Notes under the pieces: generated by a model
What the model was told of the DNA's origin: nothing
The model's input: only the letters and a program-made list of their open reading frames with translations
Database searches by the model: none
Made by a program: the position numbers and the translations under genes
Shown here: piece by piece, positions 1 to 64,000 of the stretch
How positions within the stretch are numbered: the first letter of the stretch is position 1
Layout: each line of letters begins with the position of its first letter
NCBI GenBank assembly: GCA_018971775.1
Contig: JAGXAB010000005.1
Coordinates: forward strand, 1-64,000
Length of the DNA stretch: 64,000 nucleotides
Direction: 5' to 3'
DNA from: Cyanobacteria bacterium REEB67
Lineage (GTDB): Bacteria; Cyanobacteriota; Vampirovibrionia; Obscuribacterales; Obscuribacteraceae

Positions 1-2
1 CG

Positions 3-1010
3 GATGGCCTTTCTTTGCGCTATCAAACAAAATCGCAACTGCATCAAGTCAACAACAAAATACCCGAAAATACGATTATGCGAAAATGGCTGGACGAAAA
101 TCTCGGCGCCATCAACGACCTCAAAAAAGAAACCTACGACAGTCGCGCCGTCCAACCTTATAGTGTGGCCGGCAGCCGCAACCAAGAAACGCCGATTGGT
201 AATCTATATGCCGACGCTGTTTTCAACGGCTTGAAGAAACACCTCGGCGAAGCTGGACAAGAAGGACCGGATCTCGTCCTCGTCCATTCGGGCGGCATCA
301 GAGCAGGCATACCGACCGGCCGCGAGCTGAGCCGACTGGATATCGCCAACATAGTGATGAACGCCGGCGATCGCGAAGGCGAAAAGACCGAACTGGCAAT
401 GATGAATCTCACCGGCGCTCAATTGAAAAACGCTCTCGAATACGGCGTGCGCGAGCGAGTAGCCGAACCGCGAGCCGGACTGGTCGATCAGGTCAAATCA
501 CTCTTCACCCACAACCGTGAAGAACTGGTCGATGAACCGGGTAATTTCGTCCAGGTGAGCAGCGGCGTAAAATACACCTATGACGCCAGTCGCAAAGGCC
601 TCAGCACCGAAGGCGGTGGCGAGCGCATTGTCGATTTGCAAATCAAAAATGCTCAGGGCACCTTCGAGCCTATTGACCCCAACCGCACATATAAAGTGGC
701 GGCCCGCTTCCATCCGCTCGACAAATGGACGAAATACAAAATGTTTGGCGACAAGACAATCGAAGCAGTCCACGCCGAACTCGGTGTTAAGCCGCTTAAA
801 TATTCACAGGTTGACCTGATCGCCGAACACATCACCGGTAAGACTCTCGATCCGGCCGTCGACGGCGCAATCGAAGGCCGCATCACCGACTTGACGCCGC
901 AGGCTAATGCCCCCACACTTAGGCCGGGTAAATCGCTTTTCGTCGCCCCGAGCCTGGCCGGCGAAAGAAAATTGGAAAATCAACCGGACGATCAAAGCGC
1001 CTCCCACTGA
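3..1010 (+). CDS. 5'-nucleotidase C-terminal domain protein (5' partial)
   Basis: The frame is open to the left edge, so the N-terminal metallophosphatase domain lies outside the window. What remains matches the C-terminal substrate-binding domain of the UshA/5'-nucleotidase family: an SRAVQPYSVAG... ETPIGNLYADA stretch, then HSGGIRAGIPTGREL, the equivalent of the family's N-x-GGIR motif. The family hydrolyses 5'-nucleotides or related phosphoesters in the periplasm. The GGDGY-type adenine-stacking loop expected near residues 220-235 is replaced by AARFHPLDKWTKYKMF, so substrate preference may differ. The last ~40 residues are low-complexity. The next gene starts 41 bases downstream on the same strand, suggesting an operon. 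The family call is fairly secure; the substrate is not. Confidence 0.8.
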   Translation, partial: DGLSLRYQTKSQLHQVNNKIPENTIMRKWLDENLGAINDLKKETYDSRAVQPYSVAGSRNQETPIGNLYADAVFNGLKKHLGEAGQEGPDLVLVHSGGIRAGIPTGRELSRLDIANIVMNAGDREGEKTELAMMNLTGAQLKNALEYGVRERVAEPRAGLVDQVKSLFTHNREELVDEPGNFVQVSSGVKYTYDASRKGLSTEGGGERIVDLQIKNAQGTFEPIDPNRTYKVAARFHPLDKWTKYKMFGDKTIEAVHAELGVKPLKYSQVDLIAEHITGKTLDPAVDGAIEGRITDLTPQANAPTLRPGKSLFVAPSLAGERKLENQPDDQSASH

Positions 1011-1051
1011 CATTTGTAAAAGACTGGCTAAATCGCAAAGGAAGCCAACCA

Positions 1052-1606
1052 ATGACCGAAGTCAATTTCGCCCGTTCGATCGCCGCCGCCAAACTTGTCT
1101 CCAGTCCCGTGACGGTAGTGACGACCTTTGACAAACCCAGTCAAAAGACACTGGCGATGATCAGCACCGTCTCCTATGCCCAACTCGATCCCCTCGCTCT
1201 TTCCACCGGAGTGCTAAAAAAGAGTCGGACCGGTCGCGCTATATTTGACAGCGGCGTTTTCGCAGTCTCGGTCATGTCTTTCGAACAACTGGCCACGCTG
1301 GAAAAAATGAGCTTGCTTTCGACCGGTCAAGATGTAGACAAACTTACCGCCGCCGGTTTCGAAAAAGCGCGTTTCGAGGCGTCGGGCCTGGAATATGTTA
1401 AGGACAGCCTGGCCGCTTTTTCTCTGACGGTGGCCGGCCATGTCGACCTCGAAAGTTATGTCGCCATCGTCGGCAAGGTGGTGGAAGCGGTGCATTTAAA
1501 AGATCCCCAGGCTAATCGCCTGACGCCCCTGATCCGCTACAATCGCTGCTATGGACCCATCGACAAAGACCGGCTCAAAGAAGCCATCGATTCCTATCCC
1601 ATCTAA
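1052..1606 (+). CDS. Flavin reductase-like FMN-binding split-barrel protein
   Basis: This 184-residue protein has the flavin reductase-like domain shape: SPVTVVTTFD near the start, then MISTVSYAQLDPLALSTGVLKKSRTGRAI, typical of the FMN-binding split barrel. Such proteins reduce FMN or FAD with NAD(P)H to feed a monooxygenase, or act as diflavin reductase partners. An AAGGAAG ribosome site lies 8-10 bases before the ATG. The gene sits between the 5'-nucleotidase gene and a TPR gene and overlaps the latter by 56 bases, so the three are probably co-transcribed. No partner monooxygenase is visible nearby, so the physiological acceptor is unknown. Confidence 0.8.
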   Translation: MTEVNFARSIAAAKLVSSPVTVVTTFDKPSQKTLAMISTVSYAQLDPLALSTGVLKKSRTGRAIFDSGVFAVSVMSFEQLATLEKMSLLSTGQDVDKLTAAGFEKARFEASGLEYVKDSLAAFSLTVAGHVDLESYVAIVGKVVEAVHLKDPQANRLTPLIRYNRCYGPIDKDRLKEAIDSYPI

Positions 1607-2414
1607 ACGCCAGCGCGCCATCTCCGCTGCACTTCTGCTGGCGATGCTTTTGCCTGCTCTCGGCCAATCGGCGCAAGCGCAATCGGGATTATCTCCATCT
1701 GCCCTGCCTCAATCGGCTGCCCCGGCTTCGGCGGCAGGCTCGATCGACATCACCATGCTCAAGGCAGGCCGTGCCCTTTTCGAACAAAAGCGATATGACG
1801 AGGCCCTCATCGCCTTTGGAAAATTCCGCGACCAGCGGCCGAACAATCTCGCTATCCACTTCTGGCTGGCGACAACGCTTGCCGCTCTCAAGCGTGATCA
1901 AGAGGCGATTCGCGAGTATACAAGCTGCCTCAATCTAGCCGCCTCGATCGGTATGGATTCGAGCGAGATGCGCTCCAATATGGGCAACGCACTGCTCCGC
2001 GTCGGCTATATCAAAGAACCTCTATTCGACTTCAAAAGGGCAACGATCATCGACGCGCGCTGCCCGCCGCCGTATCTGGCCCTGGCTGCCGCTTTGATCG
2101 ATGCCGGTAATTTTGACGAAGCTTTAAGCGCTCTCGATGCCTATCAAAAAAGCGGCGGACTGGACATTGCCGCCCTTTTCCTCCACGGTCTCGCTCTCGC
2201 CGCAAAAGACCAGTATGCGCCGGCCCGTCGTGACCTGACCGCCTTTCTTCGGGCTGCCAACGAACAAAACCTCCAGAAAAATAGCGGCGCCACGCCACCC
2301 CGACTCGACCAGGGCCTGACCAGCGCCAGCTTCAAGTATGTCACCGCCGGCAGTACCACATCCCAAGCCATCGAACTGGCCACACGCATTCTCAACCAGC
2401 TTCCGCCTGATTAA
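1551..2414 (+). CDS. Secreted TPR repeat protein
   Basis: This 287-residue protein has a basic leader (KRQRAISAALLLAMLLPALG followed by AQA-QS) that reads as a Sec signal peptide with the cleavage site near residue 44. A helical TPR region follows from about residue 67 (GRALFEQKRYDEALIAFGKF, IHFWLATTLAALKRDQEAIREY, PPYLALAAALIDAGNFDEALSAL). TPRs are protein-binding scaffolds, so the protein probably assembles an extracytoplasmic complex. The start overlaps the end of the flavin reductase gene and has no clear ribosome site of its own, which suggests translational coupling. A start slightly downstream cannot be excluded. The partner is unknown. Confidence 0.75.
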   Translation: MDPSTKTGSKKPSIPIPSKRQRAISAALLLAMLLPALGQSAQAQSGLSPSALPQSAAPASAAGSIDITMLKAGRALFEQKRYDEALIAFGKFRDQRPNNLAIHFWLATTLAALKRDQEAIREYTSCLNLAASIGMDSSEMRSNMGNALLRVGYIKEPLFDFKRATIIDARCPPPYLALAAALIDAGNFDEALSALDAYQKSGGLDIAALFLHGLALAAKDQYAPARRDLTAFLRAANEQNLQKNSGATPPRLDQGLTSASFKYVTAGSTTSQAIELATRILNQLPPD

Positions 2415-2487
2415 GTATTGGAAAAAATTGTTTTTTATCCTCGCCGCCGCTAGGTACAATGAACTTCCTCTCCGTGAGATTTAGTAA

Positions 2488-3636
2488 GTGAGCAGCAAAA
2501 AACTGGAAACCCGATTGGAGCGCGACTCCGAGGGCGAAATCGAAGTGCCGATCAGCGCCTACTGGGGCCCGCGCACAGCGCGCTGGCTGGGCGGCCGTCG
2601 TCTCGATCCGGCTTTCAAGAACCGCGAAACTTTCCATCCTTATTTGATTGAAGGCTTGAGCACACTTTATAAAGCGCGTTTAAAGATAGACCGGGAGCAA
2701 AATTTGCATGAACCGACTTTCAGCCGAATCAAAGCTCAGGTCTGCGACGAAATATTGAGCGGACAGTGGCGGCATGAGTTTGTCGTCACACCGACAAGCT
2801 CCGCCGACGGGCTGGCACTGCTGGACAATCTGGAAGAAGTAGTGGAAAGACGCGCCCTTGAAATCATCGGCAACTTGCCCGCTCTTGGTGAAAGCTCCTC
2901 CCCAGGCGGCCAAGGTCTGCTCGAAAAGAACCTCCGCAAGGTATTGCTCAAAGAAGACAGCTTCATGGTCGGGAGCAAGCTGGCGCTGCTCACCGCGGCC
3001 CGCGAAATGTCGCAAGCACTGCTCGATCTGGAGCGCCTGCTTCGGCGCAAGTCCCTGGAATTCGAAAAAGCCTTGCGCGGGCGCGGCCTGGAAAGTAATA
3101 GCGAACTGGCTCTGGCTCGCGAATTTAATGCCTTTGGCAATGCCGCCGGCAGACATTTGCAAAGATTACGGCTGGTCGAAGAGCGCCTGCTCGAGCTCTC
3201 TCTCAAGGCACCGAGCCGCGAAAGCCGTGCCTCTCTGCTCGATGAGCTGCAGCATCTAACGGGATTTAAGGTCAAGGCCGGCGAGGAAGCCGGTCTCGGC
3301 AGCCATACCCAGAGCTCCGCCGCCGACCTGCTCAGCGCCTCTTCCTTTATACGCGACCTGTCCTGCGAAATCTCTCGCCTCGTCCTTGGTTTGAATACTC
3401 TCAGCGATGTCGTGAGCAGGGTGCCGGTGCTGGCCACGCTGCAACTCACCGCTCTGGCCGCCCTTTCCCTCGACAGCGCTGCCGCCTGCGCCATCCGTGA
3501 ACCCATAGTGGGCAGCGGCGAGCGTACTTTTGCCCAGGCTCTGGCAGCTCAAGCGGTTCTAGAGGCCTTCTGCAGCCTGAGCCAGGCGATCAAATACTTC
3601 AACCAGGATTACTTGCTCGGCGCCAATCTCAAGTGA
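2488..3636 (+). CDS. Fumarase/aspartase-fold protein lacking catalytic motifs (probable pseudoenzyme)
   Basis: This 382-residue protein starts at a GTG. Residues 8-30 (LERDSEGEIEVPISAYWGPR) match the N-terminal signature of class II fumarases and aspartases (EKDSLGEVEVPADAYYGAQT). The helical remainder can be laid on fumarase C end to end. The catalytic segments are not conserved: the GSGTQSNMN region reads TPTSSADG, NKSQSSND reads KEDSFMVGS, GRTHLQDA reads ESNSELAL, and the mobile GSSxMPxKxNP loop is absent, giving a shorter protein than the usual ~460 residues. The reading frame is intact and codon use resembles its neighbours, so this is not an obvious decaying pseudogene. It most likely kept the tetrameric helical fold for a non-enzymatic role. 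Function unknown. Confidence 0.6.
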   Translation: MSSKKLETRLERDSEGEIEVPISAYWGPRTARWLGGRRLDPAFKNRETFHPYLIEGLSTLYKARLKIDREQNLHEPTFSRIKAQVCDEILSGQWRHEFVVTPTSSADGLALLDNLEEVVERRALEIIGNLPALGESSSPGGQGLLEKNLRKVLLKEDSFMVGSKLALLTAAREMSQALLDLERLLRRKSLEFEKALRGRGLESNSELALAREFNAFGNAAGRHLQRLRLVEERLLELSLKAPSRESRASLLDELQHLTGFKVKAGEEAGLGSHTQSSAADLLSASSFIRDLSCEISRLVLGLNTLSDVVSRVPVLATLQLTALAALSLDSAAACAIREPIVGSGERTFAQALAAQAVLEAFCSLSQAIKYFNQDYLLGANLK

Positions 3637-3932
3637 TGCTGCCGATCGCCAGACAAATCGGTGGAAAATAGAAACAGGGATGGTGGCACAACGGCACCAC
3701 CTGTGGTGACAGATCCGACCTTATGCACGATCGATATAAATCAAGCTGCGTCATATTAATTCCGCTCCAAAAGGGCAATTATGAAAGCGATTTGATCTTT
3801 CAATCGGTTCAAATTTGGTTACCATAGATACCGCCTGGCATCTTTCAAAAAAGACCTGACCGGCATATACATAGAGACTGCACCAAACGCCCCGTCCGGC
3901 GTGACCACTGCACTTGGGAGACAAGCCTAAAG
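3637..3932. other. Intergenic region upstream of tdk
   Basis: This is 296 bases without a convincing gene. The first third holds a weak hairpin (GGTGG/CCACC near 3680-3702) that may end the upstream transcript. The remainder is AT-richer than the surroundings and presumably contains the tdk promoter, but I could not assign -35 and -10 boxes with confidence. Confidence 0.4.
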
Positions 3933-4574
3933 ATGTTTAGCGGATATCGTTTTGAAATGATTGTTGGTTGCATGAGCGCCGGCAAATCTAGTGAACTGAT
4001 CCGGAGAATCGAGCGGGCCCGCCTGGCCTATTTGCCGACCATTATTGTGCGCCCGGTCACTGACACGCGCTCCAAGCCCAATTTTGTCGAATCGCGCAAT
4101 GGCCTGGCCTCACAAGCTATCGTTGTCACGAAAGCCGAAGAAATTCTCAAATACTCTTCCCATGCCGTCGTTATCGGCCTGGACGAATGTCAATTTTTCG
4201 ATGACGACATCGTCGACGTCGTCCAGAACCTTTTGCGTCAGAAGAAGAAAATCATTGCCTCCGGTCTCGATCTCGATTACCGCGGCAAACCCTTCGGTCC
4301 AGTGCCTGTGCTCCTCGCCATGGCCGACCGGGTAGACAAATTGCTCGCCGTTTGCCGTAAGTGCGGTTCAGATTTTGCCTGCCGCACCCAGCGCCTCGTC
4401 CAGTCCCAGGAAACTATTCTGGTCGGCGACGGGCAGTATGAAGCCCGCTGCATTCACTGTTTCGAGCCCCCGGGCGAATATCAATTGCGTCTCGACCTCC
4501 CAAAGACTGAACAGGCCGTCCCCCAGCTAGTGTTGGCGGCCATGCAGGGCATGAACGTCGAAATCGCCAGCTAG
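3933..4574 (+). CDS. tdk: Thymidine kinase
   Basis: This 213-residue protein phosphorylates thymidine to dTMP with ATP in the salvage pathway. The P-loop GCMSAGKSS lies at residues 12-20, DECQFF at 84-89 carries the catalytic Glu85, and two cysteine pairs (CRKC near 142-145 and CIHC near 178-181) form the structural zinc site of the type II enzymes. The RG-x-PFGPVP segment matches the lasso and substrate region. The length is slightly above the usual 190-200 because of a C-terminal tail. The gene stands alone between two intergenic regions, so it is probably monocistronic. Confidence 0.95.
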   Translation: MFSGYRFEMIVGCMSAGKSSELIRRIERARLAYLPTIIVRPVTDTRSKPNFVESRNGLASQAIVVTKAEEILKYSSHAVVIGLDECQFFDDDIVDVVQNLLRQKKKIIASGLDLDYRGKPFGPVPVLLAMADRVDKLLAVCRKCGSDFACRTQRLVQSQETILVGDGQYEARCIHCFEPPGEYQLRLDLPKTEQAVPQLVLAAMQGMNVEIAS

Positions 4575-4638
4575 ACGGGCGTTCTGAGCAATCAGGCCCG
4601 GCTTATTATCAGACCGAGGAGCGATAACCTCATCAACA

Positions 4639-4708
4639 CCTGACCAGCAGTCAGGTTAAGCGATCTTAACGAAAAACACCATGCACCGTTACCGGCGCCG
4701 GTGCATGG
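4639..4708 (+). other. Two hairpins downstream of tdk
   Basis: CCTGA...TCAGG (about 4639-4655) is followed by a perfect 10-base stem, CCATGCACCG with CGGTGCATGG (4679-4708), with a GC-rich loop. No T-run follows the second stem, so this is not a textbook terminator. It could be a 3' stabilising structure for tdk or part of the leader of the next gene. Confidence 0.45.
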
Positions 4709-4756
4709 GAATACGTCTCTTGGACAGTTCTCCTTGTGTGCTTCGGAGCTACATAT

Positions 4757-5206
4757 ATGATTTTGATTGAGCGCCTGACTGAGCTTCTCAACGGCCTCCG
4801 GCCGGGAAGAAAAGCCCCTGACAACAGAAAATCCTTACCAAACGAGCCGGAAGCTCCCGCCGCCGGTAATCCCTGGACCCACGACCTGCAGAGGCTGGAA
4901 TGCTATAGCGAGACGGAAGAGTATCCGTCCGAGCCTGTACGCAGCGATAGTTGCGAAAACCAGATCCAACTTCTGATGGAGCAGGCCCGGCTGGAAAAAG
5001 CCAAAGAAACTTTGAAGAGACAACAGGAAAATCTTGGCCGAAAAAGTCTCGAGCCCCGAAAACCCCGTACCACGGACGCTACGATTGTCGACGCCAAAGC
5101 CTGGTGGGGCCAATCGGTGGCCACCTGGAATCCGGAAGACAGCAAGAATATCGGCCCCCAGGGCGAACAGCGACATCCCCGTCAGCACAAGTGGTTCAAC
5201 CACTGA
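4757..5206 (+). CDS. Hypothetical hydrophilic protein with short coiled coil
   Basis: This predicted cytoplasmic protein has 149 residues from the ATG at 4757, which has CGGAG eight bases upstream; a GTG 21 bases earlier in frame is an alternative start. Residues ~75-100 (LLMEQARLEKAKETLKRQQ) are strongly helical and likely form a coiled coil. The rest is proline- and charge-rich, ending in a WWGQSVATWNP segment and HKWFNH. I recognise no family. It lies between tdk and a secreted small protein with no tight coupling to either. Confidence 0.5.
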   Translation: MILIERLTELLNGLRPGRKAPDNRKSLPNEPEAPAAGNPWTHDLQRLECYSETEEYPSEPVRSDSCENQIQLLMEQARLEKAKETLKRQQENLGRKSLEPRKPRTTDATIVDAKAWWGQSVATWNPEDSKNIGPQGEQRHPRQHKWFNH

Positions 5207-5256
5207 CAGGGCTGCCGTTTGCCCACAAAAAGGCGAGAAAATGTCGAACACGCCAC

Positions 5257-5371
5257 TTGACATACCCCGTTTGATATATTTTTCCGGGTGGTATGATCGG
5301 TGAAGTTATAAAGAACTCTTGGGAGGCTGGATAGTCTCATATAGGTCGGGAAGCCGACCCTACAAGAGCGT
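5257..5371 (+). promoter_or_regulatory. Putative promoter and structured 5' leader
   Basis: A TTGACA (5257-5262) and a TTGATA (5271-5276) precede a TATGAT (5292-5297). The second pair has a 15-base spacer, which is short. Downstream, the sequence can form a hairpin TAGGTCGG/CCGACCCTA around 5343-5363, just ahead of the next start codon. The arrangement looks like a promoter plus a folded untranslated leader, but I match it to no known riboswitch class. Confidence 0.35.
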
Positions 5372-5740
5372 ATGGGGGAATGCATGGTATTAATCGAGTT
5401 AATCAAACCGACGGCCCTTAAGCGTATTTGTTTCATGGCTGCTCTGGCATTAGTTACTCTTCCTGTCCTCGACAGCGCGGCCCTCGCCAAAGGCAAGCAG
5501 ATTGCCCACAGCGCAAGACGTAGCCACAGCTACTTCGTGCCGCCACCGCCAGCTTATACACCGTCCTACATCCCTGAGCTCCAGCGTCAAGTGAGTTCCG
5601 AAACGCTCGTCGCCAATGAAGGCGCCGATCAACTGGTTGCTTCTGAAAACGCCGACAAATATGTCCGCGCCCAGGACGGCTATCAAGATCCGAAAGCGGT
5701 TCATGCCAATAAGTACGTCACTTACTGGAATCAGAAGTAA
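5372..5740 (+). CDS. Small secreted protein of unknown function
   Basis: This protein has 122 residues from the ATG at 5372. An ATG at 5384 preceded by GGGGGA is an equally good start and gives a cleaner signal peptide. A basic N-terminus, a hydrophobic run (FMAALALVTLPVLDSA) and ALA-KG indicate Sec export, with cleavage near residue 39. The mature part is short and polar, with a VPPPPAYTPSYIP stretch and a Tyr/Asn-rich end (KYVRAQDGYQ, NKYVTYWNQK). No family is recognised. A strong intrinsic terminator follows, so it is a single-gene transcript. Confidence 0.6.
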   Translation: MGECMVLIELIKPTALKRICFMAALALVTLPVLDSAALAKGKQIAHSARRSHSYFVPPPPAYTPSYIPELQRQVSSETLVANEGADQLVASENADKYVRAQDGYQDPKAVHANKYVTYWNQK

Positions 5741-5765
5741 GAACTGCTCTTTTGAAAAAAGTATC

Positions 5766-5797
5766 AACACCTCGGCGGCAGCCGGGGTGTTTTTTTT
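5766..5797 (+). terminator. Intrinsic terminator
   Basis: An 11-base stem (AACACCTCGGC with GCCGGGGTGTT, one G-U pair) closes a four-base loop and runs straight into seven T residues. It lies 25 bases after the stop of the small secreted protein gene. Confidence 0.9.
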
Positions 5798-5869
5798 CGC
5801 GATAACCGTGTTGCGCAAAGGCTCGCTCCTGCAGACAATGACATTTCGCCCCGGCAAGGTTGAACCGCT

Positions 5870-6568
5870 ATGTTTGCTCAATTGACGAAATTTTTTACCC
5901 GCAGAGAAAACCGCTTTTTCGGCATGCTTTACGGCTCGTTTGCGCTTTCAGCAGCACTGATGCAATATGCGCCGACACATGAGGCGTCTAAAGAGATGAT
6001 CGTCAGAACGCCGGATAAAACAGAAGAGCTGCGTCCGATCAAGCTTCTGAACACCAGTAAAATTCTGACGCCAATTTCACTGATACCGGCGCTGCAAACG
6101 AAAGCATACGGCCAGCCAAAACAAGCAATGATTAAACTTGTGGGCCCCCCGGACTACATCGAAAAAAATCTCTCTTTTGAAAACTGCCCCGATGCATTTA
6201 AAAATGCTGACGAGGTCTGGTTTTATAAATCGCGGAGCGGCCATTATGTGCCGGCTACTTTCAGCAAAGGGAAATGCACCGGCACACCAGATCTGAGCGG
6301 TCAGGATTTAAAAGCCTACGAAGCATGGAAGGCAGACCAGATCGAAAAACGCGCTCCGGGTATGTCAGAAAAAGAACTCAAAGCATGGCTTGGCGACTGC
6401 TTCAAACCGTGTGCAAGAAATCTGGAAAGCATTGTCCAGGATCTGGACAGCAGATACGTCACCCACAATCGAAACACAGGCGAATTCTATTTGAATTCAT
6501 GCACTGTAGTCGTACTCGCAATGAAGAGCGAACGATGCGTCAAAGTGGAGAAACACTCTCTTTTTTGA
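5870..6568 (+). CDS. Hypothetical protein with N-terminal signal/anchor
   Basis: This 232-residue protein has a moderately hydrophobic segment at residues 17-32 (FFGMLYGSFALSAALMQY) that may be a signal anchor. The mature part has scattered cysteines (FENCPDAF, KGKCTGTP, GDCFKPCARN, LNSCTVV, SERCVK) in a pattern that could form disulfides in the periplasm. Codon use is more AT-rich than in its neighbours. No family is recognised. It starts 72 bases after the terminator and probably has its own promoter. Confidence 0.55.
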   Translation: MFAQLTKFFTRRENRFFGMLYGSFALSAALMQYAPTHEASKEMIVRTPDKTEELRPIKLLNTSKILTPISLIPALQTKAYGQPKQAMIKLVGPPDYIEKNLSFENCPDAFKNADEVWFYKSRSGHYVPATFSKGKCTGTPDLSGQDLKAYEAWKADQIEKRAPGMSEKELKAWLGDCFKPCARNLESIVQDLDSRYVTHNRNTGEFYLNSCTVVVLAMKSERCVKVEKHSLF

Positions 6569-6735
6569 AAGAACCGCACTGGCTGTTCCAGACTCGGCAA
6601 GGCTTCAAGCAAATAAGCACCGCATATGATGCCACATCCGCGATCCAAATTCAAAATTTAAAAAAAACACTCGACGCAAACGATAATGAACTCTTAGACC
6701 AGCCAGTCGCAATAGAGCAGTTTGAATTGGCCTGA
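6535..6735 (+). CDS. Possible small ORF overlapping the end of the previous gene
   Basis: This is a 66-codon frame beginning at ATG 6535, overlapping the preceding gene by 34 bases in another frame. It encodes a polar peptide with no recognisable domain and only a weak ribosome site. It fills an otherwise empty stretch, but composition alone does not prove it is translated. Confidence 0.25.
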   Translation: MRQSGETLSFLKEPHWLFQTRQGFKQISTAYDATSAIQIQNLKKTLDANDNELLDQPVAIEQFELA

Positions 6736-6990
6736 CAGGTTTCTTCAAAAAATTCAGCGAAGTGCCAGTATCTCGTTTTGCCTTTTGGGGACGGCTTAAA
6801 AGCTCAAAACTGACCGGAAGCTTCTGAGAAATATATTTCCAGGAAGTCGAAATCGATTCAAACGCATCTATGTAGCGTTAGACTTCAGCCACGATTAAAT
6901 TCGCCTTTCCAGTATAGCCTTGAAGCTATATAATTTCATTGAAGACGTATAAGATAATCTATCTCGATCAATTTGCGGAGTGGCTCGCCG
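6736..6990. other. AT-rich intergenic region before the XRE gene
   Basis: This is 255 bases of visibly AT-richer sequence than the window average. No toxin gene, tRNA or repeat was found here. A GGAG at about 6976-6979 is the ribosome site of the following gene. Confidence 0.4.
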
Positions 6991-7374
6991 ATGATCAGTC
7001 ATGAAGACTACATGAAGAAGCTCAAGCCACAGCAACGTGCAAAAGTTGAACAACTGGCGCGCGTACTCATCGAAGAAGAAAGGTCTCTTCGACAGATTCG
7101 AAAAGCGCGTAAATGCTCACAAGTTGATCTGGCAAAAAAGCTAAAAATGAACCAGGGAGATTTGTCAAAATTTGAGCGCAGGACCGACGTATATTTGAGT
7201 ACGTTACGCAGCTACGTTGAGGCTCTGGGTGGCACTCTCGATTTGATCGCCACATTTCCCGATACCGGGCCGGTGAAAATTGCCAATCTGGGCGATACGT
7301 TTTCTCAGTATGAAGCCAATGAGAATGAAGCTCTTGCTCAAATCAAACCACGCAAGAAGCCAGCATCGGCCTGA
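6991..7374 (+). CDS. XRE-family helix-turn-helix protein (antitoxin-like)
   Basis: This protein has 127 residues from the ATG at 6991, which has GGAG ten bases upstream. Residues ~29-85 form a Cro/C1-type helix-turn-helix (LRQIRKARKCSQVDLAKKL, NQGDLSKFERRTD, STLRSYVEALGGTLDLIA). The ALGGTLDLIA ending is characteristic of HigA-like antitoxins and related XRE regulators. A basic tail follows (KPRKKPASA). The usual partner, a RelE/HigB-type toxin gene, is absent on both sides, so this is an orphan antitoxin-like regulator or a stand-alone repressor. It lies in the AT-richer patch of the window, compatible with horizontal acquisition. Confidence 0.8.
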   Translation: MISHEDYMKKLKPQQRAKVEQLARVLIEEERSLRQIRKARKCSQVDLAKKLKMNQGDLSKFERRTDVYLSTLRSYVEALGGTLDLIATFPDTGPVKIANLGDTFSQYEANENEALAQIKPRKKPASA

Positions 7375-7434
7375 GATTCATGCGACAAATACACTTCAGC
7401 CCAAATCGAATTTACCTCTACAGATTTTTCCGAA

Positions 7435-8607
7435 CTAAATACGTTCAATAATCATAGCAATACCCATACCGCCGCCGATACAGGCACTGACGCAGCCATA
7501 GCGCACTTTGCGGCGCTGCATTTCGAGAGCGATACTGAGGAGCATGCGCGCGCCGGTGGCACCAAAAGGATGACCGAGAGCGATCGAGCCGCCGTTGACG
7601 TTTACCTTTTCTGGATCGAGTTTGAGCTCTTTGGCGCAGGCGAGATACTGTGCGGCAAAAGCTTCGTTCACTTCAAAGAGATCAATATCGTCCTGCTTCA
7701 AACCCGCCTTCTGCAAAGCCAGAGGGATAGCCGGTACAGGGCCGATACCCATGATCTCCGGCGGCACACCAATCACCGCCCACGATACTACCCGGGCAAG
7801 CGGTGTCAGTTTTTCTTTCTCCGCCAATTTAGCGGAGGTGACGAGCAGAGCGGCCGCACCATCGACGATACCACAAGCATTGCCGGCGGTAATCGTTCCA
7901 TCTTTTCTAAAAGCCGGTTTCAATTTGGTCAGGCCTTCGATCGTCGTATCCGGACGCATGTGCTCGTCCTTATCGATAACGGTCGGACCTTTTTTACCGG
8001 CAATTTCGATCGGCTCGATTTCCGCGGCAAATCTACCAGCATCCTGGGCGGCCGTGGCGAGCTTCTGACTGCGCAGGGCAAATTCATCTTGCTCCTGACG
8101 CGATATTTTATGGCGGTCCTGCAAGTTTTCGGCAGTCTCGCCCATGGACGCATTGGCATAGGTATCGCGGATATCGAGACCGTCCCAGAGTTGCGTGTGA
8201 CCCATGCGATTGCCCCAGCGATTGGACCAGGCTACATACGGTGTGTTGGAGAGCGAATCTGATCCGCCCGCTAAAACATAGTTGGCCATGCCCGAATTGA
8301 TTTGCATTTCGGCGGTGGCAACGGCATAGACACCAGAACCACAGAGCAGGTTGAGAATAAGACCGGGAGTTTCCACTTTCAGACCATTGCGCAGAGCCAC
8401 GTGACGAGCGAGATAGATGGCGTCCTTACTGGACTGGATGACATTGCCCATAACCACCGAATCGATCAGGGCCGGATCAATTTTCGACTTGGCAATGGCG
8501 CCGCGCGAGGCAGCTACTGCCAGGTCCGTTGCAGTCTGACTGGCCAGTCCGCCGCCAAAAGCGCCGAAAGCAGTCCTTGCACCATTTACTATGACGATAT
8601 CGCTCAT
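7435..8607 (-). CDS. Acetyl-CoA acetyltransferase (thiolase)
   Basis: This 390-residue degradative/biosynthetic-type thiolase condenses two acetyl-CoA to acetoacetyl-CoA or runs the reverse. The catalytic set is complete: nucleophile Cys89 in NLLCGSG, His346 in GGSIALGHPFGATGAR, Cys376 in CIGGGMG, and the NEAFA motif. The length is standard. The gene is alone on the minus strand, with a divergent alanine dehydrogenase upstream. No phaB, hbd or other pathway partner is adjacent, so it could serve polyhydroxyalkanoate or butanoate metabolism, ketogenesis or fatty-acid breakdown. Confidence 0.93.
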   Translation of the reverse strand: MSDIVIVNGARTAFGAFGGGLASQTATDLAVAASRGAIAKSKIDPALIDSVVMGNVIQSSKDAIYLARHVALRNGLKVETPGLILNLLCGSGVYAVATAEMQINSGMANYVLAGGSDSLSNTPYVAWSNRWGNRMGHTQLWDGLDIRDTYANASMGETAENLQDRHKISRQEQDEFALRSQKLATAAQDAGRFAAEIEPIEIAGKKGPTVIDKDEHMRPDTTIEGLTKLKPAFRKDGTITAGNACGIVDGAAALLVTSAKLAEKEKLTPLARVVSWAVIGVPPEIMGIGPVPAIPLALQKAGLKQDDIDLFEVNEAFAAQYLACAKELKLDPEKVNVNGGSIALGHPFGATGARMLLSIALEMQRRKVRYGCVSACIGGGMGIAMIIERI

Positions 8608-8943
8608 TGTTATCTACCTATAGTTTCCCGTTGATTTGAATGGGTCGGCAAAATTTTCCAAGAAGCATAGCCGACCGGCAGCTTTTTGTTCGCTGCGTAC
8701 GACCTCTTGAGATGCATCCACTTAGAGGAGGTGATTTTAGTCTAGGGCATTTCGACTGCAATCCCGGGTGCCAAAATTCTCTACCCCGATTTTTTCTCCT
8801 CGACCGCCGCCGACCGCCAAAATCTTTTCTCAAAGGCCCAAATCTAAAACATACACAAAGAGCGTATGGCTATTAGATATAAGCGGGCTAGAATTTCCAG
8901 GTCGCGCCGCTAAGGCGCAGTTAGTTTATTGGAGGGCTGAGCC
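8608..8943. other. Divergent intergenic region, thiolase / ald
   Basis: This is 336 bases between divergent genes and should hold both promoters. On the plus strand a TAGAAT (-10-like) lies near 8889. It is followed by a small hairpin, GCGCC-gctaa-GGCGC (8904-8918), in the ald leader, and then the GGAGGG ribosome site. A near-perfect anti-16S sequence (AGAGGAGGTGAT, about 8725-8736) has no start codon at a usable distance. Confidence 0.45.
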
Positions 8944-10047
8944 TTGGCTAAGGTTGGAGTACCGAAAGAGATCAAAGACAACGAATATCGCGTTGCTATC
9001 ACTCTTGCCGGCGTAAAAACGCTTGTTGATGACGGTAATACTGTCTACATCGAAAAAAATGCCGGTGTGGGTTCGGGCATGACCGACGAAGAATACAAAT
9101 CGGTCGGCGCCAAGATCCTCCCAGATGCCGCCTCCATCTTCAGCGAATCGGACATGATCATGAAGGTCAAAGAGCCGCAGCCGCAAGAAGTGGCCATGCT
9201 CAAAAAAGGCCAGCTCCTCTACACCTACCTGCACCTCGCCGCCGCTCCCAAACTGGCTATCGACCTGGCCAAGACCGGCGCTACCTGCATCGCCTACGAA
9301 ACAGTGCAGACGCCCAACGGCGCCCTGCCCCTGCTCACACCGATGTCTGAAATCGCCGGCCGTCTGGCCACCCAGATCGGCGCCAACTACCTCGAGCGCC
9401 CGATGGGCGGTCGTGGCGTGCTCCTCGGCGGCGTCCCCGGCGTCGAGCCCGGTGAAGTAATCATCATCGGCGGCGGCGTCGTCGGTACAAACTCGGCCAA
9501 GATCGCCATCGGTCTGGGCGCCCGCGTCACCATCTTCGACATGTCCCTCGATCGCCTGCGTTATCTCGATGACGTTTTCGGCGGCCAGGTCCGTACAGTA
9601 TTTTCGGTCGGACACTACCTCGAACAGCTCCTGCCCCAGGCCGACCTGCTCATCGGCGCCGTGCTCATCCCGGGCAAACAGGCGCCGCGCATCGTCACCC
9701 GTGACATGGTCAGCAAGATGAAGAAAGGCTCCGTCATCGTCGACGTATCGGTTGACCAGGGCGGTTGCATCGAGACAATCAAACCGACCACCCACTCGCA
9801 ACCTATTTACGAAGTAGATGGCGTCGTGCATTATGGTGTGGCCAATATCCCCGGCGCCGTGCCGTGGACATCGACCCGGGCGCTGACCAACGCCACCATG
9901 ACTTATGCCGTCAAATTAGCTCGTCACGGTTACAAAGCTGCGCTTGACGACCCCTCTTTGATGAAGGGCGTCAACATCCACGAAGGCGAAATCGTCCACG
10001 CGGGCGTATTGGAAGCCGTCGGCGCTCCGGTTGGCTCGGGTAAATAG
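8944..10047 (+). CDS. ald: Alanine dehydrogenase
   Basis: This 367-residue enzyme interconverts L-alanine and pyruvate plus ammonia with NAD. It starts at TTG (GGAGGG about 8 bases upstream); no ATG fits the conserved N-terminus [15 protein letters not shown]. The substrate-binding lysines are in MIMKVKEP (residues 71-78) and the catalytic histidine is His97 in [10 protein letters not shown]. The Rossmann motif [13 protein letters not shown] follows, then VDVSVDQGG. The length is typical. An intrinsic terminator follows, so it is monocistronic. The enzyme supports use of alanine as a carbon/nitrogen source or ammonia assimilation. Confidence 0.95.
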
Positions 10048-10085
10048 CCAAGGGCTGAAATAGGCACTACTTCCTCTATACTGAA

Positions 10086-10125
10086 AAGGCGCGCGGTCAA
10101 TTTATTGGCAGGCGCGCCTTTCTCT
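10086..10125 (+). terminator. Intrinsic terminator after ald
   Basis: A perfect 9-base stem, AAGGCGCGC with GCGCGCCTT, encloses a 17-base loop and is followed by a short pyrimidine run (TCTCTTCC). It is placed 38 bases after the ald stop. Confidence 0.8.
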
Positions 10126-10157
10126 TCCCTGGTTGATCACCCGATTGATTGGACAAA

Positions 10158-10931
10158 ATGGCGAAACTGAAGCTTGTATCCTGGAATATCAACGGCATTC
10201 GAGCAATTGCCAAGAAAGGTTTTTATGAATGGAAGGCGGAAGAAAAGCCCGACATTCTATGCCTGCAGGAAACCAAAATCTCGGCGGACCAACTAACTAA
10301 CGAGATAATTGAGCGCAAGGGTTATAAGAGTTATTTTTCGCATGCCGAAAAGCGCGGCTACAGCGGTGTCGGAATTTACAGCAAGATCGAACCGGTTTCG
10401 GTCACCGATGGTTTTGGCCTAAAAAAATTCGATAGCGAAGGGCGCACCCTGGTTGCTGACTTCGGGGACTTCGTCCTGGCCAATATTTATTTCCCGAATG
10501 GCTCGCAGAATGAAGATAGACTGCAGTATAAAATGGATTTTTATGATGCCTTCTACAAGTGGGCAAAAGCTTTGAAAAAATCGGGCAAAAAGCTCATAGT
10601 TTGCGGAGATTTCAATACCGCGCACAAAGAAATAGACATCGCTCGACCCAAGGAAAATGTCAAAGTCTCAGGTTTCATGCCGATCGAACGCGAGTGGATG
10701 GACAAATTTATCAAGGCCGGCTATCACGACACCTTCCGCCTCTACAGCCAGGAGCCGCACCGTTACAGCTGGTGGCATATGCGCAGCGGTGCGAGAGAGA
10801 GAAATGTCGGCTGGCGTATCGATTATTTTATGGCCGACGAAGGCCTGGAAAGTAATTTTCAAAATGCCGATATACTGCACAAAGTCCAGGGCTCGGATCA
10901 CTGCCCTATCACTCTCCAACTAAAGGTCTAG
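10158..10931 (+). CDS. xth: Exodeoxyribonuclease III (AP endonuclease)
   Basis: This 257-residue enzyme of the ExoIII/APE1 class cuts 5' of abasic sites in base excision repair and degrades dsDNA 3'-5'. Seen here: WNINGIRA near residue 9, the metal ligand Glu38 in LCLQETK, GDFNTAHKEIDIARP, the RIDYF segment and the terminal GSDHCPI with the catalytic His. The ATG at 10158 is chosen over a TTG nine bases upstream because MAKLKLVSWNING matches the family start. The next gene begins 13 bases downstream and is probably co-transcribed. The gene complements tag and mutS elsewhere in the window. Confidence 0.95.
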   Translation: MAKLKLVSWNINGIRAIAKKGFYEWKAEEKPDILCLQETKISADQLTNEIIERKGYKSYFSHAEKRGYSGVGIYSKIEPVSVTDGFGLKKFDSEGRTLVADFGDFVLANIYFPNGSQNEDRLQYKMDFYDAFYKWAKALKKSGKKLIVCGDFNTAHKEIDIARPKENVKVSGFMPIEREWMDKFIKAGYHDTFRLYSQEPHRYSWWHMRSGARERNVGWRIDYFMADEGLESNFQNADILHKVQGSDHCPITLQLKV

Positions 10932-10944
10932 GTGGCAAGCAGCC

Positions 10945-12738
10945 ATGCCGACAGACGAAGAAGATGATGTAATCGACGACGGCTCGGCCGGTGGAGCAAT
11001 CCGCTGGACGCCCGATGAAACGATCGCGCGCGCCGCAGCCGAGGCGGCAAAAAATGCCGCTCCGGTAACCTGGGGCAGCCTGTTTTCGGATGCGCCGGCT
11101 GAGAGCAAGGCCGCCGGTTCCGAACCGGCGACGGCGGCCACGCAATCGACTCCAGGCGATAACAATAAGCCCGCCCAGGCAAATGCAAGCGGCAGCGCCG
11201 CCAATCAGTCGATAGAACCTGCACCCGACCCGCTTTTCGCTCGAGGGCCGGCTGCTTTCAGCGCTTCGAAGTCACAACCTCAAAATAGCGGCGCGGCTGA
11301 TGACAATCCGTTTTTCTCGAGTTATGAGCCAGACCAGAACGCCAACAGTAGCGCCGCAGCACCACCGGCGCCACCAGCAATTGACAAGGACATAGATTTC
11401 AGCCAACCGACCGGTTGGGCTGCCGGTGTACAACCGGGCGCGGCCGGTCAGGTGACGGGCGCGGCTCTCCAGTCGACCGTGAATGCACCGGCAGTCAATT
11501 TTTCGTCGTCGTCGGTGCCGCCCTTCGTCGAGCCGGTTCGAGCCGGTAATTTCGAGAGTGCAAGCCCCTCGCCTTTTGCTCGGCCGCAAACCAGCGCCGC
11601 GCCCGCAGCGCCGACTCCGGCGACAACGCCTGCAGCTCCATCTCAAAATGCAGCACCAGCTCCAGCACCAGCACCAGCTCCAGCTCCAGCACCAGCACCA
11701 GTTCCAGCACCAGCTCCAGCACCAGCTCCAGCAACAGCTCCAGCCTCGCAGGCGAGAGAAACAGCGCCCTCCGTGCAATCATCAGCAACGAGCAGCGCGC
11801 CCAGCCATCAAGCCCTCGGTTTTAACGCACCACCACAATTCTCCTCCGGCGCCGAATACCTTTCGACCGGAAGCCATCAACCTGTGATCAAACAATATTA
11901 CACGGCTGAAGACATCGCCGAAGAAATCCGCCGTGAGCAAGAGGCCGCCGCACAAGCAGTCACAGTTACTTCACCGAAACCCGGTTATAGCCAGGCCGGG
12001 CAGGCGAGCAACAGCGCTCCCCCAGGCGGAGCTCCGGCAGCTTCGCCCTTTGCCCCGCCCAATTTTGCTGCACCAGGGGCGGTGCCGGGAGCGACACAAA
12101 GCGCTTCGGCCTCGGCGTCCGCTCCCGGGCAAATGGAGTCTGACGAACAGCTTGATCAAGACGGCGCCGATCTGTCATCGGTACCGGAAATTGAAACAGG
12201 ACGCATCTGGGAAAATCGCTCCTCCAAAGAAATACTGCTCGGCATTCTCAAATCGAAAAGAGCGGAATACGCAGTCGCTCTCCTTGCCTCAACAGACGGC
12301 ACCGTGCAAGGCGAGATGCTGATCGTCAAAAGCGTCGTCATCCATGGCGCAAAGCTGGTCGAACCGGACCTCTCAGGCTATGAAGCCTTGAAAGTAATGC
12401 TCGCCATACCACACGGCACCTATACACTACTGGACGTATCCAACTACGTCGAACAGGCCCAACAGCTGGAACAAGGACTGAACATTCGCCTGACGCCGCT
12501 GGCCAATGCCCTGCCGAATCTGCCCGCTTCAGCAGAAGAACTCGCCGGCGCAAGCAACATCAGTCGCATTCGCAGCAAAGGTCCAGTCGATCTCGAAGCC
12601 GTAGAGCCAGCGCAGAAGCCGCCTCAACAACAGCTCTCGCTCCGAGAAAAATTGCCTTCGACAAAAATACTCGTATTATCCGGTCTGACTTTTCTGGCCT
12701 TAGTGATGATGATCGTCGTCCTTTTTATGAAACACTAG
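10945..12738 (+). CDS. Tail-anchored low-complexity protein with PATAN/DUF4388-like domain
   Basis: This 597-residue protein begins with an acidic N-terminus (MPTDEEDDVIDDG). About 390 residues of Ala/Pro/Ser/Gln-rich, probably disordered sequence follow, including a run of alternating Ala-Pro near residues 236-266. A folded segment at ~405-530 (SSKEILLGILKSKRAEYAV...GEMLIVKSVVIHGAKLV...GYEALKVMLAIPHGTYTLLD) has the outline of a PATAN/DUF4388 domain: an effector-type beta sandwich with an IxGA turn and a G-x-Y/F end. One C-terminal membrane helix (ILVLSGLTFLALVMMIVVLF) and a three-residue tail (MKH) make it tail-anchored, with the bulk probably cytoplasmic. The domain match is by eye. It sits 13 bases after xth. 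Confidence 0.6.
   Translation: MPTDEEDDVIDDGSAGGAIRWTPDETIARAAAEAAKNAAPVTWGSLFSDAPAESKAAGSEPATAATQSTPGDNNKPAQANASGSAANQSIEPAPDPLFARGPAAFSASKSQPQNSGAADDNPFFSSYEPDQNANSSAAAPPAPPAIDKDIDFSQPTGWAAGVQPGAAGQVTGAALQSTVNAPAVNFSSSSVPPFVEPVRAGNFESASPSPFARPQTSAAPAAPTPATTPAAPSQNAAPAPAPAPAPAPAPAPVPAPAPAPAPATAPASQARETAPSVQSSATSSAPSHQALGFNAPPQFSSGAEYLSTGSHQPVIKQYYTAEDIAEEIRREQEAAAQAVTVTSPKPGYSQAGQASNSAPPGGAPAASPFAPPNFAAPGAVPGATQSASASASAPGQMESDEQLDQDGADLSSVPEIETGRIWENRSSKEILLGILKSKRAEYAVALLASTDGTVQGEMLIVKSVVIHGAKLVEPDLSGYEALKVMLAIPHGTYTLLDVSNYVEQAQQLEQGLNIRLTPLANALPNLPASAEELAGASNISRIRSKGPVDLEAVEPAQKPPQQQLSLREKLPSTKILVLSGLTFLALVMMIVVLFMKH
11650..11742 (+). repeat. Ala-Pro coding microrepeat
   Basis: Imperfect tandem copies of CCAGCACCAGCTCCAG-type units encode alternating Ala-Pro in the linker of the tail-anchored protein. 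The six-base core (CCAGCA/CCAGCT) keeps the frame whatever the copy number, so length variation between strains is expected. Confidence 0.85.
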
Positions 12739-12755
12739 AATCATTGATTCTCCTT

Positions 12756-14177
12756 TTACTCGTAACTGCTATAACCGGCCGACAGACCAAGCATGTATTT
12801 GAGAGCCGGAGCAAGCTCGGGATCGAGAAACTGATAGCCGGTCTGTTTGAGTTTTTGCGGCAACAATCTGCGACTGGTTAGAAGCAGTGCCTCGCCAAGC
12901 TCGCCGAATAGTACTTGCACGACGGCTTCAGGCAGGGGCACAAGGGCGGGACGCCCGAGCACACCGGCCAGCGTGCTGCCAAATTGACGGTTGGTGAGAC
13001 AACCTGGAGCCACCGCATTTAGTGGCCCCTCCACAGTCTCCTCGACGAGACTGTGATAGATGCAACCCAGCATATCGTCCAGCGAAATCCAGCTAAAATA
13101 CTGCTCACCGCTGCCGACTGGCCCACCACCGCCTGCTTTGAAAACAGGCAAAAGTTTGCCCAGGGCCGCCCCTTTTGGACTGAGTACGGCAGAGATGCGC
13201 AAATTTACGACACGCATATTCAGACTGCGCGCCTCATTGGCCGCCGCTTCCCACTTCCGGCAGACACCGGCCAGGAAACTATCGCCGCCGCCAGAGTCTT
13301 CCGTCACCGGCTCGCTACCGCGATCGCCATAAAAATCCATCGCCGAGGCGCAAACAAAAACCGGCGGTTTCCTTTTCATTTCGCTAAATAGTTTGACTAA
13401 ATAGGCTGTGCTTTTCACCCGACTTTCTTCGATGCTGCGCTTCACCCCAGGCGTCCAACCACGAGCGGCGACGTTGTACCCGGCCAGATGCACAACGCCG
13501 TCGAGATCATCGGGCAAAGGAGCGTCAATCGTCCCTTTTTCAGGGTCCCAGAGGATCTTCTCGACTGTGGCCAGAGGCAGCTCGGCTTTCGGTGATTGCT
13601 TGCGGACCAATTGAACGACCCGGTGTCCTTGCGTCGTCAGAAATGGAATCAGTGCCTTACCGACCAGACCATTGCCCCCGGTGACGAGTATTTTCAAGGA
13701 TCGGCCTCCGTAACGCTTCTGCATGGCCAGATCGCGGCGAGTCAGGGCATGGCGATAACGAAATAGTCGCTGCAGGTCAGCCTTGATCAGACCGGCCCCG
13801 AAAATCTGGCCGAGAACGCCCAGGGGCAAGCGAAACTCAATGTGTTCATTCAAAATAGAGCCGCCGCCCGTAGCATCGGGGGCGAAAGAGTGGATGTGCT
13901 GCCAGTACTGAAATGGCCCGGCAATTTGATAATCAACAAACTGCTGATTGGGTACATAATCCTTGTGACCCATGACCCAGGGTAATTGCACAGGCCCTTT
14001 GACCAGAAGCAAAACAACTCGTCCGCCATCCTGGATGCCCCCGGAGCGCTCGGCGCATTTGACCTCCATCCAGGGAGGTGAAAGCCGCTCAAAGGCCCCG
14101 TCGCGCTCATGCCAGCTGAAAGCGGTTTCGGCACTGTGAGCGAGGTGTACCTGAGACTCAAAAATCTGATTTTTCAC
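12756..14177 (-). CDS. SRPBCC domain fused to TIGR01777-type NAD(P)-dependent epimerase
   Basis: This 473-residue fusion protein has two parts. Residues 1-145 read as a START/SRPBCC cyclase-like domain (FESQVHLAHSAETAFSWHER, PWVMGHKDYVPNQQFVDYQ, FRYRHALTRRDL). Residues ~162-465 are an extended SDR with the nucleotide-binding TGGNGLVGKAL at 166-176, VVHLAGYNVA and the conserved R-x-x-x-I-x-x-SR-V-x-ST segment (RSIEESRVKSTAYLV) of the YfcH/TIGR01777 family. The fusion is known in several bacterial phyla; its substrate is not established, and cell-division or envelope roles have been suggested for relatives. The gene is convergent with the tail-anchored protein gene and divergent from the TPR/efflux operon. 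Confidence 0.85.
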   Translation of the reverse strand: MKNQIFESQVHLAHSAETAFSWHERDGAFERLSPPWMEVKCAERSGGIQDGGRVVLLLVKGPVQLPWVMGHKDYVPNQQFVDYQIAGPFQYWQHIHSFAPDATGGGSILNEHIEFRLPLGVLGQIFGAGLIKADLQRLFRYRHALTRRDLAMQKRYGGRSLKILVTGGNGLVGKALIPFLTTQGHRVVQLVRKQSPKAELPLATVEKILWDPEKGTIDAPLPDDLDGVVHLAGYNVAARGWTPGVKRSIEESRVKSTAYLVKLFSEMKRKPPVFVCASAMDFYGDRGSEPVTEDSGGGDSFLAGVCRKWEAAANEARSLNMRVVNLRISAVLSPKGAALGKLLPVFKAGGGGPVGSGEQYFSWISLDDMLGCIYHSLVEETVEGPLNAVAPGCLTNRQFGSTLAGVLGRPALVPLPEAVVQVLFGELGEALLLTSRRLLPQKLKQTGYQFLDPELAPALKYMLGLSAGYSSYE

Positions 14178-14386
14178 TAACGACCCTCAACAAAAGAAAC
14201 CCATAGCAGCAACTGAAAACTTTGGTTAAGCGCCATCTTCTCGCAAACCTTCTACATTATTGGCAGAATAAAACACCTGTAGAATATGAATTACGGCGGG
14301 CGACTTTGAGCCCGCTATCTTGACAAAGCCTTTCAGGCCCGTATTCCGTATCTGACGTTGCGTTACAAGGAAACCTCGCCGCCACG
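14178..14386. other. Divergent promoter region, SDR / TPR-efflux operon
   Basis: This is 209 bases between divergent start codons, expected to hold both promoters. I found no repeat or hairpin of note. An AAGGAAA precedes the plus-strand ATG. Confidence 0.4.
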
Positions 14387-15889
14387 ATGAGCAAAGATTG
14401 GGAAAAGTTTTTTGAACAGGGCAATGCTGCTCTCGAACAGGGCAACATGGAACAGGCCGAGACCATGTTTAAGGCCGCCCTTTCCGAAGCCGAACGCGGG
14501 AATGACGAGCTGGTCAAGGCTTTGAGCCTGGAGCGCCTGGGTGAACTCTATTTCGAATGGCAGCGTTTCGACGATGCCGAGCCCTATTTCATCCGCAATC
14601 TGGAAATTCGCGAAAAACTACTAGCGCCTCATGACGACCTGGTTGTTGCCGCATTGAATAATCTTTCCGCCCTCTACTTTTTTCAGGGCAAGCATGACCT
14701 GGCCGAATCTCCCTGCAAGCGTCTCACCGAAATCTACGAGCAAGTGCTGGGCAGCGAACATCCCGAAGTTGCCACCTCGGTCAACAATCTCGCTCTGATC
14801 TATGCCGCCCAGGGCAAGAGTCGTCTGGCCGAGCACAATTTTAAGCAAGCCCTGGCGATTAAAGAAAAATCGCTCGGCCGCAGCCACCCGGAAGTAGGCG
14901 ACATCCTGCACAATCTGGCCAATGTCTATATAAACGAAGCTCGCTACAATGATGCCGAACCTTATCTCAATCAGGCTCTTACCATCCTCGAAGTAACGAT
15001 AGGCGAGGACCATCTGGACCTGGCGCCCGTGCTCACCTCACTTGCCGCTGTCTATCAATCGGACGGCAAACATCGCGAGGCAAGCAAACTCCTCGAGCGC
15101 CTGCTTGCTCTCAAAGAAATAAATCTGGGGCCAAATCACCCGGAAGTCGTGAACGCCATCACCAATTTAGCCGCTTCCTATCTATACGAAGGCCGTTTCA
15201 CGGATTCGGAGAGACTCTACAAACGGGCCCTTTCCATCCGCGAGCGTGCGCTCGGTCGACAGAGCCCGGAAGTAGCCGAGATACTGGCTAGCATCGCTTT
15301 TGTCCATCAGTCTGATAATAAATATCTCCTGGCCGAAAATCTTTATCGTGAAGCATTGACGATTTGCGAGCATACCCGCGGTCCGGAAAGCGCCGAGGTA
15401 GACCAACGCCTCTGGGATCTGGCTTGCCTTTATCACAATCACAACCGCTACCAAAAAGCAGAGCCATTTTGGAAACGTCTGACCGAAATGCGCGAAAAAA
15501 ATCTCGGACTCGGTCATCCCGATACGCAACTTTGCATGGACAGCTTGATCATCTGCTATTTGCAGCAGACAAAATACAAAGAAGCGGAAATTTTGCTCAA
15601 GCAATTGACCGAGCTGCGCGAAATGAGCGTTGGTCCGGTCCATCCCGATGTAGCGGCCTGCTTGCATTATCTCGCTGAAATCATGCGTCACGACGGGCGC
15701 TACGATCTCTCCGAAAAAAATTACAAACGCGCTATCGATATTCGCACGCACGCACTCGGGGCCAATCATCCGGATGTGGCGCATTCGCTTGAAGGTTATG
15801 CGCACCTGCTTGCCGCCACATATCGAGAGGCGGAAGCCGAACACATGCGTATCTGCGCCCAAGCTATACTCAACGCCGCGTCGCACTGA
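14387..15889 (+). CDS. Kinesin-light-chain-type TPR protein
   Basis: This 500-residue protein consists almost entirely of 42-residue TPR units of the kinesin light chain type (for example HPEVATSVNNLALIYAAQG, SRLAEHNFKQALAIKEKSLG). About ten to eleven repeats run from residue 5 to the end. It has no signal peptide or membrane helix, so it is predicted to be cytoplasmic and to act as a protein-binding scaffold. It is the first gene of the operon with the CzcB- and CzcA-like efflux genes, whose start is about 22 bases after this stop. Whether it has any role in efflux is unknown; co-transcription is the only link. Confidence 0.85.
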   Translation: MSKDWEKFFEQGNAALEQGNMEQAETMFKAALSEAERGNDELVKALSLERLGELYFEWQRFDDAEPYFIRNLEIREKLLAPHDDLVVAALNNLSALYFFQGKHDLAESPCKRLTEIYEQVLGSEHPEVATSVNNLALIYAAQGKSRLAEHNFKQALAIKEKSLGRSHPEVGDILHNLANVYINEARYNDAEPYLNQALTILEVTIGEDHLDLAPVLTSLAAVYQSDGKHREASKLLERLLALKEINLGPNHPEVVNAITNLAASYLYEGRFTDSERLYKRALSIRERALGRQSPEVAEILASIAFVHQSDNKYLLAENLYREALTICEHTRGPESAEVDQRLWDLACLYHNHNRYQKAEPFWKRLTEMREKNLGLGHPDTQLCMDSLIICYLQQTKYKEAEILLKQLTELREMSVGPVHPDVAACLHYLAEIMRHDGRYDLSEKNYKRAIDIRTHALGANHPDVAHSLEGYAHLLAATYREAEAEHMRICAQAILNAASH

Positions 15890-15911
15890 AGAGACGGGAG
15901 CCTGCAAAAAA

Positions 15912-17207
15912 GTGATACCAGATGCGATGGCAGGCAAAATGTTAGAAGCACAGAGTCGAAAACTCGTCCTTCTGCTTTTTTGCCTTTGCTTCCTGGCTGC
16001 CTGCGGGAACAAGAACTCTGCCCCTGAAAGCAAGGGCAGCTTACCCGGCTTGAGTAATGAAGCTCCCAGTAGCCAGGCCAATGCGGCCACCGACTTGATT
16101 GTACTTTCAGAAACAGCCAGTCGCAATGCCAATGTCGGCGCCGAGCCCTTGCGTTTGATGAAGTATCAGCAGGACATCAAAACAACCGGCGAAATCAAAG
16201 CGGATGAAAATCGTGTCTTTCACATCAACAGCATGGTGGCCGGTCGCGTCCTCAAAGACAGGGTAAATCTCGGAGACGTGATTAAGCAAGGGCAGGTGCT
16301 AGCTCTCGTCCAGAACATCGAAGTGGCTCGCATCTACGGAGACTACGTCCACCAGAAGCACCAGAACGAAGTGCAAATCCGCCAGATCATCTCCAAAATG
16401 GAACTGGCCAGAACCAATCTCGATCGCTTTTCGCAATTGCTCAAGGAAGGAATCGCTCCCGAAAAGGACGTCCAGAACGCTCAAAATGCCTACGACCAGC
16501 TCGATATCGAGCTGAAAGGAGTGCGCGAACACCAGACGCATCTGGTTTCCGAGACGCAGGCGCTCTTGAGCGCTTATGGCAAAACATTGCGAGCCGCCGA
16601 CGAGGACGGCAGCAAAATCGATAATGTCAGCCCGATGATCGCGCCCCGCGGCGGCGTCGTCATCAAAAAGAATATTACCCTGGGCGATGTTGTTAATTCG
16701 ACTGAGCCACTGTATGTAGTGGCGGACCTGAGCAGCGTCTGGCTTGATATCACAATCTACGACAAAGACCTGACCAACATCCATGTCGGAGAGACGGTCA
16801 ATTTCAGCAGCGACAGCCTGCCCGGACAATCCTTTGCCGGAGTGATCAACTATATACAGCCCCTGGCCGGAGATTCGACGCGCACTTTTATTGCCCGCGC
16901 TTCGCTCACCAATCCAGCTTTCGCGCTGAAGCCAGGCATGTTCGGCACGGCATTGATTCATACATCTAAAAGTGAAAATCTTCCTTACATCAAAGATAGC
17001 GCTGTGCAGCGCTACGGCGAAGAAACATTCGTCTTCGAAGAAGTCAGCCATGATCGCTATCGCAAACGCAATGTCGTACTCGGCGATCGCATCCTGGACG
17101 GCTATCTGGCCAAAAGCGGCGTTAGCGACGGCGAGCGTATCGTCGTCAACGGCAGCCTGGCGCTCAAAGCGGAGCTCCTCAAAAGGCTCAATCCAGAACA
17201 GGAGTAA
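15912..17207 (+). CDS. RND efflux periplasmic adaptor lipoprotein (CzcB-like)
   Basis: This membrane fusion protein links an RND pump to an outer-membrane channel. A lipoprotein signal (VLLLFCLCFLAAC-GN) anchors it. The barrel-sandwich halves (VAGRVLKDRVNLGDVIKQGQ and APRGGVVIKKNITLGDVVN) flank a helical hairpin of ~100 residues. The GTG at 15912 has GGGAG 12 bases upstream; ATGs at 15927 and 15939 are alternatives and all keep the lipobox. The next gene, the pump, starts 15 bases after the stop. No third, outer-membrane factor gene (CzcC/TolC) is in the operon. Confidence 0.85.
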   Translation: MIPDAMAGKMLEAQSRKLVLLLFCLCFLAACGNKNSAPESKGSLPGLSNEAPSSQANAATDLIVLSETASRNANVGAEPLRLMKYQQDIKTTGEIKADENRVFHINSMVAGRVLKDRVNLGDVIKQGQVLALVQNIEVARIYGDYVHQKHQNEVQIRQIISKMELARTNLDRFSQLLKEGIAPEKDVQNAQNAYDQLDIELKGVREHQTHLVSETQALLSAYGKTLRAADEDGSKIDNVSPMIAPRGGVVIKKNITLGDVVNSTEPLYVVADLSSVWLDITIYDKDLTNIHVGETVNFSSDSLPGQSFAGVINYIQPLAGDSTRTFIARASLTNPAFALKPGMFGTALIHTSKSENLPYIKDSAVQRYGEETFVFEEVSHDRYRKRNVVLGDRILDGYLAKSGVSDGERIVVNGSLALKAELLKRLNPEQE

Positions 17208-17222
17208 ACTCTAAATTCTCCT

Positions 17223-20200
17223 ATGGAAGACTTTTTGACCAGCCTGATCAAGCAAAAGCTCCTGATCATCTCTCTCTTTATCGCCACCACCATTGTCGGT
17301 GTCCTGGCTCTGCTCAGTCTACCAATCGACGCCTTCCCCGATCTGGCCAACAATCAGGTCCAGATCATTACCGACACCCCCGGCCTCGGCCCCGTCGAAG
17401 TCGAGCAGCTGGTCACCATTCCGCTCGAATCAGTGATGAGCGGTCTGCCCGATGTCGAGTTGACGCGCTCGATTTCGAAATACGGATTGTCAGTTGTCTC
17501 GGTGATCTTTTCAGACAGGGTAAACACCTACTTTGCCAGACAACTGGTGCTCGAGCGTCTACAGAGCGCCCGGGCTCGCCTGCCAAAAGACTCCAATCCA
17601 CAGCTTGGCCCAATTTCCACGGCCATGGGCGAAATCTTTCAGTATCTCGTCGAAGGCAAGGCCTTCACTGCCACAGACCTGAAAACCGCCCAGGACTGGA
17701 ACATCAAATATCAGCTGCGCACCGTTCCCGGCGTCGCCGAGGTCAACACCTGGGGCGGTCTGACCGATGAATACGAAGTGGAGATCGCGCCCACTCTGCT
17801 GCAACAATATGGATTGACCCTCAATGATGTCTTTGAAGCGATAGCGAAAAACAACGAAAACTTCGGCGCCGGCATCATCAATCACGAATCAGAACAGTAT
17901 GTCGTGCGCGGACTTGGCCGGGTCGGGTCATTGAGCGACATTGAAAATATCACGGTCAAGACCAATAACGGTGTGCCGATCCTGGTCAAGAACATCGGCC
18001 GTGTCTACCACGGTTCGGCCCTGCGCCAGGGGGCGGCCTCGCGCGACGGTAGAGGCGAAACAGTCGTCGGTCTGGTGATGATGCTCAAAGGCGAAAACAG
18101 CCGGGCCGTGATCGAGCGCGTCAAGACCCGCCTGCTGCAGATCCAAAAGAGCCTGCCGGAGGGCATGCAGATCATCCCATTTTACGATCAGACATCCCTG
18201 GTCGAACAAACCATCGACACGGTCAAGGACAACCTGCTCAAAGGCGGCTTGCTGGTCATAGTCGTCCTGCTTCTGACCGTCGACAGCCTGCCGGCAGCGC
18301 TGATCTGTGCCGCAGCCATACCGCTCTCGATGATGTTCAGTTTCATGGGCATGAAATTGCTCGGCGTCACGGCCAATATCATGAGTCTGGGCGCCGTGGA
18401 CTTTGGCATGATCGTGGACGGCTCGATCGTCATGGTCGAAAATTCGCTGCGCCACCTCGCTCACAATCAAGGTCCGGATACAAAAGAGCAGATCATCGCC
18501 CAGTCTGTGCGCGAGGTGGCCCGGCCGATTTTGTTCGGGATCATCATTATCACCGTGGTCTATATGCCCATCCTCGGCCTGGAAGGCATGGAATTCAAAC
18601 TCTTCTCGCCAATGGTCGTGACCGTCTCGGCGGCACTGATCGGCTCGCTCTTCGTCTCGCTCTTGCTCGTGCCGGTATTGTGCACGCTGATGCTCAAGCG
18701 CCGGCAAAAAGAAAAGAACAATCTTCTCCTGCATCTGTTGTGGCTCCCTTACGCCTTTGCCTTTCGCTATGCAATCAAATACAAATCGCTGACGCTCTCC
18801 CTGGCGATTGCCGCCTTTGCCGGGGCCCTCGCTCTCATCCCCCTGCTTGGCACCGAATTTGTGCCCCGTCTCGATGAAGGCGATCTGCTTGTCGAAGTAA
18901 AAAACATACCGAGTATTTCGCTGCCGGCGTCGCTAAAAATATCCGCCGAGATCGAGAGCCTGATCAAACAATTTCCGGAAGTAAAAACCGTCGTCGCCCG
19001 GACCGGACGACCAGACCTGGGCACGGATCCGATGGGAGTCTACGCCAGCGATGAATACGTCATCCTCCAGCCGAAGGACAAGTGGCGGGCAGGTATGACC
19101 AAGGATCGCCTCACTCAGCAGATTCGCGAGACTCTGGAAAAAAATATCGCCGGCTCGCAGCTAAATTTCACCCAACCGATTGCCATGCGTGTCGATGAGC
19201 TTGTCTCCGGCGTGCGCGCCGACATCGCTGTAAAAATCTTTGGCGATGATATGACCTTGCTCCAGGATAAGGCGAAGGAGATCGAAGCAATACTCGCCAC
19301 CGTACGCGGTACCACCGATTTGCAGGTAGAAAAACTGGAAGGGTCAGAACAGCTGGCGGTGAGGCCTGACCGCACCCGCATGGCACGCTACGGAGTGAAC
19401 ATCGAAGAAATCAAAAATCTGACCGAGACTGCGGTAATCGGCAAAACAGTCTCGGAGGTGATCGACGGCCGCAAACGGTTTGATATAAAAGTCCGCCTGC
19501 CCAACGGCATCAATCTCGAGCCTGAGGCTCTGCCAAATATGCTCGTCGAATCGACATCGGCTAAACACATCCCGCTCTCGCAGGTAGCGACGGTAACGAC
19601 CGAAGCAGCCATCGATACGATCAACCGCGAGGATGGCCAGCGCCGCATCGTCGTCCAGTGCAATGTGCGCGGTCGCGACATCGGTTCTTTTGTCAAGGAA
19701 TGCCAGGGCAAGATAGACGAAAAAATCAAATTACCGCCGGGCTATAGCCTGAGCTGGGGCGGGCAGTTCGAGAATCAGCAAAGAGCGATGAATAAGCTCT
19801 CCATACTGGTACCGCTTTCGATTGTCACGATCTTTGTGCTTTTGACCGCCACCTTCGGCTCGATGCGCTATGCCTTGATTGTTTTGACCAATGTGCCCTT
19901 TGCTTTGATTGGCGGTGTAATCGCCCTCTATGTGCGCGGTCTCTACTTGAGCGTACCGGCGGCAATCGGCTTCATCGCTCTCTTCGGCGTTGCCGTTTTG
20001 AATGGAGTGGTACTCATATCGCATGTCAACCGATTGGTAGCAGGCGGTATGGATACGGAAGCGGCAGTAACGGAGGGCGTCAAGTCACGCTTCCGTCCTG
20101 TGATCATGACCGCTCTCGTTGCCGCCCTGGGCTTCTTGCCCATGGCCCTATCGACCGGTTCCGGAGCGGAAATCCAGAAGCCCCTGGCGACAGTAGTGAT

Positions 20201-20333
20201 CGGCGGCTTGATCAGCTCGACCATGCTTACTCTGCTCGTTTTGCCGGTTGTCTATTGTTTGATGGCCGGGCGCAAAAAAGACCAGCCGATTAAAGCAGAA
20301 ACGCCCCAATCGCTGGACTCTATTGAATCGTAA
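17223..20333 (+). CDS. CzcA/CusA-family heavy-metal RND transporter
   Basis: This 1036-residue proton-driven inner-membrane pump has 12 membrane helices and two large periplasmic loops. The TM4 signature DFGMIVDGSIVMVEN (residues ~391-406) fits the HME pattern DFGxxxDGxxxxVEN associated with divalent cations (Co/Zn/Cd/Ni) rather than the Cu/Ag pattern; exact metal specificity is not readable from sequence. The ends are intact (MEDFLTSLIKQKLLIISLFI; PLATVVIGGLISSTMLTLLVLP). It pairs with the adaptor 15 bases upstream. The outer-membrane channel must be supplied from elsewhere. Confidence 0.93.
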   Translation: MEDFLTSLIKQKLLIISLFIATTIVGVLALLSLPIDAFPDLANNQVQIITDTPGLGPVEVEQLVTIPLESVMSGLPDVELTRSISKYGLSVVSVIFSDRVNTYFARQLVLERLQSARARLPKDSNPQLGPISTAMGEIFQYLVEGKAFTATDLKTAQDWNIKYQLRTVPGVAEVNTWGGLTDEYEVEIAPTLLQQYGLTLNDVFEAIAKNNENFGAGIINHESEQYVVRGLGRVGSLSDIENITVKTNNGVPILVKNIGRVYHGSALRQGAASRDGRGETVVGLVMMLKGENSRAVIERVKTRLLQIQKSLPEGMQIIPFYDQTSLVEQTIDTVKDNLLKGGLLVIVVLLLTVDSLPAALICAAAIPLSMMFSFMGMKLLGVTANIMSLGAVDFGMIVDGSIVMVENSLRHLAHNQGPDTKEQIIAQSVREVARPILFGIIIITVVYMPILGLEGMEFKLFSPMVVTVSAALIGSLFVSLLLVPVLCTLMLKRRQKEKNNLLLHLLWLPYAFAFRYAIKYKSLTLSLAIAAFAGALALIPLLGTEFVPRLDEGDLLVEVKNIPSISLPASLKISAEIESLIKQFPEVKTVVARTGRPDLGTDPMGVYASDEYVILQPKDKWRAGMTKDRLTQQIRETLEKNIAGSQLNFTQPIAMRVDELVSGVRADIAVKIFGDDMTLLQDKAKEIEAILATVRGTTDLQVEKLEGSEQLAVRPDRTRMARYGVNIEEIKNLTETAVIGKTVSEVIDGRKRFDIKVRLPNGINLEPEALPNMLVESTSAKHIPLSQVATVTTEAAIDTINREDGQRRIVVQCNVRGRDIGSFVKECQGKIDEKIKLPPGYSLSWGGQFENQQRAMNKLSILVPLSIVTIFVLLTATFGSMRYALIVLTNVPFALIGGVIALYVRGLYLSVPAAIGFIALFGVAVLNGVVLISHVNRLVAGGMDTEAAVTEGVKSRFRPVIMTALVAALGFLPMALSTGSGAEIQKPLATVVIGGLISSTMLTLLVLPVVYCLMAGRKKDQPIKAETPQSLDSIES

Positions 20334-20378
20334 TTTGATGGCCGTAGAGGTCGGCTGCCGCGAGCCAGAGAAAGCTCC

Positions 20379-20768
20379 CTACAGCTCGTTAGATTGAAAG
20401 AGATTCTCTTCTTTTTTGCGCAGGTCTTTGACGGCCTCTTTTAATTTGCAGACGGCCTCTTCGTAATCCTTGCCGTCGATGTCGGCGGTCAAACGCATGA
20501 GCTTGTCGAGCACCAGCCGCACTTGCGAATGTGTTTCCTCGCAGATGGAGAGGCCTTCCGGCTCAGCCTGAGAACGCAGCATCGGGTAAAGGTCTTTGGC
20601 CTCGACTGTATTGACATGAGACAGACAGGTCGAAACTTCACTGATTAGACTTTCACGTTCTGATTTGTTATCAGTCTTATTGTACTGATCAAAAAGGCGC
20701 ATGATCTCTTCATACTTATCTCGGACATCTTTTACGGCTTCTGTTTGTTCATGATGGGCGGTAGTCAT
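20379..20768 (-). CDS. Hemerythrin-like HHE-domain protein with missing iron ligands
   Basis: This 129-residue four-helix protein has the outline of an HHE hemerythrin domain. It keeps His51 and Glu56 followed by DLYP (HVNTVEAKDLYPML), His80 (EETHSQVRLVLDKL) and the closing EENLF. The first-helix DH motif reads DVRDKYEEI, and the last-helix HxxxEE histidine is Arg117 (LRKKEENLF). Hemerythrins bind a di-iron centre and sense or carry O2, NO or iron; with two ligands gone, normal di-iron binding is doubtful. The gene is divergent from tag with 81 bases between starts. Confidence 0.65.
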   Translation of the reverse strand: MTTAHHEQTEAVKDVRDKYEEIMRLFDQYNKTDNKSERESLISEVSTCLSHVNTVEAKDLYPMLRSQAEPEGLSICEETHSQVRLVLDKLMRLTADIDGKDYEEAVCKLKEAVKDLRKKEENLFQSNEL

Positions 20769-20849
20769 AGTTCATTTCCCTAATCAGATTTGCAAGGGAT
20801 ACGACAGGCCAGCCGGCCGATCGGTTCCCAACCAAGAGAGCGAGATTTA

Positions 20850-21446
20850 ATGATGAAAACCCTGCAACGCTGCGCCTGGGCCAAAAACGACCCCCAAATG
20901 TGCGCTTACCATGACCAGGAATGGGGCGTCCCCGAGGTCGACAGTCGGGCCCTCTGGGAGAAATTGATGCTCGACGGCTTTCAGGCCGGTCTATCCTGGC
21001 AAACTATCCTGCGCAAACGCGAAGCCTTTCGTAAGGCTTTCAAAAACTTCGACCCGGTCAAAGTTGCAGCCTTTAAGGAGGCGCAAATCGAAGCGCTGAT
21101 GCAGGATGAAAAAATCATCCGCTCGCGCTCAAAGATAGTTGCCACCGTAGGCAATGCCAGGATCTATCTGCAAATGCAAAAAGAGGGCGAGGATTTCGCT
21201 CAGTTTATCTGGTCGATGGCAGGCGGAAAACCGATTCAAAACAACGGCAAGGGCGAATGTTTCGAAGTGCCGGTAAGCAGCGAACTCTCTTGCGAAATAT
21301 CAAAGGCACTGAAAAAGAAAGGCTTCAAATTCGTTGGGCCGGTCATTGTCTATGCCTGGCTGCAGGCCTGCGGCATCATCAACGACCATCACCCTGATTG
21401 TTTCCGTCAAAAAGAGTGTCGCGCTCTGGCCAGGGATTTCAAATAA
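20850..21446 (+). CDS. tag: DNA-3-methyladenine glycosylase I
   Basis: This 198-residue monofunctional glycosylase removes 3-methyladenine from alkylated DNA. The start MMKTLQRCAWAKNDPQMCAYHDQEWGVP carries the conserved N-terminal Cys/Trp pattern with the zinc ligands, and HDQEWG is the family signature. GLSWQTILRKREAFRKAF contains the helix-hairpin-helix lead. The C-terminal HHPDCFRQKEC supplies further zinc ligands. GAGAGCGAG precedes the ATG pair. The gene is convergent with the TPR-membrane gene, with 32 bases between stops. Confidence 0.95.
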   Translation: MMKTLQRCAWAKNDPQMCAYHDQEWGVPEVDSRALWEKLMLDGFQAGLSWQTILRKREAFRKAFKNFDPVKVAAFKEAQIEALMQDEKIIRSRSKIVATVGNARIYLQMQKEGEDFAQFIWSMAGGKPIQNNGKGECFEVPVSSELSCEISKALKKKGFKFVGPVIVYAWLQACGIINDHHPDCFRQKECRALARDFK

Positions 21447-21478
21447 ATTTCGAAGATCTTGACGGGACATGGAAAGAC

Positions 21479-24262
21479 TCAAGTAAAAATCTTCTCTTCC
21501 TGATGTTCACGCTGCCAGCGCAGGACGATGCCTTCTTCGGGAGAGGCCTGTGCTTCTTCAATAAGCTTGCTGGAGATTACGGTGGAAGCGGCTGTAAGCG
21601 GTAAAGAAGATGAGGGCTTTGAGCTTTTCGAGGATTTTGCCTCAGTGCCATTTTGGTAAGCAGCGCTCTCGAGGGCGGAACGTGCCATGACGGCGCTCGG
21701 GGAAACAAGAGGTGAAGCTATGCGGCGAACCTCATCGGCACCACTTGCTCCGCCCAAAACCGACGCTGATTGCCAGGGCTGAGCGAATTCCCCCTCTCTT
21801 TGACGACTGGTGAAAATTAGCGTATCGGGGCGGACACCAAATTTTTCACCGACTTTCCGCCAGCGTTCAATCACCAGCCCTCGTCCGGGAAAAGTGACGC
21901 AATCGCCGAATATTTTGCGCGCACTGAGATAATTTTTGCGAGCCAGCTCGCAATAATTGCTCTGACCGCGACTGGCGACAAGCTCGATTTCGGCGCGCCC
22001 GACACAAAATTCAAAGCCGATGAAGGAGCGGGCATATCCCCATTTAGACAATTGCCTGTGGGCGGCGGCAAGTAATTTGAAGCATTCGTCAACGCGGCCG
22101 TGGCTGTTCAAGATACTTGCTTGGGCCAAGCGGGCCCGGACGTATAAAGAGGCGCGCTCAGCGATCACGCACAATTCATCCTCAAAATTGGACACCAATT
22201 TACCGGCATCTTCGGTCAATCGCTGGGCTTCGCCATTGTATTTGGCCTGATAAAAAACTTCAGCGAGGTCAAGATAGGCGGCAACCAGTTTGAGCTCGAG
22301 CTGCCAGTAAGGTATGGTGGCATAGATATTGCGGAAATAGCCAAGCAGGCCCTTGCTCGAAGGGGTCTTGTTAATCTTTTGCTCGAGTAGATCGATCACC
22401 TGCTTGTACATTTGCTTGGCGCGCGAATAATTATTGCGCTTGCAATAGAGACGACCGATTTCACTGAGTAGTGAGCAGTAGGCAAAAATATCAAAATCCT
22501 TGCCCACATCACGCAGCGCTTCGGTCAGAATCTTTTCCGCCTGCTTATCATCACCGCGCTCCGAGTAAATCAGGGCAAGCGACATCTTGGCCGCAATCGT
22601 CAATTGGTCGTGGCGACCGCGCGAACGCTCGTAGCGGAGGATCGCCTGGCGCAAATAATCCTCGCCTACCATACGCAAATCGGCACCGCCCCCAACGGCA
22701 AGCAAACAGCTCCCGTACATCTCGAGCATGCTAATCACTAACCAGTGGTCGATACCAAAAAAATATTCTTTGATCGTCGCAGCGGAGTTAAAAGCCTTGC
22801 TAGCCTGAGGGCGCTGACGCAAACCAAGCAAAATGTAGGCAAGCATTTCAGGACAGAAGATCAAGAAATAGGCAAAACAGGCCTTGAACGTCAGGCCCAG
22901 GGAGATCCCTTTCAATTCCTCGGAAGCACTGATCTTATTCGGCCGCTGACCTCTGTATTGAGGCCTCGGCGTGAATCGCTCATGAAAGTCGGCGTCCCAG
23001 AGATACGGCAGACCGGCCACCGGTACGCTTTGCCGACTGTAAAAATTCAGTACCTCGGCGACATTGCCCAGACGATATTTTTCCACTTCACCGGCGGGAC
23101 GTTTCAAAATACTATCCATCCACCAGCTCACCTGTTTTTTCTGAGCTCGGGTCAGGGAGTTAGTCTGCGCGGTAGCTTGCAGTGCCTGCGCGGCGGCATA
23201 TTTTGCCTGCGAGATCTGCTCGAAAAAGAGATGCTCACTGAACAATGCTTCTTTCAAAGCCGGATGTCCGGCCAGTGACAGACAGAGAGCCCAGTAGATT
23301 GTGAGAGATTTGATGACGACAAGAATGCCGCCAAAACCGAAACCAACAAGAGTGCGCTTCAAAGAAAGCGATTTATAAGGCGGCATATAGCGCACCATCA
23401 TGCAGATCGAGACGAATAGCGCGGTGATAGCACCCCCGCAAGCAAGCACGGAAGGGTCGGCGGCACCGACGACCAGCCCCATGCCGTAATTGCGCAACGC
23501 TGCCCAGCCGGTCACGACCACGGCAAACCAGGAAGCCAGCAATGAAGTCTTGATGATCATTCGCGCCATGCCGGCGCCGCCACTTTCAGCGACAATGCCA
23601 TCGCGATCGCGCGATTTGAGGAAATGAAGGAAAAGAGCAAACGGTAGCAGCGCCGCAAAAAAAGAATAGATCGGCAGCGCCACGCGCAAAAGCCACTCGG
23701 CGACTTGCTTCATCTGCAAGGCGCGCAATTCATGGAAGAGAGCCAGATCGCTCGAGCTATAAGCGAGACAGGGCGTTTTCGGACCGAGCAGCAGGGCAAA
23801 CCGGCGAGCGTTTTCAAACTCCTGGCGAGCACCGTCATAGTCATCTTGCTGCAATAGATAAAAGGCCAGCTTACGGTGAAAGACCCACTGTACGAAGTTT
23901 ACACTGCCTTCGTAGGCAATTTGATTGCCGGGCTCTGGCGTATACCGGCCCCTGGCAAGAAGCTCACGAGCGCTGGTCAGACCGTCGTTGAGCATAGCGA
24001 CGTTCTGCGGACGAGAACCGGGAGATCCAAAAGATCCGTGATTATAGTCCTCCGCCTTACTCTGCAAAGGATTGATCACGACCGGATAGCTATGCATGAA
24101 ACGCTGTTTGCTGTGCGGCAGCATGACACTGGTGGCAAAAGCAATTTCCTGGCGGGGATGACGCTCGACTAAACGGCCCAGACTGAGAAAATCGGAGCGC
24201 AGAGACAGCCCAGTCAGTAGCAAAAGCAGGCTCAGCCAGATCAAAGGCCAGTGCTTTTTCAA
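21479..24262 (-). CDS. Multi-pass membrane protein with C-terminal TPR domain
   Basis: This protein has 927 residues from the TTG at 24262, chosen because CCAGGAAG lies eight bases upstream and the product then starts KKHWPLIWLSLLLLLTGLSL, a signal anchor; an upstream TTG at 24367 would add 35 unlikely residues. Five more hydrophobic helices follow (e.g. YSFFAALLPFALFLHFL, IIKTSLLASWFAVVVTGWA, FACFAYFLIF-like near 495). From ~540 a TPR region begins (HDQLTIAAKMSLALIYSERG, FAYCSLLSEIGRLYCKRN). A polar tail of ~150 residues ends in a Ser-rich stretch. The function is unknown. It lies 183 bases downstream of the secreted TPR gene and mutS on the same strand. Confidence 0.75.
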   Translation of the reverse strand: MKKHWPLIWLSLLLLLTGLSLRSDFLSLGRLVERHPRQEIAFATSVMLPHSKQRFMHSYPVVINPLQSKAEDYNHGSFGSPGSRPQNVAMLNDGLTSARELLARGRYTPEPGNQIAYEGSVNFVQWVFHRKLAFYLLQQDDYDGARQEFENARRFALLLGPKTPCLAYSSSDLALFHELRALQMKQVAEWLLRVALPIYSFFAALLPFALFLHFLKSRDRDGIVAESGGAGMARMIIKTSLLASWFAVVVTGWAALRNYGMGLVVGAADPSVLACGGAITALFVSICMMVRYMPPYKSLSLKRTLVGFGFGGILVVIKSLTIYWALCLSLAGHPALKEALFSEHLFFEQISQAKYAAAQALQATAQTNSLTRAQKKQVSWWMDSILKRPAGEVEKYRLGNVAEVLNFYSRQSVPVAGLPYLWDADFHERFTPRPQYRGQRPNKISASEELKGISLGLTFKACFAYFLIFCPEMLAYILLGLRQRPQASKAFNSAATIKEYFFGIDHWLVISMLEMYGSCLLAVGGGADLRMVGEDYLRQAILRYERSRGRHDQLTIAAKMSLALIYSERGDDKQAEKILTEALRDVGKDFDIFAYCSLLSEIGRLYCKRNNYSRAKQMYKQVIDLLEQKINKTPSSKGLLGYFRNIYATIPYWQLELKLVAAYLDLAEVFYQAKYNGEAQRLTEDAGKLVSNFEDELCVIAERASLYVRARLAQASILNSHGRVDECFKLLAAAHRQLSKWGYARSFIGFEFCVGRAEIELVASRGQSNYCELARKNYLSARKIFGDCVTFPGRGLVIERWRKVGEKFGVRPDTLIFTSRQREGEFAQPWQSASVLGGASGADEVRRIASPLVSPSAVMARSALESAAYQNGTEAKSSKSSKPSSSLPLTAASTVISSKLIEEAQASPEEGIVLRWQREHQEEKIFT

Positions 24263-24445
24263 AGCACTATCTTCCTGGAAGCGCGGCGTGGCGGGGGGCT
24301 GTAGCAATTGCCTGTCTCCGCTGATGACCAAAATTCCACCATAGCCCGGTAACGGACGGGTTGTCAACGGGGTTTTGGATAGACGTAAACTTAAAGCAGC
24401 GCCGCGCTGGCAAAAGCCAGTCCGGAGGACCGTAATTTGCAGTCG

Positions 24446-26992
24446 CTAGTTGGCCGAAGCAGCTTTCGTCCGACTTTCGAGCTGAGCAATTTCCGCTTCC
24501 TCTTTCTGCGCCTCGCGGGCCAGGGCCTGTTTTCGATAATTGCCGAGCAGGGCGCGATGGGCGTCGAGACAACAGGGGTAAAGCTCGATTGCTTTTTTGA
24601 AACTTTCCATGGCATCGTGATTTTTGCCGACAGCCTGCTGTGCTTCACCGGTGGTGACATAGGCCTGAGCGTAATAGGGATTGATCTCGAGGGCGCGGTG
24701 ACTGGCGTCGAGGGCACCCTGGTTGTCGCCTTTTTTGAGGAGGATTTCGGCGAGCAGGAGACTGGCCGGATAACATTTGTCGTACTGGCTGAGGCCGGCT
24801 CTGGCGCTGGCCAGAGCACCATCGAGGTCGCCCTGATTGAACAATATTCTCGCTTTTTCGCAGAGCACTCGAGCGGCCATCGGCTTATCGTCGCCCCTGG
24901 CCGCTTCCGCGAGCGGCACCGCCGGTGATATCGCCTCCAGCGCCTTTTTATTGTCTCCTGAAAGTCTGCCAATAGCGGCGTCGTAAAGGCAATACGCCAG
25001 GCTCGACCGTTCGGCGGCGGGCACGACATCGAGCGCTTGCCTGGCTAAAGTGGGTTGGCCGGCATCGAGGAAGGATTCGATCATGCCATAGCGTAATACT
25101 TTCTGACGCTCTTCCGGCAAGTCGCCAAAGGCTGCAAGGAGAGCCTTAGCGCTGCTTGCGTTGAGGTCACGCATCAATTTGCACCGAGCCATGAAGAAAC
25201 GATCTTCGTTGCTTGCGCCTTTACCCTGGTAGATGGCGAGGATGCTTTCGAATTGACTGGTGGCATCGCCAAAGCGTCCCTCGTCATAGAGCAGGTAGGC
25301 GAGTGAACGCATCACATCGAGTGGGCTCGGATCATCGGGCATGGCTGTCGGAGAGAGTTTTTGCAAAGCCATAGCGGTGACGAAGGCGGCCTCGGCCTGC
25401 ATATAATCATCATTTTCGGCGTAGCAAAAGCCGAGTGCGACGAGATCCTTGACCGAAGTCGGCAAAATATTCAAGGCACGGGTGTACGATTTTGCTGCCA
25501 GAGCATACTGTTTCTGCTGCATGTAATAAGCAGCGAGAGCGCGGTGCGGAGCAGGGTCAGTCTGATTGAGATTGGCCGAAGCGACGAATTCTTCGATTGC
25601 TTTTTCTCTGTCCCCGCTGGCCAGCAACACCGCCGCATAGCCCATGTGTAAATCAGCGCTGTTTGGACGCTTCGCCAGCTGCTCCTGATAGGCGGCGATC
25701 AAATCGGGATAGCGCTTTTCTTCGATCAGCAATTTGAACAACTTCTCGCGGGCCACCTGATTTTCGGCGTCGGCGGCGAGAGCTTCTTTGTAATTGTCGA
25801 TTGCTTTGTTTTTATTGCCGGCGGCCAGATTGAGACTGGCCAGCTCGGTCAGCTCGAAGCCCTTGTCCTTGCTCAAATCGACAGCCACCATCTGATCGGC
25901 GATAGCGCCGCTCAGATCTTTCTGGAAGCGCTTGATGGCGGCGCGATTGCGATAATATTTCGCCACCCGCGTGTCTTCGGAGATGGCCAGATCGAGCTCC
26001 TTGAGAGCTTCGCGCAATCGCCATTGTTGAGTGAGGATCTGAGCCAGACGGAAGTGACTGACCGCCCGGCGCGGCTCGATGCGAATGCCCTCGGCGGCGA
26101 CATCGGTGGCACCGTCAAAATCATTGCGCGCCAGCTTGATTTCGACGAGCATGTCGCGCGCTTCGTCGAGCCTGGGCTCGGCCAAAAGCGCCTTGGTCAG
26201 GGCATCTTCAGCGAGAGCATTGTCCTTGAGACGCTTCTGAGCGAGAAAACCAATGGTGCGATAGCCCCAGGCAAAGCGCGGGTCGATATCAGTCGAACGT
26301 CTGGCGTAAAGCACCGCTTTTGCCGCGTCTCCTTTTTTACCGGCCACGGCGGCGAGGGCAAAATTGTAGAGACTATCGCCACTGCAAATTTCCGGAGCGA
26401 GCTTGAGAGTATTCTCCGCATCATCGAGCTTGTTCTGACCGACCTGATCGAAGGCCTTGATTACAAGCGCATTGCCCAGCATGCGTTTTTCATCGTCGCT
26501 TTTGGCCAGAGCGCTGTCGAAGCACTCTTTGTCCATAGAAGCGACAGTACGTGTTAGCACATCGTACTGAGACTGGTACATCAGGGCAAAGGCCAGCCAG
26601 GCCTGACGATAGCTGTCGAGCAATTGCCGATGCTGACCTTTTTTGCTTTCGGCCAGCTGTTTCGTCAGACGAGCTTCGACCGCTTTCCAGTCACCACTAT
26701 TGATCAATGTAAGGGTTTCACCATCGAGGGCCTGATTGCCGACACGGGTCGAGAGACGCCCGGATCTGCCTTTGTGTTCTCTTTTATTGCCCTCGCTGAC
26801 CTTGTGGTCTCTGGACTTGTGGTCTCTGGATTTATGATCTCTGGATGTATGTTCTGGGGACTTCTGCTCACTGTCTTTAGCACTCTTCGCCATCGTCGGC
26901 GCATAAGACTGAACCAGGCAGAGGCTGAGAGCAAGTGCGAAGGAAAGATTGACGCGCGGTTTTTGTCCTGAAACTTTCATAGATCCTGCCAT
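24446..26992 (-). CDS. Large secreted TPR protein
   Basis: This 848-residue protein has a signal peptide (VNLSFALALSLCLVQSYAPTMA), then a very basic linker with tandem SRDHK units (residues ~50-75). At least fifteen TPR-like helix pairs follow to the end (ALVIKAFDQVGQNKLDDAENTL, NPYYAQAYVTTGEAQQAVGKN). It is predicted to be extracytoplasmic, a large protein-interaction solenoid. Its start lies only 19 bases after the mutS stop, so it is probably translated from the same message. No enzymatic domain is visible. Confidence 0.85.
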   Translation of the reverse strand: MAGSMKVSGQKPRVNLSFALALSLCLVQSYAPTMAKSAKDSEQKSPEHTSRDHKSRDHKSRDHKVSEGNKREHKGRSGRLSTRVGNQALDGETLTLINSGDWKAVEARLTKQLAESKKGQHRQLLDSYRQAWLAFALMYQSQYDVLTRTVASMDKECFDSALAKSDDEKRMLGNALVIKAFDQVGQNKLDDAENTLKLAPEICSGDSLYNFALAAVAGKKGDAAKAVLYARRSTDIDPRFAWGYRTIGFLAQKRLKDNALAEDALTKALLAEPRLDEARDMLVEIKLARNDFDGATDVAAEGIRIEPRRAVSHFRLAQILTQQWRLREALKELDLAISEDTRVAKYYRNRAAIKRFQKDLSGAIADQMVAVDLSKDKGFELTELASLNLAAGNKNKAIDNYKEALAADAENQVAREKLFKLLIEEKRYPDLIAAYQEQLAKRPNSADLHMGYAAVLLASGDREKAIEEFVASANLNQTDPAPHRALAAYYMQQKQYALAAKSYTRALNILPTSVKDLVALGFCYAENDDYMQAEAAFVTAMALQKLSPTAMPDDPSPLDVMRSLAYLLYDEGRFGDATSQFESILAIYQGKGASNEDRFFMARCKLMRDLNASSAKALLAAFGDLPEERQKVLRYGMIESFLDAGQPTLARQALDVVPAAERSSLAYCLYDAAIGRLSGDNKKALEAISPAVPLAEAARGDDKPMAARVLCEKARILFNQGDLDGALASARAGLSQYDKCYPASLLLAEILLKKGDNQGALDASHRALEINPYYAQAYVTTGEAQQAVGKNHDAMESFKKAIELYPCCLDAHRALLGNYRKQALAREAQKEEAEIAQLESRTKAASAN
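26796..26855 (-). repeat. Four 15-bp tandem repeats encoding SRDHK
   Basis: Four consecutive 15-bp units (CTGGACTTGTGGTCT-type on the plus strand) encode Ser-Arg-Asp-His-Lys repeats in the linker of the secreted TPR protein. The units have diverged at two or three positions each. Copy number changes would keep the frame. Confidence 0.85.
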
Positions 26993-27011
26993 AGAGATTT
27001 GCCTGCACTTT

Positions 27012-29630
27012 TTATTCGGACAAGATTACGCTTTTGCTTTCCGCTTCAAACAAGGATAACTGCATCACTTCTTCGATCGGAATATTGCGTAAACGGGGAC
27101 CGTCTAAGATTTTACCGGCTACGCCCCTTTTTTCCATCTGGTTGATCAGATTCTGAGCTCGCTCGATGATCTGCATAGGCAGACCGGCCATGCGCGCCAC
27201 TTGCACGCCAAAGCTACGGCTGGCGCCACCGGGCACGACGGTGCGAATAAATTCGACCCGACCGTCCAATTCTTTGACTAAAACCTGATAATTGACAATT
27301 TGCGGGATGAAAGTGGAAAGGCCGTTGAGCTCATGATAATGAGTAGCGAAAATAGTCCGAGCCCGCACTTCCTTGGCCAGATATTCAGCCACGCCCCAGG
27401 CGATCGAAACGCCATCGTAAGTACTGGTGCCGCGACCGACTTCGTCGAGGAGGATGAGCGAACGATTTGTGGCGGATAGACAGCACTGCGTCGTCTCGGA
27501 CATCTCGACGAGAAATGTCGATTGCCCCTGGGTGAGATCATCGACGGCGCCGATGCGAGTGAAGATACGATCGACCAGTCCGACTGTCGCTTCCCGAGCC
27601 GGTACGAAAGATCCAATCTGAGCGAGGATGACGATCAATGCGACCTGACGCAGATAGCTCGACTTACCGGCCATGTTCGGACCGGTGAGTATGACCAGTT
27701 GATGATCTTCGCTGTCGCCAAGCAACTTGACGTCATTGGCCACGTATTTGCCCATCGGCAAGATCTTTTCCAGGACTGGATGCCGACCTTGCTTGATCGA
27801 CAAAACATTGGAATGATCTACTTTTGGACAGACAAATTTGCGATCGACGGCAACATTGGCCAATGAAATCAAAGCGTCGAGATTGGCCAGATGGTGCGCG
27901 ATTTTGTGCAGATCCGGACCAAGTGCCGCCGCTTGCTTGCGCAATTCGAGGAAGAGTTTGTGCTCGAGCTCCGATTGATTCTTCTCGGCGTTCAAGATTT
28001 TCACTTCGTATTCTTTCAAATCAGGAGTGATGTAACGCTCGGCATTGGTCAGAGTCTGCTTGCGAATGTAATCGGCGGGGACGAGATTTTGATTGGAATT
28101 GGTCACTTCGATGTAATAGCCGAAGGAACGATTGAAATTGACCTTGAGGCTCTTGATGCCAGTGCGCTCCTGCTCCTTGCGCTGCAGTTCTTCGATCCAC
28201 TGCTTGCCGCCACCGAGGAGGGAGCGCACTTCGTCGAGCTCGGCGTCGAAGCCCTCGGCGAAGATGCCGCCATCGGTGAGCTCACGCGGCGGGTCGGGAA
28301 CGAGGGCGCGGCTGACCAGCTCGCCAAATTCGATGAGGCTCGTCGGCACATGCTTGAGAGCGCTCAAATACGGGCTGCGCGTCGACTGGACAAGAGCGGC
28401 GATCTCGGGCAATACCGAAAGGGACGAAGCGATCGAAAGCAGCTCCTTGGGATTGATGTTTTGGGCGCTCAAACGCACCGAAAGACGCTCCAGATCAGAA
28501 AGCTGCGTGATCAGACCACTGAGCACATCGCGCTTGAAAGTCGGCTCGAGCAATTCTTTAATTGCCTCTTGCCTGGCGATGATAGCCTCTGCCGCCAGAA
28601 GCGGCTTGAGCAGCCACTTGCGCAGCATGCGCGAACCCATCGCTGTTTCGGTCTTATCGATAGCCCAGAGCAATGAACCATTGAAGACACGCTCTCTGGA
28701 TGTTTCGGTAAGCTCGAGATTCTTGCGGGTATTGGCGTCGAGCACCATATAACCATCGGTCGTGTAAGTCGAAATACCATCAAGGGCGATCTTCTGACCG
28801 GCCTGGGTGCGCTCGAGATATTCGAGAACGGCACCGGCGGCGCCTATCGCCAGTGGTTTATCCTGACAGCCGAAGCCTTCGAGGGTGGAGACTTCCAGGG
28901 TAGACAGAATGCGCCTTTGGGCCGGCTCTGCCTGGAAAAACATAGCCGGGCGACCTTTGAAGCGATATTCCCCGGCGATAAGCTCCGGCACCTCCAGCAC
29001 TTCCCGCGGTACCACTTCATTTTCACCCGGCTTAATTGTGCGCACCGGACAGAGCACTTCGGCGGGGCGGATGCGACCGAGTTCTAGAATCAAATTTTCT
29101 TCGTTCAATTCGGTGACGAAAAATTCGCCGCAAGAAGCGTCGACAAAAGCCAGTCCCCACATATCGCTTTCAGGGTTCTGAGCGGCGGCGCGACCGGAGT
29201 TTTTGACAATCGCGGCCAGGTAGTTGTTTTCGCGAGCCGGGAGCAGATGCGATTCCAGCACCGTGCCCGGTGTCAGGACCCGGCTGACTCGCCTTTCCAT
29301 TGGACCTTTTTGCTCGCCGGGCACGCCGACCTGTTCACAGATGGCGACGGAATAGCCTTTGCTGAGCAGGCGAGCGGCATAAGCTTCATAAGAACGATAG
29401 GGCACGCCGGCCATCGGCATGCGGCCATTTGGATGGGAGGATTCAGGCCGACCAGTGAGAACGATGTCAAGCTCGCGCGCCGCTACCTGCGCGTCGTCGC
29501 CGAAAACTTCATAAAAGTCTCCAACCCGAAAAAACAGAAGGGCGTCCGGGAATTGGGATTTGACATCCCAGTATTGCCTCATCATCGGAGACAGATTAGC
29601 CGGTTCCAGTTCCGCTTCCTTACTGACCAC
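27012..29630 (-). CDS. mutS: DNA mismatch repair protein MutS
   Basis: This 872-residue MutS1-type protein recognises mispairs and small loops. The mismatch-probing Phe-x-Glu is in GDFYEVFG near residues 37-44. The connector, lever and clamp regions are followed by the ATPase: Walker A GPNMAGKSSYLRQ near residue 640, Walker B LILLDEVGRGTSTYDG, and FATHYHEL. The length matches the family, and the start GTG gives MVSKEAELEPANLSPMMRQY. The C-terminus (SLFEAES) contains a plausible beta-clamp contact, QLSLF. mutL is not adjacent. The downstream gene follows 19 bases later. Confidence 0.97.
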   Translation of the reverse strand: MVSKEAELEPANLSPMMRQYWDVKSQFPDALLFFRVGDFYEVFGDDAQVAARELDIVLTGRPESSHPNGRMPMAGVPYRSYEAYAARLLSKGYSVAICEQVGVPGEQKGPMERRVSRVLTPGTVLESHLLPARENNYLAAIVKNSGRAAAQNPESDMWGLAFVDASCGEFFVTELNEENLILELGRIRPAEVLCPVRTIKPGENEVVPREVLEVPELIAGEYRFKGRPAMFFQAEPAQRRILSTLEVSTLEGFGCQDKPLAIGAAGAVLEYLERTQAGQKIALDGISTYTTDGYMVLDANTRKNLELTETSRERVFNGSLLWAIDKTETAMGSRMLRKWLLKPLLAAEAIIARQEAIKELLEPTFKRDVLSGLITQLSDLERLSVRLSAQNINPKELLSIASSLSVLPEIAALVQSTRSPYLSALKHVPTSLIEFGELVSRALVPDPPRELTDGGIFAEGFDAELDEVRSLLGGGKQWIEELQRKEQERTGIKSLKVNFNRSFGYYIEVTNSNQNLVPADYIRKQTLTNAERYITPDLKEYEVKILNAEKNQSELEHKLFLELRKQAAALGPDLHKIAHHLANLDALISLANVAVDRKFVCPKVDHSNVLSIKQGRHPVLEKILPMGKYVANDVKLLGDSEDHQLVILTGPNMAGKSSYLRQVALIVILAQIGSFVPAREATVGLVDRIFTRIGAVDDLTQGQSTFLVEMSETTQCCLSATNRSLILLDEVGRGTSTYDGVSIAWGVAEYLAKEVRARTIFATHYHELNGLSTFIPQIVNYQVLVKELDGRVEFIRTVVPGGASRSFGVQVARMAGLPMQIIERAQNLINQMEKRGVAGKILDGPRLRNIPIEEVMQLSLFEAESKSVILSE

Positions 29631-29773
29631 CCTTTCCAGCCCTCATTTAGATTGTTTGAATTTCTCGTCGAGAACGAGTCCAAGCAAAAGCTCTGCAAGT
29701 CTCAATATTACAGTCTGATCGAAGCTAAGTTATTAAGCTTCTGGTAATATGACTATCCAGATATCGTCCGCAA

Positions 29774-30463
29774 ATGGTTCCCAATATGCGAGTCAACATG
29801 CAAGTCACTATGCAGTCCAAGTTCCCGTTCAAAACTCTCGCCCTGAGCCTGTCCTTCGCTTTAAGCACGGCTTCCTTCGCGCTGGCGCCCCTGAGCGGCG
29901 CCAGCGCTGCACCGGCTGCCAAAACCGCCAAAACCGCCGAAAAAGCCGAAAAAGCCGAAAAGGGCGCTGACACCGCCAAAGCCACGGACAAGGCCGCCGA
30001 CAAGACGGCTGAGAAACCGGACGCCAAGAAAGAGCCGACCAGGCCTGAACCGGTCATCGAAAATATCGTCAATGTCCAGGCCGAAACCTTAGTCGACCAC
30101 CCGAACGAATATCTCAATAAGAATGTGCGCTTCACCGGCATGTTCTCCGGCTACAACAGTCTCGCCCTCGATTACAAACCGGCTCTGCGCTCGGCCAAAG
30201 ACTATCTTTCCTTTTCTATCCTGCGCGATCATTCAAAGGTGCCGCTTTCCGAATTGAAAATGGCCATGAAAAATCCCAAGGATGAAAAAGACCCTTCCAC
30301 TAAGCTTCTTCTCAAACTGAAAGAGAAAGATGAGATTGAAGTAATCGGCAAAGTATTTGCCACCCCCCTCGATGAACCGTGGGTGGACGTACTCAAACTC
30401 AAATTGATCAAAGAAGCACCGGACGACAAAAAAGCCGATGCCGGCTCGACAACGACAAAATAA
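29774..30463 (+). CDS. Secreted protein with Ala/Lys linker and OB-like domain
   Basis: This 229-residue protein has a signal peptide (KTLALSLSFALSTASFALAPL, ending SGASA-AP). An Ala/Lys/Glu/Asp-rich disordered linker (~residues 50-90, repeated KAEKAEK and ADK units) precedes a C-terminal domain, ~100-215. The motif ETLVDHPNEYLNKNVRFTGMF and the later KDEIEVIGKVFATPLDEPWVDV resemble the strand order of an OB-like, tRNA_anti-type fold; this is a by-eye suggestion. ATGs at 29774 and 29786 are both possible starts. It heads a three-gene operon, with the roadblock gene starting 18 bases after its stop. Confidence 0.6.
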   Translation: MVPNMRVNMQVTMQSKFPFKTLALSLSFALSTASFALAPLSGASAAPAAKTAKTAEKAEKAEKGADTAKATDKAADKTAEKPDAKKEPTRPEPVIENIVNVQAETLVDHPNEYLNKNVRFTGMFSGYNSLALDYKPALRSAKDYLSFSILRDHSKVPLSELKMAMKNPKDEKDPSTKLLLKLKEKDEIEVIGKVFATPLDEPWVDVLKLKLIKEAPDDKKADAGSTTTK

Positions 30464-30481
30464 GAGGAGAGGAAAAATTAG

Positions 30482-30859
30482 ATGGTCGCCCCAGAATCGG
30501 CAGAACAGGTCAAGACTCTACTTAATTCGCTGAATGGCAAGCACGGCATTCTCGGCTGTTTGCTCGTTGCTCGCGACGGCAGCGTCGTTTCTACTTCCCT
30601 TCCCGCCGAAGTAGACATCGCCACAATCGGAGCGCTCAGCGCCACGCTCTTCTCTAACAATGATGTTTCGATCCAGCGCATGAACCGTGGCAATTTGGTT
30701 CAAATGACGCTGCTAACCGATCAGGGTATTTTGCACTTTTACGAAGCCGCCGGTCACTTTCTCGTAGTCTTGACCGCTAAAGATCAGAGAATCAATCTAG
30801 AAGGTTTGATTCGTTCAGTCGAAGAGCAGGGCAAAACTCTGGAAACGATGATCAACTAG
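30482..30859 (+). CDS. Roadblock/LC7 domain protein
   Basis: This 125-residue single-domain protein has the roadblock/LC7 fold: the helix EQVKTLLNSLNGKHG, the strand GCLLVARDGSVVSTSLP, the helix IATIGALSATLFSNNDVSI and a final three-stranded segment (NLVQMTLLTDQGILHFYEAAGHFLVVLTA) plus a C-terminal helix. In bacteria these proteins (MglB-like) pair with small Ras-like GTPases to control polarity, motility or development. No GTPase gene is in this window, so its partner is unknown. AGGAGAGG lies ~12 bases before the ATG. It sits between two secreted-protein genes in one operon. Confidence 0.85.
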   Translation: MVAPESAEQVKTLLNSLNGKHGILGCLLVARDGSVVSTSLPAEVDIATIGALSATLFSNNDVSIQRMNRGNLVQMTLLTDQGILHFYEAAGHFLVVLTAKDQRINLEGLIRSVEEQGKTLETMIN

Positions 30860-30870
30860 GAGTAGTTGTT

Positions 30871-31992
30871 ATGTCAGGTCCAGTTAGAAGCGAAAAGCAG
30901 GGAACAGGCTCTAAAAAGCTCAGACCAATGGTCATTCTCGCTCTCAGTCTTTTCCTCACCGCGGGCCTGCAGTCCAATTACACCTGCCTGGCCCAAAATG
31001 ACGGCGGACAGCCTTATCAAGGCAATCCCAACGGTCAGTATCAAAATCAAGGCTATCCCCAGGGACAACCGGCCCAGTCCGGCCAAAATGAGACATTCAA
31101 CGCCCAGCAACAGCCGCCCTACCAGCCCCCGTATCAGCAACCTTATCAACAGTCCTATCAGCAGCCGCCCATGCAGTTGCAGGGCCAGGCCGTCATGATT
31201 GGCGCCGGTACCGAATTTCAAGCATCTCTCATCAACACCCTCGACTCTGGCGTCACCCAACCGGGCGAGCAGGTACAGGCCACACTCAGCCAGCCGCTCA
31301 TGGGATCTAATGGTTCAGAAGCGATTCCGGCCGGTTCGACCCTGACCGGCAATATTTCCAATGTCGTCTCCGCCAAACGTTTTCGTTTTGGCGCCAACGG
31401 CAAGATCGACATCAAATTTACTTCAGTACGCACTCCTGATGGGCGCGTTTTCCCGCTGCAGGGTTCGGTAGACGGCAACCAGGTCAAACTAGTAGGTGGC
31501 TCGACGGCCGGAAGGGTAGGCAAAGGGTTGCTTACGACCGGCATCGGTGCCGGCGGAGGAGCGGCTCTTGGCACCGGATTGGGAGCAATTGTCGGGGCCA
31601 CCTCTCACGGACAGGTAGGACGGGCTACCGGCATGGGCGCCGTCTTCGGCACCGCCATTGGTGGCGGCGTCGGTCTGGTCGGAGCGGGCGTGCGCAAAGG
31701 CTCGGAGGTAATCTTCAAAGCCGGCACATCTTTGCCGATCAAGCTCGACCAGTCGATGCAGGTAACGACTCAGGTCGCCGGCCAACCTTATGGCAGCCAG
31801 CCCTACTATCCACCCCAGCAACCGCAGTATCAGCAACCGCCGCAATATCAGCAACAATACCAGCAACAACCGGCACCGCAGTATCAAAAAGCGCCGCCGC
31901 AGTATCAACAACAGCAGCCGCCACAGCAGGCACAGCAACAGCCGCAGCAGGTCTTCCAGCCCCAACCGGTCTGGACGCCCAATCAGCAGTAA
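30871..31992 (+). CDS. Secreted Gln/Pro-rich protein with TrbI/VirB10-like barrel and glycine zipper
   Basis: This 373-residue protein has a signal peptide (MVILALSLFLTAGLQSNYTCLA) and an N-terminal Tyr/Gln/Pro-rich region. A domain at ~105-210 follows (GTEFQASLINTLDSGVTQPG, EAIPAGSTLTGNI) that resembles the barrel in TrbI/VirB10-type proteins. A glycine-zipper stretch at ~210-270 (GKGLLTTGIGAGGGAALGTG, GMGAVFGTAIGGGVGLVGAG) may insert in a membrane. The end is another Gln/Tyr/Pro-rich tail (PQYQQPPQYQQQYQQQPAPQ). It lies 11 bases after the roadblock gene. It is probably an outer-envelope or pore-associated protein. Confidence 0.6.
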   Translation: MSGPVRSEKQGTGSKKLRPMVILALSLFLTAGLQSNYTCLAQNDGGQPYQGNPNGQYQNQGYPQGQPAQSGQNETFNAQQQPPYQPPYQQPYQQSYQQPPMQLQGQAVMIGAGTEFQASLINTLDSGVTQPGEQVQATLSQPLMGSNGSEAIPAGSTLTGNISNVVSAKRFRFGANGKIDIKFTSVRTPDGRVFPLQGSVDGNQVKLVGGSTAGRVGKGLLTTGIGAGGGAALGTGLGAIVGATSHGQVGRATGMGAVFGTAIGGGVGLVGAGVRKGSEVIFKAGTSLPIKLDQSMQVTTQVAGQPYGSQPYYPPQQPQYQQPPQYQQQYQQQPAPQYQKAPPQYQQQQPPQQAQQQPQQVFQPQPVWTPNQQ

Positions 31993-32019
31993 AAAGTCGG
32001 GCTTATATAACAGTCTCTG

Positions 32020-32047
32020 AAAACTGAACCGATATCGGTTCAGTTTT
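32020..32047. terminator. Perfect 28-bp palindrome between convergent genes
   Basis: The 28 bases from 32020 to 32047 are a perfect palindrome: 14 bases per arm, centred on GAT|ATC, core CCGATATCGG, with A-run and T-run at the ends. Placed between the stops of the secreted protein gene and uppS, it can act as a bidirectional terminator. With no loop the RNA hairpin would open a few central bases. Confidence 0.75.
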
Positions 32048-32065
32048 TTGCAATCAGAAACTCTT

Positions 32066-32084
32066 CCGATATCGGTTCAGTTTT
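32066..32084. repeat. Half-copy of the adjacent palindrome
   Basis: Nineteen bases here are identical to 32029-32047, i.e. the right arm of the palindrome plus its centre. It lies 12 bases before the uppS stop codon. The duplication looks like a partial copy event within the intergenic region. Confidence 0.8.
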
Positions 32085-32095
32085 GAAAGCCTTGT

Positions 32096-32884
32096 TTAAT
32101 CTCCGCCCCAGCGGCGATTGCGTTGCACGAAGTCGGCGATAGCCTGCTCGAAGTGCTCGGGGGAAAATTCCGGCCATAATGTCGGCGTGATAAATAGCTC
32201 CGTATAAGCGGATTGCCAGAGCAAATAGTTAGAGAGCCGCATCTCGCCGCCGGTACGGATTAAGAGTTCGGGGTCCGGGATACCGGCGGTGTACAGATGA
32301 TTGTTAATCAGCTCTTCGGTGATCTGCTCGGGCTCGATCTTGCCGGCCTTAACCAGGCTGGCGATTTTCTTGACGGCATCGGTGATCTCCAGCCTGGCAC
32401 CATAATTGATCGCCACCTGGAGGGAAAGACCGGTATTGTTCGCCGTCTTTGCCATAGTGTTTTGCATGGAGCGCTTCAGACGAGTCGGCACCGCCTCGAG
32501 CTGGCCAAGGAAACTGAGCTTGACGCCATTGTCGGCCAGTTCGGCAAACTCATCAGTGAGGACGCGACCAAATAGCTCGAAAAGATAATTGACCTCTTCT
32601 TCCGTCCGCTGCCAGTTTTCGCTGGAAAAAGCGTAAACGGTCAAATATTTAAGACCGCGGGCGCCGACATGACGGACCAGGCGCTTGAGGCTTTTGACGC
32701 CCTCCTGGTGCCCTTTCAGACGAGGGTAGCGACGCGTGTCGGCCCAACGACGATTGCCGTCCATGATAATGGCGACGTGCTCGAGAGGCAGCGCAGCATC
32801 CCCCTTGACAGCGACCACTTCCTGACTTAAGGCCTGCTTAGACTTGTCTGATTTTGATAGTTTGGTGTGCGTCAATGTCTTCAC
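32096..32884 (-). CDS. uppS: Isoprenyl transferase (undecaprenyl diphosphate synthase)
   Basis: This 262-residue cis-prenyltransferase makes the C55 carrier for peptidoglycan and surface glycans. Residues 38-48 hold IIMDGNRRWA with catalytic Asp42. GHQEGVKSL, YAFSSENWQR and the C-terminal DPELLIRTGGEMRLSNYLLWQSAYTEL are family signatures, with the product-end helix. About 30 extra N-terminal residues precede the conserved core. The gene is divergent from the YqeG-like phosphatase gene. It connects functionally with the MBOAT/SGNH/GT39 surface operon, which should use polyprenyl-linked donors. Confidence 0.95.
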   Translation of the reverse strand: MKTLTHTKLSKSDKSKQALSQEVVAVKGDAALPLEHVAIIMDGNRRWADTRRYPRLKGHQEGVKSLKRLVRHVGARGLKYLTVYAFSSENWQRTEEEVNYLFELFGRVLTDEFAELADNGVKLSFLGQLEAVPTRLKRSMQNTMAKTANNTGLSLQVAINYGARLEITDAVKKIASLVKAGKIEPEQITEELINNHLYTAGIPDPELLIRTGGEMRLSNYLLWQSAYTELFITPTLWPEFSPEHFEQAIADFVQRNRRWGGD

Positions 32885-33011
32885 TAGCTGCCGTTCTACC
32901 GTTCAACCGTTCAACCGTTATTTTACCGCGGCCTTGGCGGAGCATTGGTAACAAGTTGAATTTGTATCCGAAGAGGTAAGATTACACGCTGAAAAGCAAC
33001 TGGAGTGCCCT

Positions 33012-33497
33012 GTGTTTCTAAAGCCTGATTATTTAATCGCCGGCGACATCACCGACATCGATCTCGATCTACTCGAACAAGCCGGCATCAAAGGTCTGAT
33101 TCTCGACCTGGATAGCACTTTGATCGCGCCGCATTCGGCCTTTATCTCGAACCAGGCCCTGGCCTGGTTGAATCTAGCACGCAAGAAATTTCATGTAGCC
33201 GTGGCCAGCAATAACAAAAATGAAGTCTATTTAGACAAAGTCCGCGAATTGCTAAATATAAGGATAGTCGGCAAGGCAAAAAAACCGTCGCGCAAAGCCT
33301 TCCACCGGCTTATGGAAGAGTTTGGCCTGAAAGCGGAGCAAATCGCCGTAATCGGAGACAGGCCGCTTACCGACATCTGGGGCGGCAGACGCGCCGGCAT
33401 GAAAACTATTCTGGTCGGCACCTTGCACACCATGAACGAGCCCGCCTGGAAGACAAAAATGAGATTACTAGAGCGCGTCTTCATTCGTCCCAATTAA
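33012..33497 (+). CDS. YqeG-type HAD phosphatase
   Basis: This 161-residue HAD IIIA phosphatase starts at GTG, with TGGAG seven bases upstream. The nucleophile motif LDLDSTL is at residues 31-37 (Asp32, Asp34), AVASNNKNE forms motif II, KKPSRKAF the lysine motif and GDRPLTDIWGGRRAGM motif III/IV. The eukaryotic and organellar relatives are phosphatidylglycerophosphate phosphatases (GEP4), so a role in phosphatidylglycerol synthesis is plausible; this is inference by homology. The neighbouring genes also concern lipids. Confidence 0.85.
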   Translation: MFLKPDYLIAGDITDIDLDLLEQAGIKGLILDLDSTLIAPHSAFISNQALAWLNLARKKFHVAVASNNKNEVYLDKVRELLNIRIVGKAKKPSRKAFHRLMEEFGLKAEQIAVIGDRPLTDIWGGRRAGMKTILVGTLHTMNEPAWKTKMRLLERVFIRPN

Positions 33498-33528
33498 AAA
33501 ACCGTCGAATTTTTCTCTTAAAAATCGC

Positions 33529-34293
33529 TCAAGCGCCCGCTTCGAAGGCGGCGAGTCCATCGATGAGCCACTTGTTGAAAGCCTTGGGATGCGTGTCCAT
33601 GAAATTGTGACCGCCCCACTCGAACATTTTGAAAGTGGCTCTGGGCAATGCTTTGTAAACCTGTTTGGCATAGTAGCTCGGTGCCACCGGATCGAAGCGC
33701 CCGGCGGCCACATGCACCATACATCGCACTTTGGGCGCATTGGTAACGAAGTCGAGATCGCCAAAGTTAGCGGCGATCTGTTCGAGACTGTGCTTATCGG
33801 TCTGGATCAAAGTGCGCGGGCGAAAAGCCCAGTCTCTGTGCATATTGCGATCTTTAATCGCCTGATAGCCGAGCGCGTGTGCCATAAATAACTTGAAAAA
33901 AAGTGTGACCGGTTTGAGCACTCGTCCGGGGAAACCGGCGGCAAAAACGAGGGCCACCATCTCGGGCCTTTGCTCGGCAAGGGTGACCGAGATAATCGCC
34001 CCCAGTGAATGCCCGACAAAAATTGCCGGCAGCTTAATAGGCGAATTTTCAATCGTTTCGACAACATCAGCATTGTGCACGGCGAGATCGGTGTGTTCAC
34101 CAGGCTCGGGCGTCTGGCCATGTCCGCGTAGATCGATAACAAAACAGCGGTAGCCTTGAGCGCTGAGCAAATCGACCTGCGGCTGCCACATCTCAGCGGA
34201 TGAGCCCGTGCCGTGGATAAAGATCACGTCGGAATTCTTCGCCGAAATTTCCGGTCCGACCGCGGCTTCAAACTTGTGCAGAGTAAGTAGCAA
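33529..34293 (-). CDS. Alpha/beta hydrolase
   Basis: This 254-residue hydrolase starts at TTG, with GGAG six bases upstream. The oxyanion HGTG is at 27-30, the nucleophile elbow GHSLG at 93-97 with Ser95, and a late GGHNFMD supplies the histidine; an Asp near residue 205 (GRFDPVAP) completes the triad. The substrate cannot be read from sequence. It overlaps the 3' end of the upstream glycosyltransferase gene by 26 bases, so the two are translationally coupled and probably act in one pathway. Confidence 0.88.
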   Translation of the reverse strand: MLLTLHKFEAAVGPEISAKNSDVIFIHGTGSSAEMWQPQVDLLSAQGYRCFVIDLRGHGQTPEPGEHTDLAVHNADVVETIENSPIKLPAIFVGHSLGAIISVTLAEQRPEMVALVFAAGFPGRVLKPVTLFFKLFMAHALGYQAIKDRNMHRDWAFRPRTLIQTDKHSLEQIAANFGDLDFVTNAPKVRCMVHVAAGRFDPVAPSYYAKQVYKALPRATFKMFEWGGHNFMDTHPKAFNKWLIDGLAAFEAGA

Positions 34294-35602
34294 CTGAGTC
34301 TCCGGAATCTGTAGTGGCGAAATCAGAACTTAAAAATGTGGGCATCTTCTCAGCGAAAACGCCGCTGGCGGCAGTTAATGAAGAGGGGGCGCTGACTGGT
34401 AAAAACTCAACGCCGGCCGTTTTCAAAAGAAGCTCAGCGATTTCAAAAACCGCATCGACACGATCGAGCTGATGATTGGTAGGCAAAGGCAGCTTGGCAT
34501 ATTCTTCGCGACTGAGCATATTATCGACGATGCCGATGATATCATCGGCGTGATTGATTCGCTGGCCGAGCCCTTCTTGCACAAGGATCTCAGCGGTGCC
34601 GAGTTCCTGCGGCATTGGCGCGGTGATTGTATCGATGGCCATCGGCAAACGCCGGGCAATAGCCTCAAATGTCGTCAAGCCACCAGCTTTGGTGACCATC
34701 AAATCGGACGCGGCCATGACGTCCGCCAGTCGATCATGGAAGGGCAATACAGCAGTTGGCACAGGTGATAATCTCGCCTGACGCTTCATCGTCGCATAGA
34801 GCTCCTGATTGTGTCCGCAAAGGAAGATCACCTGAATCGGCTTGCTCACCTTGCGCAAGGCTTTATAAATGTCTATCATATTGCCGCCGCCAGCCCAACC
34901 GGCGTTGATGCATATCGTTTTGAAATCGCGGCGCAAACCAAGATGATGCCTGAATTCTTCAGCGGACATCGTGGGAGGATTTCTAAAATCAGGATGAACA
35001 GGCATACCGATCACGGTAATTTTTGCCTCATCTATACCTAGATGCATGAGTCTCTGTCGGGAGAGATCGTTGGGCGCAATAGTCAAATCGGTGTCGCGGC
35101 AAGCCCAGCCACTCCAGAAATCTCCATTCGGATCGGTGACCACTGTCACCAGCTTGCATTTAGCTGCCTGTCCGGTTTCTTGCAAGGAGCGCGCCAGATA
35201 CTGATTGCACATTGGATGGACCGACACAGTCAAATCCGGATCTACGGCAGCCATCTTCTTAGCCAGATAAGGCCTGCTCAAACGCCAGGCAAGCTCACTG
35301 TCATTCGGTTTGGTAAATTCGATGAAGGCATAGTAGTACTTCATCAGCGCCTGGTTGTGACGCAGCAGGTAATTGTAAAACTGTACGAAACCGCGATTGA
35401 TCGGATGTGTATTTTCGGCCACATTATCGATCACCACACGCACCGGACGCTCCGTGCCACGCTCGGCAACGAGCTGCTCGATTGCTGTTTTAATGGCATC
35501 GACAGCGCTGCGGTGTCCACCGCCGGTATCGGAGAAAAAGAGCGCTATGGTGGTTGGCTTCTGCGAAATTAGAGAGCCACTGGTTTGATTGGGCTGATTC
35601 AA
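34268..35602 (-). CDS. MGDG-synthase-like (processive) diacylglycerol glycosyltransferase
   Basis: This 444-residue GT28-family enzyme transfers a sugar from a UDP donor to diacylglycerol, making glycolipids. The N-terminal FFSDTGGGHRSAVDAI matches the acceptor-site signature of plant MGDG synthases and Bacillus UgtP. The MCNQYLARSL, VTDPNGDFWSGWA and C-terminal MVTKAGGLTTFEAIARRLP segments form the donor half. TTG 35602 is chosen: CGGGA precedes it and the product starts just before the conserved core. A longer frame would run into the divergent lipase gene. The downstream hydrolase gene overlaps it by 26 bases. Sugar identity (Gal or Glc) is unresolved. Confidence 0.85.
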   Translation of the reverse strand: MNQPNQTSGSLISQKPTTIALFFSDTGGGHRSAVDAIKTAIEQLVAERGTERPVRVVIDNVAENTHPINRGFVQFYNYLLRHNQALMKYYYAFIEFTKPNDSELAWRLSRPYLAKKMAAVDPDLTVSVHPMCNQYLARSLQETGQAAKCKLVTVVTDPNGDFWSGWACRDTDLTIAPNDLSRQRLMHLGIDEAKITVIGMPVHPDFRNPPTMSAEEFRHHLGLRRDFKTICINAGWAGGGNMIDIYKALRKVSKPIQVIFLCGHNQELYATMKRQARLSPVPTAVLPFHDRLADVMAASDLMVTKAGGLTTFEAIARRLPMAIDTITAPMPQELGTAEILVQEGLGQRINHADDIIGIVDNMLSREEYAKLPLPTNHQLDRVDAVFEIAELLLKTAGVEFLPVSAPSSLTAASGVFAEKMPTFLSSDFATTDSGDSVATYSAQV

Positions 35603-35732
35603 TTGTAGGTTTCCCGAGAAGGGCGGACGATTTATAGAAATCAGCAAGTCGTCAATTGAGCAAAAAACTCTGCCAAAGAACTCTGTTAAAATGGGCCTGT
35701 CTTCAACTCTTCCATAATGTATCCAGAGCATA

Positions 35733-37283
35733 ATGTACCACCAAACAGGGCCCACACGCAGCCGTCCTGCGCTCAAAACGAAGAGCCGAAACAGCCTTTT
35801 ACAGATTGAGAAAATTGTCTGCCTGGCCATTATCAGCCTGACGAATGCAGCCAGCATCGCCCTTCTGAGCCCTCCAGCAGATGCTAGATCCTTGACATCG
35901 AGGCCGGTCGTCGGCTCGTCAAAATCTAGCCTAAAACTTACAAAGCCTGATTTCCTGGCCACTTCTATAAGTACAAACGGCAACACATATAGCTTGCCCC
36001 CCACCGGCCGCGACCTTAAACAGCGTCCCACGGACGTTCAGATATACGAACGCGACACGACACCACTTGGCGACCGCAGCCCTTTTCTCATGGTGCATGG
36101 CTTGCGAGGTGAATATCAGCCGGCCTTTCGCTGGCAGAAGCTGCAAGACTATTTGACCAAAAGTCCGGCCTTCAATACGCGCTACAAAATCTATACGATG
36201 CGCTATTCAAGCCTGGACCGCATCGGCTTCAATCTGGACAGTTATAAAAACGCCTTTGCGCGCCTGTACGATAATTGCCAGCAACGTCCGATCACGGTCT
36301 TAGCCCTTTCGATGGGCGGCAATCTCGCCTACGAGGCGATGACGGACAAAACGATCGAAGCAAAAACGCAGCGCCTTTTCACCTTCGGCACGCCCTTCCA
36401 CGGCTCACCCCTTTTTGCTGGAGAATGGCTCGACTATTCGATTTATCGTCGTTTCTCTTTTCCCTGGACGAGAGTCGAACGCAAACTCACTTATCAGTTT
36501 TACTTCCGCGAAAACAAGCAACTGCGCGATGATCTGAGCTGGGATAACGTAGATAACGCCATTCCCAATCCCGGCAAATTCCGTTCCCTGCTCCCCCTCG
36601 GGCCGAGCGGCGAGCTCACCGTCGGCAATACCACCAACGAACGTTTGATTCAGGTAAACGAGAGACCGGTAGACAAACGCAAGCTCGTCACTTATGGCGG
36701 CTACATGCTCAATCCTTATCTGGCCAGGCGAGACAAACGCATCCTCGAGTCACCATTTCTCTACCCCTTCTTCGCTTTCTTCACCTCTTTCCCCGCCCAC
36801 TTCGGTCGCGAACACGCCGCACTTAGCTTGATCAACAAAGACATGTCTTGCGTGCAAACAACAAAAGAAGTGGAGCAAAAAGCCGGTTCGCCATTTATCT
36901 ATGTATTGAACGACGGCATCGCGCCCTTGAGCAGCGCCATCTTCTTGCCCAAAGAAGCAGCTCGAGAACAGTATCTCGCCTTCGAAAACGATGTCGAAAA
37001 ACTGAAGAACAAAGTCGATGTAGGTCAGGCGAGAGTTTTTCGAAATATAGACCACCTTACCTTCATCGGTAGCAAACCCAAAACAAAAATAACTGCTGCC
37101 CTGCATTTCCCTCTCAAAGACGAGCTCAATCCGCAGGATCAACCGCGCGAGATGTTTGCCTGGATACTCGACGACGTACTTGCTCCGGGCGGCAATAACG
37201 ATCAAGTAACAGGCCGACTGGCGGACGGCAAAAACGCCACAACAGTCAAGGGCACCCGTGTCAAAGTCGCCCCGGCGCGATAA
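35733..37283 (+). CDS. Secreted lipase-like alpha/beta hydrolase
   Basis: This 516-residue protein has an N-terminal hydrophobic segment (VCLAIISLTNAASIALLSP) ending ADA-RS, a signal peptide or anchor. MVHGLRGEYQPAF gives the oxyanion region, and LALSMGGNLAYEAM near residues 189-202 is the G/A-x-S-x-G nucleophile elbow. A large lid-like insert and TFGTPFHGSPLF recall lipase_2/PGAP1-like esterases. It is predicted to be extracytoplasmic. It is divergent from the MGDG-synthase-like gene with 130 bases between starts. A lipid or polyester ester bond is the likely target. Confidence 0.75.
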   Translation: MYHQTGPTRSRPALKTKSRNSLLQIEKIVCLAIISLTNAASIALLSPPADARSLTSRPVVGSSKSSLKLTKPDFLATSISTNGNTYSLPPTGRDLKQRPTDVQIYERDTTPLGDRSPFLMVHGLRGEYQPAFRWQKLQDYLTKSPAFNTRYKIYTMRYSSLDRIGFNLDSYKNAFARLYDNCQQRPITVLALSMGGNLAYEAMTDKTIEAKTQRLFTFGTPFHGSPLFAGEWLDYSIYRRFSFPWTRVERKLTYQFYFRENKQLRDDLSWDNVDNAIPNPGKFRSLLPLGPSGELTVGNTTNERLIQVNERPVDKRKLVTYGGYMLNPYLARRDKRILESPFLYPFFAFFTSFPAHFGREHAALSLINKDMSCVQTTKEVEQKAGSPFIYVLNDGIAPLSSAIFLPKEAAREQYLAFENDVEKLKNKVDVGQARVFRNIDHLTFIGSKPKTKITAALHFPLKDELNPQDQPREMFAWILDDVLAPGGNNDQVTGRLADGKNATTVKGTRVKVAPAR

Positions 37284-37528
37284 AGCAATAGATTTCGCGC
37301 CTACTTTAGAGCAGCCGGACCAAAATAAATTGTTCGTTACGACTGATTGACCGGACGCAATCTAACGCTTACAGTGTTTGTAGTGAGGCATAAATTTTGA
37401 CTATTTACACAAGCCGGTTCAGAGGCTCCTCGCCTGCCGGGCACTACAATGCAGACAATAATGACGATCCGAGACTTTGTCGCGGTGACCGGCTGCTGTT
37501 TGCGTAAGTAAAAAGGACGTAATTAGTG
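37284..37528 (+). promoter_or_regulatory. aspS leader region
   Basis: This 245-base region follows the lipase gene. It contains a TACAAT (-10-like) at 37445-37450, but no good -35 at the right distance. A 16-codon frame at 37461-37511 (MTIRDFVAVTGCCLRK) follows. An AAAAGGACG at 37511-37519 then precedes GTG 37526, which opens an 18-codon frame running through the terminator hairpin to 37582. No T-box consensus was seen. Confidence 0.45.
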
Positions 37529-37564
37529 AACCGACCGCAACCAGTGTTGCGGTCGGTTTTTTTT
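37529..37564 (+). terminator. Intrinsic terminator/attenuator directly upstream of aspS
   Basis: A perfect 13-base stem (AACCGACCGCAAC with GTTGCGGTCGGTT) with a CAGT loop is followed by six or more T. It ends 34 bases before the aspS ATG. That leaves no room for a promoter between the hairpin and the gene, so readthrough must be controlled. A segment of the leader, GTCGCGGT (about 37479-37486), could pair with part of the 5' arm with one mismatch. Confidence 0.85.
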
Positions 37565-37598
37565 GAGCAAAAAAACAGATAACGATGGAGAGAGTCAT

Positions 37599-38930
37599 AT
37601 GAAAGGCAAAAGAGAGTCGACCGCCGCCAACCAGGCAGCACAATGCAAAGGCCAAAGGATCACGGTGCAGGGGCATCTGCAAAGTAAAAGAGATCTGGGC
37701 GCGATTACTTTTTTAAATGTGCGTGACAGAAGCGGCAGCCTCCAGATCGTTGTCGAAGGAGAGCACCTGCTCACCCGGACAAGGGAGCTAGCCCTGGAAA
37801 CACCGGCCTATTTCAGCGGCACAGTGCAGAGCCGGGCGGCCAAAAACGGCACGACATCAGCGGAACTAATCCTCGAAGAGTTCGAGGTGGTGGCGCAGGT
37901 GCAAGCCGTCTGCCCGGTGGAAATCGGCAAAAACAGCAAGATCGACAGCCTTTCGCCCCAGACTCTGCTCGACTACCGACCTCTCACTCTGCGCAACGAG
38001 AAGGTGCGGGCCATATTCAAAATTGAAGCAGAAATCGTAAAGGCTTTCAGAAGCTACCTGGACAGTCAGCACTTTACCGAGATTCACTCTTCCAAGCTGG
38101 TTTCGACCGGCACCGAGGGCGGTGCCCAGCTTTTTGGCGTGGACTATTTCGGCAGGCAGGCCTACCTGGCTCAGAGCCCGCAATTCTACAAGCAGATCAT
38201 GGTCGGTGTCTTCGAGCGTGTTTTCGAAGTCGGGCCGGTGTACCGGGCCGAAGAGCATGACACTACAAGGCATCTGAATGAATACATCAGCCTCGACCTG
38301 GAGATGGGCTTCATCGAAAGCGAACAGGATGTAATCGCTATGCAGGTCGGCCTGCTCAAGCATATTTTTGCCCAGGTGAGCGAAAAATGCGCTGCGGAGC
38401 TCGCTTTGTACGGGGTGACCTTACCGAGCATCGAGACCATACCGCAAATTGAGCTGGCTCAGGCCAGACTATTGCTCGCAGAAAATTACAACTGGCGACC
38501 GGAAGCCTCCGTCCTCGACCTCGACGGCGAAGGCGAGCGCCTGCTTTGCCGCCACTTCGAACAATTAAACGGCCTGTCGATGGTCTATGTGACCAACTAC
38601 CCACTTTCAATCAGACCTTTTTATGCCATGGGGCGCCAGGGCAGCGAGTCAACGCCCGGCTCGGCCAGCTTCGACCTTCTCTACGGCGGTCTGGAGATAA
38701 CGACTGGCGGACAACGCATTCATCAATATAAGGAGCTGACCGAAGCGATTGCCGGACGCGGCTTGAACGCGGACGACTTTGCCGATTACCTGCTCTGCTT
38801 CAAGCATGGCATGCCGCCGCATGGTGGCCTGGCGATCGGACTGGAACGCCTGGCCAAACAAATGCTCAATCTGCCATCGGTCAAGCAGACGGCACTCTTC
38901 CCCAGAGACATAAATCGTCTGACACCATAG
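37599..38930 (+). CDS. aspS: Archaeal-type aspartyl-tRNA synthetase
   Basis: This 443-residue class IIb synthetase has an N-terminal OB anticodon-binding domain (QGHLQSKRDLGAITFLNVRD). The catalytic core carries FEVGPVYRAEEHDTTRHLNE (motif 2) and GGLAIGLERL (motif 3). It lacks the large GAD insertion of ordinary bacterial AspRS (~590 residues) and resembles the shorter archaeal form. That form is often non-discriminating, charging tRNA-Asn with Asp for GatCAB transamidation; no gat genes are in this window. The ATG at 37599 has GGAGAGAG upstream and is preferred over a TTG inside the T-run. A strong terminator lies just upstream. Confidence 0.9.
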   Translation: MKGKRESTAANQAAQCKGQRITVQGHLQSKRDLGAITFLNVRDRSGSLQIVVEGEHLLTRTRELALETPAYFSGTVQSRAAKNGTTSAELILEEFEVVAQVQAVCPVEIGKNSKIDSLSPQTLLDYRPLTLRNEKVRAIFKIEAEIVKAFRSYLDSQHFTEIHSSKLVSTGTEGGAQLFGVDYFGRQAYLAQSPQFYKQIMVGVFERVFEVGPVYRAEEHDTTRHLNEYISLDLEMGFIESEQDVIAMQVGLLKHIFAQVSEKCAAELALYGVTLPSIETIPQIELAQARLLLAENYNWRPEASVLDLDGEGERLLCRHFEQLNGLSMVYVTNYPLSIRPFYAMGRQGSESTPGSASFDLLYGGLEITTGGQRIHQYKELTEAIAGRGLNADDFADYLLCFKHGMPPHGGLAIGLERLAKQMLNLPSVKQTALFPRDINRLTP

Positions 38931-38939
38931 GCAGTGCCC

Positions 38940-39956
38940 TCAGGATCGGTCGCCATTCTGGAGCAGGCGATCGATCGTCGTGGCAAATCGCTGCGCGGCT
39001 CCATCGGACATGGCCAGAAAAAGCGACGGCTCGATCAGCTCGAGCTCGAGCAATAGCGGTCGACCATCATCACCAGGCACCACGTCAACGCGCGCGTAGA
39101 GCGGTGCATCAACGCTCTCGCTAAAGATTTCGCCAAGGGCGAGGAGCACCCCCTCACCAAAAGTGATCTCAGCGGCAGTGGCCTGTACGCCCATTTCGCC
39201 AGCTTCGCCGGCGGCGGCCATCTTTTGAAAGGCGGATTTGCGCACGCTGTGGGAAAATTTGCCGCCAAGAAAGATCAGCGATCTTTCGCCATAGCCCTCG
39301 ACAACATCGAGGTAAGGCTGAATCAAAACAGCACTGGCCGAAGCTTTTGTGCCGCAAGCGAGTTGACGTATGTGCTCTACGGCCGGGCCGAAAGAAGAAC
39401 TAGAACTGAAAGAAGAAGAAGAAGAAGAAGAAGAAGAAGAAGCCGATGATGACGGATTTATCGCAAAACGTTTGACGCCGAAGGTACTTAGACCGACTGC
39501 CGGCTTGACAATCACACCTCCACCCTTGATCCACTCGGCAGCGCCGCTCTTTTCAGCAGCCGAAAGTCGCGTTTGCAGATCGTCCTCGCTCAAAAGGGCA
39601 GCCTCCTCCTTGCTTATATGCAAGGTCGGCACAATCGCCACGCCGCGCAGGGCAAGCTCCAGCAGGTAGGATTTATGGCAGTTCCATGTGATCAGATTCT
39701 CGCTATTGCGCATCATGGCAACTGCACCAACGGCGGTGATCCAGTCGAGGAATTTCTGACAGTGGTGGTGATAATCCCACGTAGAGCGCAAAATGACACA
39801 GCGCCCGGAAAGGGCAGCGGGAGCCGTTGTAAGCCAGTCGCAAACCCTTGTGGCGTAACCCATTTGGCCGAGCGAAGTAAGAGCGAGAAGGTCGTCCGGA
39901 TCGCCTGAGGGCAAGCCGTGATAAGTGACGAAAACTACTTCAGGACTGCGTTTCAA
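38940..39956 (-). CDS. ATP-grasp family protein with polyserine insert
   Basis: This 338-residue protein is related to the RimK/glutathione-synthetase-type ATP-grasp proteins. LRSTWDYHHHCQKFLDW at ~56-72 is typical of a subgroup often annotated as O-ureido-D-serine cyclo-ligase or RimK-like. WIKGGGVIVKPAVGLSTFGV holds the ATP-binding lysine, and LLLELELIEPSLFL holds the metal-binding Glu/Glu-x-Glu pattern. Residues 159-188 are almost all serine, inserted where family members have the short loop after the KPxxG strand. The substrate is unknown. It is convergent with aspS, nine bases between stops. Confidence 0.75.
   Translation of the reverse strand: MKRSPEVVFVTYHGLPSGDPDDLLALTSLGQMGYATRVCDWLTTAPAALSGRCVILRSTWDYHHHCQKFLDWITAVGAVAMMRNSENLITWNCHKSYLLELALRGVAIVPTLHISKEEAALLSEDDLQTRLSAAEKSGAAEWIKGGGVIVKPAVGLSTFGVKRFAINPSSSASSSSSSSSSSFSSSSSFGPAVEHIRQLACGTKASASAVLIQPYLDVVEGYGERSLIFLGGKFSHSVRKSAFQKMAAAGEAGEMGVQATAAEITFGEGVLLALGEIFSESVDAPLYARVDVVPGDDGRPLLLELELIEPSLFLAMSDGAAQRFATTIDRLLQNGDRS
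39412..39441 (-). repeat. (GAA)10 / polyserine trinucleotide repeat
   Basis: Ten perfect GAA units on the plus strand read TTC/TCT on the minus strand and encode part of the serine run of the ATP-grasp protein. A trinucleotide repeat changes length without breaking frame. Confidence 0.9.
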
Positions 39957-40296
39957 GCCTTCACCTCGGATGACGACGGAGTATTAGAAGCATATAAGCT
40001 GGAGAGGTCACGATTAACTTTGCATTTGTCACTTTCATGCGTATACTTCTAAACAGGAACCTTCATATTTTCGTAACTTTCATTGGAGCCCGCCCGGGCT
40101 GCCAGTGAAGATGTTGCAGCCGTCTGTTTTTTTTAAGCGTCAGAGCTTAATAAAAGCACGCTTCCACCAGGGCATCCAATAATCGTCCAGTTTTGATCAC
40201 AGAGATAGTGGCCGCACCCCAGCCACTAGGGCTTCCCGTGTCCTTAAACACAATCTGATTCAACCAGAGCACTGAAATTATAAGAGGATTAGCTAA
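39957..40296. other. Intergenic region with alternative hairpins
   Basis: This is 340 bases upstream of the small thioredoxin-like gene. It holds AGCCCG-cc-CGGGCT (40087-40100), which shares bases 40097-40100 with a second stem, GGCTGC...GCAGCC (40097-40121), followed after five bases by eight T (40127-40134). The two stems cannot form together. Further on, GTGGC...GCCAC (about 40209-40227) and an AGAGGATTAG ribosome site precede the start codon. No protein gene is seen. Confidence 0.45.
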
Positions 40297-40581
40297 ATGC
40301 GCATCGAACTGTTGTATTCACCCGGATGTAGCTCATATAAAAAAGCTCTCGATACGCTCGAGCACATTATTGCCGAAGAACGGCTGCCGCTGCCGGTCGA
40401 GCTCGTCGAAGACCATCGCTACACCTGCGGTGAACCTAAAGTACGCATCGACGGCGAGTTGCTGACACAACTCGGCAGGAAATCGCACTCCTACACAAGC
40501 GGCTACCTCGACCATGTCCAGGAAATACTCTGCTACAAATGGAAGCAGCTCACCTTGAGCTCCTTGATGGCATCGCTCTAG
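40297..40581 (+). CDS. Small thioredoxin-like protein
   Basis: This 94-residue protein begins RIELLYSPGCSSYKKALDTL, the beta-alpha start of a thioredoxin-like fold. It has one active-site cysteine (Cys11, CSSY instead of CxxC). VELVEDH and PKVRIDGELL match the next strands of small glutaredoxin-like/DUF2703-type proteins found near metal-resistance genes. Two more cysteines (Cys47 and a late one) lie elsewhere. With a single-Cys site it may act as a thiol-transfer or metal-binding protein. It forms a single-gene transcript ending in a strong terminator. Confidence 0.65.
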   Translation: MRIELLYSPGCSSYKKALDTLEHIIAEERLPLPVELVEDHRYTCGEPKVRIDGELLTQLGRKSHSYTSGYLDHVQEILCYKWKQLTLSSLMASL

Positions 40582-40623
40582 TCGGCACTTAAAAAGTTTC
40601 TCCCAGGCCTGCCAATCTGAACG

Positions 40624-40656
40624 GAAGGGACCAGCTCAGGCTGGTCCCTTCTGTTT
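40624..40656 (+). terminator. Intrinsic terminator
   Basis: A perfect 12-base stem, GAAGGGACCAGC with GCTGGTCCCTTC, with a four-base loop, is followed by TGTTTT. It ends the transcript of the small thioredoxin-like gene. Confidence 0.88.
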
Positions 40657-40778
40657 TGAATGCAACTTACAGACTACATATATGTGGTCCGCTTAAGGTG
40701 ATTTGGCCGGGGCGCAAAGTATCATTGACAACGTCGCGCGCCCTTCTATGCCGTTCTCGGTGCAAACTATCTGAATCG

Positions 40779-42260
40779 ATGCTTTTCAACTCACTCAAAT
40801 ATGCTCTGTTCCTACCGATAGTCTTTGCCCTCTTCTGGGCGACGCCGCAAAAATATCGCGTCTGGATTTTGCTTGTCGCCAGCTACGTCTTTTACATGAG
40901 CTGGCGACCAGGCTTCATTCTGCTCATACTCGGCCTGACACTGGCCAACTATTTCATCGGCTTCGCCATCCACAAAGCGCATGTCGCCAACGCTCCCACA
41001 GCCATAAGACAAAAGAAAGCCTGGCTGACATTGTCGGTGGTGATCAATCTGGCCACCCTCGTCTTTTTCAAATATGCTTATTTCTTCAATGATTGCGTCT
41101 CAGCGCTGATCAAACCCCTGGGTCTGCCCGCCACCCATCTACCCTTCGACATTATTCTGCCGCTCGGTATCTCCTTTTTCGTCTTTGAATTTATCCATTA
41201 CACCACCGATGTCTATCGCGGCAGCGAACCGATCAAATCATTTCCCGCCTTCGCTCTTTTCGCCAGCTTTTTCCCTACTCAAATCGCCGGCCCGATCAAA
41301 CGCTTCCAGGATTTCATCCCGCAATTTCTCGCCGAGAGCAAATTAACAGTAGCGATTTTCGACAGCGCTATTTCGCTCATCCTGCTAGGCCTTTTCAAAA
41401 AAGTCCTGATCGCCGACAATCTCAGCTTCTTTGTCCAGGGCGGCTTTGGCAATGCCGGCCTTTTTTCCGGCACCGATTTGTGGATCTTCACCTACGCCTT
41501 CGCCTTCCAGATCTATTTCGACTTCTCCGGCTATACCGATATCGCCCGCGGCTCGGCTATGCTCTTCGGCTACAAAGTACCGATCAACTTCAACCTGCCC
41601 TACCTGGCCCGCAATATCTCCGAATTCTGGCGCCGCTGGCACATCTCTCTTTCCACCTGGCTCCGCGACTATCTCTTCATTCCGCTCGGAGGTTCGCGTT
41701 GTAGTCGCTGGCGCGTCCATTTTAATTTGCTCGTCACCATGACCCTGGGCGGACTCTGGCATGGTGCCGCTGTGCACTACCTGCTCTGGGGCCTCTATCA
41801 CGGCGCCATTTTGATCGTCCACCGCGAATTTCAAGAATTGCAAAAACTAGCCTCGTTTGCCTGGTTGCAAAAAGCAGTGACCAGCAAAGCCGGTACATTC
41901 GCCTCGGCGCTGCTTACCTTCCATGCAGTTTGCATCGGCTGGGTCTTCTTCCGGGCCGAGACAAATGCAGTCGCCTTCCAGATGATCCGCAAGATGTTTA
42001 CCTTCGCCCCCGTCTTTTGCGAATCGAAGATGGTCTCCGCCGTCCTGCCGACGATCAACTATCCGCTCATTTATCCGTCCATGTTCTTGCTTCTGCCCAT
42101 TCTCGCCGCGGCACATCTGATTATGGGCTGGCTCAATAGGACCAGCTTGGTGGCCCGCACACCGAAAATCGCCAAAGCAGTCTGGTGCTGCACAATGATA
42201 TTTCTGGTTATGGTCTTCTCACCGGATAAATCACCGCGTTTCATCTACTTCCAGTTTTAA
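40779..42260 (+). CDS. MBOAT-family O-acyltransferase (AlgI/DltB-like)
   Basis: This protein has 493 residues from ATG 40779; an upstream in-frame TTG would add a non-hydrophobic leader, which is unlikely. It is a polytopic membrane protein of the MBOAT family: FNSLKYALFLPIVFALFWA is the typical AlgI start, and PLGISFFVFEFIHYTTDVYRG and FWRRWHISLSTWLRDYLFIPLGG are family signatures. The catalytic histidines lie in LGGLWHGAAVHYLLWGLYHG. Such proteins move acetyl or acyl groups across the membrane onto surface polysaccharides. Sixteen bases after its stop the SGNH-type partner begins, the arrangement of AlgI-AlgJ/X and DltB-DltD pairs. Confidence 0.93.
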   Translation: MLFNSLKYALFLPIVFALFWATPQKYRVWILLVASYVFYMSWRPGFILLILGLTLANYFIGFAIHKAHVANAPTAIRQKKAWLTLSVVINLATLVFFKYAYFFNDCVSALIKPLGLPATHLPFDIILPLGISFFVFEFIHYTTDVYRGSEPIKSFPAFALFASFFPTQIAGPIKRFQDFIPQFLAESKLTVAIFDSAISLILLGLFKKVLIADNLSFFVQGGFGNAGLFSGTDLWIFTYAFAFQIYFDFSGYTDIARGSAMLFGYKVPINFNLPYLARNISEFWRRWHISLSTWLRDYLFIPLGGSRCSRWRVHFNLLVTMTLGGLWHGAAVHYLLWGLYHGAILIVHREFQELQKLASFAWLQKAVTSKAGTFASALLTFHAVCIGWVFFRAETNAVAFQMIRKMFTFAPVFCESKMVSAVLPTINYPLIYPSMFLLLPILAAAHLIMGWLNRTSLVARTPKIAKAVWCCTMIFLVMVFSPDKSPRFIYFQF

Positions 42261-42275
42261 AATGACGATTGCAAA

Positions 42276-43514
42276 ATGACCAGTGCAGACAAAAGCGAAA
42301 AGCCAAATCGGCCAGATATCTTAAAGACAATCGGCGCAAGCTATGTCTTGCTTGCCGTGATCGCTTTTGTCCTGATCGACGGTGTCCTCCATTTGAGCAG
42401 CCAGCTCAATGAAAAACTCTGGCCAATCACGCCCCTGCAAAGCGCCTATCATAGTTGGGTATGGTGGAACGTGCGTGATTTCGAAAAAGAGAAACAAGCA
42501 CCGGATATAGTGCTACTCGGTTCATCTTTGATGATGGCCGCCTTTCACGGTGGCGATGCCGCCTTACTCAACGTGCCCCAAAATGTTGCCTTCCATCACA
42601 AGAGCGTCCTGCTCGAACGCCTGCTCAAGGCGCGTTTCAAGCGCGATTATAGTACCTTTGTCTTTGCTCTCGGCGGCGAAATGGCCTCCGACGCTTATGC
42701 CATCACCGCCAGTCTACTGACAGGAGCGAAACAACCGAAAGTAATCATCTACGGCATAGCCCCGCGCGACTTTATGGATCACGCTCTCAACAGCGCAGCC
42801 AGCACTGAAATATTCAAATACATGAGCCGGTTCGGCGACCTTTCCGACATCGCCGGCGAGTCGCGAGGCTCGCTCTGGGAAATGGGCGAATATTATCTAG
42901 CCCAGGGAAGTTTCATCTACAACCATCGCCCCGACTTCATCTACGTCCAGCACAGACTGGCCAACGAGGCAGCGCGCAAAGTCTGCGGCTTCAAAGACAT
43001 GACTTATGTGCACTGTCCGTTGATGATCCGTAAACAGGCTTTTTTAGAACTGCCCGAAGACAACGGTCCCAACGAAGTGATGATTTGTCCGCCATCCGAT
43101 ACGGATCTCGTCTTCATGGACAATTCCGGCGAGTATCAATATCGCTACAAAAATCCCAACTTGAAACAGTTCAACGGTCAGGTCGGTTATCTGGAGCGCA
43201 TGCTAAAAGTAGCTCGCAATCAAGGCATCAAAGTGATCCTCGTCAACATGCCTCTAACCACCCAGAACGTCGCCTTGATGCCGCCGCATTTTTATGCCGA
43301 CTATCTCACCCGGGTGACTAACCTCTCCGCTCAGTACCAGGCGCAATTTCTCGATTTGAATAAACCAGAGCTCTTCCCGAAAAAATACTTCGGCGATACC
43401 GCTCACCTCAATGTGCCGGGCGGCAAGCACTTCATGGAAGTGCTCTCGGACAAAATCGGCGCCGACGATCGTGTCGCCGCCACGATTCAAAATTTGCCCC
43501 AGGCCCGGCAGTGA
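42276..43514 (+). CDS. Membrane-anchored SGNH-like protein (DltD/AlgJ-type partner)
   Basis: This 412-residue protein has an N-terminal membrane anchor (YVLLAVIAFVLIDGVLHL). The extracytoplasmic domain starts with IVLLGSSLMM (catalytic-type Ser in GSS, ~82-84) and ends with GDTAHLNVPGGKHFMEVL, the D-x-x-H-x-N pair of SGNH enzymes. The layout fits the periplasmic acyl-transfer partner of MBOAT proteins. Its GTGA overlap with the next gene (4 bases) and 15-base spacing from the MBOAT gene indicate one operon. The acyl group and the acceptor are unknown. Confidence 0.75.
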   Translation: MTSADKSEKPNRPDILKTIGASYVLLAVIAFVLIDGVLHLSSQLNEKLWPITPLQSAYHSWVWWNVRDFEKEKQAPDIVLLGSSLMMAAFHGGDAALLNVPQNVAFHHKSVLLERLLKARFKRDYSTFVFALGGEMASDAYAITASLLTGAKQPKVIIYGIAPRDFMDHALNSAASTEIFKYMSRFGDLSDIAGESRGSLWEMGEYYLAQGSFIYNHRPDFIYVQHRLANEAARKVCGFKDMTYVHCPLMIRKQAFLELPEDNGPNEVMICPPSDTDLVFMDNSGEYQYRYKNPNLKQFNGQVGYLERMLKVARNQGIKVILVNMPLTTQNVALMPPHFYADYLTRVTNLSAQYQAQFLDLNKPELFPKKYFGDTAHLNVPGGKHFMEVLSDKIGADDRVAATIQNLPQARQ

Positions 43515-46024
43515 GCGAGACGCAGCGGGAAATGCCGATCGAAACCGAAGCTGACACTGAAACTGGATCTGGACCTGGATCTGGACCTGGAACTATTTCA
43601 AGTACCAAAACAAGAAAGCTGATGATTTCGGTCCTGTCTGCAAAGGCGATGCCGCCCCGATTGCGCATCCCTTACCTGCGCATCCCTTACCTGCGCAACT
43701 ATTACCTGCGCAACCGTTTCTGGCGCCATGCCGGACCTTTTTTCCTCTTTGTCCTCGTGCTCATTTTTACTATTTTTTCCAGCTTCTCCAAACGTGTTCT
43801 GGGTATGTCTCTGGTCTTCGACTCAGCCATGTATCTACACTCCAGTGTTTGCGTCCTCAATTACATGAAGACGCTCCTCACCTTTCATCTGCCCAGTGCC
43901 GATGCTTACAAGCTGTTAGTCGAGGGCGTCCTGCTCGACGGACCGGTGCTGCCTATATTAGGTGGGACATTCTTTGCTCTGCTCGGCCTTGCTCCCAGTA
44001 CAAAAGACATCAATGCCGCCCTCTTCCTGCAGGCTATTCTTCAGGCTTGCGCAGCTCTGCTCGTCTATAAGATCAGCCTCGATCTGACCAGGAAGCGCGC
44101 ACCAGCATTAATCGCCGGCTATGCCTGGGGTTTTTATCCTGCCGCCATACTTGGTGCCGGCAAATTTATGACCGAGATCCTCTCGACCTGCCTGATACTC
44201 TCTCTGGTGCTGGCCGTCACTCGCATCAAGAAAGCGAGACGCGCCTTCGTCGCCGGCATGCTGATCGGCCTGATTGCTCTTACAAAGGCAGCCTTAGCTC
44301 CAGCCGCCGGAATAGTCGTCATCTTCGGCTTCGCCTATCTGCTGATCAATCGCACGCCCTGGCGCCTGGTCTTGAAATCGGCGCTTGCCACCGCCTGCGG
44401 TGTGGCACTGATTCTGGGCCCCTGGGTAATTTTCACTCATAAAATTACCGGCAAAATGATGATTACCACGAATCGTCAGCCGACACACAATCTGGTCAGC
44501 GGCGTCAATCCCGAAAATGACGGCTGGGCGTCTCTACCGGAGACGCCGTTGGGAGCCATGTTTAGCGAAGATGATCCGGCCCTGCCTTCGGCCGTCGGCA
44601 TCGCATTGCCGGAGGCTTCTTACGAGCTGCAATTGATGGCGCGCAAGATCGTTCGCCTCTTTGCCCAGCCCTGGAACGATTACCGGTTGAATTGTTTGCT
44701 CGTGCCGCTCTTTGCCCAGATCGGCTGGCACAAACTGGTCCTCGCCTTTGGCCTGTTCGGCATCGTCGCCTTGCTCATGGACATCGCCCGTAAGGATGTC
44801 GAACGCACAAAAGAGATGCACGCCCAGAAAATAGAACTGATTTTCTGCCTGCTCGTCATCCTTTTAATCGGACATTTTATCTATCTGCCCTTCGTCGCCT
44901 GCAGTCGCTATGGTTTTACCGCCATGCCGATCCTGACAATTTTTGCCGTCCTCGGACTGAGTCGTTTGTTTGGCCTCGGCAGGCAATTCTGGTCGGCCCT
45001 TGTTGCCCTGGCCTTCGCCATCTTCGCCTTCGAATTCAACATCGTCAAATTCCTGCAAGGGCAGGTGATGAACAATCAAAATATCGACGTCCTGTTCTGG
45101 GCCACTGTCTTTAAAATTGCCCTCTGTCTGACCGGCGTCCTGCTTTTGACGCGCATACTTCGCCGACATACCGGCTTCAGAACACTACCCTGGTCCATTA
45201 ATGGTTTCCTCGGCGTTTTCCTCACTTTGCTCCTTTGCACGATTAGCGTCGATACTTACTGCGAGCCGATGAACGGTGAACTGATCTTCAAGTTTTCCAA
45301 CAGCCAACCGCTGCACCGAAGTTGCGTCCTCAGTGAAAACGAAGTGAAAAATCCGCATTTGAAAGCGGCTTATCTCCTCCTCGACTCTCGCACCAAAACA
45401 ACGATACTTGGTCGGATGAATGTAAATGGCCAGCTACAGAGTCTCTTTTTAGCACCCTTCTATCTCGTACATCCAGAGGCCAATATCGAAGGTTGCTACG
45501 AGATGTTTGCCAAATTGAGATTTCAACGCGGAGCCGAGCTCAATCAGTGGTATCTGGCCGAAATACCGACGAGCATGCTCAAAGCCGGCAGGAACGATAT
45601 CACAGTCACTCCCGAACCTAAATATGTCCTCTCGGTAAATGGTAGCCCGAGGAGTCGTTATCTACAGGGCAACTACGTCAGCTTGCCGTCGCTCACCTAC
45701 TTCAGCCCGACCCTATTGATGAACGATCTCGATGGTTATGACGCCCGTCCGCGTCAGACGTTTTATGTCTGCAGCGGCAAAGACAAACGAATCGAAGGCA
45801 GCCTCGATCGCAATTTCGACGCAGACTATGAACGCACTAATCTAAACGCTCTCGTCCTGCTCGTTTACGAAAAGCCGGCGCCATCGACCCCGGCTCAAAA
45901 TGCAGGGCAAGTAGTCGGAGCGGCAAACGCGAAAAATGCGCCAACTGAAGCGCAGCCTACCGCCCTGACCAACACCTTCCCCCAGAAAATCAATCTTTAT
46001 CAGTTTGAGGTGGCGCCGCATTAG
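43511..46024 (+). CDS. GT39-like polytopic membrane glycosyltransferase
   Basis: This 837-residue protein starts at GTG, overlapping the previous stop by four bases. After a ~75-residue polar region with two tandem repeats, a polytopic domain follows (FFLFVLVLIFTIFSSF, LFLQAILQACAALLVYKISL, AGYAWGFYPAAILGAGKF, LVLAVTRIKKARRAFVAGML, and more). This resembles the ArnT/PMT superfamily that uses polyprenyl-phosphate sugars. A C-terminal ~230-residue soluble part lies probably outside the membrane. A catalytic Asp/Glu pair in the first extracytoplasmic loop (FDSAMYLHSSV) is plausible but not proven. With the MBOAT/SGNH genes it suggests modification of a surface glycan. It overlaps topB by 35 bases in convergent orientation. 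Confidence 0.75.
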   Translation: MSETQREMPIETEADTETGSGPGSGPGTISSTKTRKLMISVLSAKAMPPRLRIPYLRIPYLRNYYLRNRFWRHAGPFFLFVLVLIFTIFSSFSKRVLGMSLVFDSAMYLHSSVCVLNYMKTLLTFHLPSADAYKLLVEGVLLDGPVLPILGGTFFALLGLAPSTKDINAALFLQAILQACAALLVYKISLDLTRKRAPALIAGYAWGFYPAAILGAGKFMTEILSTCLILSLVLAVTRIKKARRAFVAGMLIGLIALTKAALAPAAGIVVIFGFAYLLINRTPWRLVLKSALATACGVALILGPWVIFTHKITGKMMITTNRQPTHNLVSGVNPENDGWASLPETPLGAMFSEDDPALPSAVGIALPEASYELQLMARKIVRLFAQPWNDYRLNCLLVPLFAQIGWHKLVLAFGLFGIVALLMDIARKDVERTKEMHAQKIELIFCLLVILLIGHFIYLPFVACSRYGFTAMPILTIFAVLGLSRLFGLGRQFWSALVALAFAIFAFEFNIVKFLQGQVMNNQNIDVLFWATVFKIALCLTGVLLLTRILRRHTGFRTLPWSINGFLGVFLTLLLCTISVDTYCEPMNGELIFKFSNSQPLHRSCVLSENEVKNPHLKAAYLLLDSRTKTTILGRMNVNGQLQSLFLAPFYLVHPEANIEGCYEMFAKLRFQRGAELNQWYLAEIPTSMLKAGRNDITVTPEPKYVLSVNGSPRSRYLQGNYVSLPSLTYFSPTLLMNDLDGYDARPRQTFYVCSGKDKRIEGSLDRNFDADYERTNLNALVLLVYEKPAPSTPAQNAGQVVGAANAKNAPTEAQPTALTNTFPQKINLYQFEVAPH
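43565..43588 (+). repeat. Two 12-bp tandem repeats (Gly-Ser-Gly-Pro)
   Basis: Two exact copies of GGATCTGGACCT encode Gly-Ser-Gly-Pro in the polar N-terminus of the GT39-like protein, followed by a third partial copy. Confidence 0.85.
43664..43708 (+). repeat. Three 15-bp tandem repeats (Leu-Arg-Ile-Pro-Tyr)
   Basis: Two exact copies of CGCATCCCTTACCTG and one diverged copy (CGCAACTATTACCTG) encode RIPYL-RIPYL-RNYYL just before the first membrane segment of the GT39-like protein. A fourth, more divergent unit may follow. Confidence 0.85.
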
Positions 46025-48590
46025 CGGTTCCGGCTGCGGCGGTGGCGCTTGCACCCGCTCCGTTTCCAGCAAATTCCAGACGCACCTTAAACTCGTCGTT
46101 CAAGACGAGATAAGCATCATAGGTGCCAGAACCGTCTTTTTTCTTGAAACCTTTGATCAGCTCGGTACGCCTATCGGTGATCAGAGACTTCATCTGGTCA
46201 TCGGTGAGCGCCTTGAAGTTTTGTTCGCGCCAGATACTGAGCGTACAACCTTCTTTCCAGCGGCTACAACCGGCGCCGCGCGGGGTCAGCCGCACTACGC
46301 CTTGACCGCACTGCGGGCAGGGACCGAGCGTAGTCATGGCCTTAGCAGGCGTCGAAGCGGCACCACCGGCGGTGCCGCCATCGGCATTATCTTTTGCCCC
46401 TGTGCCATCAAGCGAAGTGATTGAACCGAAACCTTCAAGCACCACCTTGAAATTTTCACCGACGACGAGCACGGCGTCGTAAGTACCCGAGCCATCTTTC
46501 TTTTTAAAACCTTTGATCTCTTTGGTGCGACCCTTCGTGACCAGATCTTTGATCTGAGTGTCGGTCAACTCCTTGCCGCGCTGTTCGCGCCAGATCGTAA
46601 AGGTGCAACCTTCCTTCCAGCGGTGGCAACCGGCTCCCTTCGGAGTCATGCGCACCACGCCCTGCTTGCACTGCGGGCAGGCGCCGATGCCGTCCGTCGG
46701 CTTAGGTGAAAAAGCCGAGGCCGAAGCTGTAACATCAGGCAAAATGGTGCGCACAAAGGAGGCGATGTCGTCTTCGAATTTATTCAAAGCGAGCTTACCG
46801 TCCTGCATATCGGCGAGACGCTGCTCCCAGGAAGCGGTCAGGGCGATATCGCGCAGGTCATGGTGGATCTGAGCAATCAGGGCGCGCCCCTTTTCGGTCG
46901 GCACCAGGGCTTTTTTACTGCGCTCGATATACTGGGTCTGCAAAAGACGCTCGATGATCGCCGCGCGCGTAGCAGGCGTACCGAGGCCACGCTGTTTCAT
47001 GTAGGAGGCCAGATCCTCGTCGTCGATTTCCTGACCGGCATTTTTCATCGCTGTCAGCAAGCTGCCGTCGTCATATGGTTTTGGTGGATTTGTTTTGCTT
47101 TCCTTGAGCTCGACTTTGCGCTTGTCGACCATTTGGCCGACTTCCAGAGGCGGCAAGACCTGCGCCTCATCGGAGCCCTTATCTTTGCCTTTGGTTTTCT
47201 TGCCGTCATCGTCTTCCCCCTTGGCGTTGAGTGCCTTGGGATCGATGGCTGTCCAGCCGGGGTCGCGCAATACGACACCACGCGCCCTGAACGTATGTTC
47301 AGCCAGGGCAATCATCGCGGTGGTTTCATCGCGGATTTCCGGCGGCAGGAAAATACTTAAAAATCTGGTGACGACAAGCTGATAGATATTGCTCTGCTTT
47401 TCGGGCAGGGTCTTGGGAGGCGGATTGTGCGTAGGAATGATCGCATGGTGGTCGGTAAGCTTGGTGTCATCGACATAGCTCTTGGACAGCCGGGGCCGCA
47501 ATAGAGCTGTTGTAATCGAGCCGGGAACGATGTTTTCGGCGGCGAAGGCAGCCAGTGTCCTGGCACTGGTAGCAGGATTTTTCAAAATCGTCGAGAGAAT
47601 GCGCGGCAACTCTTGCACCATGTCGTTAGAGAGATGGCGTGATTCCGTTCTCGGATAAGAAATCAACTTATGCTCTTCGTAGAGACTCTGGGCAATCACC
47701 AGGGTCTCGGCGGCCGTATAACCGAAACGTTTATTGGCGTCCTTCTGCAGCGTCAGCAAGTCGTAGAGCGGGGGTGCCTTTGTCTTTTTCTCGGCGGTGA
47801 CCACGGAGAGCACCTTACCCTGGGCAGCGGGAGTAGATGCTTTGACTATGCCCTGGGCGGCGGCCTTGTCCTGAAGGCGCGTTTGTCCATCAGCTCCGGG
47901 CGTGATGTAGCGCGCGATAAAACCGGGCTCGAAGGTAGCGAGGATCTCATAAAATGGAGCGGATTTGAAATTTTCGATGGCCAGCTGGCGCTCGACGATC
48001 AAAGCAAGAGTCGGTGTCTGGACGCGACCGACAGTACAAAGTTGACGATTGATCGTCGTATAGGCCCGGGTAAAATTGAGACCGACAACCCAATCGGCCT
48101 GAGCGCGAGCTGTAGCAGCGCTGGCCAGGTTATCGAAGTCGGCGGAGGGCTTGAGCTTGCCGAGACCGTCTTTGATGGCGTCCGAGGTCAGGGAACTTAT
48201 CCAGAGCCGCTCAATAGGCTTGGCACTGCCGGTCAGTTTGTAGATCAGACGAAAGATGTGCTCACCTTCGCGTCCGGCGTCAGTCGCGCAGATGATCGAT
48301 GTCGTGGCCGAATCGAGAAAAAATCTTTTGATCGTATTAAATTGATTTCTAGTCTTGTCGACGACCCGATATTTCCACTCCTCGGGAATCATCGGCAACT
48401 GATTGAGACGCCAGGGACCGCCCCAGGCGGCATTCATCTCTTCGGGCTCGGCTAGAGTGACGAGGTGACCGAAGGCGTAGGTGACGATATAACCGTTGCC
48501 TTCGTAGTATCCATCCTTCTTATTGCCGGCCCCGACGACCGTGGCTATATCTCTGGCGACCGAGGGCTTTTCGGTTAGAACGACTTTCAA
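45990..48590 (-). CDS. topB: DNA topoisomerase III
   Basis: This 866-residue type IA topoisomerase has the Toprim domain with TEKPSVARDIA at the start and ATDAGREGEHIF at ~98-109. The catalytic tyrosine lies in HKLISYPRTESRHLS, and GRVQTPTLALIVERQ is the family signature. The C-terminus has two ~85-residue repeats (CPQCKQGVVRMTPKGAGC..., CPQCGQGVVRLTPRGAGC...), each with two CxxC-like cysteine pairs. TopB decatenates DNA and resolves recombination intermediates. Its last 35 bases overlap the end of the GT39-like gene on the other strand. Confidence 0.95.
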   Translation of the reverse strand: MKVVLTEKPSVARDIATVVGAGNKKDGYYEGNGYIVTYAFGHLVTLAEPEEMNAAWGGPWRLNQLPMIPEEWKYRVVDKTRNQFNTIKRFFLDSATTSIICATDAGREGEHIFRLIYKLTGSAKPIERLWISSLTSDAIKDGLGKLKPSADFDNLASAATARAQADWVVGLNFTRAYTTINRQLCTVGRVQTPTLALIVERQLAIENFKSAPFYEILATFEPGFIARYITPGADGQTRLQDKAAAQGIVKASTPAAQGKVLSVVTAEKKTKAPPLYDLLTLQKDANKRFGYTAAETLVIAQSLYEEHKLISYPRTESRHLSNDMVQELPRILSTILKNPATSARTLAAFAAENIVPGSITTALLRPRLSKSYVDDTKLTDHHAIIPTHNPPPKTLPEKQSNIYQLVVTRFLSIFLPPEIRDETTAMIALAEHTFRARGVVLRDPGWTAIDPKALNAKGEDDDGKKTKGKDKGSDEAQVLPPLEVGQMVDKRKVELKESKTNPPKPYDDGSLLTAMKNAGQEIDDEDLASYMKQRGLGTPATRAAIIERLLQTQYIERSKKALVPTEKGRALIAQIHHDLRDIALTASWEQRLADMQDGKLALNKFEDDIASFVRTILPDVTASASAFSPKPTDGIGACPQCKQGVVRMTPKGAGCHRWKEGCTFTIWREQRGKELTDTQIKDLVTKGRTKEIKGFKKKDGSGTYDAVLVVGENFKVVLEGFGSITSLDGTGAKDNADGGTAGGAASTPAKAMTTLGPCPQCGQGVVRLTPRGAGCSRWKEGCTLSIWREQNFKALTDDQMKSLITDRRTELIKGFKKKDGSGTYDAYLVLNDEFKVRLEFAGNGAGASATAAAGTANAAPPQTDKD

Positions 48591-48700
48591 TAGGATATAT
48601 CCAACAGGAAATATTGGGGCAGGCGTAACTTATATGAGACGGCATATTTTGGCGCATTTGCCTCAAAAGGTAAAGGCTAAGCAGAGCCCGAGGCTGAAAA

Positions 48701-49873
48701 TTAATTGCTAATAACGCCTATTTTGAGCAGATGATCGAGGCTGTCTTCGATCAAGCTGAAGAGACGCCGCAACTTGGCGCTGGTGAGCCGCTGAAATTCG
48801 AGGAAGGGCACTTGATGCACGAAGCTGACCGAAGAAACGGTCTGCTTTGTGGTATCAGCACTGACTACAAGTTTCCAAAATTTAGATTGATCACCGACGA
48901 TATCGGGACGTAACAAAATCTCGGCGATGCGATCGACCGAAAGCAGCATCTGCAGCACCTGCGGCTCGGTGGCGCTGAAAAGATAGGCGGCATTGCTGTC
49001 GACCGAACTGATGCCGGTTTTGATCTTGCGCTTTGCCCCGACCGATTGTGCAATCGAACTGTAGAGATTGACGAGCTTACGCTCCCAGGCCGGTCTGTAA
49101 TGCTTGTCTTCAACCCCAAAAGAAAGCTTGGTCGACTTGAGGGGTTGGACGCGCGCTTCCATGGTGACGACGACGTCACCAAATGCAGTGTCATATGCGC
49201 AGGTCAATTTAATCGGCCATTTCTTATAGCGGCGCTCCAGAGTCGGCCCGGGAACGATCAAATCGGTGGCGGCGTAACTGATCGGCGGCGTGAATTCGGC
49301 GTCGATATCGGTGGCAAGGCGCGTCCAGCGATCGCAGACGTCCATCAAACCGTAGCGAATATTTAAAGTGGGCAGGGCATCGCGGATGTCTCGCCAGCTC
49401 CAGCCCTCACGCTCCTGGCTTTTTTCCAGGAAGCCCAGCTTCAGACATTGCAGCCAGGTGATTTCTGCCAGAGCTTCGATCTGATAGCGATCAGTAGCCG
49501 AACCGGAGAGGTCGAGCTCGGCCAGATTGCGCAGAGGAAAAATATAGTCGATATAGTTGTCCGGTAGTGTCATCTTGCCGAGATCGAGACAACAGAGGTC
49601 GGTCAAATAGGCAAGATTTTCCAGGTCCTGCGGCAGAATGCTCTTATCGCGAAGGGTGAGCGCCCAGAGATCGTCACCTCTCATATCCTGTAAAAAATTG
49701 AGCCCGTCCTCGGGCAAGCGCCGCAGTACCAGCAGGATAGCGTCGTCGTAGGAGACACTGATGCGGCCCCTGGCCTCACCGATATAGATTTCCTCGTCGA
49801 GATACACGGAAAAGAGCTGACCAAGGGAACGGTCTGGCGGAAAGCTTAAAATTCGCGCATCGTCCTGCCGCAT
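48701..49873 (-). CDS. Hypothetical protein with leucine-rich-repeat-like N-terminal half
   Basis: This 390-residue protein has no signal peptide. Residues ~65-160 show an irregular LRR-like ladder (LWALTLRDKSILPQDLENLA, LTDLCCLDLGKMTLP, LRNLAELDLSGSATDRYQIE, ITWLQCLKLGF). The second half has beta-rich stretches (WPIKLTCAYDTAFGDVVVTM, SKFWKLVVSADTTKQTVSSV) and no recognised domain. It precedes topB by 110 bases on the same strand and may be co-transcribed. The LRR call is by pattern. Confidence 0.55.
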   Translation of the reverse strand: MRQDDARILSFPPDRSLGQLFSVYLDEEIYIGEARGRISVSYDDAILLVLRRLPEDGLNFLQDMRGDDLWALTLRDKSILPQDLENLAYLTDLCCLDLGKMTLPDNYIDYIFPLRNLAELDLSGSATDRYQIEALAEITWLQCLKLGFLEKSQEREGWSWRDIRDALPTLNIRYGLMDVCDRWTRLATDIDAEFTPPISYAATDLIVPGPTLERRYKKWPIKLTCAYDTAFGDVVVTMEARVQPLKSTKLSFGVEDKHYRPAWERKLVNLYSSIAQSVGAKRKIKTGISSVDSNAAYLFSATEPQVLQMLLSVDRIAEILLRPDIVGDQSKFWKLVVSADTTKQTVSSVSFVHQVPFLEFQRLTSAKLRRLFSLIEDSLDHLLKIGVISN

Positions 49874-50008
49874 TTGAGTAATGTTTCGGCCTGCCCGATC
49901 TTCTCGATCTCTAAGTAGGTACTATATGGGCAATAGTTACCCTCGATTGAGCCTTCCTAAACGGGACGCGAGGAGCGAGAAGGCAGACGGGCAGCCCTTT
50001 GAGGCTGT

Positions 50009-50611
50009 GTGACCGATAAGATCAGGAGGGGCATAAATGCCGAGCTGCAAATGTCGATGAAATTGCTAGAAAGCGACCGCCTGATTTTACGCGAGCTGCG
50101 CGGCGGCGACGCCGAGCGCGTCGAACGTTACGCCAACGACGAAGAGATCAATCGCTACCTAATCTTTGGCGATCTGGCCAGACGGCCCGGTGCCGAAAAA
50201 TATGTGGCGCAGGCGATGAAAAATGCCACTCTTCCGCTCGCCGAAAGGCGAAGTTTCAAGCTGGCGATTTTGTTGAAAGAGGAAGACGCGAATTTCATCG
50301 GCTCCTGCTGGCTCGACATCGCAGAGAAAGCGCATCGGCGGGCCACAGTCGGTTATTTCATCGACAAGGCCTACTGGGGAAGAGGCTATGCCGGCGAAGC
50401 TCTGGCCGCCCTTCTGCAGTTTGGCTTCGAAACACTGGGCTTGCATCGCATCGAAGCCACCTGTGACGCCGGCCACAAGGCGACCAGGCGCGTCCTCGAA
50501 AGAGGCGGACTGACGCGCGAAGCGAGACTGAGACAGCATCGCCCCAGGCAAAATGGATGGAGCGACTCGATCCTGTATGCAATCATAGAAAAGGACAGCG
50601 CGACGCCCTGA
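50009..50611 (+). CDS. GNAT N-acetyltransferase (RimJ/RimL type)
   Basis: This protein has 200 residues from GTG 50009, or ~186 from ATG 50051/50057. The RimJ/RimL-type signature ESDRLILRELRGGDAERVERY is followed by the acetyl-CoA segment ATVGYFIDKAYWGRGYAGEALAALLQFGFETLGLHRIEATCDAGHKATRRVLERGG, seen as V-x-x-x-WGRGYA. These enzymes acetylate protein N-termini, amino acids or antibiotics; the substrate here is unknown. A strong AGGAGGGG at 50024-50031 fits a seven-codon frame (ATG 50037) better than either in-frame start. Confidence 0.88.
   Translation: MTDKIRRGINAELQMSMKLLESDRLILRELRGGDAERVERYANDEEINRYLIFGDLARRPGAEKYVAQAMKNATLPLAERRSFKLAILLKEEDANFIGSCWLDIAEKAHRRATVGYFIDKAYWGRGYAGEALAALLQFGFETLGLHRIEATCDAGHKATRRVLERGGLTREARLRQHRPRQNGWSDSILYAIIEKDSATP
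50037..50060 (+). other. Seven-codon frame with ideal ribosome site before the GNAT core start
   Basis: ATG 50037 lies five bases after AGGAGGGG and opens MPSCKCR, whose TGA overlaps the ATG at 50057 of the GNAT frame (ATGA). This could be a translation-coupling mini-ORF, or the ribosome site may serve the downstream ATGs poorly. Confidence 0.3.
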
Positions 50612-50752
50612 TTCCAAGCCGCTTTGCCGAACTGGGAAAGACTTGTAAAGACAGGCCCGGTCAAGACCCTGAACGAGTCAGATTTATGTCAAAATATGGC
50701 CTCTCTAGAAGGCTCTAGTGCCCCCGGGGCAACACATACATAGGTCTAGGCA

Positions 50753-53341
50753 ATGTCAGCATCCAAGTCAGACACATCATCCGGCGTCAGCCAAAAAGCC
50801 TCGGTCATCGTCGAGGACGATCGCACCGGCACAAGCATCGAAACATTGCGCAGAGCCATGGCCGATCACCTTTACTACAGCCTGGGACGGACACCGGCTA
50901 TGGCCACCAAGCAGGATATCTATCTGGCCATCGCGCTGACGGTCAGAGACCGCTTGCTGCACCGCTGGCTCAATACCGCCGAGACTTATTTCAGCCAGGA
51001 CGCCCGCATCGTCTGCTATCTCTCCGCCGAATTTTTGATGGGTCCTCAACTGGCCAACAACCTTGTCAGCCTCGGTCTTTACAAACAATTCGAAAAAGCA
51101 CTTGAGGAGTCCGGCCTCGATCTGCAAGAGGTAATCATGCAGGAGGAAGAGCCCGGCCTGGGCAACGGCGGTCTCGGCCGATTAGCCGCATGCTATCTCG
51201 ACAGTATGGCCACTTTGAACATACCGGCGGTCGGTTACGGCATCCGCTATGAATTTGGCATCTTCGACCAGGAGATCCATGACGGCTGGCAGGTGGAAAT
51301 CACTGACAAATGGCTGAGACTGGGCAATCCCTGGGAAATCGACCGGCCGGAAATGGCTGTAGCTGTAGGGTTCGGCGGGACAATCGAAAGCTCGACCGAC
51401 GAAAACGGTGATTTGCACTCGGTCTGGACGCCCAAGCATGTAATCAGTGGCGTCCCCTGCGACACTCTGGTGCCGGGCTACAAAACAAACACGGCCAATA
51501 CACTCAGACTCTGGAAAGCGGAAGCACGCGAGTCATTCAACTTTCAGAAATTCAATTCGGGCGACTACCACGGTGCTGTCATCGACAAAGTCGATTCGGA
51601 AAACGTCTCGAAAGTGCTTTATCCCAATGACGACTTCCAGCGTGGCAAAATCCTCCGCCTTTCCCAACAATATTTCTTCGTCGCCTGCTCGATCAAAGAC
51701 ATGATCCGCTTGCACTTGCTCGCCGACGGCAAGATCGAAAACTTCCACAAAAAAGTGACATTCCAGTTGAACGATACCCACCCTTCTGTGGCAATCGTTG
51801 AACTGATGCGCATCTTCCTCGATGAGTATCAAATGTCCTGGGACAAGGCCTGGTCAATAACAACCCAGACCTTTGCCTATACTAACCATACATTGCTCCC
51901 CGAAGCGCTGGAGCGCTGGTCGGTCGAGCTCTTCGGCGAAGCGCTGCCCAGACACCTGGAAATCATCTACGAAATCAACGCTCGCTTCCTCGATGAAATG
52001 CGCACCAAGTTTCCAAACGATCCAGATCTGATCCGTCGCATCTCGATCATCGACGACAACGACGGTCGCTTCGTGCGCATGGCTCACCTCGCCTGTGTCG
52101 GCAGCTATGCCATCAATGGCGTCGCCGCTTTGCACACCGAATTGCTCAAAAAAGACGTACTGCGTGATTTCTTCAAAATCTATCCGACTAAATTTTCCAA
52201 CAAGACAAACGGCATCACGCCGAGGCGCTTCATAGCCGTCAGCAACCTCGAGTTGACCGATTTGATCACAAGCAAGATTGGCGACAACTGGTTGTCGCAT
52301 CTGGAAGAGCTGAAAAAGCTGGAAGCCTTTGTCGACGACCAAGAATTCGTCTCGCAGTGGAAAGCAGTCAAACGTCTGCAAAAAGAACGCATGGCCGAAT
52401 ACGTCCTGGAAAAAACCGGCATCAATATCGAGCCGGCTTCACTTTTCGATGTACAGGCCAAGCGCTTGCACGAATACAAGCGCCAGCATCTCAATGTCCT
52501 GCATATCATCCACCTCTACAATCAACTGAAGAAAAATCCCAAGCTCGACGTTGCACCGCGCACTTTTTTGTTTGCCGGAAAAGCTGCTCCCGCCTACGTC
52601 GCCGCCAAGTTGATCATCAAATTGATTTGTTCGGTTGGAGAAGTGGTCAATAATGACAGAGATGTGGCAAGCAAGATCAAAGTAGCCTTTGTCCCCGATT
52701 TCAACGTCAAACTCGGCCAGATTCTCTACCCCGCCGCCGACCTGTCCGAGCAGATTTCTACCGCCGGCAAAGAAGCGTCCGGTACAGGCAACATGAAATT
52801 TGCCCTGAACGGCGCTCTGACGATTGGCACCCTCGATGGTGCCAACATCGAAATGCGCGAGCAAATCGGTGCCGACCGTTTCTTCCTCTTCGGCCTGACC
52901 GCCGATCAAGTGAGCGATATGAAAGCAGCCGGATACAGACCGAGAGACTTCTACGAAAAGAGTCAGGATCTAAAAGAAGTGATCGATCTGATTGCCGACG
53001 GTACATTCTCCGACGGCGACAAAGATCTCTTCAAGCCACTGCTCGATTCGCTTCTGGGGAGCGATCCCTTTATGCTGCTCGCTGACTTCGACTCCTACGT
53101 CAAATGCCAGCAAGAAGTCTCCGAGCTCTATCAAAAGCCGGATGAATGGGCCCGCTGGTCGATTCTCAACGTGGCGCGCATGGGCAAATTTTCCTCAGAC
53201 AGATCAATTGCCGAGTATTGCCGCGATATCTGGCATGTCGATCCGGTCAAGGTCGATATCGAAAGCTACCAACAGGAAGAAGCGATGCTCAAAATGCCGG
53301 CCGGCTACAAGGCCGGTAAAGAAGCCATGCGCTGTTTCTAG
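50753..53341 (+). CDS. glgP: Glycogen/maltodextrin phosphorylase
   Basis: This 862-residue PLP enzyme releases glucose-1-phosphate from alpha-1,4-glucans. LMGPQLANNLVSLGLY, EEEPGLGNGGLGRLAACYLDSMATL and KRLHEYKRQHLNVLHIIHLYN are family signatures, and the PLP lysine lies in SGTGNMKFALNGALTIGTLDGANIEM (about residue 681). The length matches bacterial GlgP. No other glycogen gene is adjacent. An AGG five to eight bases before the ATG is the probable ribosome site. Confidence 0.97.
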   Translation: MSASKSDTSSGVSQKASVIVEDDRTGTSIETLRRAMADHLYYSLGRTPAMATKQDIYLAIALTVRDRLLHRWLNTAETYFSQDARIVCYLSAEFLMGPQLANNLVSLGLYKQFEKALEESGLDLQEVIMQEEEPGLGNGGLGRLAACYLDSMATLNIPAVGYGIRYEFGIFDQEIHDGWQVEITDKWLRLGNPWEIDRPEMAVAVGFGGTIESSTDENGDLHSVWTPKHVISGVPCDTLVPGYKTNTANTLRLWKAEARESFNFQKFNSGDYHGAVIDKVDSENVSKVLYPNDDFQRGKILRLSQQYFFVACSIKDMIRLHLLADGKIENFHKKVTFQLNDTHPSVAIVELMRIFLDEYQMSWDKAWSITTQTFAYTNHTLLPEALERWSVELFGEALPRHLEIIYEINARFLDEMRTKFPNDPDLIRRISIIDDNDGRFVRMAHLACVGSYAINGVAALHTELLKKDVLRDFFKIYPTKFSNKTNGITPRRFIAVSNLELTDLITSKIGDNWLSHLEELKKLEAFVDDQEFVSQWKAVKRLQKERMAEYVLEKTGINIEPASLFDVQAKRLHEYKRQHLNVLHIIHLYNQLKKNPKLDVAPRTFLFAGKAAPAYVAAKLIIKLICSVGEVVNNDRDVASKIKVAFVPDFNVKLGQILYPAADLSEQISTAGKEASGTGNMKFALNGALTIGTLDGANIEMREQIGADRFFLFGLTADQVSDMKAAGYRPRDFYEKSQDLKEVIDLIADGTFSDGDKDLFKPLLDSLLGSDPFMLLADFDSYVKCQQEVSELYQKPDEWARWSILNVARMGKFSSDRSIAEYCRDIWHVDPVKVDIESYQQEEAMLKMPAGYKAGKEAMRCF

Positions 53342-53393
53342 GCATGTTTATCCGGCAATCCCGAACCGACTCGAGTATCGGTAAAATTGGGGC

Positions 53394-53423
53394 TTGACAG
53401 AATGTAGACGACCGGTCTAATAT
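53394..53423 (+). promoter_or_regulatory. Promoter of the TetR gene with overlapping operator
   Basis: A TTGACA (53394-53399) and a TAATAT (53418-53423) with an 18-base spacer form a near-consensus promoter. Between them lies the inverted repeat TAGAC-gaccg-GTCTA (53405-53419), whose right arm overlaps the -10 box. This is a classic autorepression layout, and the arm sequence is like operators described for NemR-type TetR proteins. Confidence 0.8.
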
Positions 53424-53463
53424 GTCAATAGGCAATAATGGGTGGAAGCCCTAAGGAGAAGAT

Positions 53464-54075
53464 ATGAGCGCAGGAGTTTCTACAGCCAGTCCAACCAAGC
53501 AAGATACGAGGCTTCTGCTCTTAGAGGCGGGCATCAATATAATGCTCGAAAAAGGCTATAACAACACCGGCATCTCCGAAATTCTCGCTTCGGTAGGTGT
53601 GCCCAAAGGCTCTTTCTACCACTTTTTCGAGAGCAAAGAAGAATATGGCCTGGCCATTATCGCCTATACCGACGAGCAATACGCGGCAAAAATGGCCAAA
53701 GTCTTCGGCGACAAGTCGCTCACACCGATTGAGAGGCTGAAAAAATATTGCGCCGAAAGTCGCAAGGATCTGGTCGCCAACGAATGCCGCAAAGGGTGCT
53801 TGATCGGCAACCTCAGCCAGGAGATGGCCGATCAAAGCGAGTGCATGCGCGCAGCCCTGGTTAACGTGCTGGAAAAAAGCCGCGCCGCCTTTGCCGCCTG
53901 CATCGAAGAAGGACAAAAGAAGGGCGAGATTGACAGCAAACGACCGGCCTCTGAGCTTGCCGAGCTCGTCCAATCGACGTGGACCGGAGCGGTATTGCGA
54001 GTCAAGACTTTGAAAAATACAGAGCCACTGGATACGTGCACACGTCTGATTTTCGAAGATATTCTCAAAGCCTGA
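53464..54075 (+). CDS. TetR/AcrR-family regulator (NemR/AcuR-like)
   Basis: This 203-residue repressor has a helix-turn-helix at ~14-62 (TRLLLLEAGINIMLEKGYNN, ISEILASVGVPKGSFYHFFESKEE). The ligand domain carries RKGCLIGNLSQEMADQSE, which resembles the NemR/AcuR subgroup. Cys96, Cys108 and Cys112 are present; Cys112 (GCL) aligns by eye with the redox-sensing cysteine of NemR, so response to electrophiles or hypochlorous acid is possible. AAGGAG lies six bases before the ATG. The promoter carries a matching inverted repeat, so it probably represses itself. No obvious target gene (NemA, GloA) is adjacent. Confidence 0.88.
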   Translation: MSAGVSTASPTKQDTRLLLLEAGINIMLEKGYNNTGISEILASVGVPKGSFYHFFESKEEYGLAIIAYTDEQYAAKMAKVFGDKSLTPIERLKKYCAESRKDLVANECRKGCLIGNLSQEMADQSECMRAALVNVLEKSRAAFAACIEEGQKKGEIDSKRPASELAELVQSTWTGAVLRVKTLKNTEPLDTCTRLIFEDILKA

Positions 54076-54092
54076 AACTTCTAAAAGTTTCA
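54073..54092 (+). terminator. Possible 3' hairpin after the TetR gene
   Basis: TGAAACTT-ctaa-AAGTTTCA forms an 8-base stem that includes the TetR stop codon. No T-run follows, so it may stabilise the 3' end rather than terminate. Confidence 0.4.
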
Positions 54093-54248
54093 TGGTCTTA
54101 ATTGCACACCGATTTACCATCCACAGTATGGTGGACAGGCTCAGGCACGCCTCAAATCCTCACTTCAAGACATTTTTTACACTACGGGCGTCGTCTAGAC
54201 CCGACCGCCCGGCTAAACTCGCCTCCGAATTGGAAAGGATAAACAACA

Positions 54249-54686
54249 ATGTCACACAGCAATAACCAAACCAGATCGCAAAGCAGATCAGATTTAGAAC
54301 TCGATCGCTACATCCGCGCCGGCAGTCTAACGACCTCGAGCAATACCCTCAACGAACTGGCCGAAGACAGCCAGTATCTGATCCGGGCACGTGTTGCCGA
54401 AAATCCGAACACACCACTCTGGACCTTGCTCAGACTGGTCAACGACGATCACGAACAGGTAAGGCTGGCCGCCTTCTTCAATCCGCGCCTGCCCGCAAGC
54501 GAACAGCATTATCTCGCCCGCGATCCGCATGCGGATGTGCGCTACGCACTGGCCGAAGACGCGGCGACAGCCGTGGACATCCTCGACATACTGGCCGACG
54601 ATGAAAATGTTTATGTCCAGGACAGGGCCAAGAAAACATTGCAAGCTCTCTGCCAGGCCGAGGGCTGCCAGAAAAAAGCCGCTTGA
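54249..54686 (+). CDS. LRV/HEAT-like repeat protein
   Basis: This 145-residue protein is built of short two-helix repeats (SNTLNELAEDSQYLIRARVA, WTLLRLVNDDHEQVRLAAFF, EQHYLARDPHADVRYALAED, AVDILDILADDENVYVQDRA). The LA-x-D-x-x-x-x-V-R-x-x-x-A core is that of variant leucine-rich (LRV) or HEAT-like repeats, used for protein binding. Three cysteines at the very end (CQAEGCQ) might bind a metal, but the LRV Fe-S pattern is incomplete. GGAAAGGA lies ~10 bases before the ATG. It is convergent with the addA-like gene. Confidence 0.7.
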   Translation: MSHSNNQTRSQSRSDLELDRYIRAGSLTTSSNTLNELAEDSQYLIRARVAENPNTPLWTLLRLVNDDHEQVRLAAFFNPRLPASEQHYLARDPHADVRYALAEDAATAVDILDILADDENVYVQDRAKKTLQALCQAEGCQKKAA

Positions 54687-54708
54687 AAGCGTCCGGTTCT
54701 AGAGATTG

Positions 54709-57700
54709 TTAGAGCGGGTAATAAATACCGTATTGCGCAAAATAAATTGCGGGCCTTATCTGAACCCCAGCCATAATCTGCAAATCATCGACATAGCGCT
54801 TGAGCTGATGTCGATGTTTGCGCGCCTGCTGCTCCACCGCACCGGCATTCGTATGATTAAAATGGTCGGTTTTGAAATCGACGAGATGCCACTGCCCATC
54901 AGCCGCTTCGACTAGCAAATCCGGGCGCATCGTCATCACGCCGCGCTCGCCGTCGTCGACATAGACCAGGTACGGCATCTCGTTGAAGCGACTGTGCGAC
55001 TTTTCAACAAGCTCGCGCAGGCGACTGTGGTTGTATATTTCGAGCAGCCTCAGCCCCTCGTCGACGAGCGCGTCCAGTCGCTTCGGATGGACAAAGTGCA
55101 CGCCCTGATTGTAAGCGATGTCACGCACCCACTCGCGATCTACTGATTTGGTCAGAGGGAGATTTTCCATCAGGGCGTGGAAAAAAGTACCCACCACCCG
55201 CGGTGCCAATACCGCAAAATCATCTCGGCGTGAAATTTCCTCTTTGCCGCCGGGAGTAAGACGCACCAGAGCCAGCTCATTGGGAGCAGTATCGAAGAGA
55301 CTGACCGCCGGCTCATCCCAGAAGGCCTGCCGACTGTTGGCAGCGGCGGCGATCGCTTCGGCATACGTGTGATCGCTGCGCGCGGCAAGAGCGAGATCGA
55401 GACCGGGTGGTCGTCCGTAGCAATAGGCAAGCGTAAAATTTGCCGTGTGTCCATTGGCCAGTAGATCGCGGACGGGTCTCAAACCTGGATCCGGCGGTGT
55501 GAAGCCGTCGACGTCGAGCGCGAGAATCCGGCGCAACCAGAGACGATACGAGTCTGTTTTGCGAGCCGTATGCTTGATAAAAAGGCCGAGGCAATCGCGG
55601 GCCCGGGTCATGGCCACATACAAGAGACGTTTGCGTTCCTCCACTTCCATCGCCTTGTCGAGGTTGGCGGCACTTTCATACCAGGCAGGCTTTTCATCGC
55701 TCTTCAGCCGTTTAGTATTGAAGGCGGCGCCATAGCTGCGGTGAAAAATGAAACGGCCACCGGTTTTGGAGGCTTGACCACCGAGACAGGGCAGCGCTAC
55801 CGCAGGAAATTCGAGGCCTTTGGAGGCGTGGATGGTCATCAGCTTAACGGCGTTGCGACTGTCTATCGGTGCTTCCGCTTCCTTCAGATTCATCTCGCGC
55901 ATGGCGGCGAGCTTATCGGCAAATTCGCCGCAGCTGAGAGCCTCGTTTTCGCGGGCCAGATGGACAAGCTTCCAGACATTACGCGAGCGTTGCTTGCCAT
56001 CACCGGCGGCGAGCATCGAGAGGTCGTAACGAGTCAAGGTGATGATTTTATGGACGAGTTCGCCGAGGGGCATGAGCGAGGCATAATCTAGCATCGTACG
56101 CAGCAGACGCACCGCTTGGGTAAGCGATTCGAAGCCACCGATGCGCTCACGGCTGGCCTCGGTCAACCTTGCCCAGAGAGGGTCCTTATTATTTCTATTT
56201 TCGCCGGCTATGACTTTATGGATCAGATCATCGGTGAGCGGACAGAGCGGTGAGCGCAGCACCGCCAGTAGTGAATGACTATCTTTAGAATTATCGAGGA
56301 AGCGGAAGAGATTTTCAAAGTCGGCCACTTCCTGACGGCTGAGGAAACCTCGACCACCAAAAGTGACATAAGGGATGCCGAAGCGGGCAAACATCTCTTC
56401 GAAGGGAGCGAATTCACTGTTTTTGCCGACCAGCACAGCAAAATCGCCATACGCAATCGATCGATTGACACCACCTTTTTCTTCGATTTGAAAAGCATCG
56501 TCGATTTTTTCTTTGATCCACAAAGCAACATGTGCCGCTTCCAGTTTATCCGGGGCGAGCTGGTCGTCGCCGTCATCCTCGTCAAAAAGCAAGACATCGA
56601 CGGCGGTCTCAGCCGAATTTTCGGGCAGGGCACGACCCGGCGTAAGCGCTTCAAAAGCGGCTACATAAGCGAGTCTGGTCGGATCGCCATCGAGCAGTCT
56701 GGAAAATACAGCATTGACGAAGGCAACGACCAGCGGATGACTGCGGAAAGACTTGGTCAACTTGGTCACCATCGTCTCGCCGCTCAAAGCACCGATCAAA
56801 CCGCCGGCCACATTAGCAAACATTTGTTTGCGCCGGTTAAAAGTCGCAACGTCGGCGCCCTGAAACTTATAGATAGACTGCTTGTCGTCGCCAATTAGAA
56901 AGAGCCTGGTATCCGCACCGGCGAGAAGGTCGAGAAGGAGTTCGGCCTGCACATCATTGGTGTCTTGAAATTCATCGACGAGCAAGGCTTTTATCTTTTC
57001 GTTGAAATAGCTCTTTGCCTGCGAGCCGGATTTTTCCAGGCAGCGCTTGGCCAGCGCCACCTGATCGTTGAAGTCGAGGGCGGTGCGCTTCTCCTTCGCC
57101 GCCTGATAATGAGCTCTGGCGCGTTGAAAAAAGCCGATGATGCCCAGGGCGTTTTGCATGGCGCGCTCGTCGTCTGGACCAAGGTCGCCCGGCACGGTAG
57201 CGGTAATCTCTTTCACCATCTCACGCAAGTCACGCAATCGATCGCGGAAAGGTTTGGCCTTGGGCCCACCGAAGGTGCCGGTCTTGACCTGGCCGAGGGC
57301 GATCATGGCCTGCCAACCGGCGGCACCGTAATTGGCGCCGTCGTCGTCGATGATTTGCTGACAATAAGCGAGCATCTCGAGGCGCACGGCCTCGAGCGGG
57401 CTTTTCTGGTCGGCGAGCGGATTGCCGGTAGCATAATTAACGTCGGCAAGGAAATTGCGGTCTTCTTTCAGGCCGCTCACAGCGCGCGCCCTGGCGTCGG
57501 CGATAAAATTGCCAGCGTGCGTCAGCATCGACTCGACACTGAGCGGCTGCGGAAAAGCCCTGAGCGCTTCTTCGAAACGAGTCGAATTTTTAATCAAGTC
57601 TCTGACGATTTTGACGACATCATCGATCGGATATTCGAGCAAAAGAGCGTATTCCAGCTTGTATTGCTCCGGTGCGGCAATAACATCACGCAGAGCTTGA

Positions 57701-58125
57701 GCGACTGCTTCTTCGAGCAGTTCACCGGTGGTCAGTTCATCTAAAAGTTCAAATTCCGGATCAATGCCGGAGTCAGCCGGAAACGATTTCAAAATCGATT
57801 CACAAAGTGCGTGGATGGTATTGATGCGAGCACTGTCGACTTCAGATAAACAGGCCAGCCAGCGCAAATAGGCACCGCTTTCGCGCTCGCCTTGATCTTT
57901 GCTCAGAGCCAGGAAGCGCGCCTTCAGGCGTGAGCGCATCTCGGCGGCGGCTTTGCGGGTATACGTAACGGCGATGATATTGGCCAGGGTAAGGTCCGTA
58001 TTTTTGCGCAGGATCTCGATATAGCGCTCGACCAGTACATGAGTCTTGCCCGAGCCAGCACCGGCTGAGACAAGTACATGCTTATCGACATTATCGATGG
58101 CCAGTTGCTGTTGTTCTGTAAACAT
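54709..58125 (-). CDS. addA: AddA-like helicase-nuclease
   Basis: This 1138-residue SF1A (UvrD/Rep-type) helicase carries a C-terminal PD-(D/E)xK nuclease. Walker A is in LVSAGAGSGKTHVLVERYIE, DEFQDTNDVQ is motif II, FLIGDDKQSIYKFQGAD is motif III and VAMTRARDCLGLFIKH is motif VI. The nuclease has LLVEAADGQWHLVDFKTD. It works with AddB in double-strand break end-resection. The ATG at 58125 shares its A with the TGA of the AddB-like gene, so translation is coupled. GAGGGAG lies seven bases before the start. Confidence 0.9.
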   Translation of the reverse strand: MFTEQQQLAIDNVDKHVLVSAGAGSGKTHVLVERYIEILRKNTDLTLANIIAVTYTRKAAAEMRSRLKARFLALSKDQGERESGAYLRWLACLSEVDSARINTIHALCESILKSFPADSGIDPEFELLDELTTGELLEEAVAQALRDVIAAPEQYKLEYALLLEYPIDDVVKIVRDLIKNSTRFEEALRAFPQPLSVESMLTHAGNFIADARARAVSGLKEDRNFLADVNYATGNPLADQKSPLEAVRLEMLAYCQQIIDDDGANYGAAGWQAMIALGQVKTGTFGGPKAKPFRDRLRDLREMVKEITATVPGDLGPDDERAMQNALGIIGFFQRARAHYQAAKEKRTALDFNDQVALAKRCLEKSGSQAKSYFNEKIKALLVDEFQDTNDVQAELLLDLLAGADTRLFLIGDDKQSIYKFQGADVATFNRRKQMFANVAGGLIGALSGETMVTKLTKSFRSHPLVVAFVNAVFSRLLDGDPTRLAYVAAFEALTPGRALPENSAETAVDVLLFDEDDGDDQLAPDKLEAAHVALWIKEKIDDAFQIEEKGGVNRSIAYGDFAVLVGKNSEFAPFEEMFARFGIPYVTFGGRGFLSRQEVADFENLFRFLDNSKDSHSLLAVLRSPLCPLTDDLIHKVIAGENRNNKDPLWARLTEASRERIGGFESLTQAVRLLRTMLDYASLMPLGELVHKIITLTRYDLSMLAAGDGKQRSRNVWKLVHLARENEALSCGEFADKLAAMREMNLKEAEAPIDSRNAVKLMTIHASKGLEFPAVALPCLGGQASKTGGRFIFHRSYGAAFNTKRLKSDEKPAWYESAANLDKAMEVEERKRLLYVAMTRARDCLGLFIKHTARKTDSYRLWLRRILALDVDGFTPPDPGLRPVRDLLANGHTANFTLAYCYGRPPGLDLALAARSDHTYAEAIAAAANSRQAFWDEPAVSLFDTAPNELALVRLTPGGKEEISRRDDFAVLAPRVVGTFFHALMENLPLTKSVDREWVRDIAYNQGVHFVHPKRLDALVDEGLRLLEIYNHSRLRELVEKSHSRFNEMPYLVYVDDGERGVMTMRPDLLVEAADGQWHLVDFKTDHFNHTNAGAVEQQARKHRHQLKRYVDDLQIMAGVQIRPAIYFAQYGIYYPL

Positions 58126-61100
58126 CAATTGACTCCCTCGAAATCACTGCCGCTTTCTTCGCTGCCGTCAAAAGCACCGGTCTTTGATAGCTCGGTAATG
58201 CGACAGATCTGACTGTGGTCGCAATAATCGCAAGATTGTTTGCTGGTCGGCTCGACGGCGAATTTCCCTTCAAAAATATTTTGTACGAAGCGCCCGATGT
58301 TTGCCTCGACACTGCCGACCAGATCGATTTCGGGATCGTCGAAGCTGACGGAGCCCGTTTGCTCACCCGACTGGATACTGAGATAGGAGCCGGATTTTAC
58401 GCGGGCGCCCGGTTGCACGGCCTGCGAAAGAGCCATGCCGTATATAGGCAATTGCATATTACGACCGGCCAGCGCTTCATCAACCTTGATCGAGCCCGAG
58501 CCCGATTTATAGTCGATAACGCGGTAGACGCCAGCCTCGGAGCGATCGAGACGATCGATGCGACCACGTATTTTAATCGTCCGACCGCCCGCTTTGATGA
58601 CGAGAGCAGGGGCGCTGTCCGCTTCTTCATCATCGAAACCGAAGGCTTGCTCAAAAAGGTGGGGCACAAATTCATTGCCGCTTTTCTCAGCGCGCTCGAG
58701 CTCTTTGCTAAAGAAGCGACGCAGGCGAAAGCGTATCTCATTTTGTTCGTAGTCCCAGAATTCACCTTTTTTGAATGGCTTTTCGGTTTCCAGCCAGAAG
58801 ATCGCTTTAGCGATACTTTCTTCGAAAATACGACCAACCGGTTCGTCGCCGGACAGAATGGTCAAACCGTGCAAAGACAGATCTTTATAGAAGAGCTCGA
58901 GGGTTTTGTGATAAAGCTCGCCCAGTAGCCTCGCGTCGAGGCCGACTTCCGGTTCTTCGATTTTTTTGACGCCGAGGATATGCGATACCCAGAAGCGAAA
59001 CGGACACTTACCAAAATCATTGAGACGACTGACACTCCAGATCTCGGGCGTATTGATTTTGACGGCTCCGAGCTCGACCGGCAGGCTGATATTGCCATTC
59101 CAGAGTGCAAAATTTCTGACCGCATCGGACACAGTGCGCGCCTTAACCACGCCGAGCGATTCTTTCATACTACCGTAAAGGTCATTGAGGGCAGGCGCTT
59201 CGAAATGTTCAGGCTCGCTGGCCCCGTGCCAGAGTAGGCCGGAGGCGAGATCGAGAGCAGAGACCGGGGCAGCCAACGAATTTTCAAATGGCGCTACAAA
59301 AGGTATGGCTTCGAGGATTTTATTGTCACCCTGACTGAGGAAAAATGACGGCGTCAATTCCTCACCACTCACTTCATAGAGCGGACAAGATACATAGAGC
59401 GTATCAGTGGCACGCTCGAGCAGCGACTTGTAGAGCGAAATTTCAAAAGAGTCGTGATTACGAGGATTTTCGATGTCGATACCGTAGCTCATCCATTTTC
59501 GCACTTCGTCGCGACTGAGGAAGCCCGGCTTTTCACTGCGCCTGGGGAATTCCCCTTCAACGAGACCGGCCACGAAAATAGCTTTGAATTTACGATTGGG
59601 CACCAGGTCGGCACTACAGACGGTGACACCTTGATCGCCACCGCGCGGGCGACGAAAGTTTGCCTTTTCGAGCGCCTTCTCGAAACGATCGAGCAGGGCT
59701 TCGTAGATATGGCCTTTTTCGGCGTAAGCAGTGCCAAGCAAATTTTCTTCGAGAAGCAGATTAGAGAGCACCCGCCGAAATTCGAAGAGTGCTTGATGCT
59801 CTTCCCAGGTGACGCGAGGATCTGCGTATTCATCGTCGTTTGGTAAAACGAGCAATTGTTCGACGACGTCTTCGACAAAAACAACAAACTCAGAAAGGCT
59901 GAGATTACCGGCCGGCGGCGTCACCGCATCGAAAAAACGAGCCAGAGTCGGGCCGGCTTTGAGCGGCTGCCAGTCGGCCCGAGTATTGACCACCATCAAA
60001 CGCAGCGATTCTTCATCGAGCAATTCGATATCGCGGGCGGTGAGCCCTAAAAACTCTTGATTGTAAAACGGGCTGGATAGAGAGCGCACCACTTCTGCCC
60101 TGGCGAATTTCTTAGCGGCCAGGCGCAAAAGGCGCAGCAAATATTTGATCAGAGGCACACTGACAAGCTCGACCGGCTCGTCCAGGAAATATTCGACTTC
60201 TGCTTTTTCAAAGGCCGCCCGAATAGCGGAGAGATAGGGCTGGACGGAGCGCACGACAATGACGGCATCGCGACTGGAAAGACCTGCGTCGAGGGCGACT
60301 TTGAGCTGCCTGACCAGCTCGTCCATTTCCATCATCCGATCGAGGGAGCGCCAGTTTTTGATCAGGGCGGGTGGATGGTTTACCGAGCCGATCGCCCCTA
60401 TTTCGGTACGCTTCAGAGCAGCGCCAAAGACTTCATGCAATTCGCGTATGCTTTTTTCTTTCCAGCGATAATCTTCAAACGTCTGGCGATAAGCCAGCAC
60501 ATTATCGCCGCCGTCAACGGTAGTTCTTGGAGCGGCGCCTCCGGCAAATTCAGCAGGCGGCGCCAGATAATCGAAGGCTATAACGCTGCGATCGGCCTGC
60601 CTGGCCAGTCCGCTCAGTACATGCAATTGCAGCCGATTGAAGCGGTCGAAGCCGTCGACGGCAAAAAAGCCGAGCGGCAAAACACCGGCGTCGAGATTGT
60701 TCAAAATCTCCCGCGTTTTATAGGCGAGCTTGCGCTCGTCGTAAATGTTCAAGCGTTCGAGTTCGCGCCAGTAGGCCTCGTAGATGCGCGCCAGCTCCAT
60801 ATAGCGAGAATTGGTCTGCGACTGCTTGGCCAGGGTGGAGATGACGTCGCTCGGAGAGAAGCCGGCCCGTTCGAGCTCGTCAATGAGCTCGAGAATACCG
60901 GCATGGGTGCCGGCAAAGTGAGCGATATCGGCGAGATTGACAAGCCGGCCGGAGGCCTTCACCTCGTCGATTGCTTTTTCGAGAATGGCCGGCCGCAACG
61001 GATCCGGCAAAGTGCGGAAACTCTGGCCGCTCTGACGCAGGACAAAATGACAGAGCTCGTAGAAGGGCAAAATCTTCAAGCCGAAGAGGCCGGGCAACGA

Positions 61101-61295
61101 TTTGCCCCGGAGGCGCATCAACTTGTCGAGCCGCTCTCCGACCAGTTGCTTATAGCGCTGCGAAGGTACGGTCAAGATAGCCGGTCGAGAGCGCAAGGGC
61201 GCCGCGGCAAGATAATCGACCAGCTCTCCCAGGAGCTCGATCGACTTGCCGGCGCGATAAGGGCCTGTGATCAATTCAACGCTATTTGCGCTCAT
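58125..61295 (-). CDS. addB: AddB-like helicase-nuclease subunit
   Basis: This 1056-residue protein keeps an N-terminal P-loop, ITGPYRAGKSIELL (~residues 9-22), as AddB does. A C-terminal PD-(D/E)xK nuclease carries VYRVIDYKSGSG. The Fe-S cluster cysteines read NDFGKCPFRF early in the domain and SCDYCDHSQICRI at the end, the four-cysteine AddB staple. Together with AddA it forms the recombination-exonuclease that loads RecA at breaks. The recA gene lies 1.4 kb upstream of this start. The one-base overlap with addA indicates an operon. Confidence 0.88.
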   Translation of the reverse strand: MSANSVELITGPYRAGKSIELLGELVDYLAAAPLRSRPAILTVPSQRYKQLVGERLDKLMRLRGKSLPGLFGLKILPFYELCHFVLRQSGQSFRTLPDPLRPAILEKAIDEVKASGRLVNLADIAHFAGTHAGILELIDELERAGFSPSDVISTLAKQSQTNSRYMELARIYEAYWRELERLNIYDERKLAYKTREILNNLDAGVLPLGFFAVDGFDRFNRLQLHVLSGLARQADRSVIAFDYLAPPAEFAGGAAPRTTVDGGDNVLAYRQTFEDYRWKEKSIRELHEVFGAALKRTEIGAIGSVNHPPALIKNWRSLDRMMEMDELVRQLKVALDAGLSSRDAVIVVRSVQPYLSAIRAAFEKAEVEYFLDEPVELVSVPLIKYLLRLLRLAAKKFARAEVVRSLSSPFYNQEFLGLTARDIELLDEESLRLMVVNTRADWQPLKAGPTLARFFDAVTPPAGNLSLSEFVVFVEDVVEQLLVLPNDDEYADPRVTWEEHQALFEFRRVLSNLLLEENLLGTAYAEKGHIYEALLDRFEKALEKANFRRPRGGDQGVTVCSADLVPNRKFKAIFVAGLVEGEFPRRSEKPGFLSRDEVRKWMSYGIDIENPRNHDSFEISLYKSLLERATDTLYVSCPLYEVSGEELTPSFFLSQGDNKILEAIPFVAPFENSLAAPVSALDLASGLLWHGASEPEHFEAPALNDLYGSMKESLGVVKARTVSDAVRNFALWNGNISLPVELGAVKINTPEIWSVSRLNDFGKCPFRFWVSHILGVKKIEEPEVGLDARLLGELYHKTLELFYKDLSLHGLTILSGDEPVGRIFEESIAKAIFWLETEKPFKKGEFWDYEQNEIRFRLRRFFSKELERAEKSGNEFVPHLFEQAFGFDDEEADSAPALVIKAGGRTIKIRGRIDRLDRSEAGVYRVIDYKSGSGSIKVDEALAGRNMQLPIYGMALSQAVQPGARVKSGSYLSIQSGEQTGSVSFDDPEIDLVGSVEANIGRFVQNIFEGKFAVEPTSKQSCDYCDHSQICRITELSKTGAFDGSEESGSDFEGVN

Positions 61296-61336
61296 GCCCT
61301 TTGGCTTGCCTGCTGGCTATTATGCTTTTCAAAATA

Positions 61337-61410
61337 CGTGCCCGCTGAGATTCGAACTCAGGACCTTCGGCTTCGGAGACCAACACTCTATCCAGCTGAG
61401 CTACGGGCAC
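61337..61410 (-). tRNA. tRNA-Arg (CCG anticodon)
   Basis: The minus strand folds into a 74-base cloverleaf: acceptor GTGCCCG/CGGGCAC, D-arm GCTC/GAGT (one G-U pair), anticodon stem TTGGT/GCCGA around CTCCGAA, five-base variable loop, and T-arm CTGAG-TTCGAAT-CTCAG. Positions 34-36 read CCG, decoding CGG. The discriminator is G and CCA is not encoded. It lies 41 bases upstream of the AddB-like gene on the same strand. Confidence 0.93.
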
Positions 61411-61525
61411 ACGTCTGTCCATTATAGCGGCAGATAAGCATGCGAGCACGCCGGCACGGGTCAAGAGGTCCGCTTTGTTGCGCTGCGCTTGTCAACTTTG
61501 CTTTGCCGTGCTTTCGGGCGAAAAG

Positions 61526-62218
61526 CTAATTGCCCCGCACCATTTCTTCCAGAGCATTCATATTATGGATAGTGACACGCTTCGATTCGATCTCGATCCA
61601 GTGGCTGTCCCGGAAGCGATTGAGGATCTGCGTCACAGTCACCCGCGATGATCCGACCATGTCGGCTATCTCCTGGTGTGTCAGGGGAAACTCGACGCGC
61701 ACGCCATATGGAGTGACCTTGCCGTGAGTATCGGCCAGGGTGAGAAGCAGACGAGCGACGCGGCTTGGCACTTGCCGGAAAACCAGGTCCTCGATGCGCG
61801 CCTGGGCTTGCTTGAGGCGATCGCCGATGATGCCGATGAAACGCAGGCCGAATTCCGGATTTTCACGCACGAAATTTAAGAACGATTCTTTGCTGATCTG
61901 GTATATACGCGCGTCTTCCAGGGTTTCGGCATAGCTATCGTGCTCGCCGAGCTCCCAGGCCGCTTCGCCAATCATGTCACCGGGACCGAGTAGCGCCAGG
62001 ATGACGGTCTTGCCTTCCGAAGAAAGGCGTGTTACCCGTACCCGGCCTTTTTCTATAAAATAGATAGAATCGCAGGCGCCGCCGGGCGAAAAGATTGTAT
62101 GGTGTTTGGGCAATTCCAGCTCTTCAAGGATGCCCAGCAGGCGTCCGAGCTCCACAGGATTGAATGATTCGAAGATTTCGCTGTGCCTCAAGCTGAATAG
62201 CCTCTGCGCACTCTTCAT
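61526..62218 (-). CDS. Crp/Fnr-family transcriptional regulator
   Basis: This protein has 230 residues from the ATG at 62218, with an ideal AGGGAGG five bases upstream; a longer frame exists but has no ribosome site. It contains an N-terminal cyclic-nucleotide-binding fold (ELPKHHTIFSPGGACDSIYFIEKGRVRVTR) and GPGDMIGEAAWELGEHDSYAE. A C-terminal winged helix follows, with LTHQEIADMVGSSRVTVTQILNRF as the recognition helix-turn-helix. No four-cysteine FNR cluster is seen, so it is more CRP/NtcA-like; ligand unknown. It is divergent from recA, with ~510 bases between starts. Confidence 0.9.
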   Translation of the reverse strand: MKSAQRLFSLRHSEIFESFNPVELGRLLGILEELELPKHHTIFSPGGACDSIYFIEKGRVRVTRLSSEGKTVILALLGPGDMIGEAAWELGEHDSYAETLEDARIYQISKESFLNFVRENPEFGLRFIGIIGDRLKQAQARIEDLVFRQVPSRVARLLLTLADTHGKVTPYGVRVEFPLTHQEIADMVGSSRVTVTQILNRFRDSHWIEIESKRVTIHNMNALEEMVRGN

Positions 62219-62727
62219 GAAAACCTCCCTGAAGTCGTCGAGCCCCGCCGGAACGGTTGTGGGAATGCGTAAGAAAATTTCCCACCGGCCAAATTGAACT
62301 TTGCCGCTGCTAAATACGTTATCTGTATTACCCTTCAGACAAATTTTGTTGGGTAACAACCTTTTTATACCCCCACCTCCCCTTTTCTAACTTCAAACCA
62401 AATTTGCAGCAGTCGCAAGACTGACGAGAGAGCTTTTAAAGAAAGGGGAATCCCAGGGCGATGGAAAGATTGGATAACGGATCGGCGTCGATCGCATATA
62501 CACCAGACGGCATGCGGGTTTCCCTCTGCACTTTTAATAAGCTCACGGGGCAAAACCGTTATAATCTGGCTCGTGTGCACGATGAATGCACCGGGCTCGG
62601 ACTATATACAGATTGGTACCGAGGTCTCCCGGGAGACCGAACACGTGCAGGCTTGCATTTTTCAGTGTTGGCGGTTGGGCGCAGAATTGGTCTAGCCTTC
62701 TAGCTTATCTATTTGAGGAGATTTAAT
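62219..62727. promoter_or_regulatory. Regulatory region between the Crp-like gene and recA
   Basis: This is 509 bases that should contain both promoters. Seen: an inverted repeat TTACCC...GGGTAA (62328-62356), an overlapping GTTGGGTAACAAC, a TATAAT at 62560-62565 without a clear -35, and a perfect 16-bp palindrome GGTCTCCCGGGAGACC (62623-62638) in the recA leader. Sequence between them is open in one frame (62461-62703) but has no convincing coding features. Confidence 0.5.
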
Positions 62728-63873
62728 ATGGCGTTAGGCACTAAAGAGAAAAACCAAGTGGATAAAGACAAAGCCGCTGAAAAAGCGCAGAAGTCCGCCC
62801 CATCAGTAGACAACAAAGGCAAGGATAAAGACGGCGCCCCGTCGCAAGAGAGACTGAAAGCTCTCGGCCTGGCCCTCGACAGCATCAAAAAGCAATACGG
62901 TGACGGCTCGATCATGAAGCTCGGCGACAGCCGTCACGGCGCTGTTGAAGTGATCTCGACCGGCGCCCTTTCCCTCGACGTCGCGCTCGGCGTCGGCGGC
63001 CTGCCCAAGGGCCGTATCATCGAAATCTATGGACCGGAAGCCTCCGGTAAAACCACCCTCGCTCAGCACGTCGCCGCCGAAGTGCAGAAAAAGGGCGGCA
63101 TCGCCGCCATCGTCGACGCCGAACACGCCATGGACCCGGAATATGCCCGCGCCCTCGGCGTCAATGTCGACGAGCTCTTGATCTCGCAACCGGACACCGG
63201 CGAACAGGCCCTGGAAATCACCGAGCAACTGGTGCGCTCCGGAGCCGTCGATGTCGTCATCGTCGATTCGGTCGCCGCTCTCGTCCCCAAAGCTGAAATC
63301 GAAGGCGAAATGGGCGACAGCCTCCCCGGCTTGCAAGCTCGCTTGATGAGCCAGGCTTTGCGCAAATTGACCGGTATCGTCAGCAAGACCAACACCATGG
63401 TCATCTTCATCAACCAGCTCAGACAGAAGATCGGCGTCATGTACGGCAATCCCGAAACCACGACAGGTGGTAACGCGCTCAAGTTCTACGCTTCTATTCG
63501 TCTCGACATCCGCAAAATCGAAACCCTCAAAAAAGACGGTGTCGAAATCGGCAACAGAGTCAAAGTAAAAGTAGTGAAAAACAAGGTGGCACCGCCTTTC
63601 CGCATCGCCGAATTTGACATCATCTACGGCCGCGGCATCAATACCGCCGGTTGCTTGCTCGACATCGCCGCCGAAATGGACATCATCAAAAAGTCCGGCA
63701 CATGGTTCAGCTACAAAGAAGAGCGCATTGGTCAGGGCCGCGACCAGGCTCGCACCTTCCTCGAAGCTCATCCGGAAATGCTCAAGGAAATCGAGACCAG
63801 AGTCAAAGCCGAAATGGCTGCCGGCACACCTATGCCGGTGAAAAGCAAAGACAAGGATAAAGACAAAGACTAA
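62728..63873 (+). CDS. recA: Recombinase RecA
   Basis: This 381-residue strand-exchange ATPase has Walker [10 protein letters not shown] at ~81-89, Walker [10 protein letters not shown], the MAW-type [14 protein letters not shown] segment and the L2 loop region [13 protein letters not shown]. The ATG at 62728 follows GAGGAG with a seven-base spacer. The N-terminus has a ~35-residue Lys/Glu/Ala-rich extension before the conserved core, and the C-terminus ends in a repetitive acidic/basic DKDKDKDKD tail. It forms a repair cluster with addAB, 1.4 kb away. Confidence 0.97.
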
Positions 63874-63902
63874 TCTCTTTGCTCTAAATCAATAGAAGGC
63901 AG

Positions 63903-63938
63903 GCGGCCGGAGTGAATCAACAAGGTCACTCCGGCCGC
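63903..63938 (+). terminator. Hairpin after recA
   Basis: A perfect 13-base stem, GCGGCCGGAGTGA with TCACTCCGGCCGC, has a ten-base loop. No T-run follows, so it is a strong 3' hairpin but not a textbook intrinsic terminator. A basic frame without an ATG, GTG or TTG start begins near 63960 and leaves the window. Confidence 0.6.
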
Positions 63939-64000
63939 ACCCATAAAAGAGGATAGGTTTACGGCCGCCAAGCAAGCCAGTAAAAAAAGCAGCGGTAAAA

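Follow-up and report, generated by a model that had tools for sequence, protein, structure and literature searches.

Most of what is understood about LC7/roadblock proteins concerns their partnership with small GTPases. What, then, is the role of such a protein at a locus where its gene lies between those of two exported proteins, and where no MglA-like GTPase is encoded within the window, i.e., the whole 64-kb stretch of DNA that was analyzed (best tblastn match, E 0.15)? According to sections of PMC4316618 and PMC9481161, the LC7 protein MglB forms a dimer that acts on the small GTPase MglA. The three genes considered here, termed P1, P2, and P3, are listed with their surroundings.

P1, 29774-30463, + strand: exported OB-fold protein of 229 aa; export signal (by eye), Lys/Ala-rich linker, OB domain at residues ~98-213
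P2, 30482-30859, + strand: stand-alone Robl_LC7 protein of 125 aa; no export signal seen
P3, 30871-31992, + strand: exported protein of 373 aa; VirB10/TrbI C-terminal-domain-like fold at residues ~106-300, with a Gly-rich segment; no SLH
Likely terminator hairpin, 32019-32048, + strand: would close the transcription unit; judged by folding energy against shuffles
mutS, 27012-29630, - strand: divergent upstream flank, outside the trio; kept in the order
uppS (polyprenyl diphosphate synthase), 32096-32884, - strand: convergent downstream flank, outside the trio; frequent in the order

Organization of the locus and its predicted products

All three open reading frames (ORFs) lie on the + strand, with 18 bases between P1 and P2 and 11 bases between P2 and P3. 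They look like one transcription unit, given that mutS is divergent upstream and that a hairpin with a T run occurs downstream of P3. This hairpin has 13 pairs, its 3' side ends in the T run, and the 60-nt stretch containing it folds at -20.4 kcal/mol (z -4.2; 1 of 200 shuffles was as good). Two results count against a single unit: the consensus terminator scan did not list the hairpin, and the promoter scan returned no sigma-70-like promoter on the + strand. The tightly packed arrangement of a secreted, an LC7, and a second secreted protein described in the initial annotation is confirmed by the ORF positions, the Robl_LC7 match of P2, and the N-termini as judged by eye. The NCBIfam models gave no name above cut-off for P1, P2, or P3.

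The N-terminus of P1 is hydrophobic and is followed by A-x-A motifs, as recognized by eye rather than with a signal-peptide predictor. In the AlphaFold model, 98 of the 229 residues have a pLDDT of ≥90, and the confidently modeled C-terminal domain (residues ~98-213) forms an OB barrel. Comparison of this model with known structures gave a best Foldseek E of 2.6e-6 and, with VIA, a Z of 10.7 (rmsd 3.0, 98 residues aligned); the structural matches of the domain are the AsnRS N-terminal domain, OBody, and Ten1 (Z up to 10.7). Searching PDB sequences with the P1 profile returned two matches only (E 0.17 and 0.52), which were taken as chance. The OB-like fold initially proposed for P1 is therefore borne out by structure prediction, and its secretion by inspection of the N-terminus.

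P2 scores 34.4 bits against Robl_LC7 (PF03259), above the curated cut-off of 23, and it is the sole stand-alone LC7 protein found in its own genome. It should be cytosolic, as no export signal was seen in it. When PDB sequences were searched with the P2 profile, other roadblock chains came first (best E 7e-10), and no chain named MglB was among the 20 sequences at E ≤ 1. Elsewhere in this genome, LC7 domains end two very long low-complexity proteins (L070:3773-8374 on C3 and L071:7488-10649 on C23); by eye, one starts with a Cys-rich, zinc-finger-like region and the other with membrane-like segments. Short motifs of the type IDDIFSEL / IDRIFGE recur in both. Three consecutive LC7 matches occur in a related genome (G014:C14:89740-90818); two of these are in frames as short as 127 and 164 aa, so P2 is not the only short LC7 frame in some relatives.

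At its N-terminus, P3 carries a hydrophobic segment, as judged by eye; stretches rich in Q/P and one rich in Gly are also present. Its model has a mean pLDDT of 60.6, with 96 residues at ≥90, and the predicted structure has the fold of the VirB10/TrbI C-terminal domain: chains from entries for type IV secretion outer-membrane cores fill Foldseek ranks 1-24 and also the top 14 rows of the VIA comparison (Z 9.6-13.8; next row, Z 3.8). Going by the entry titles, we take each of these structural matches to be a VirB10-type subunit. The Gly-rich segment is located between strands and includes helices with a pLDDT of about 40-45; its position is that of the antenna helices in VirB10. The earlier description of P3 as a glycine-zipper envelope protein holds insofar as the protein is Gly-rich and exported, and had missed that the glycine stretch sits inside a VirB10-like domain.

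In an alignment of 27 P3 members, SLH matches occur in 22 and TrbI matches in eight (E ≤ 0.01); the P3 of the window is short and, unlike those 22, has no SLH match. The core alignments A5 and A9 (the latter comprising 10 members from the order and eight from families f4 and f7, see below) leave out the P3 of L039, which is ~30% identical and was nevertheless counted as present. The window's own genome contains 10 copies of the P3-like family at E ≤ 1e-10, examples being C209:88698-89273 and C198:8540-9118. At the same threshold, matches to the P3-like VirB10-type domain number 5-14 per genome in the order and 2-8 elsewhere in the class.

Conservation of the gene set in the order and the class

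Close relatives of P2 were found at 48 loci in named records, labeled mostly Obscuribacter, Obscuribacterales, Melainabacteria, or Cyanobacteria, with few other labels; on the basis of these labels, the group is called Obscuribacterales-like, and this is the order referred to throughout. Orthologues of P2 occur in 37 of 39 genomes of the order and in none of 21 genomes outside it, and the two genomes in which P2 was missed are 65% and 76% complete. The order was sampled with 36 fetched loci plus the window. P1 is immediately upstream of P2 on the same strand at all 37 loci (one of the 36 gaps, -113 in L061, results from an over-long start call). P3 is downstream of P2 at 27 of the 37 (the window and 26 of the 36 fetched loci), within 200 bases at 19; at loci with a larger distance, other genes or long spacers intervene. 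At 10 of the 36 fetched loci, P3 was not found in the fetched stretch. Two of the genomes concerned, G015 and G036, have a high-scoring P3 copy on another contig, and the other eight (G002, G003, G005, G006, G014, G024, G025, and G026) have paralogue-level P3 matches only. Upstream, mutS is present at 34 of the 36 loci (in the remaining two, the stretch is short), and uppS is nearby at 30.

At two loci (L047:6581-8397 and L048:5946-7848), P2 is immediately followed, on the opposite strand, by genes for an oxidoreductase-like protein and a small exported protein (names assigned by eye); P3 is ~5 kb from P2 in L047, and no P3 was found in L048.

Beyond the order, the families of the class are given the working labels f1-f8. 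P1, P3, and an intervening small protein, X, were first found in the order P1-X-P3 in eight genomes of f4 and f7. X was then found in 18 of 146 genomes of the class (nine of f4 and nine of f7), and at all 18 loci it follows P1 and precedes P3, with all three on one strand. The X proteins are 99-135 aa long, that of L204 being a shortened ORF. None of the eight X proteins scanned matched Pfam Robl_LC7, and a PDB search with the X profile gave no significant LC7 match, with a roadblock chain second at E 0.09. Profiles connect X to P2 nonetheless. When 1,102 ORFs were searched with an HMM of all 18 X proteins, the 36 P2 orthologues took ranks 1-36 (E 4e-7 to 2.8e-3), ahead of the next ORF at 0.29. 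In the opposite direction, a P2 HMM run over 161 ORFs placed 17 X proteins on top, though weakly (E 0.00095-0.59), and the eighteenth below two decoys. Aligned with hhalign, all 18 X proteins together score 81.5% against P2 (E 1.1e-5) over almost the full length; single families score 71.9% (f4) and 11.7% (four f7 proteins), compared with 0.3% and 1.2% for unrelated pairs.

The surroundings of the trio are not the same in these families. The f7 stretch L173 is flanked by gmk, coaBC, purQ, and thrC, and the f4 stretch L185 by thrS, with sdhC and mreB nearby, which differs from the mutS/uppS setting of the order; L174 and L190 appear similar by eye. As the set is kept in differing surroundings while its middle gene has diverged past the reach of Pfam, the comparison points to a functional link among P1, the LC7-like gene, and P3. 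In L190, tandem P3-like genes follow X (5339-6814), the second judged by eye.

P1 was found in 59 of 60 relatives, among them every one of the 21 genomes from the class's other families, with one match per genome except in G019, which has a second, weak one. In a sample of the phylum, 88 of 194 genomes had P1 matches, every one of them belonging to this class. Twelve stretches inspected in f3, f5, f6, and f8 have P1 without X and P3 beside it, and P1 therefore does not need the LC7 and P3 genes. In the P1 tree, f7 groups with the order (support 81/78), f4 stands apart, and f3, f5, f6, and f8 fall in other groups; the tree was built from 39 sequences with trimmed N-termini, 19 of the order's 37 and 20 from other families. 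An ancestral trio with later losses is favored, under a tree that is midpoint-rooted only.

The gene-neighborhood comparison thus found the set to be conserved well beyond the genus. A chance arrangement peculiar to one genome was ruled out by its recurrence in the order and in f4 and f7.

MglA GTPases in the genome and its relatives

The statement that no GTPase is nearby holds for the 64-kb window, and does not hold for the genome. The search for MglA-type GTPases suggested alongside it was run, and returned two intact MglA-family genes, C177:106384-106959 and C188:33239-33811, together with a broken MglA-like copy with an internal stop (C54:13376-13999), none of the three beside an LC7 gene. 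A genome lacking the GTPase was accordingly rejected; both intact genes lie outside the window. The C177 gene is on the contig of P2, at a distance of 75.5 kb, and the C188 gene is on another contig; the LC7 genes are on other contigs or these 75.5 kb away. Residues 10-200 of the C177 GTPase align to residues 1-191 of Myxococcus xanthus MglA (6hjh) with E 1.1e-79, and its R62 and Q91, aligned to Arg53 and Gln82 of MglA, are invariant in 40 of 40 GTPase sequences. We take Arg53 and Gln82 to be the catalytic residues of MglA (arginine finger and glutamine). Full-length similarity and both of these positions identify the C177 protein as a member of the MglA family.

The second intact gene (C188; L085:5419-7827) directly follows a gene for a DUF4388/GGDEF protein, and DUF4388 presumably corresponds to the PATAN domain. 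PATAN-domain proteins are encoded near some MglA genes, as noted in part of PMC4316618.

At E ≤ 1e-20, MglA was found in 37 of the 60 genomes, all within the order (37/39) and none among the 21 outside it; the two order genomes without a match are 65-66% complete. Within the order, LC7 and MglA therefore co-occur almost perfectly, which counts against a reading that is independent of MglA. The 18 genomes with X gave no MglA-family match at E ≤ 1e-3, and 13 of the 18 are ≥90% complete; the search used one family profile, which would not pick up a strongly divergent small GTPase. In both settings, P1 and P3 accompany the LC7-like gene, while its co-occurrence with MglA is confined to the order. 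One X genome (G058) has a further LC7-domain protein elsewhere, in a 547-aa frame.

The genes for LC7 and MglA share a contig, about 39-79 kb apart, in at least 10 genomes of the order (by eye), and are separated by 298 kb in G022. This spacing is a loose conserved neighborhood, exemplified by C177:30482 and C177:106384. No P2-like LC7 ORF was detected with blastp (P2-like queries, E ≤ 0.01, at which divergent LC7 domains could escape) in 40 stretches around GTPase genes; these hold 40 GTPase ORFs, as L099 has no MglA-like ORF and L109 has two, and several stop at contig ends. One exception, outside that set, was seen when the LC7 and MglA tables were compared by eye: in G034 (L217:6156-14186), the gene for a 430-aa LC7-domain protein lies on the opposite strand, ~6 kb and several genes away from MglA. 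A mirror-tree analysis of the 16 of 36 loci with complete data gave partial correlations of 0.20 (P1-P2), 0.20 (P1-MglA), and -0.15 (P2-MglA).

Competing readings and relation to known systems

We lean toward the view that the trio represents an ancient envelope operon of the class, whose cytosolic LC7-like member can work without MglA. P2 may, in the order, also act as an unlinked MglB-like regulator of MglA, given that the genome has two intact MglA genes and neither is beside an LC7 gene. An opposing view, which we consider rather unlikely, is that P2 is simply a putative unlinked MglB-type GAP of MglA and that P1 and P3 are mere operon companions. The parallel distributions of MglA and P2 speak for it (each in 37/39 genomes of the order and 0/21 outside), as do the close match of the C177 GTPase to MglA with both catalytic positions invariant, the status of P2 as the only stand-alone LC7 protein of its genome, and the existence of uncoupled MglA and MglB genes, 59 and 328 of which are counted in a section of PMC4316618. 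Against that view, a divergent homologue of P2 occupies the same slot in 18 genomes without detectable MglA; the P2 profile also retrieves no PDB chain named MglB at E ≤ 1, the surroundings of the 40 GTPase genes yielded no P2-type LC7 gene, the two other LC7 domains of the genome could serve MglA instead, and G034 encodes the 430-aa LC7-domain protein at ~6 kb from MglA.

This use of the genomes without detectable MglA depends on X: if X is not LC7, the argument fails. That X is an unrelated small protein occupying the slot in f4 and f7 seems improbable to us, even though Pfam detects LC7 in none of the eight X proteins scanned, the X profile has no significant LC7 match in the PDB, the four f7 proteins score only 11.7% against P2, and the P2 HMM finds X weakly. 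The X HMM separates 36 of 36 P2 orthologues cleanly from all other ORFs, the X-P2 alignment extends over almost the full length at E 1.1e-5, and both length and slot agree. We regard as very improbable that the trio is a neighborhood without function, kept by slow rearrangement. The block around it is indeed syntenic in the order (mutS 34/36, uppS 30/36), but the flanks differ in L173 and L185 while gene order and strand are the same at 18 of 18 X loci, and the divergence of X has gone beyond what Pfam recognizes as LC7. A point that does weigh against the envelope operon reading is that P2 is predicted to be cytosolic while P1 and P3 are exported, so that direct contact is not obvious. The same applies to the P1 genes without LC7 and P3 neighbors in f3, f5, f6, and f8, to the 10 loci at which P3 was not found, and to the weakness of the P2 HMM search against X.

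For the envelope operon, we propose the following arrangement. P1 would reside in the periplasm as an OB-fold protein, P3 would belong to the outer envelope and be based on a VirB10/TrbI C-terminal-type domain, mostly combined with SLH, and the LC7 protein would be their cytosolic partner. The LC7 dimer could act on the cytosolic side as an adaptor or as an NTPase regulator, and would govern the timing or site at which the P1/P3 envelope assembly is built or placed, without MglA if need be. In the Obscuribacterales-like genomes, it may in addition regulate the unlinked MglA GTPases, as an acquired or a retained role. The governing NTPase in the order would perhaps be MglA, and in f4 and f7 another NTPase, or LC7 would act alone. 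A more specific proposal, offered tentatively, is a GTPase-independent LC7 system in which the roadblock dimer, the periplasmic OB protein, and the VirB10-like outer-envelope protein form one assembly in these non-photosynthetic cyanobacterial relatives; LC7 would predate MglA or survive without it, and in one order would have been wired to MglA, or kept with it, which would supply an envelope structure with a cell-polarity input. The initial suggestion of an undescribed envelope system, or of an LC7 protein with a changed role, fits the trio in the 18 genomes without detectable MglA; its polarity component is conjectural.

Several known systems share components with this locus. As in the MglA/MglB polarity module of Myxococcus and Thermus, a single-domain LC7 protein occurs in the same genome as genuine MglA-family GTPases; unlike in that module, the LC7 and GTPase genes are unlinked, the LC7 gene is placed among those of two exported proteins, and a homologous slot exists in genomes without detectable MglA. 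The conservons (Cvn / mfp) of Actinobacteria likewise have an LC7 protein in a small conserved operon, with a histidine kinase and a GTPase according to portions of PMC4316618 and PMC13015309; these two are absent from the trio operon, which has OB-fold and VirB10-like exported proteins instead. P3 resembles the VirB10/TrbI/ComB10 outer-membrane core in the fold of its C-terminal domain and in the Gly-rich segment between strands. It differs in its export signal (by eye), in the usual presence of SLH, in having several paralogues per genome, and in its surroundings, where no type IV secretion gene is among the nine named flanking proteins (mutS, uppS, gmk, coaBC, purQ, thrC, thrS, mreB, and sdhC). 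Full type IV secretion operons are described for Vampirovibrio, of the same class, in part of PMC4451040. With SLH-domain envelope proteins, the likeness extends to the 22 of 27 P3 alignment members that carry SLH; the P3 of the window differs, and the common core is the VirB10-like domain.

No description of such an operon was found in the titles and abstract openings of the open-access papers that the searches listed. As of 2014, none of the 328 MglB-like genes uncoupled from MglA had been studied, according to a section of PMC4316618. The family described here is an uncoupled LC7-like family whose fixed, conserved gene partnership is open to testing, including in genomes without detectable MglA. 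In addition, it connects the LC7 fold with an envelope domain of VirB10 type that lies outside secretion operons.
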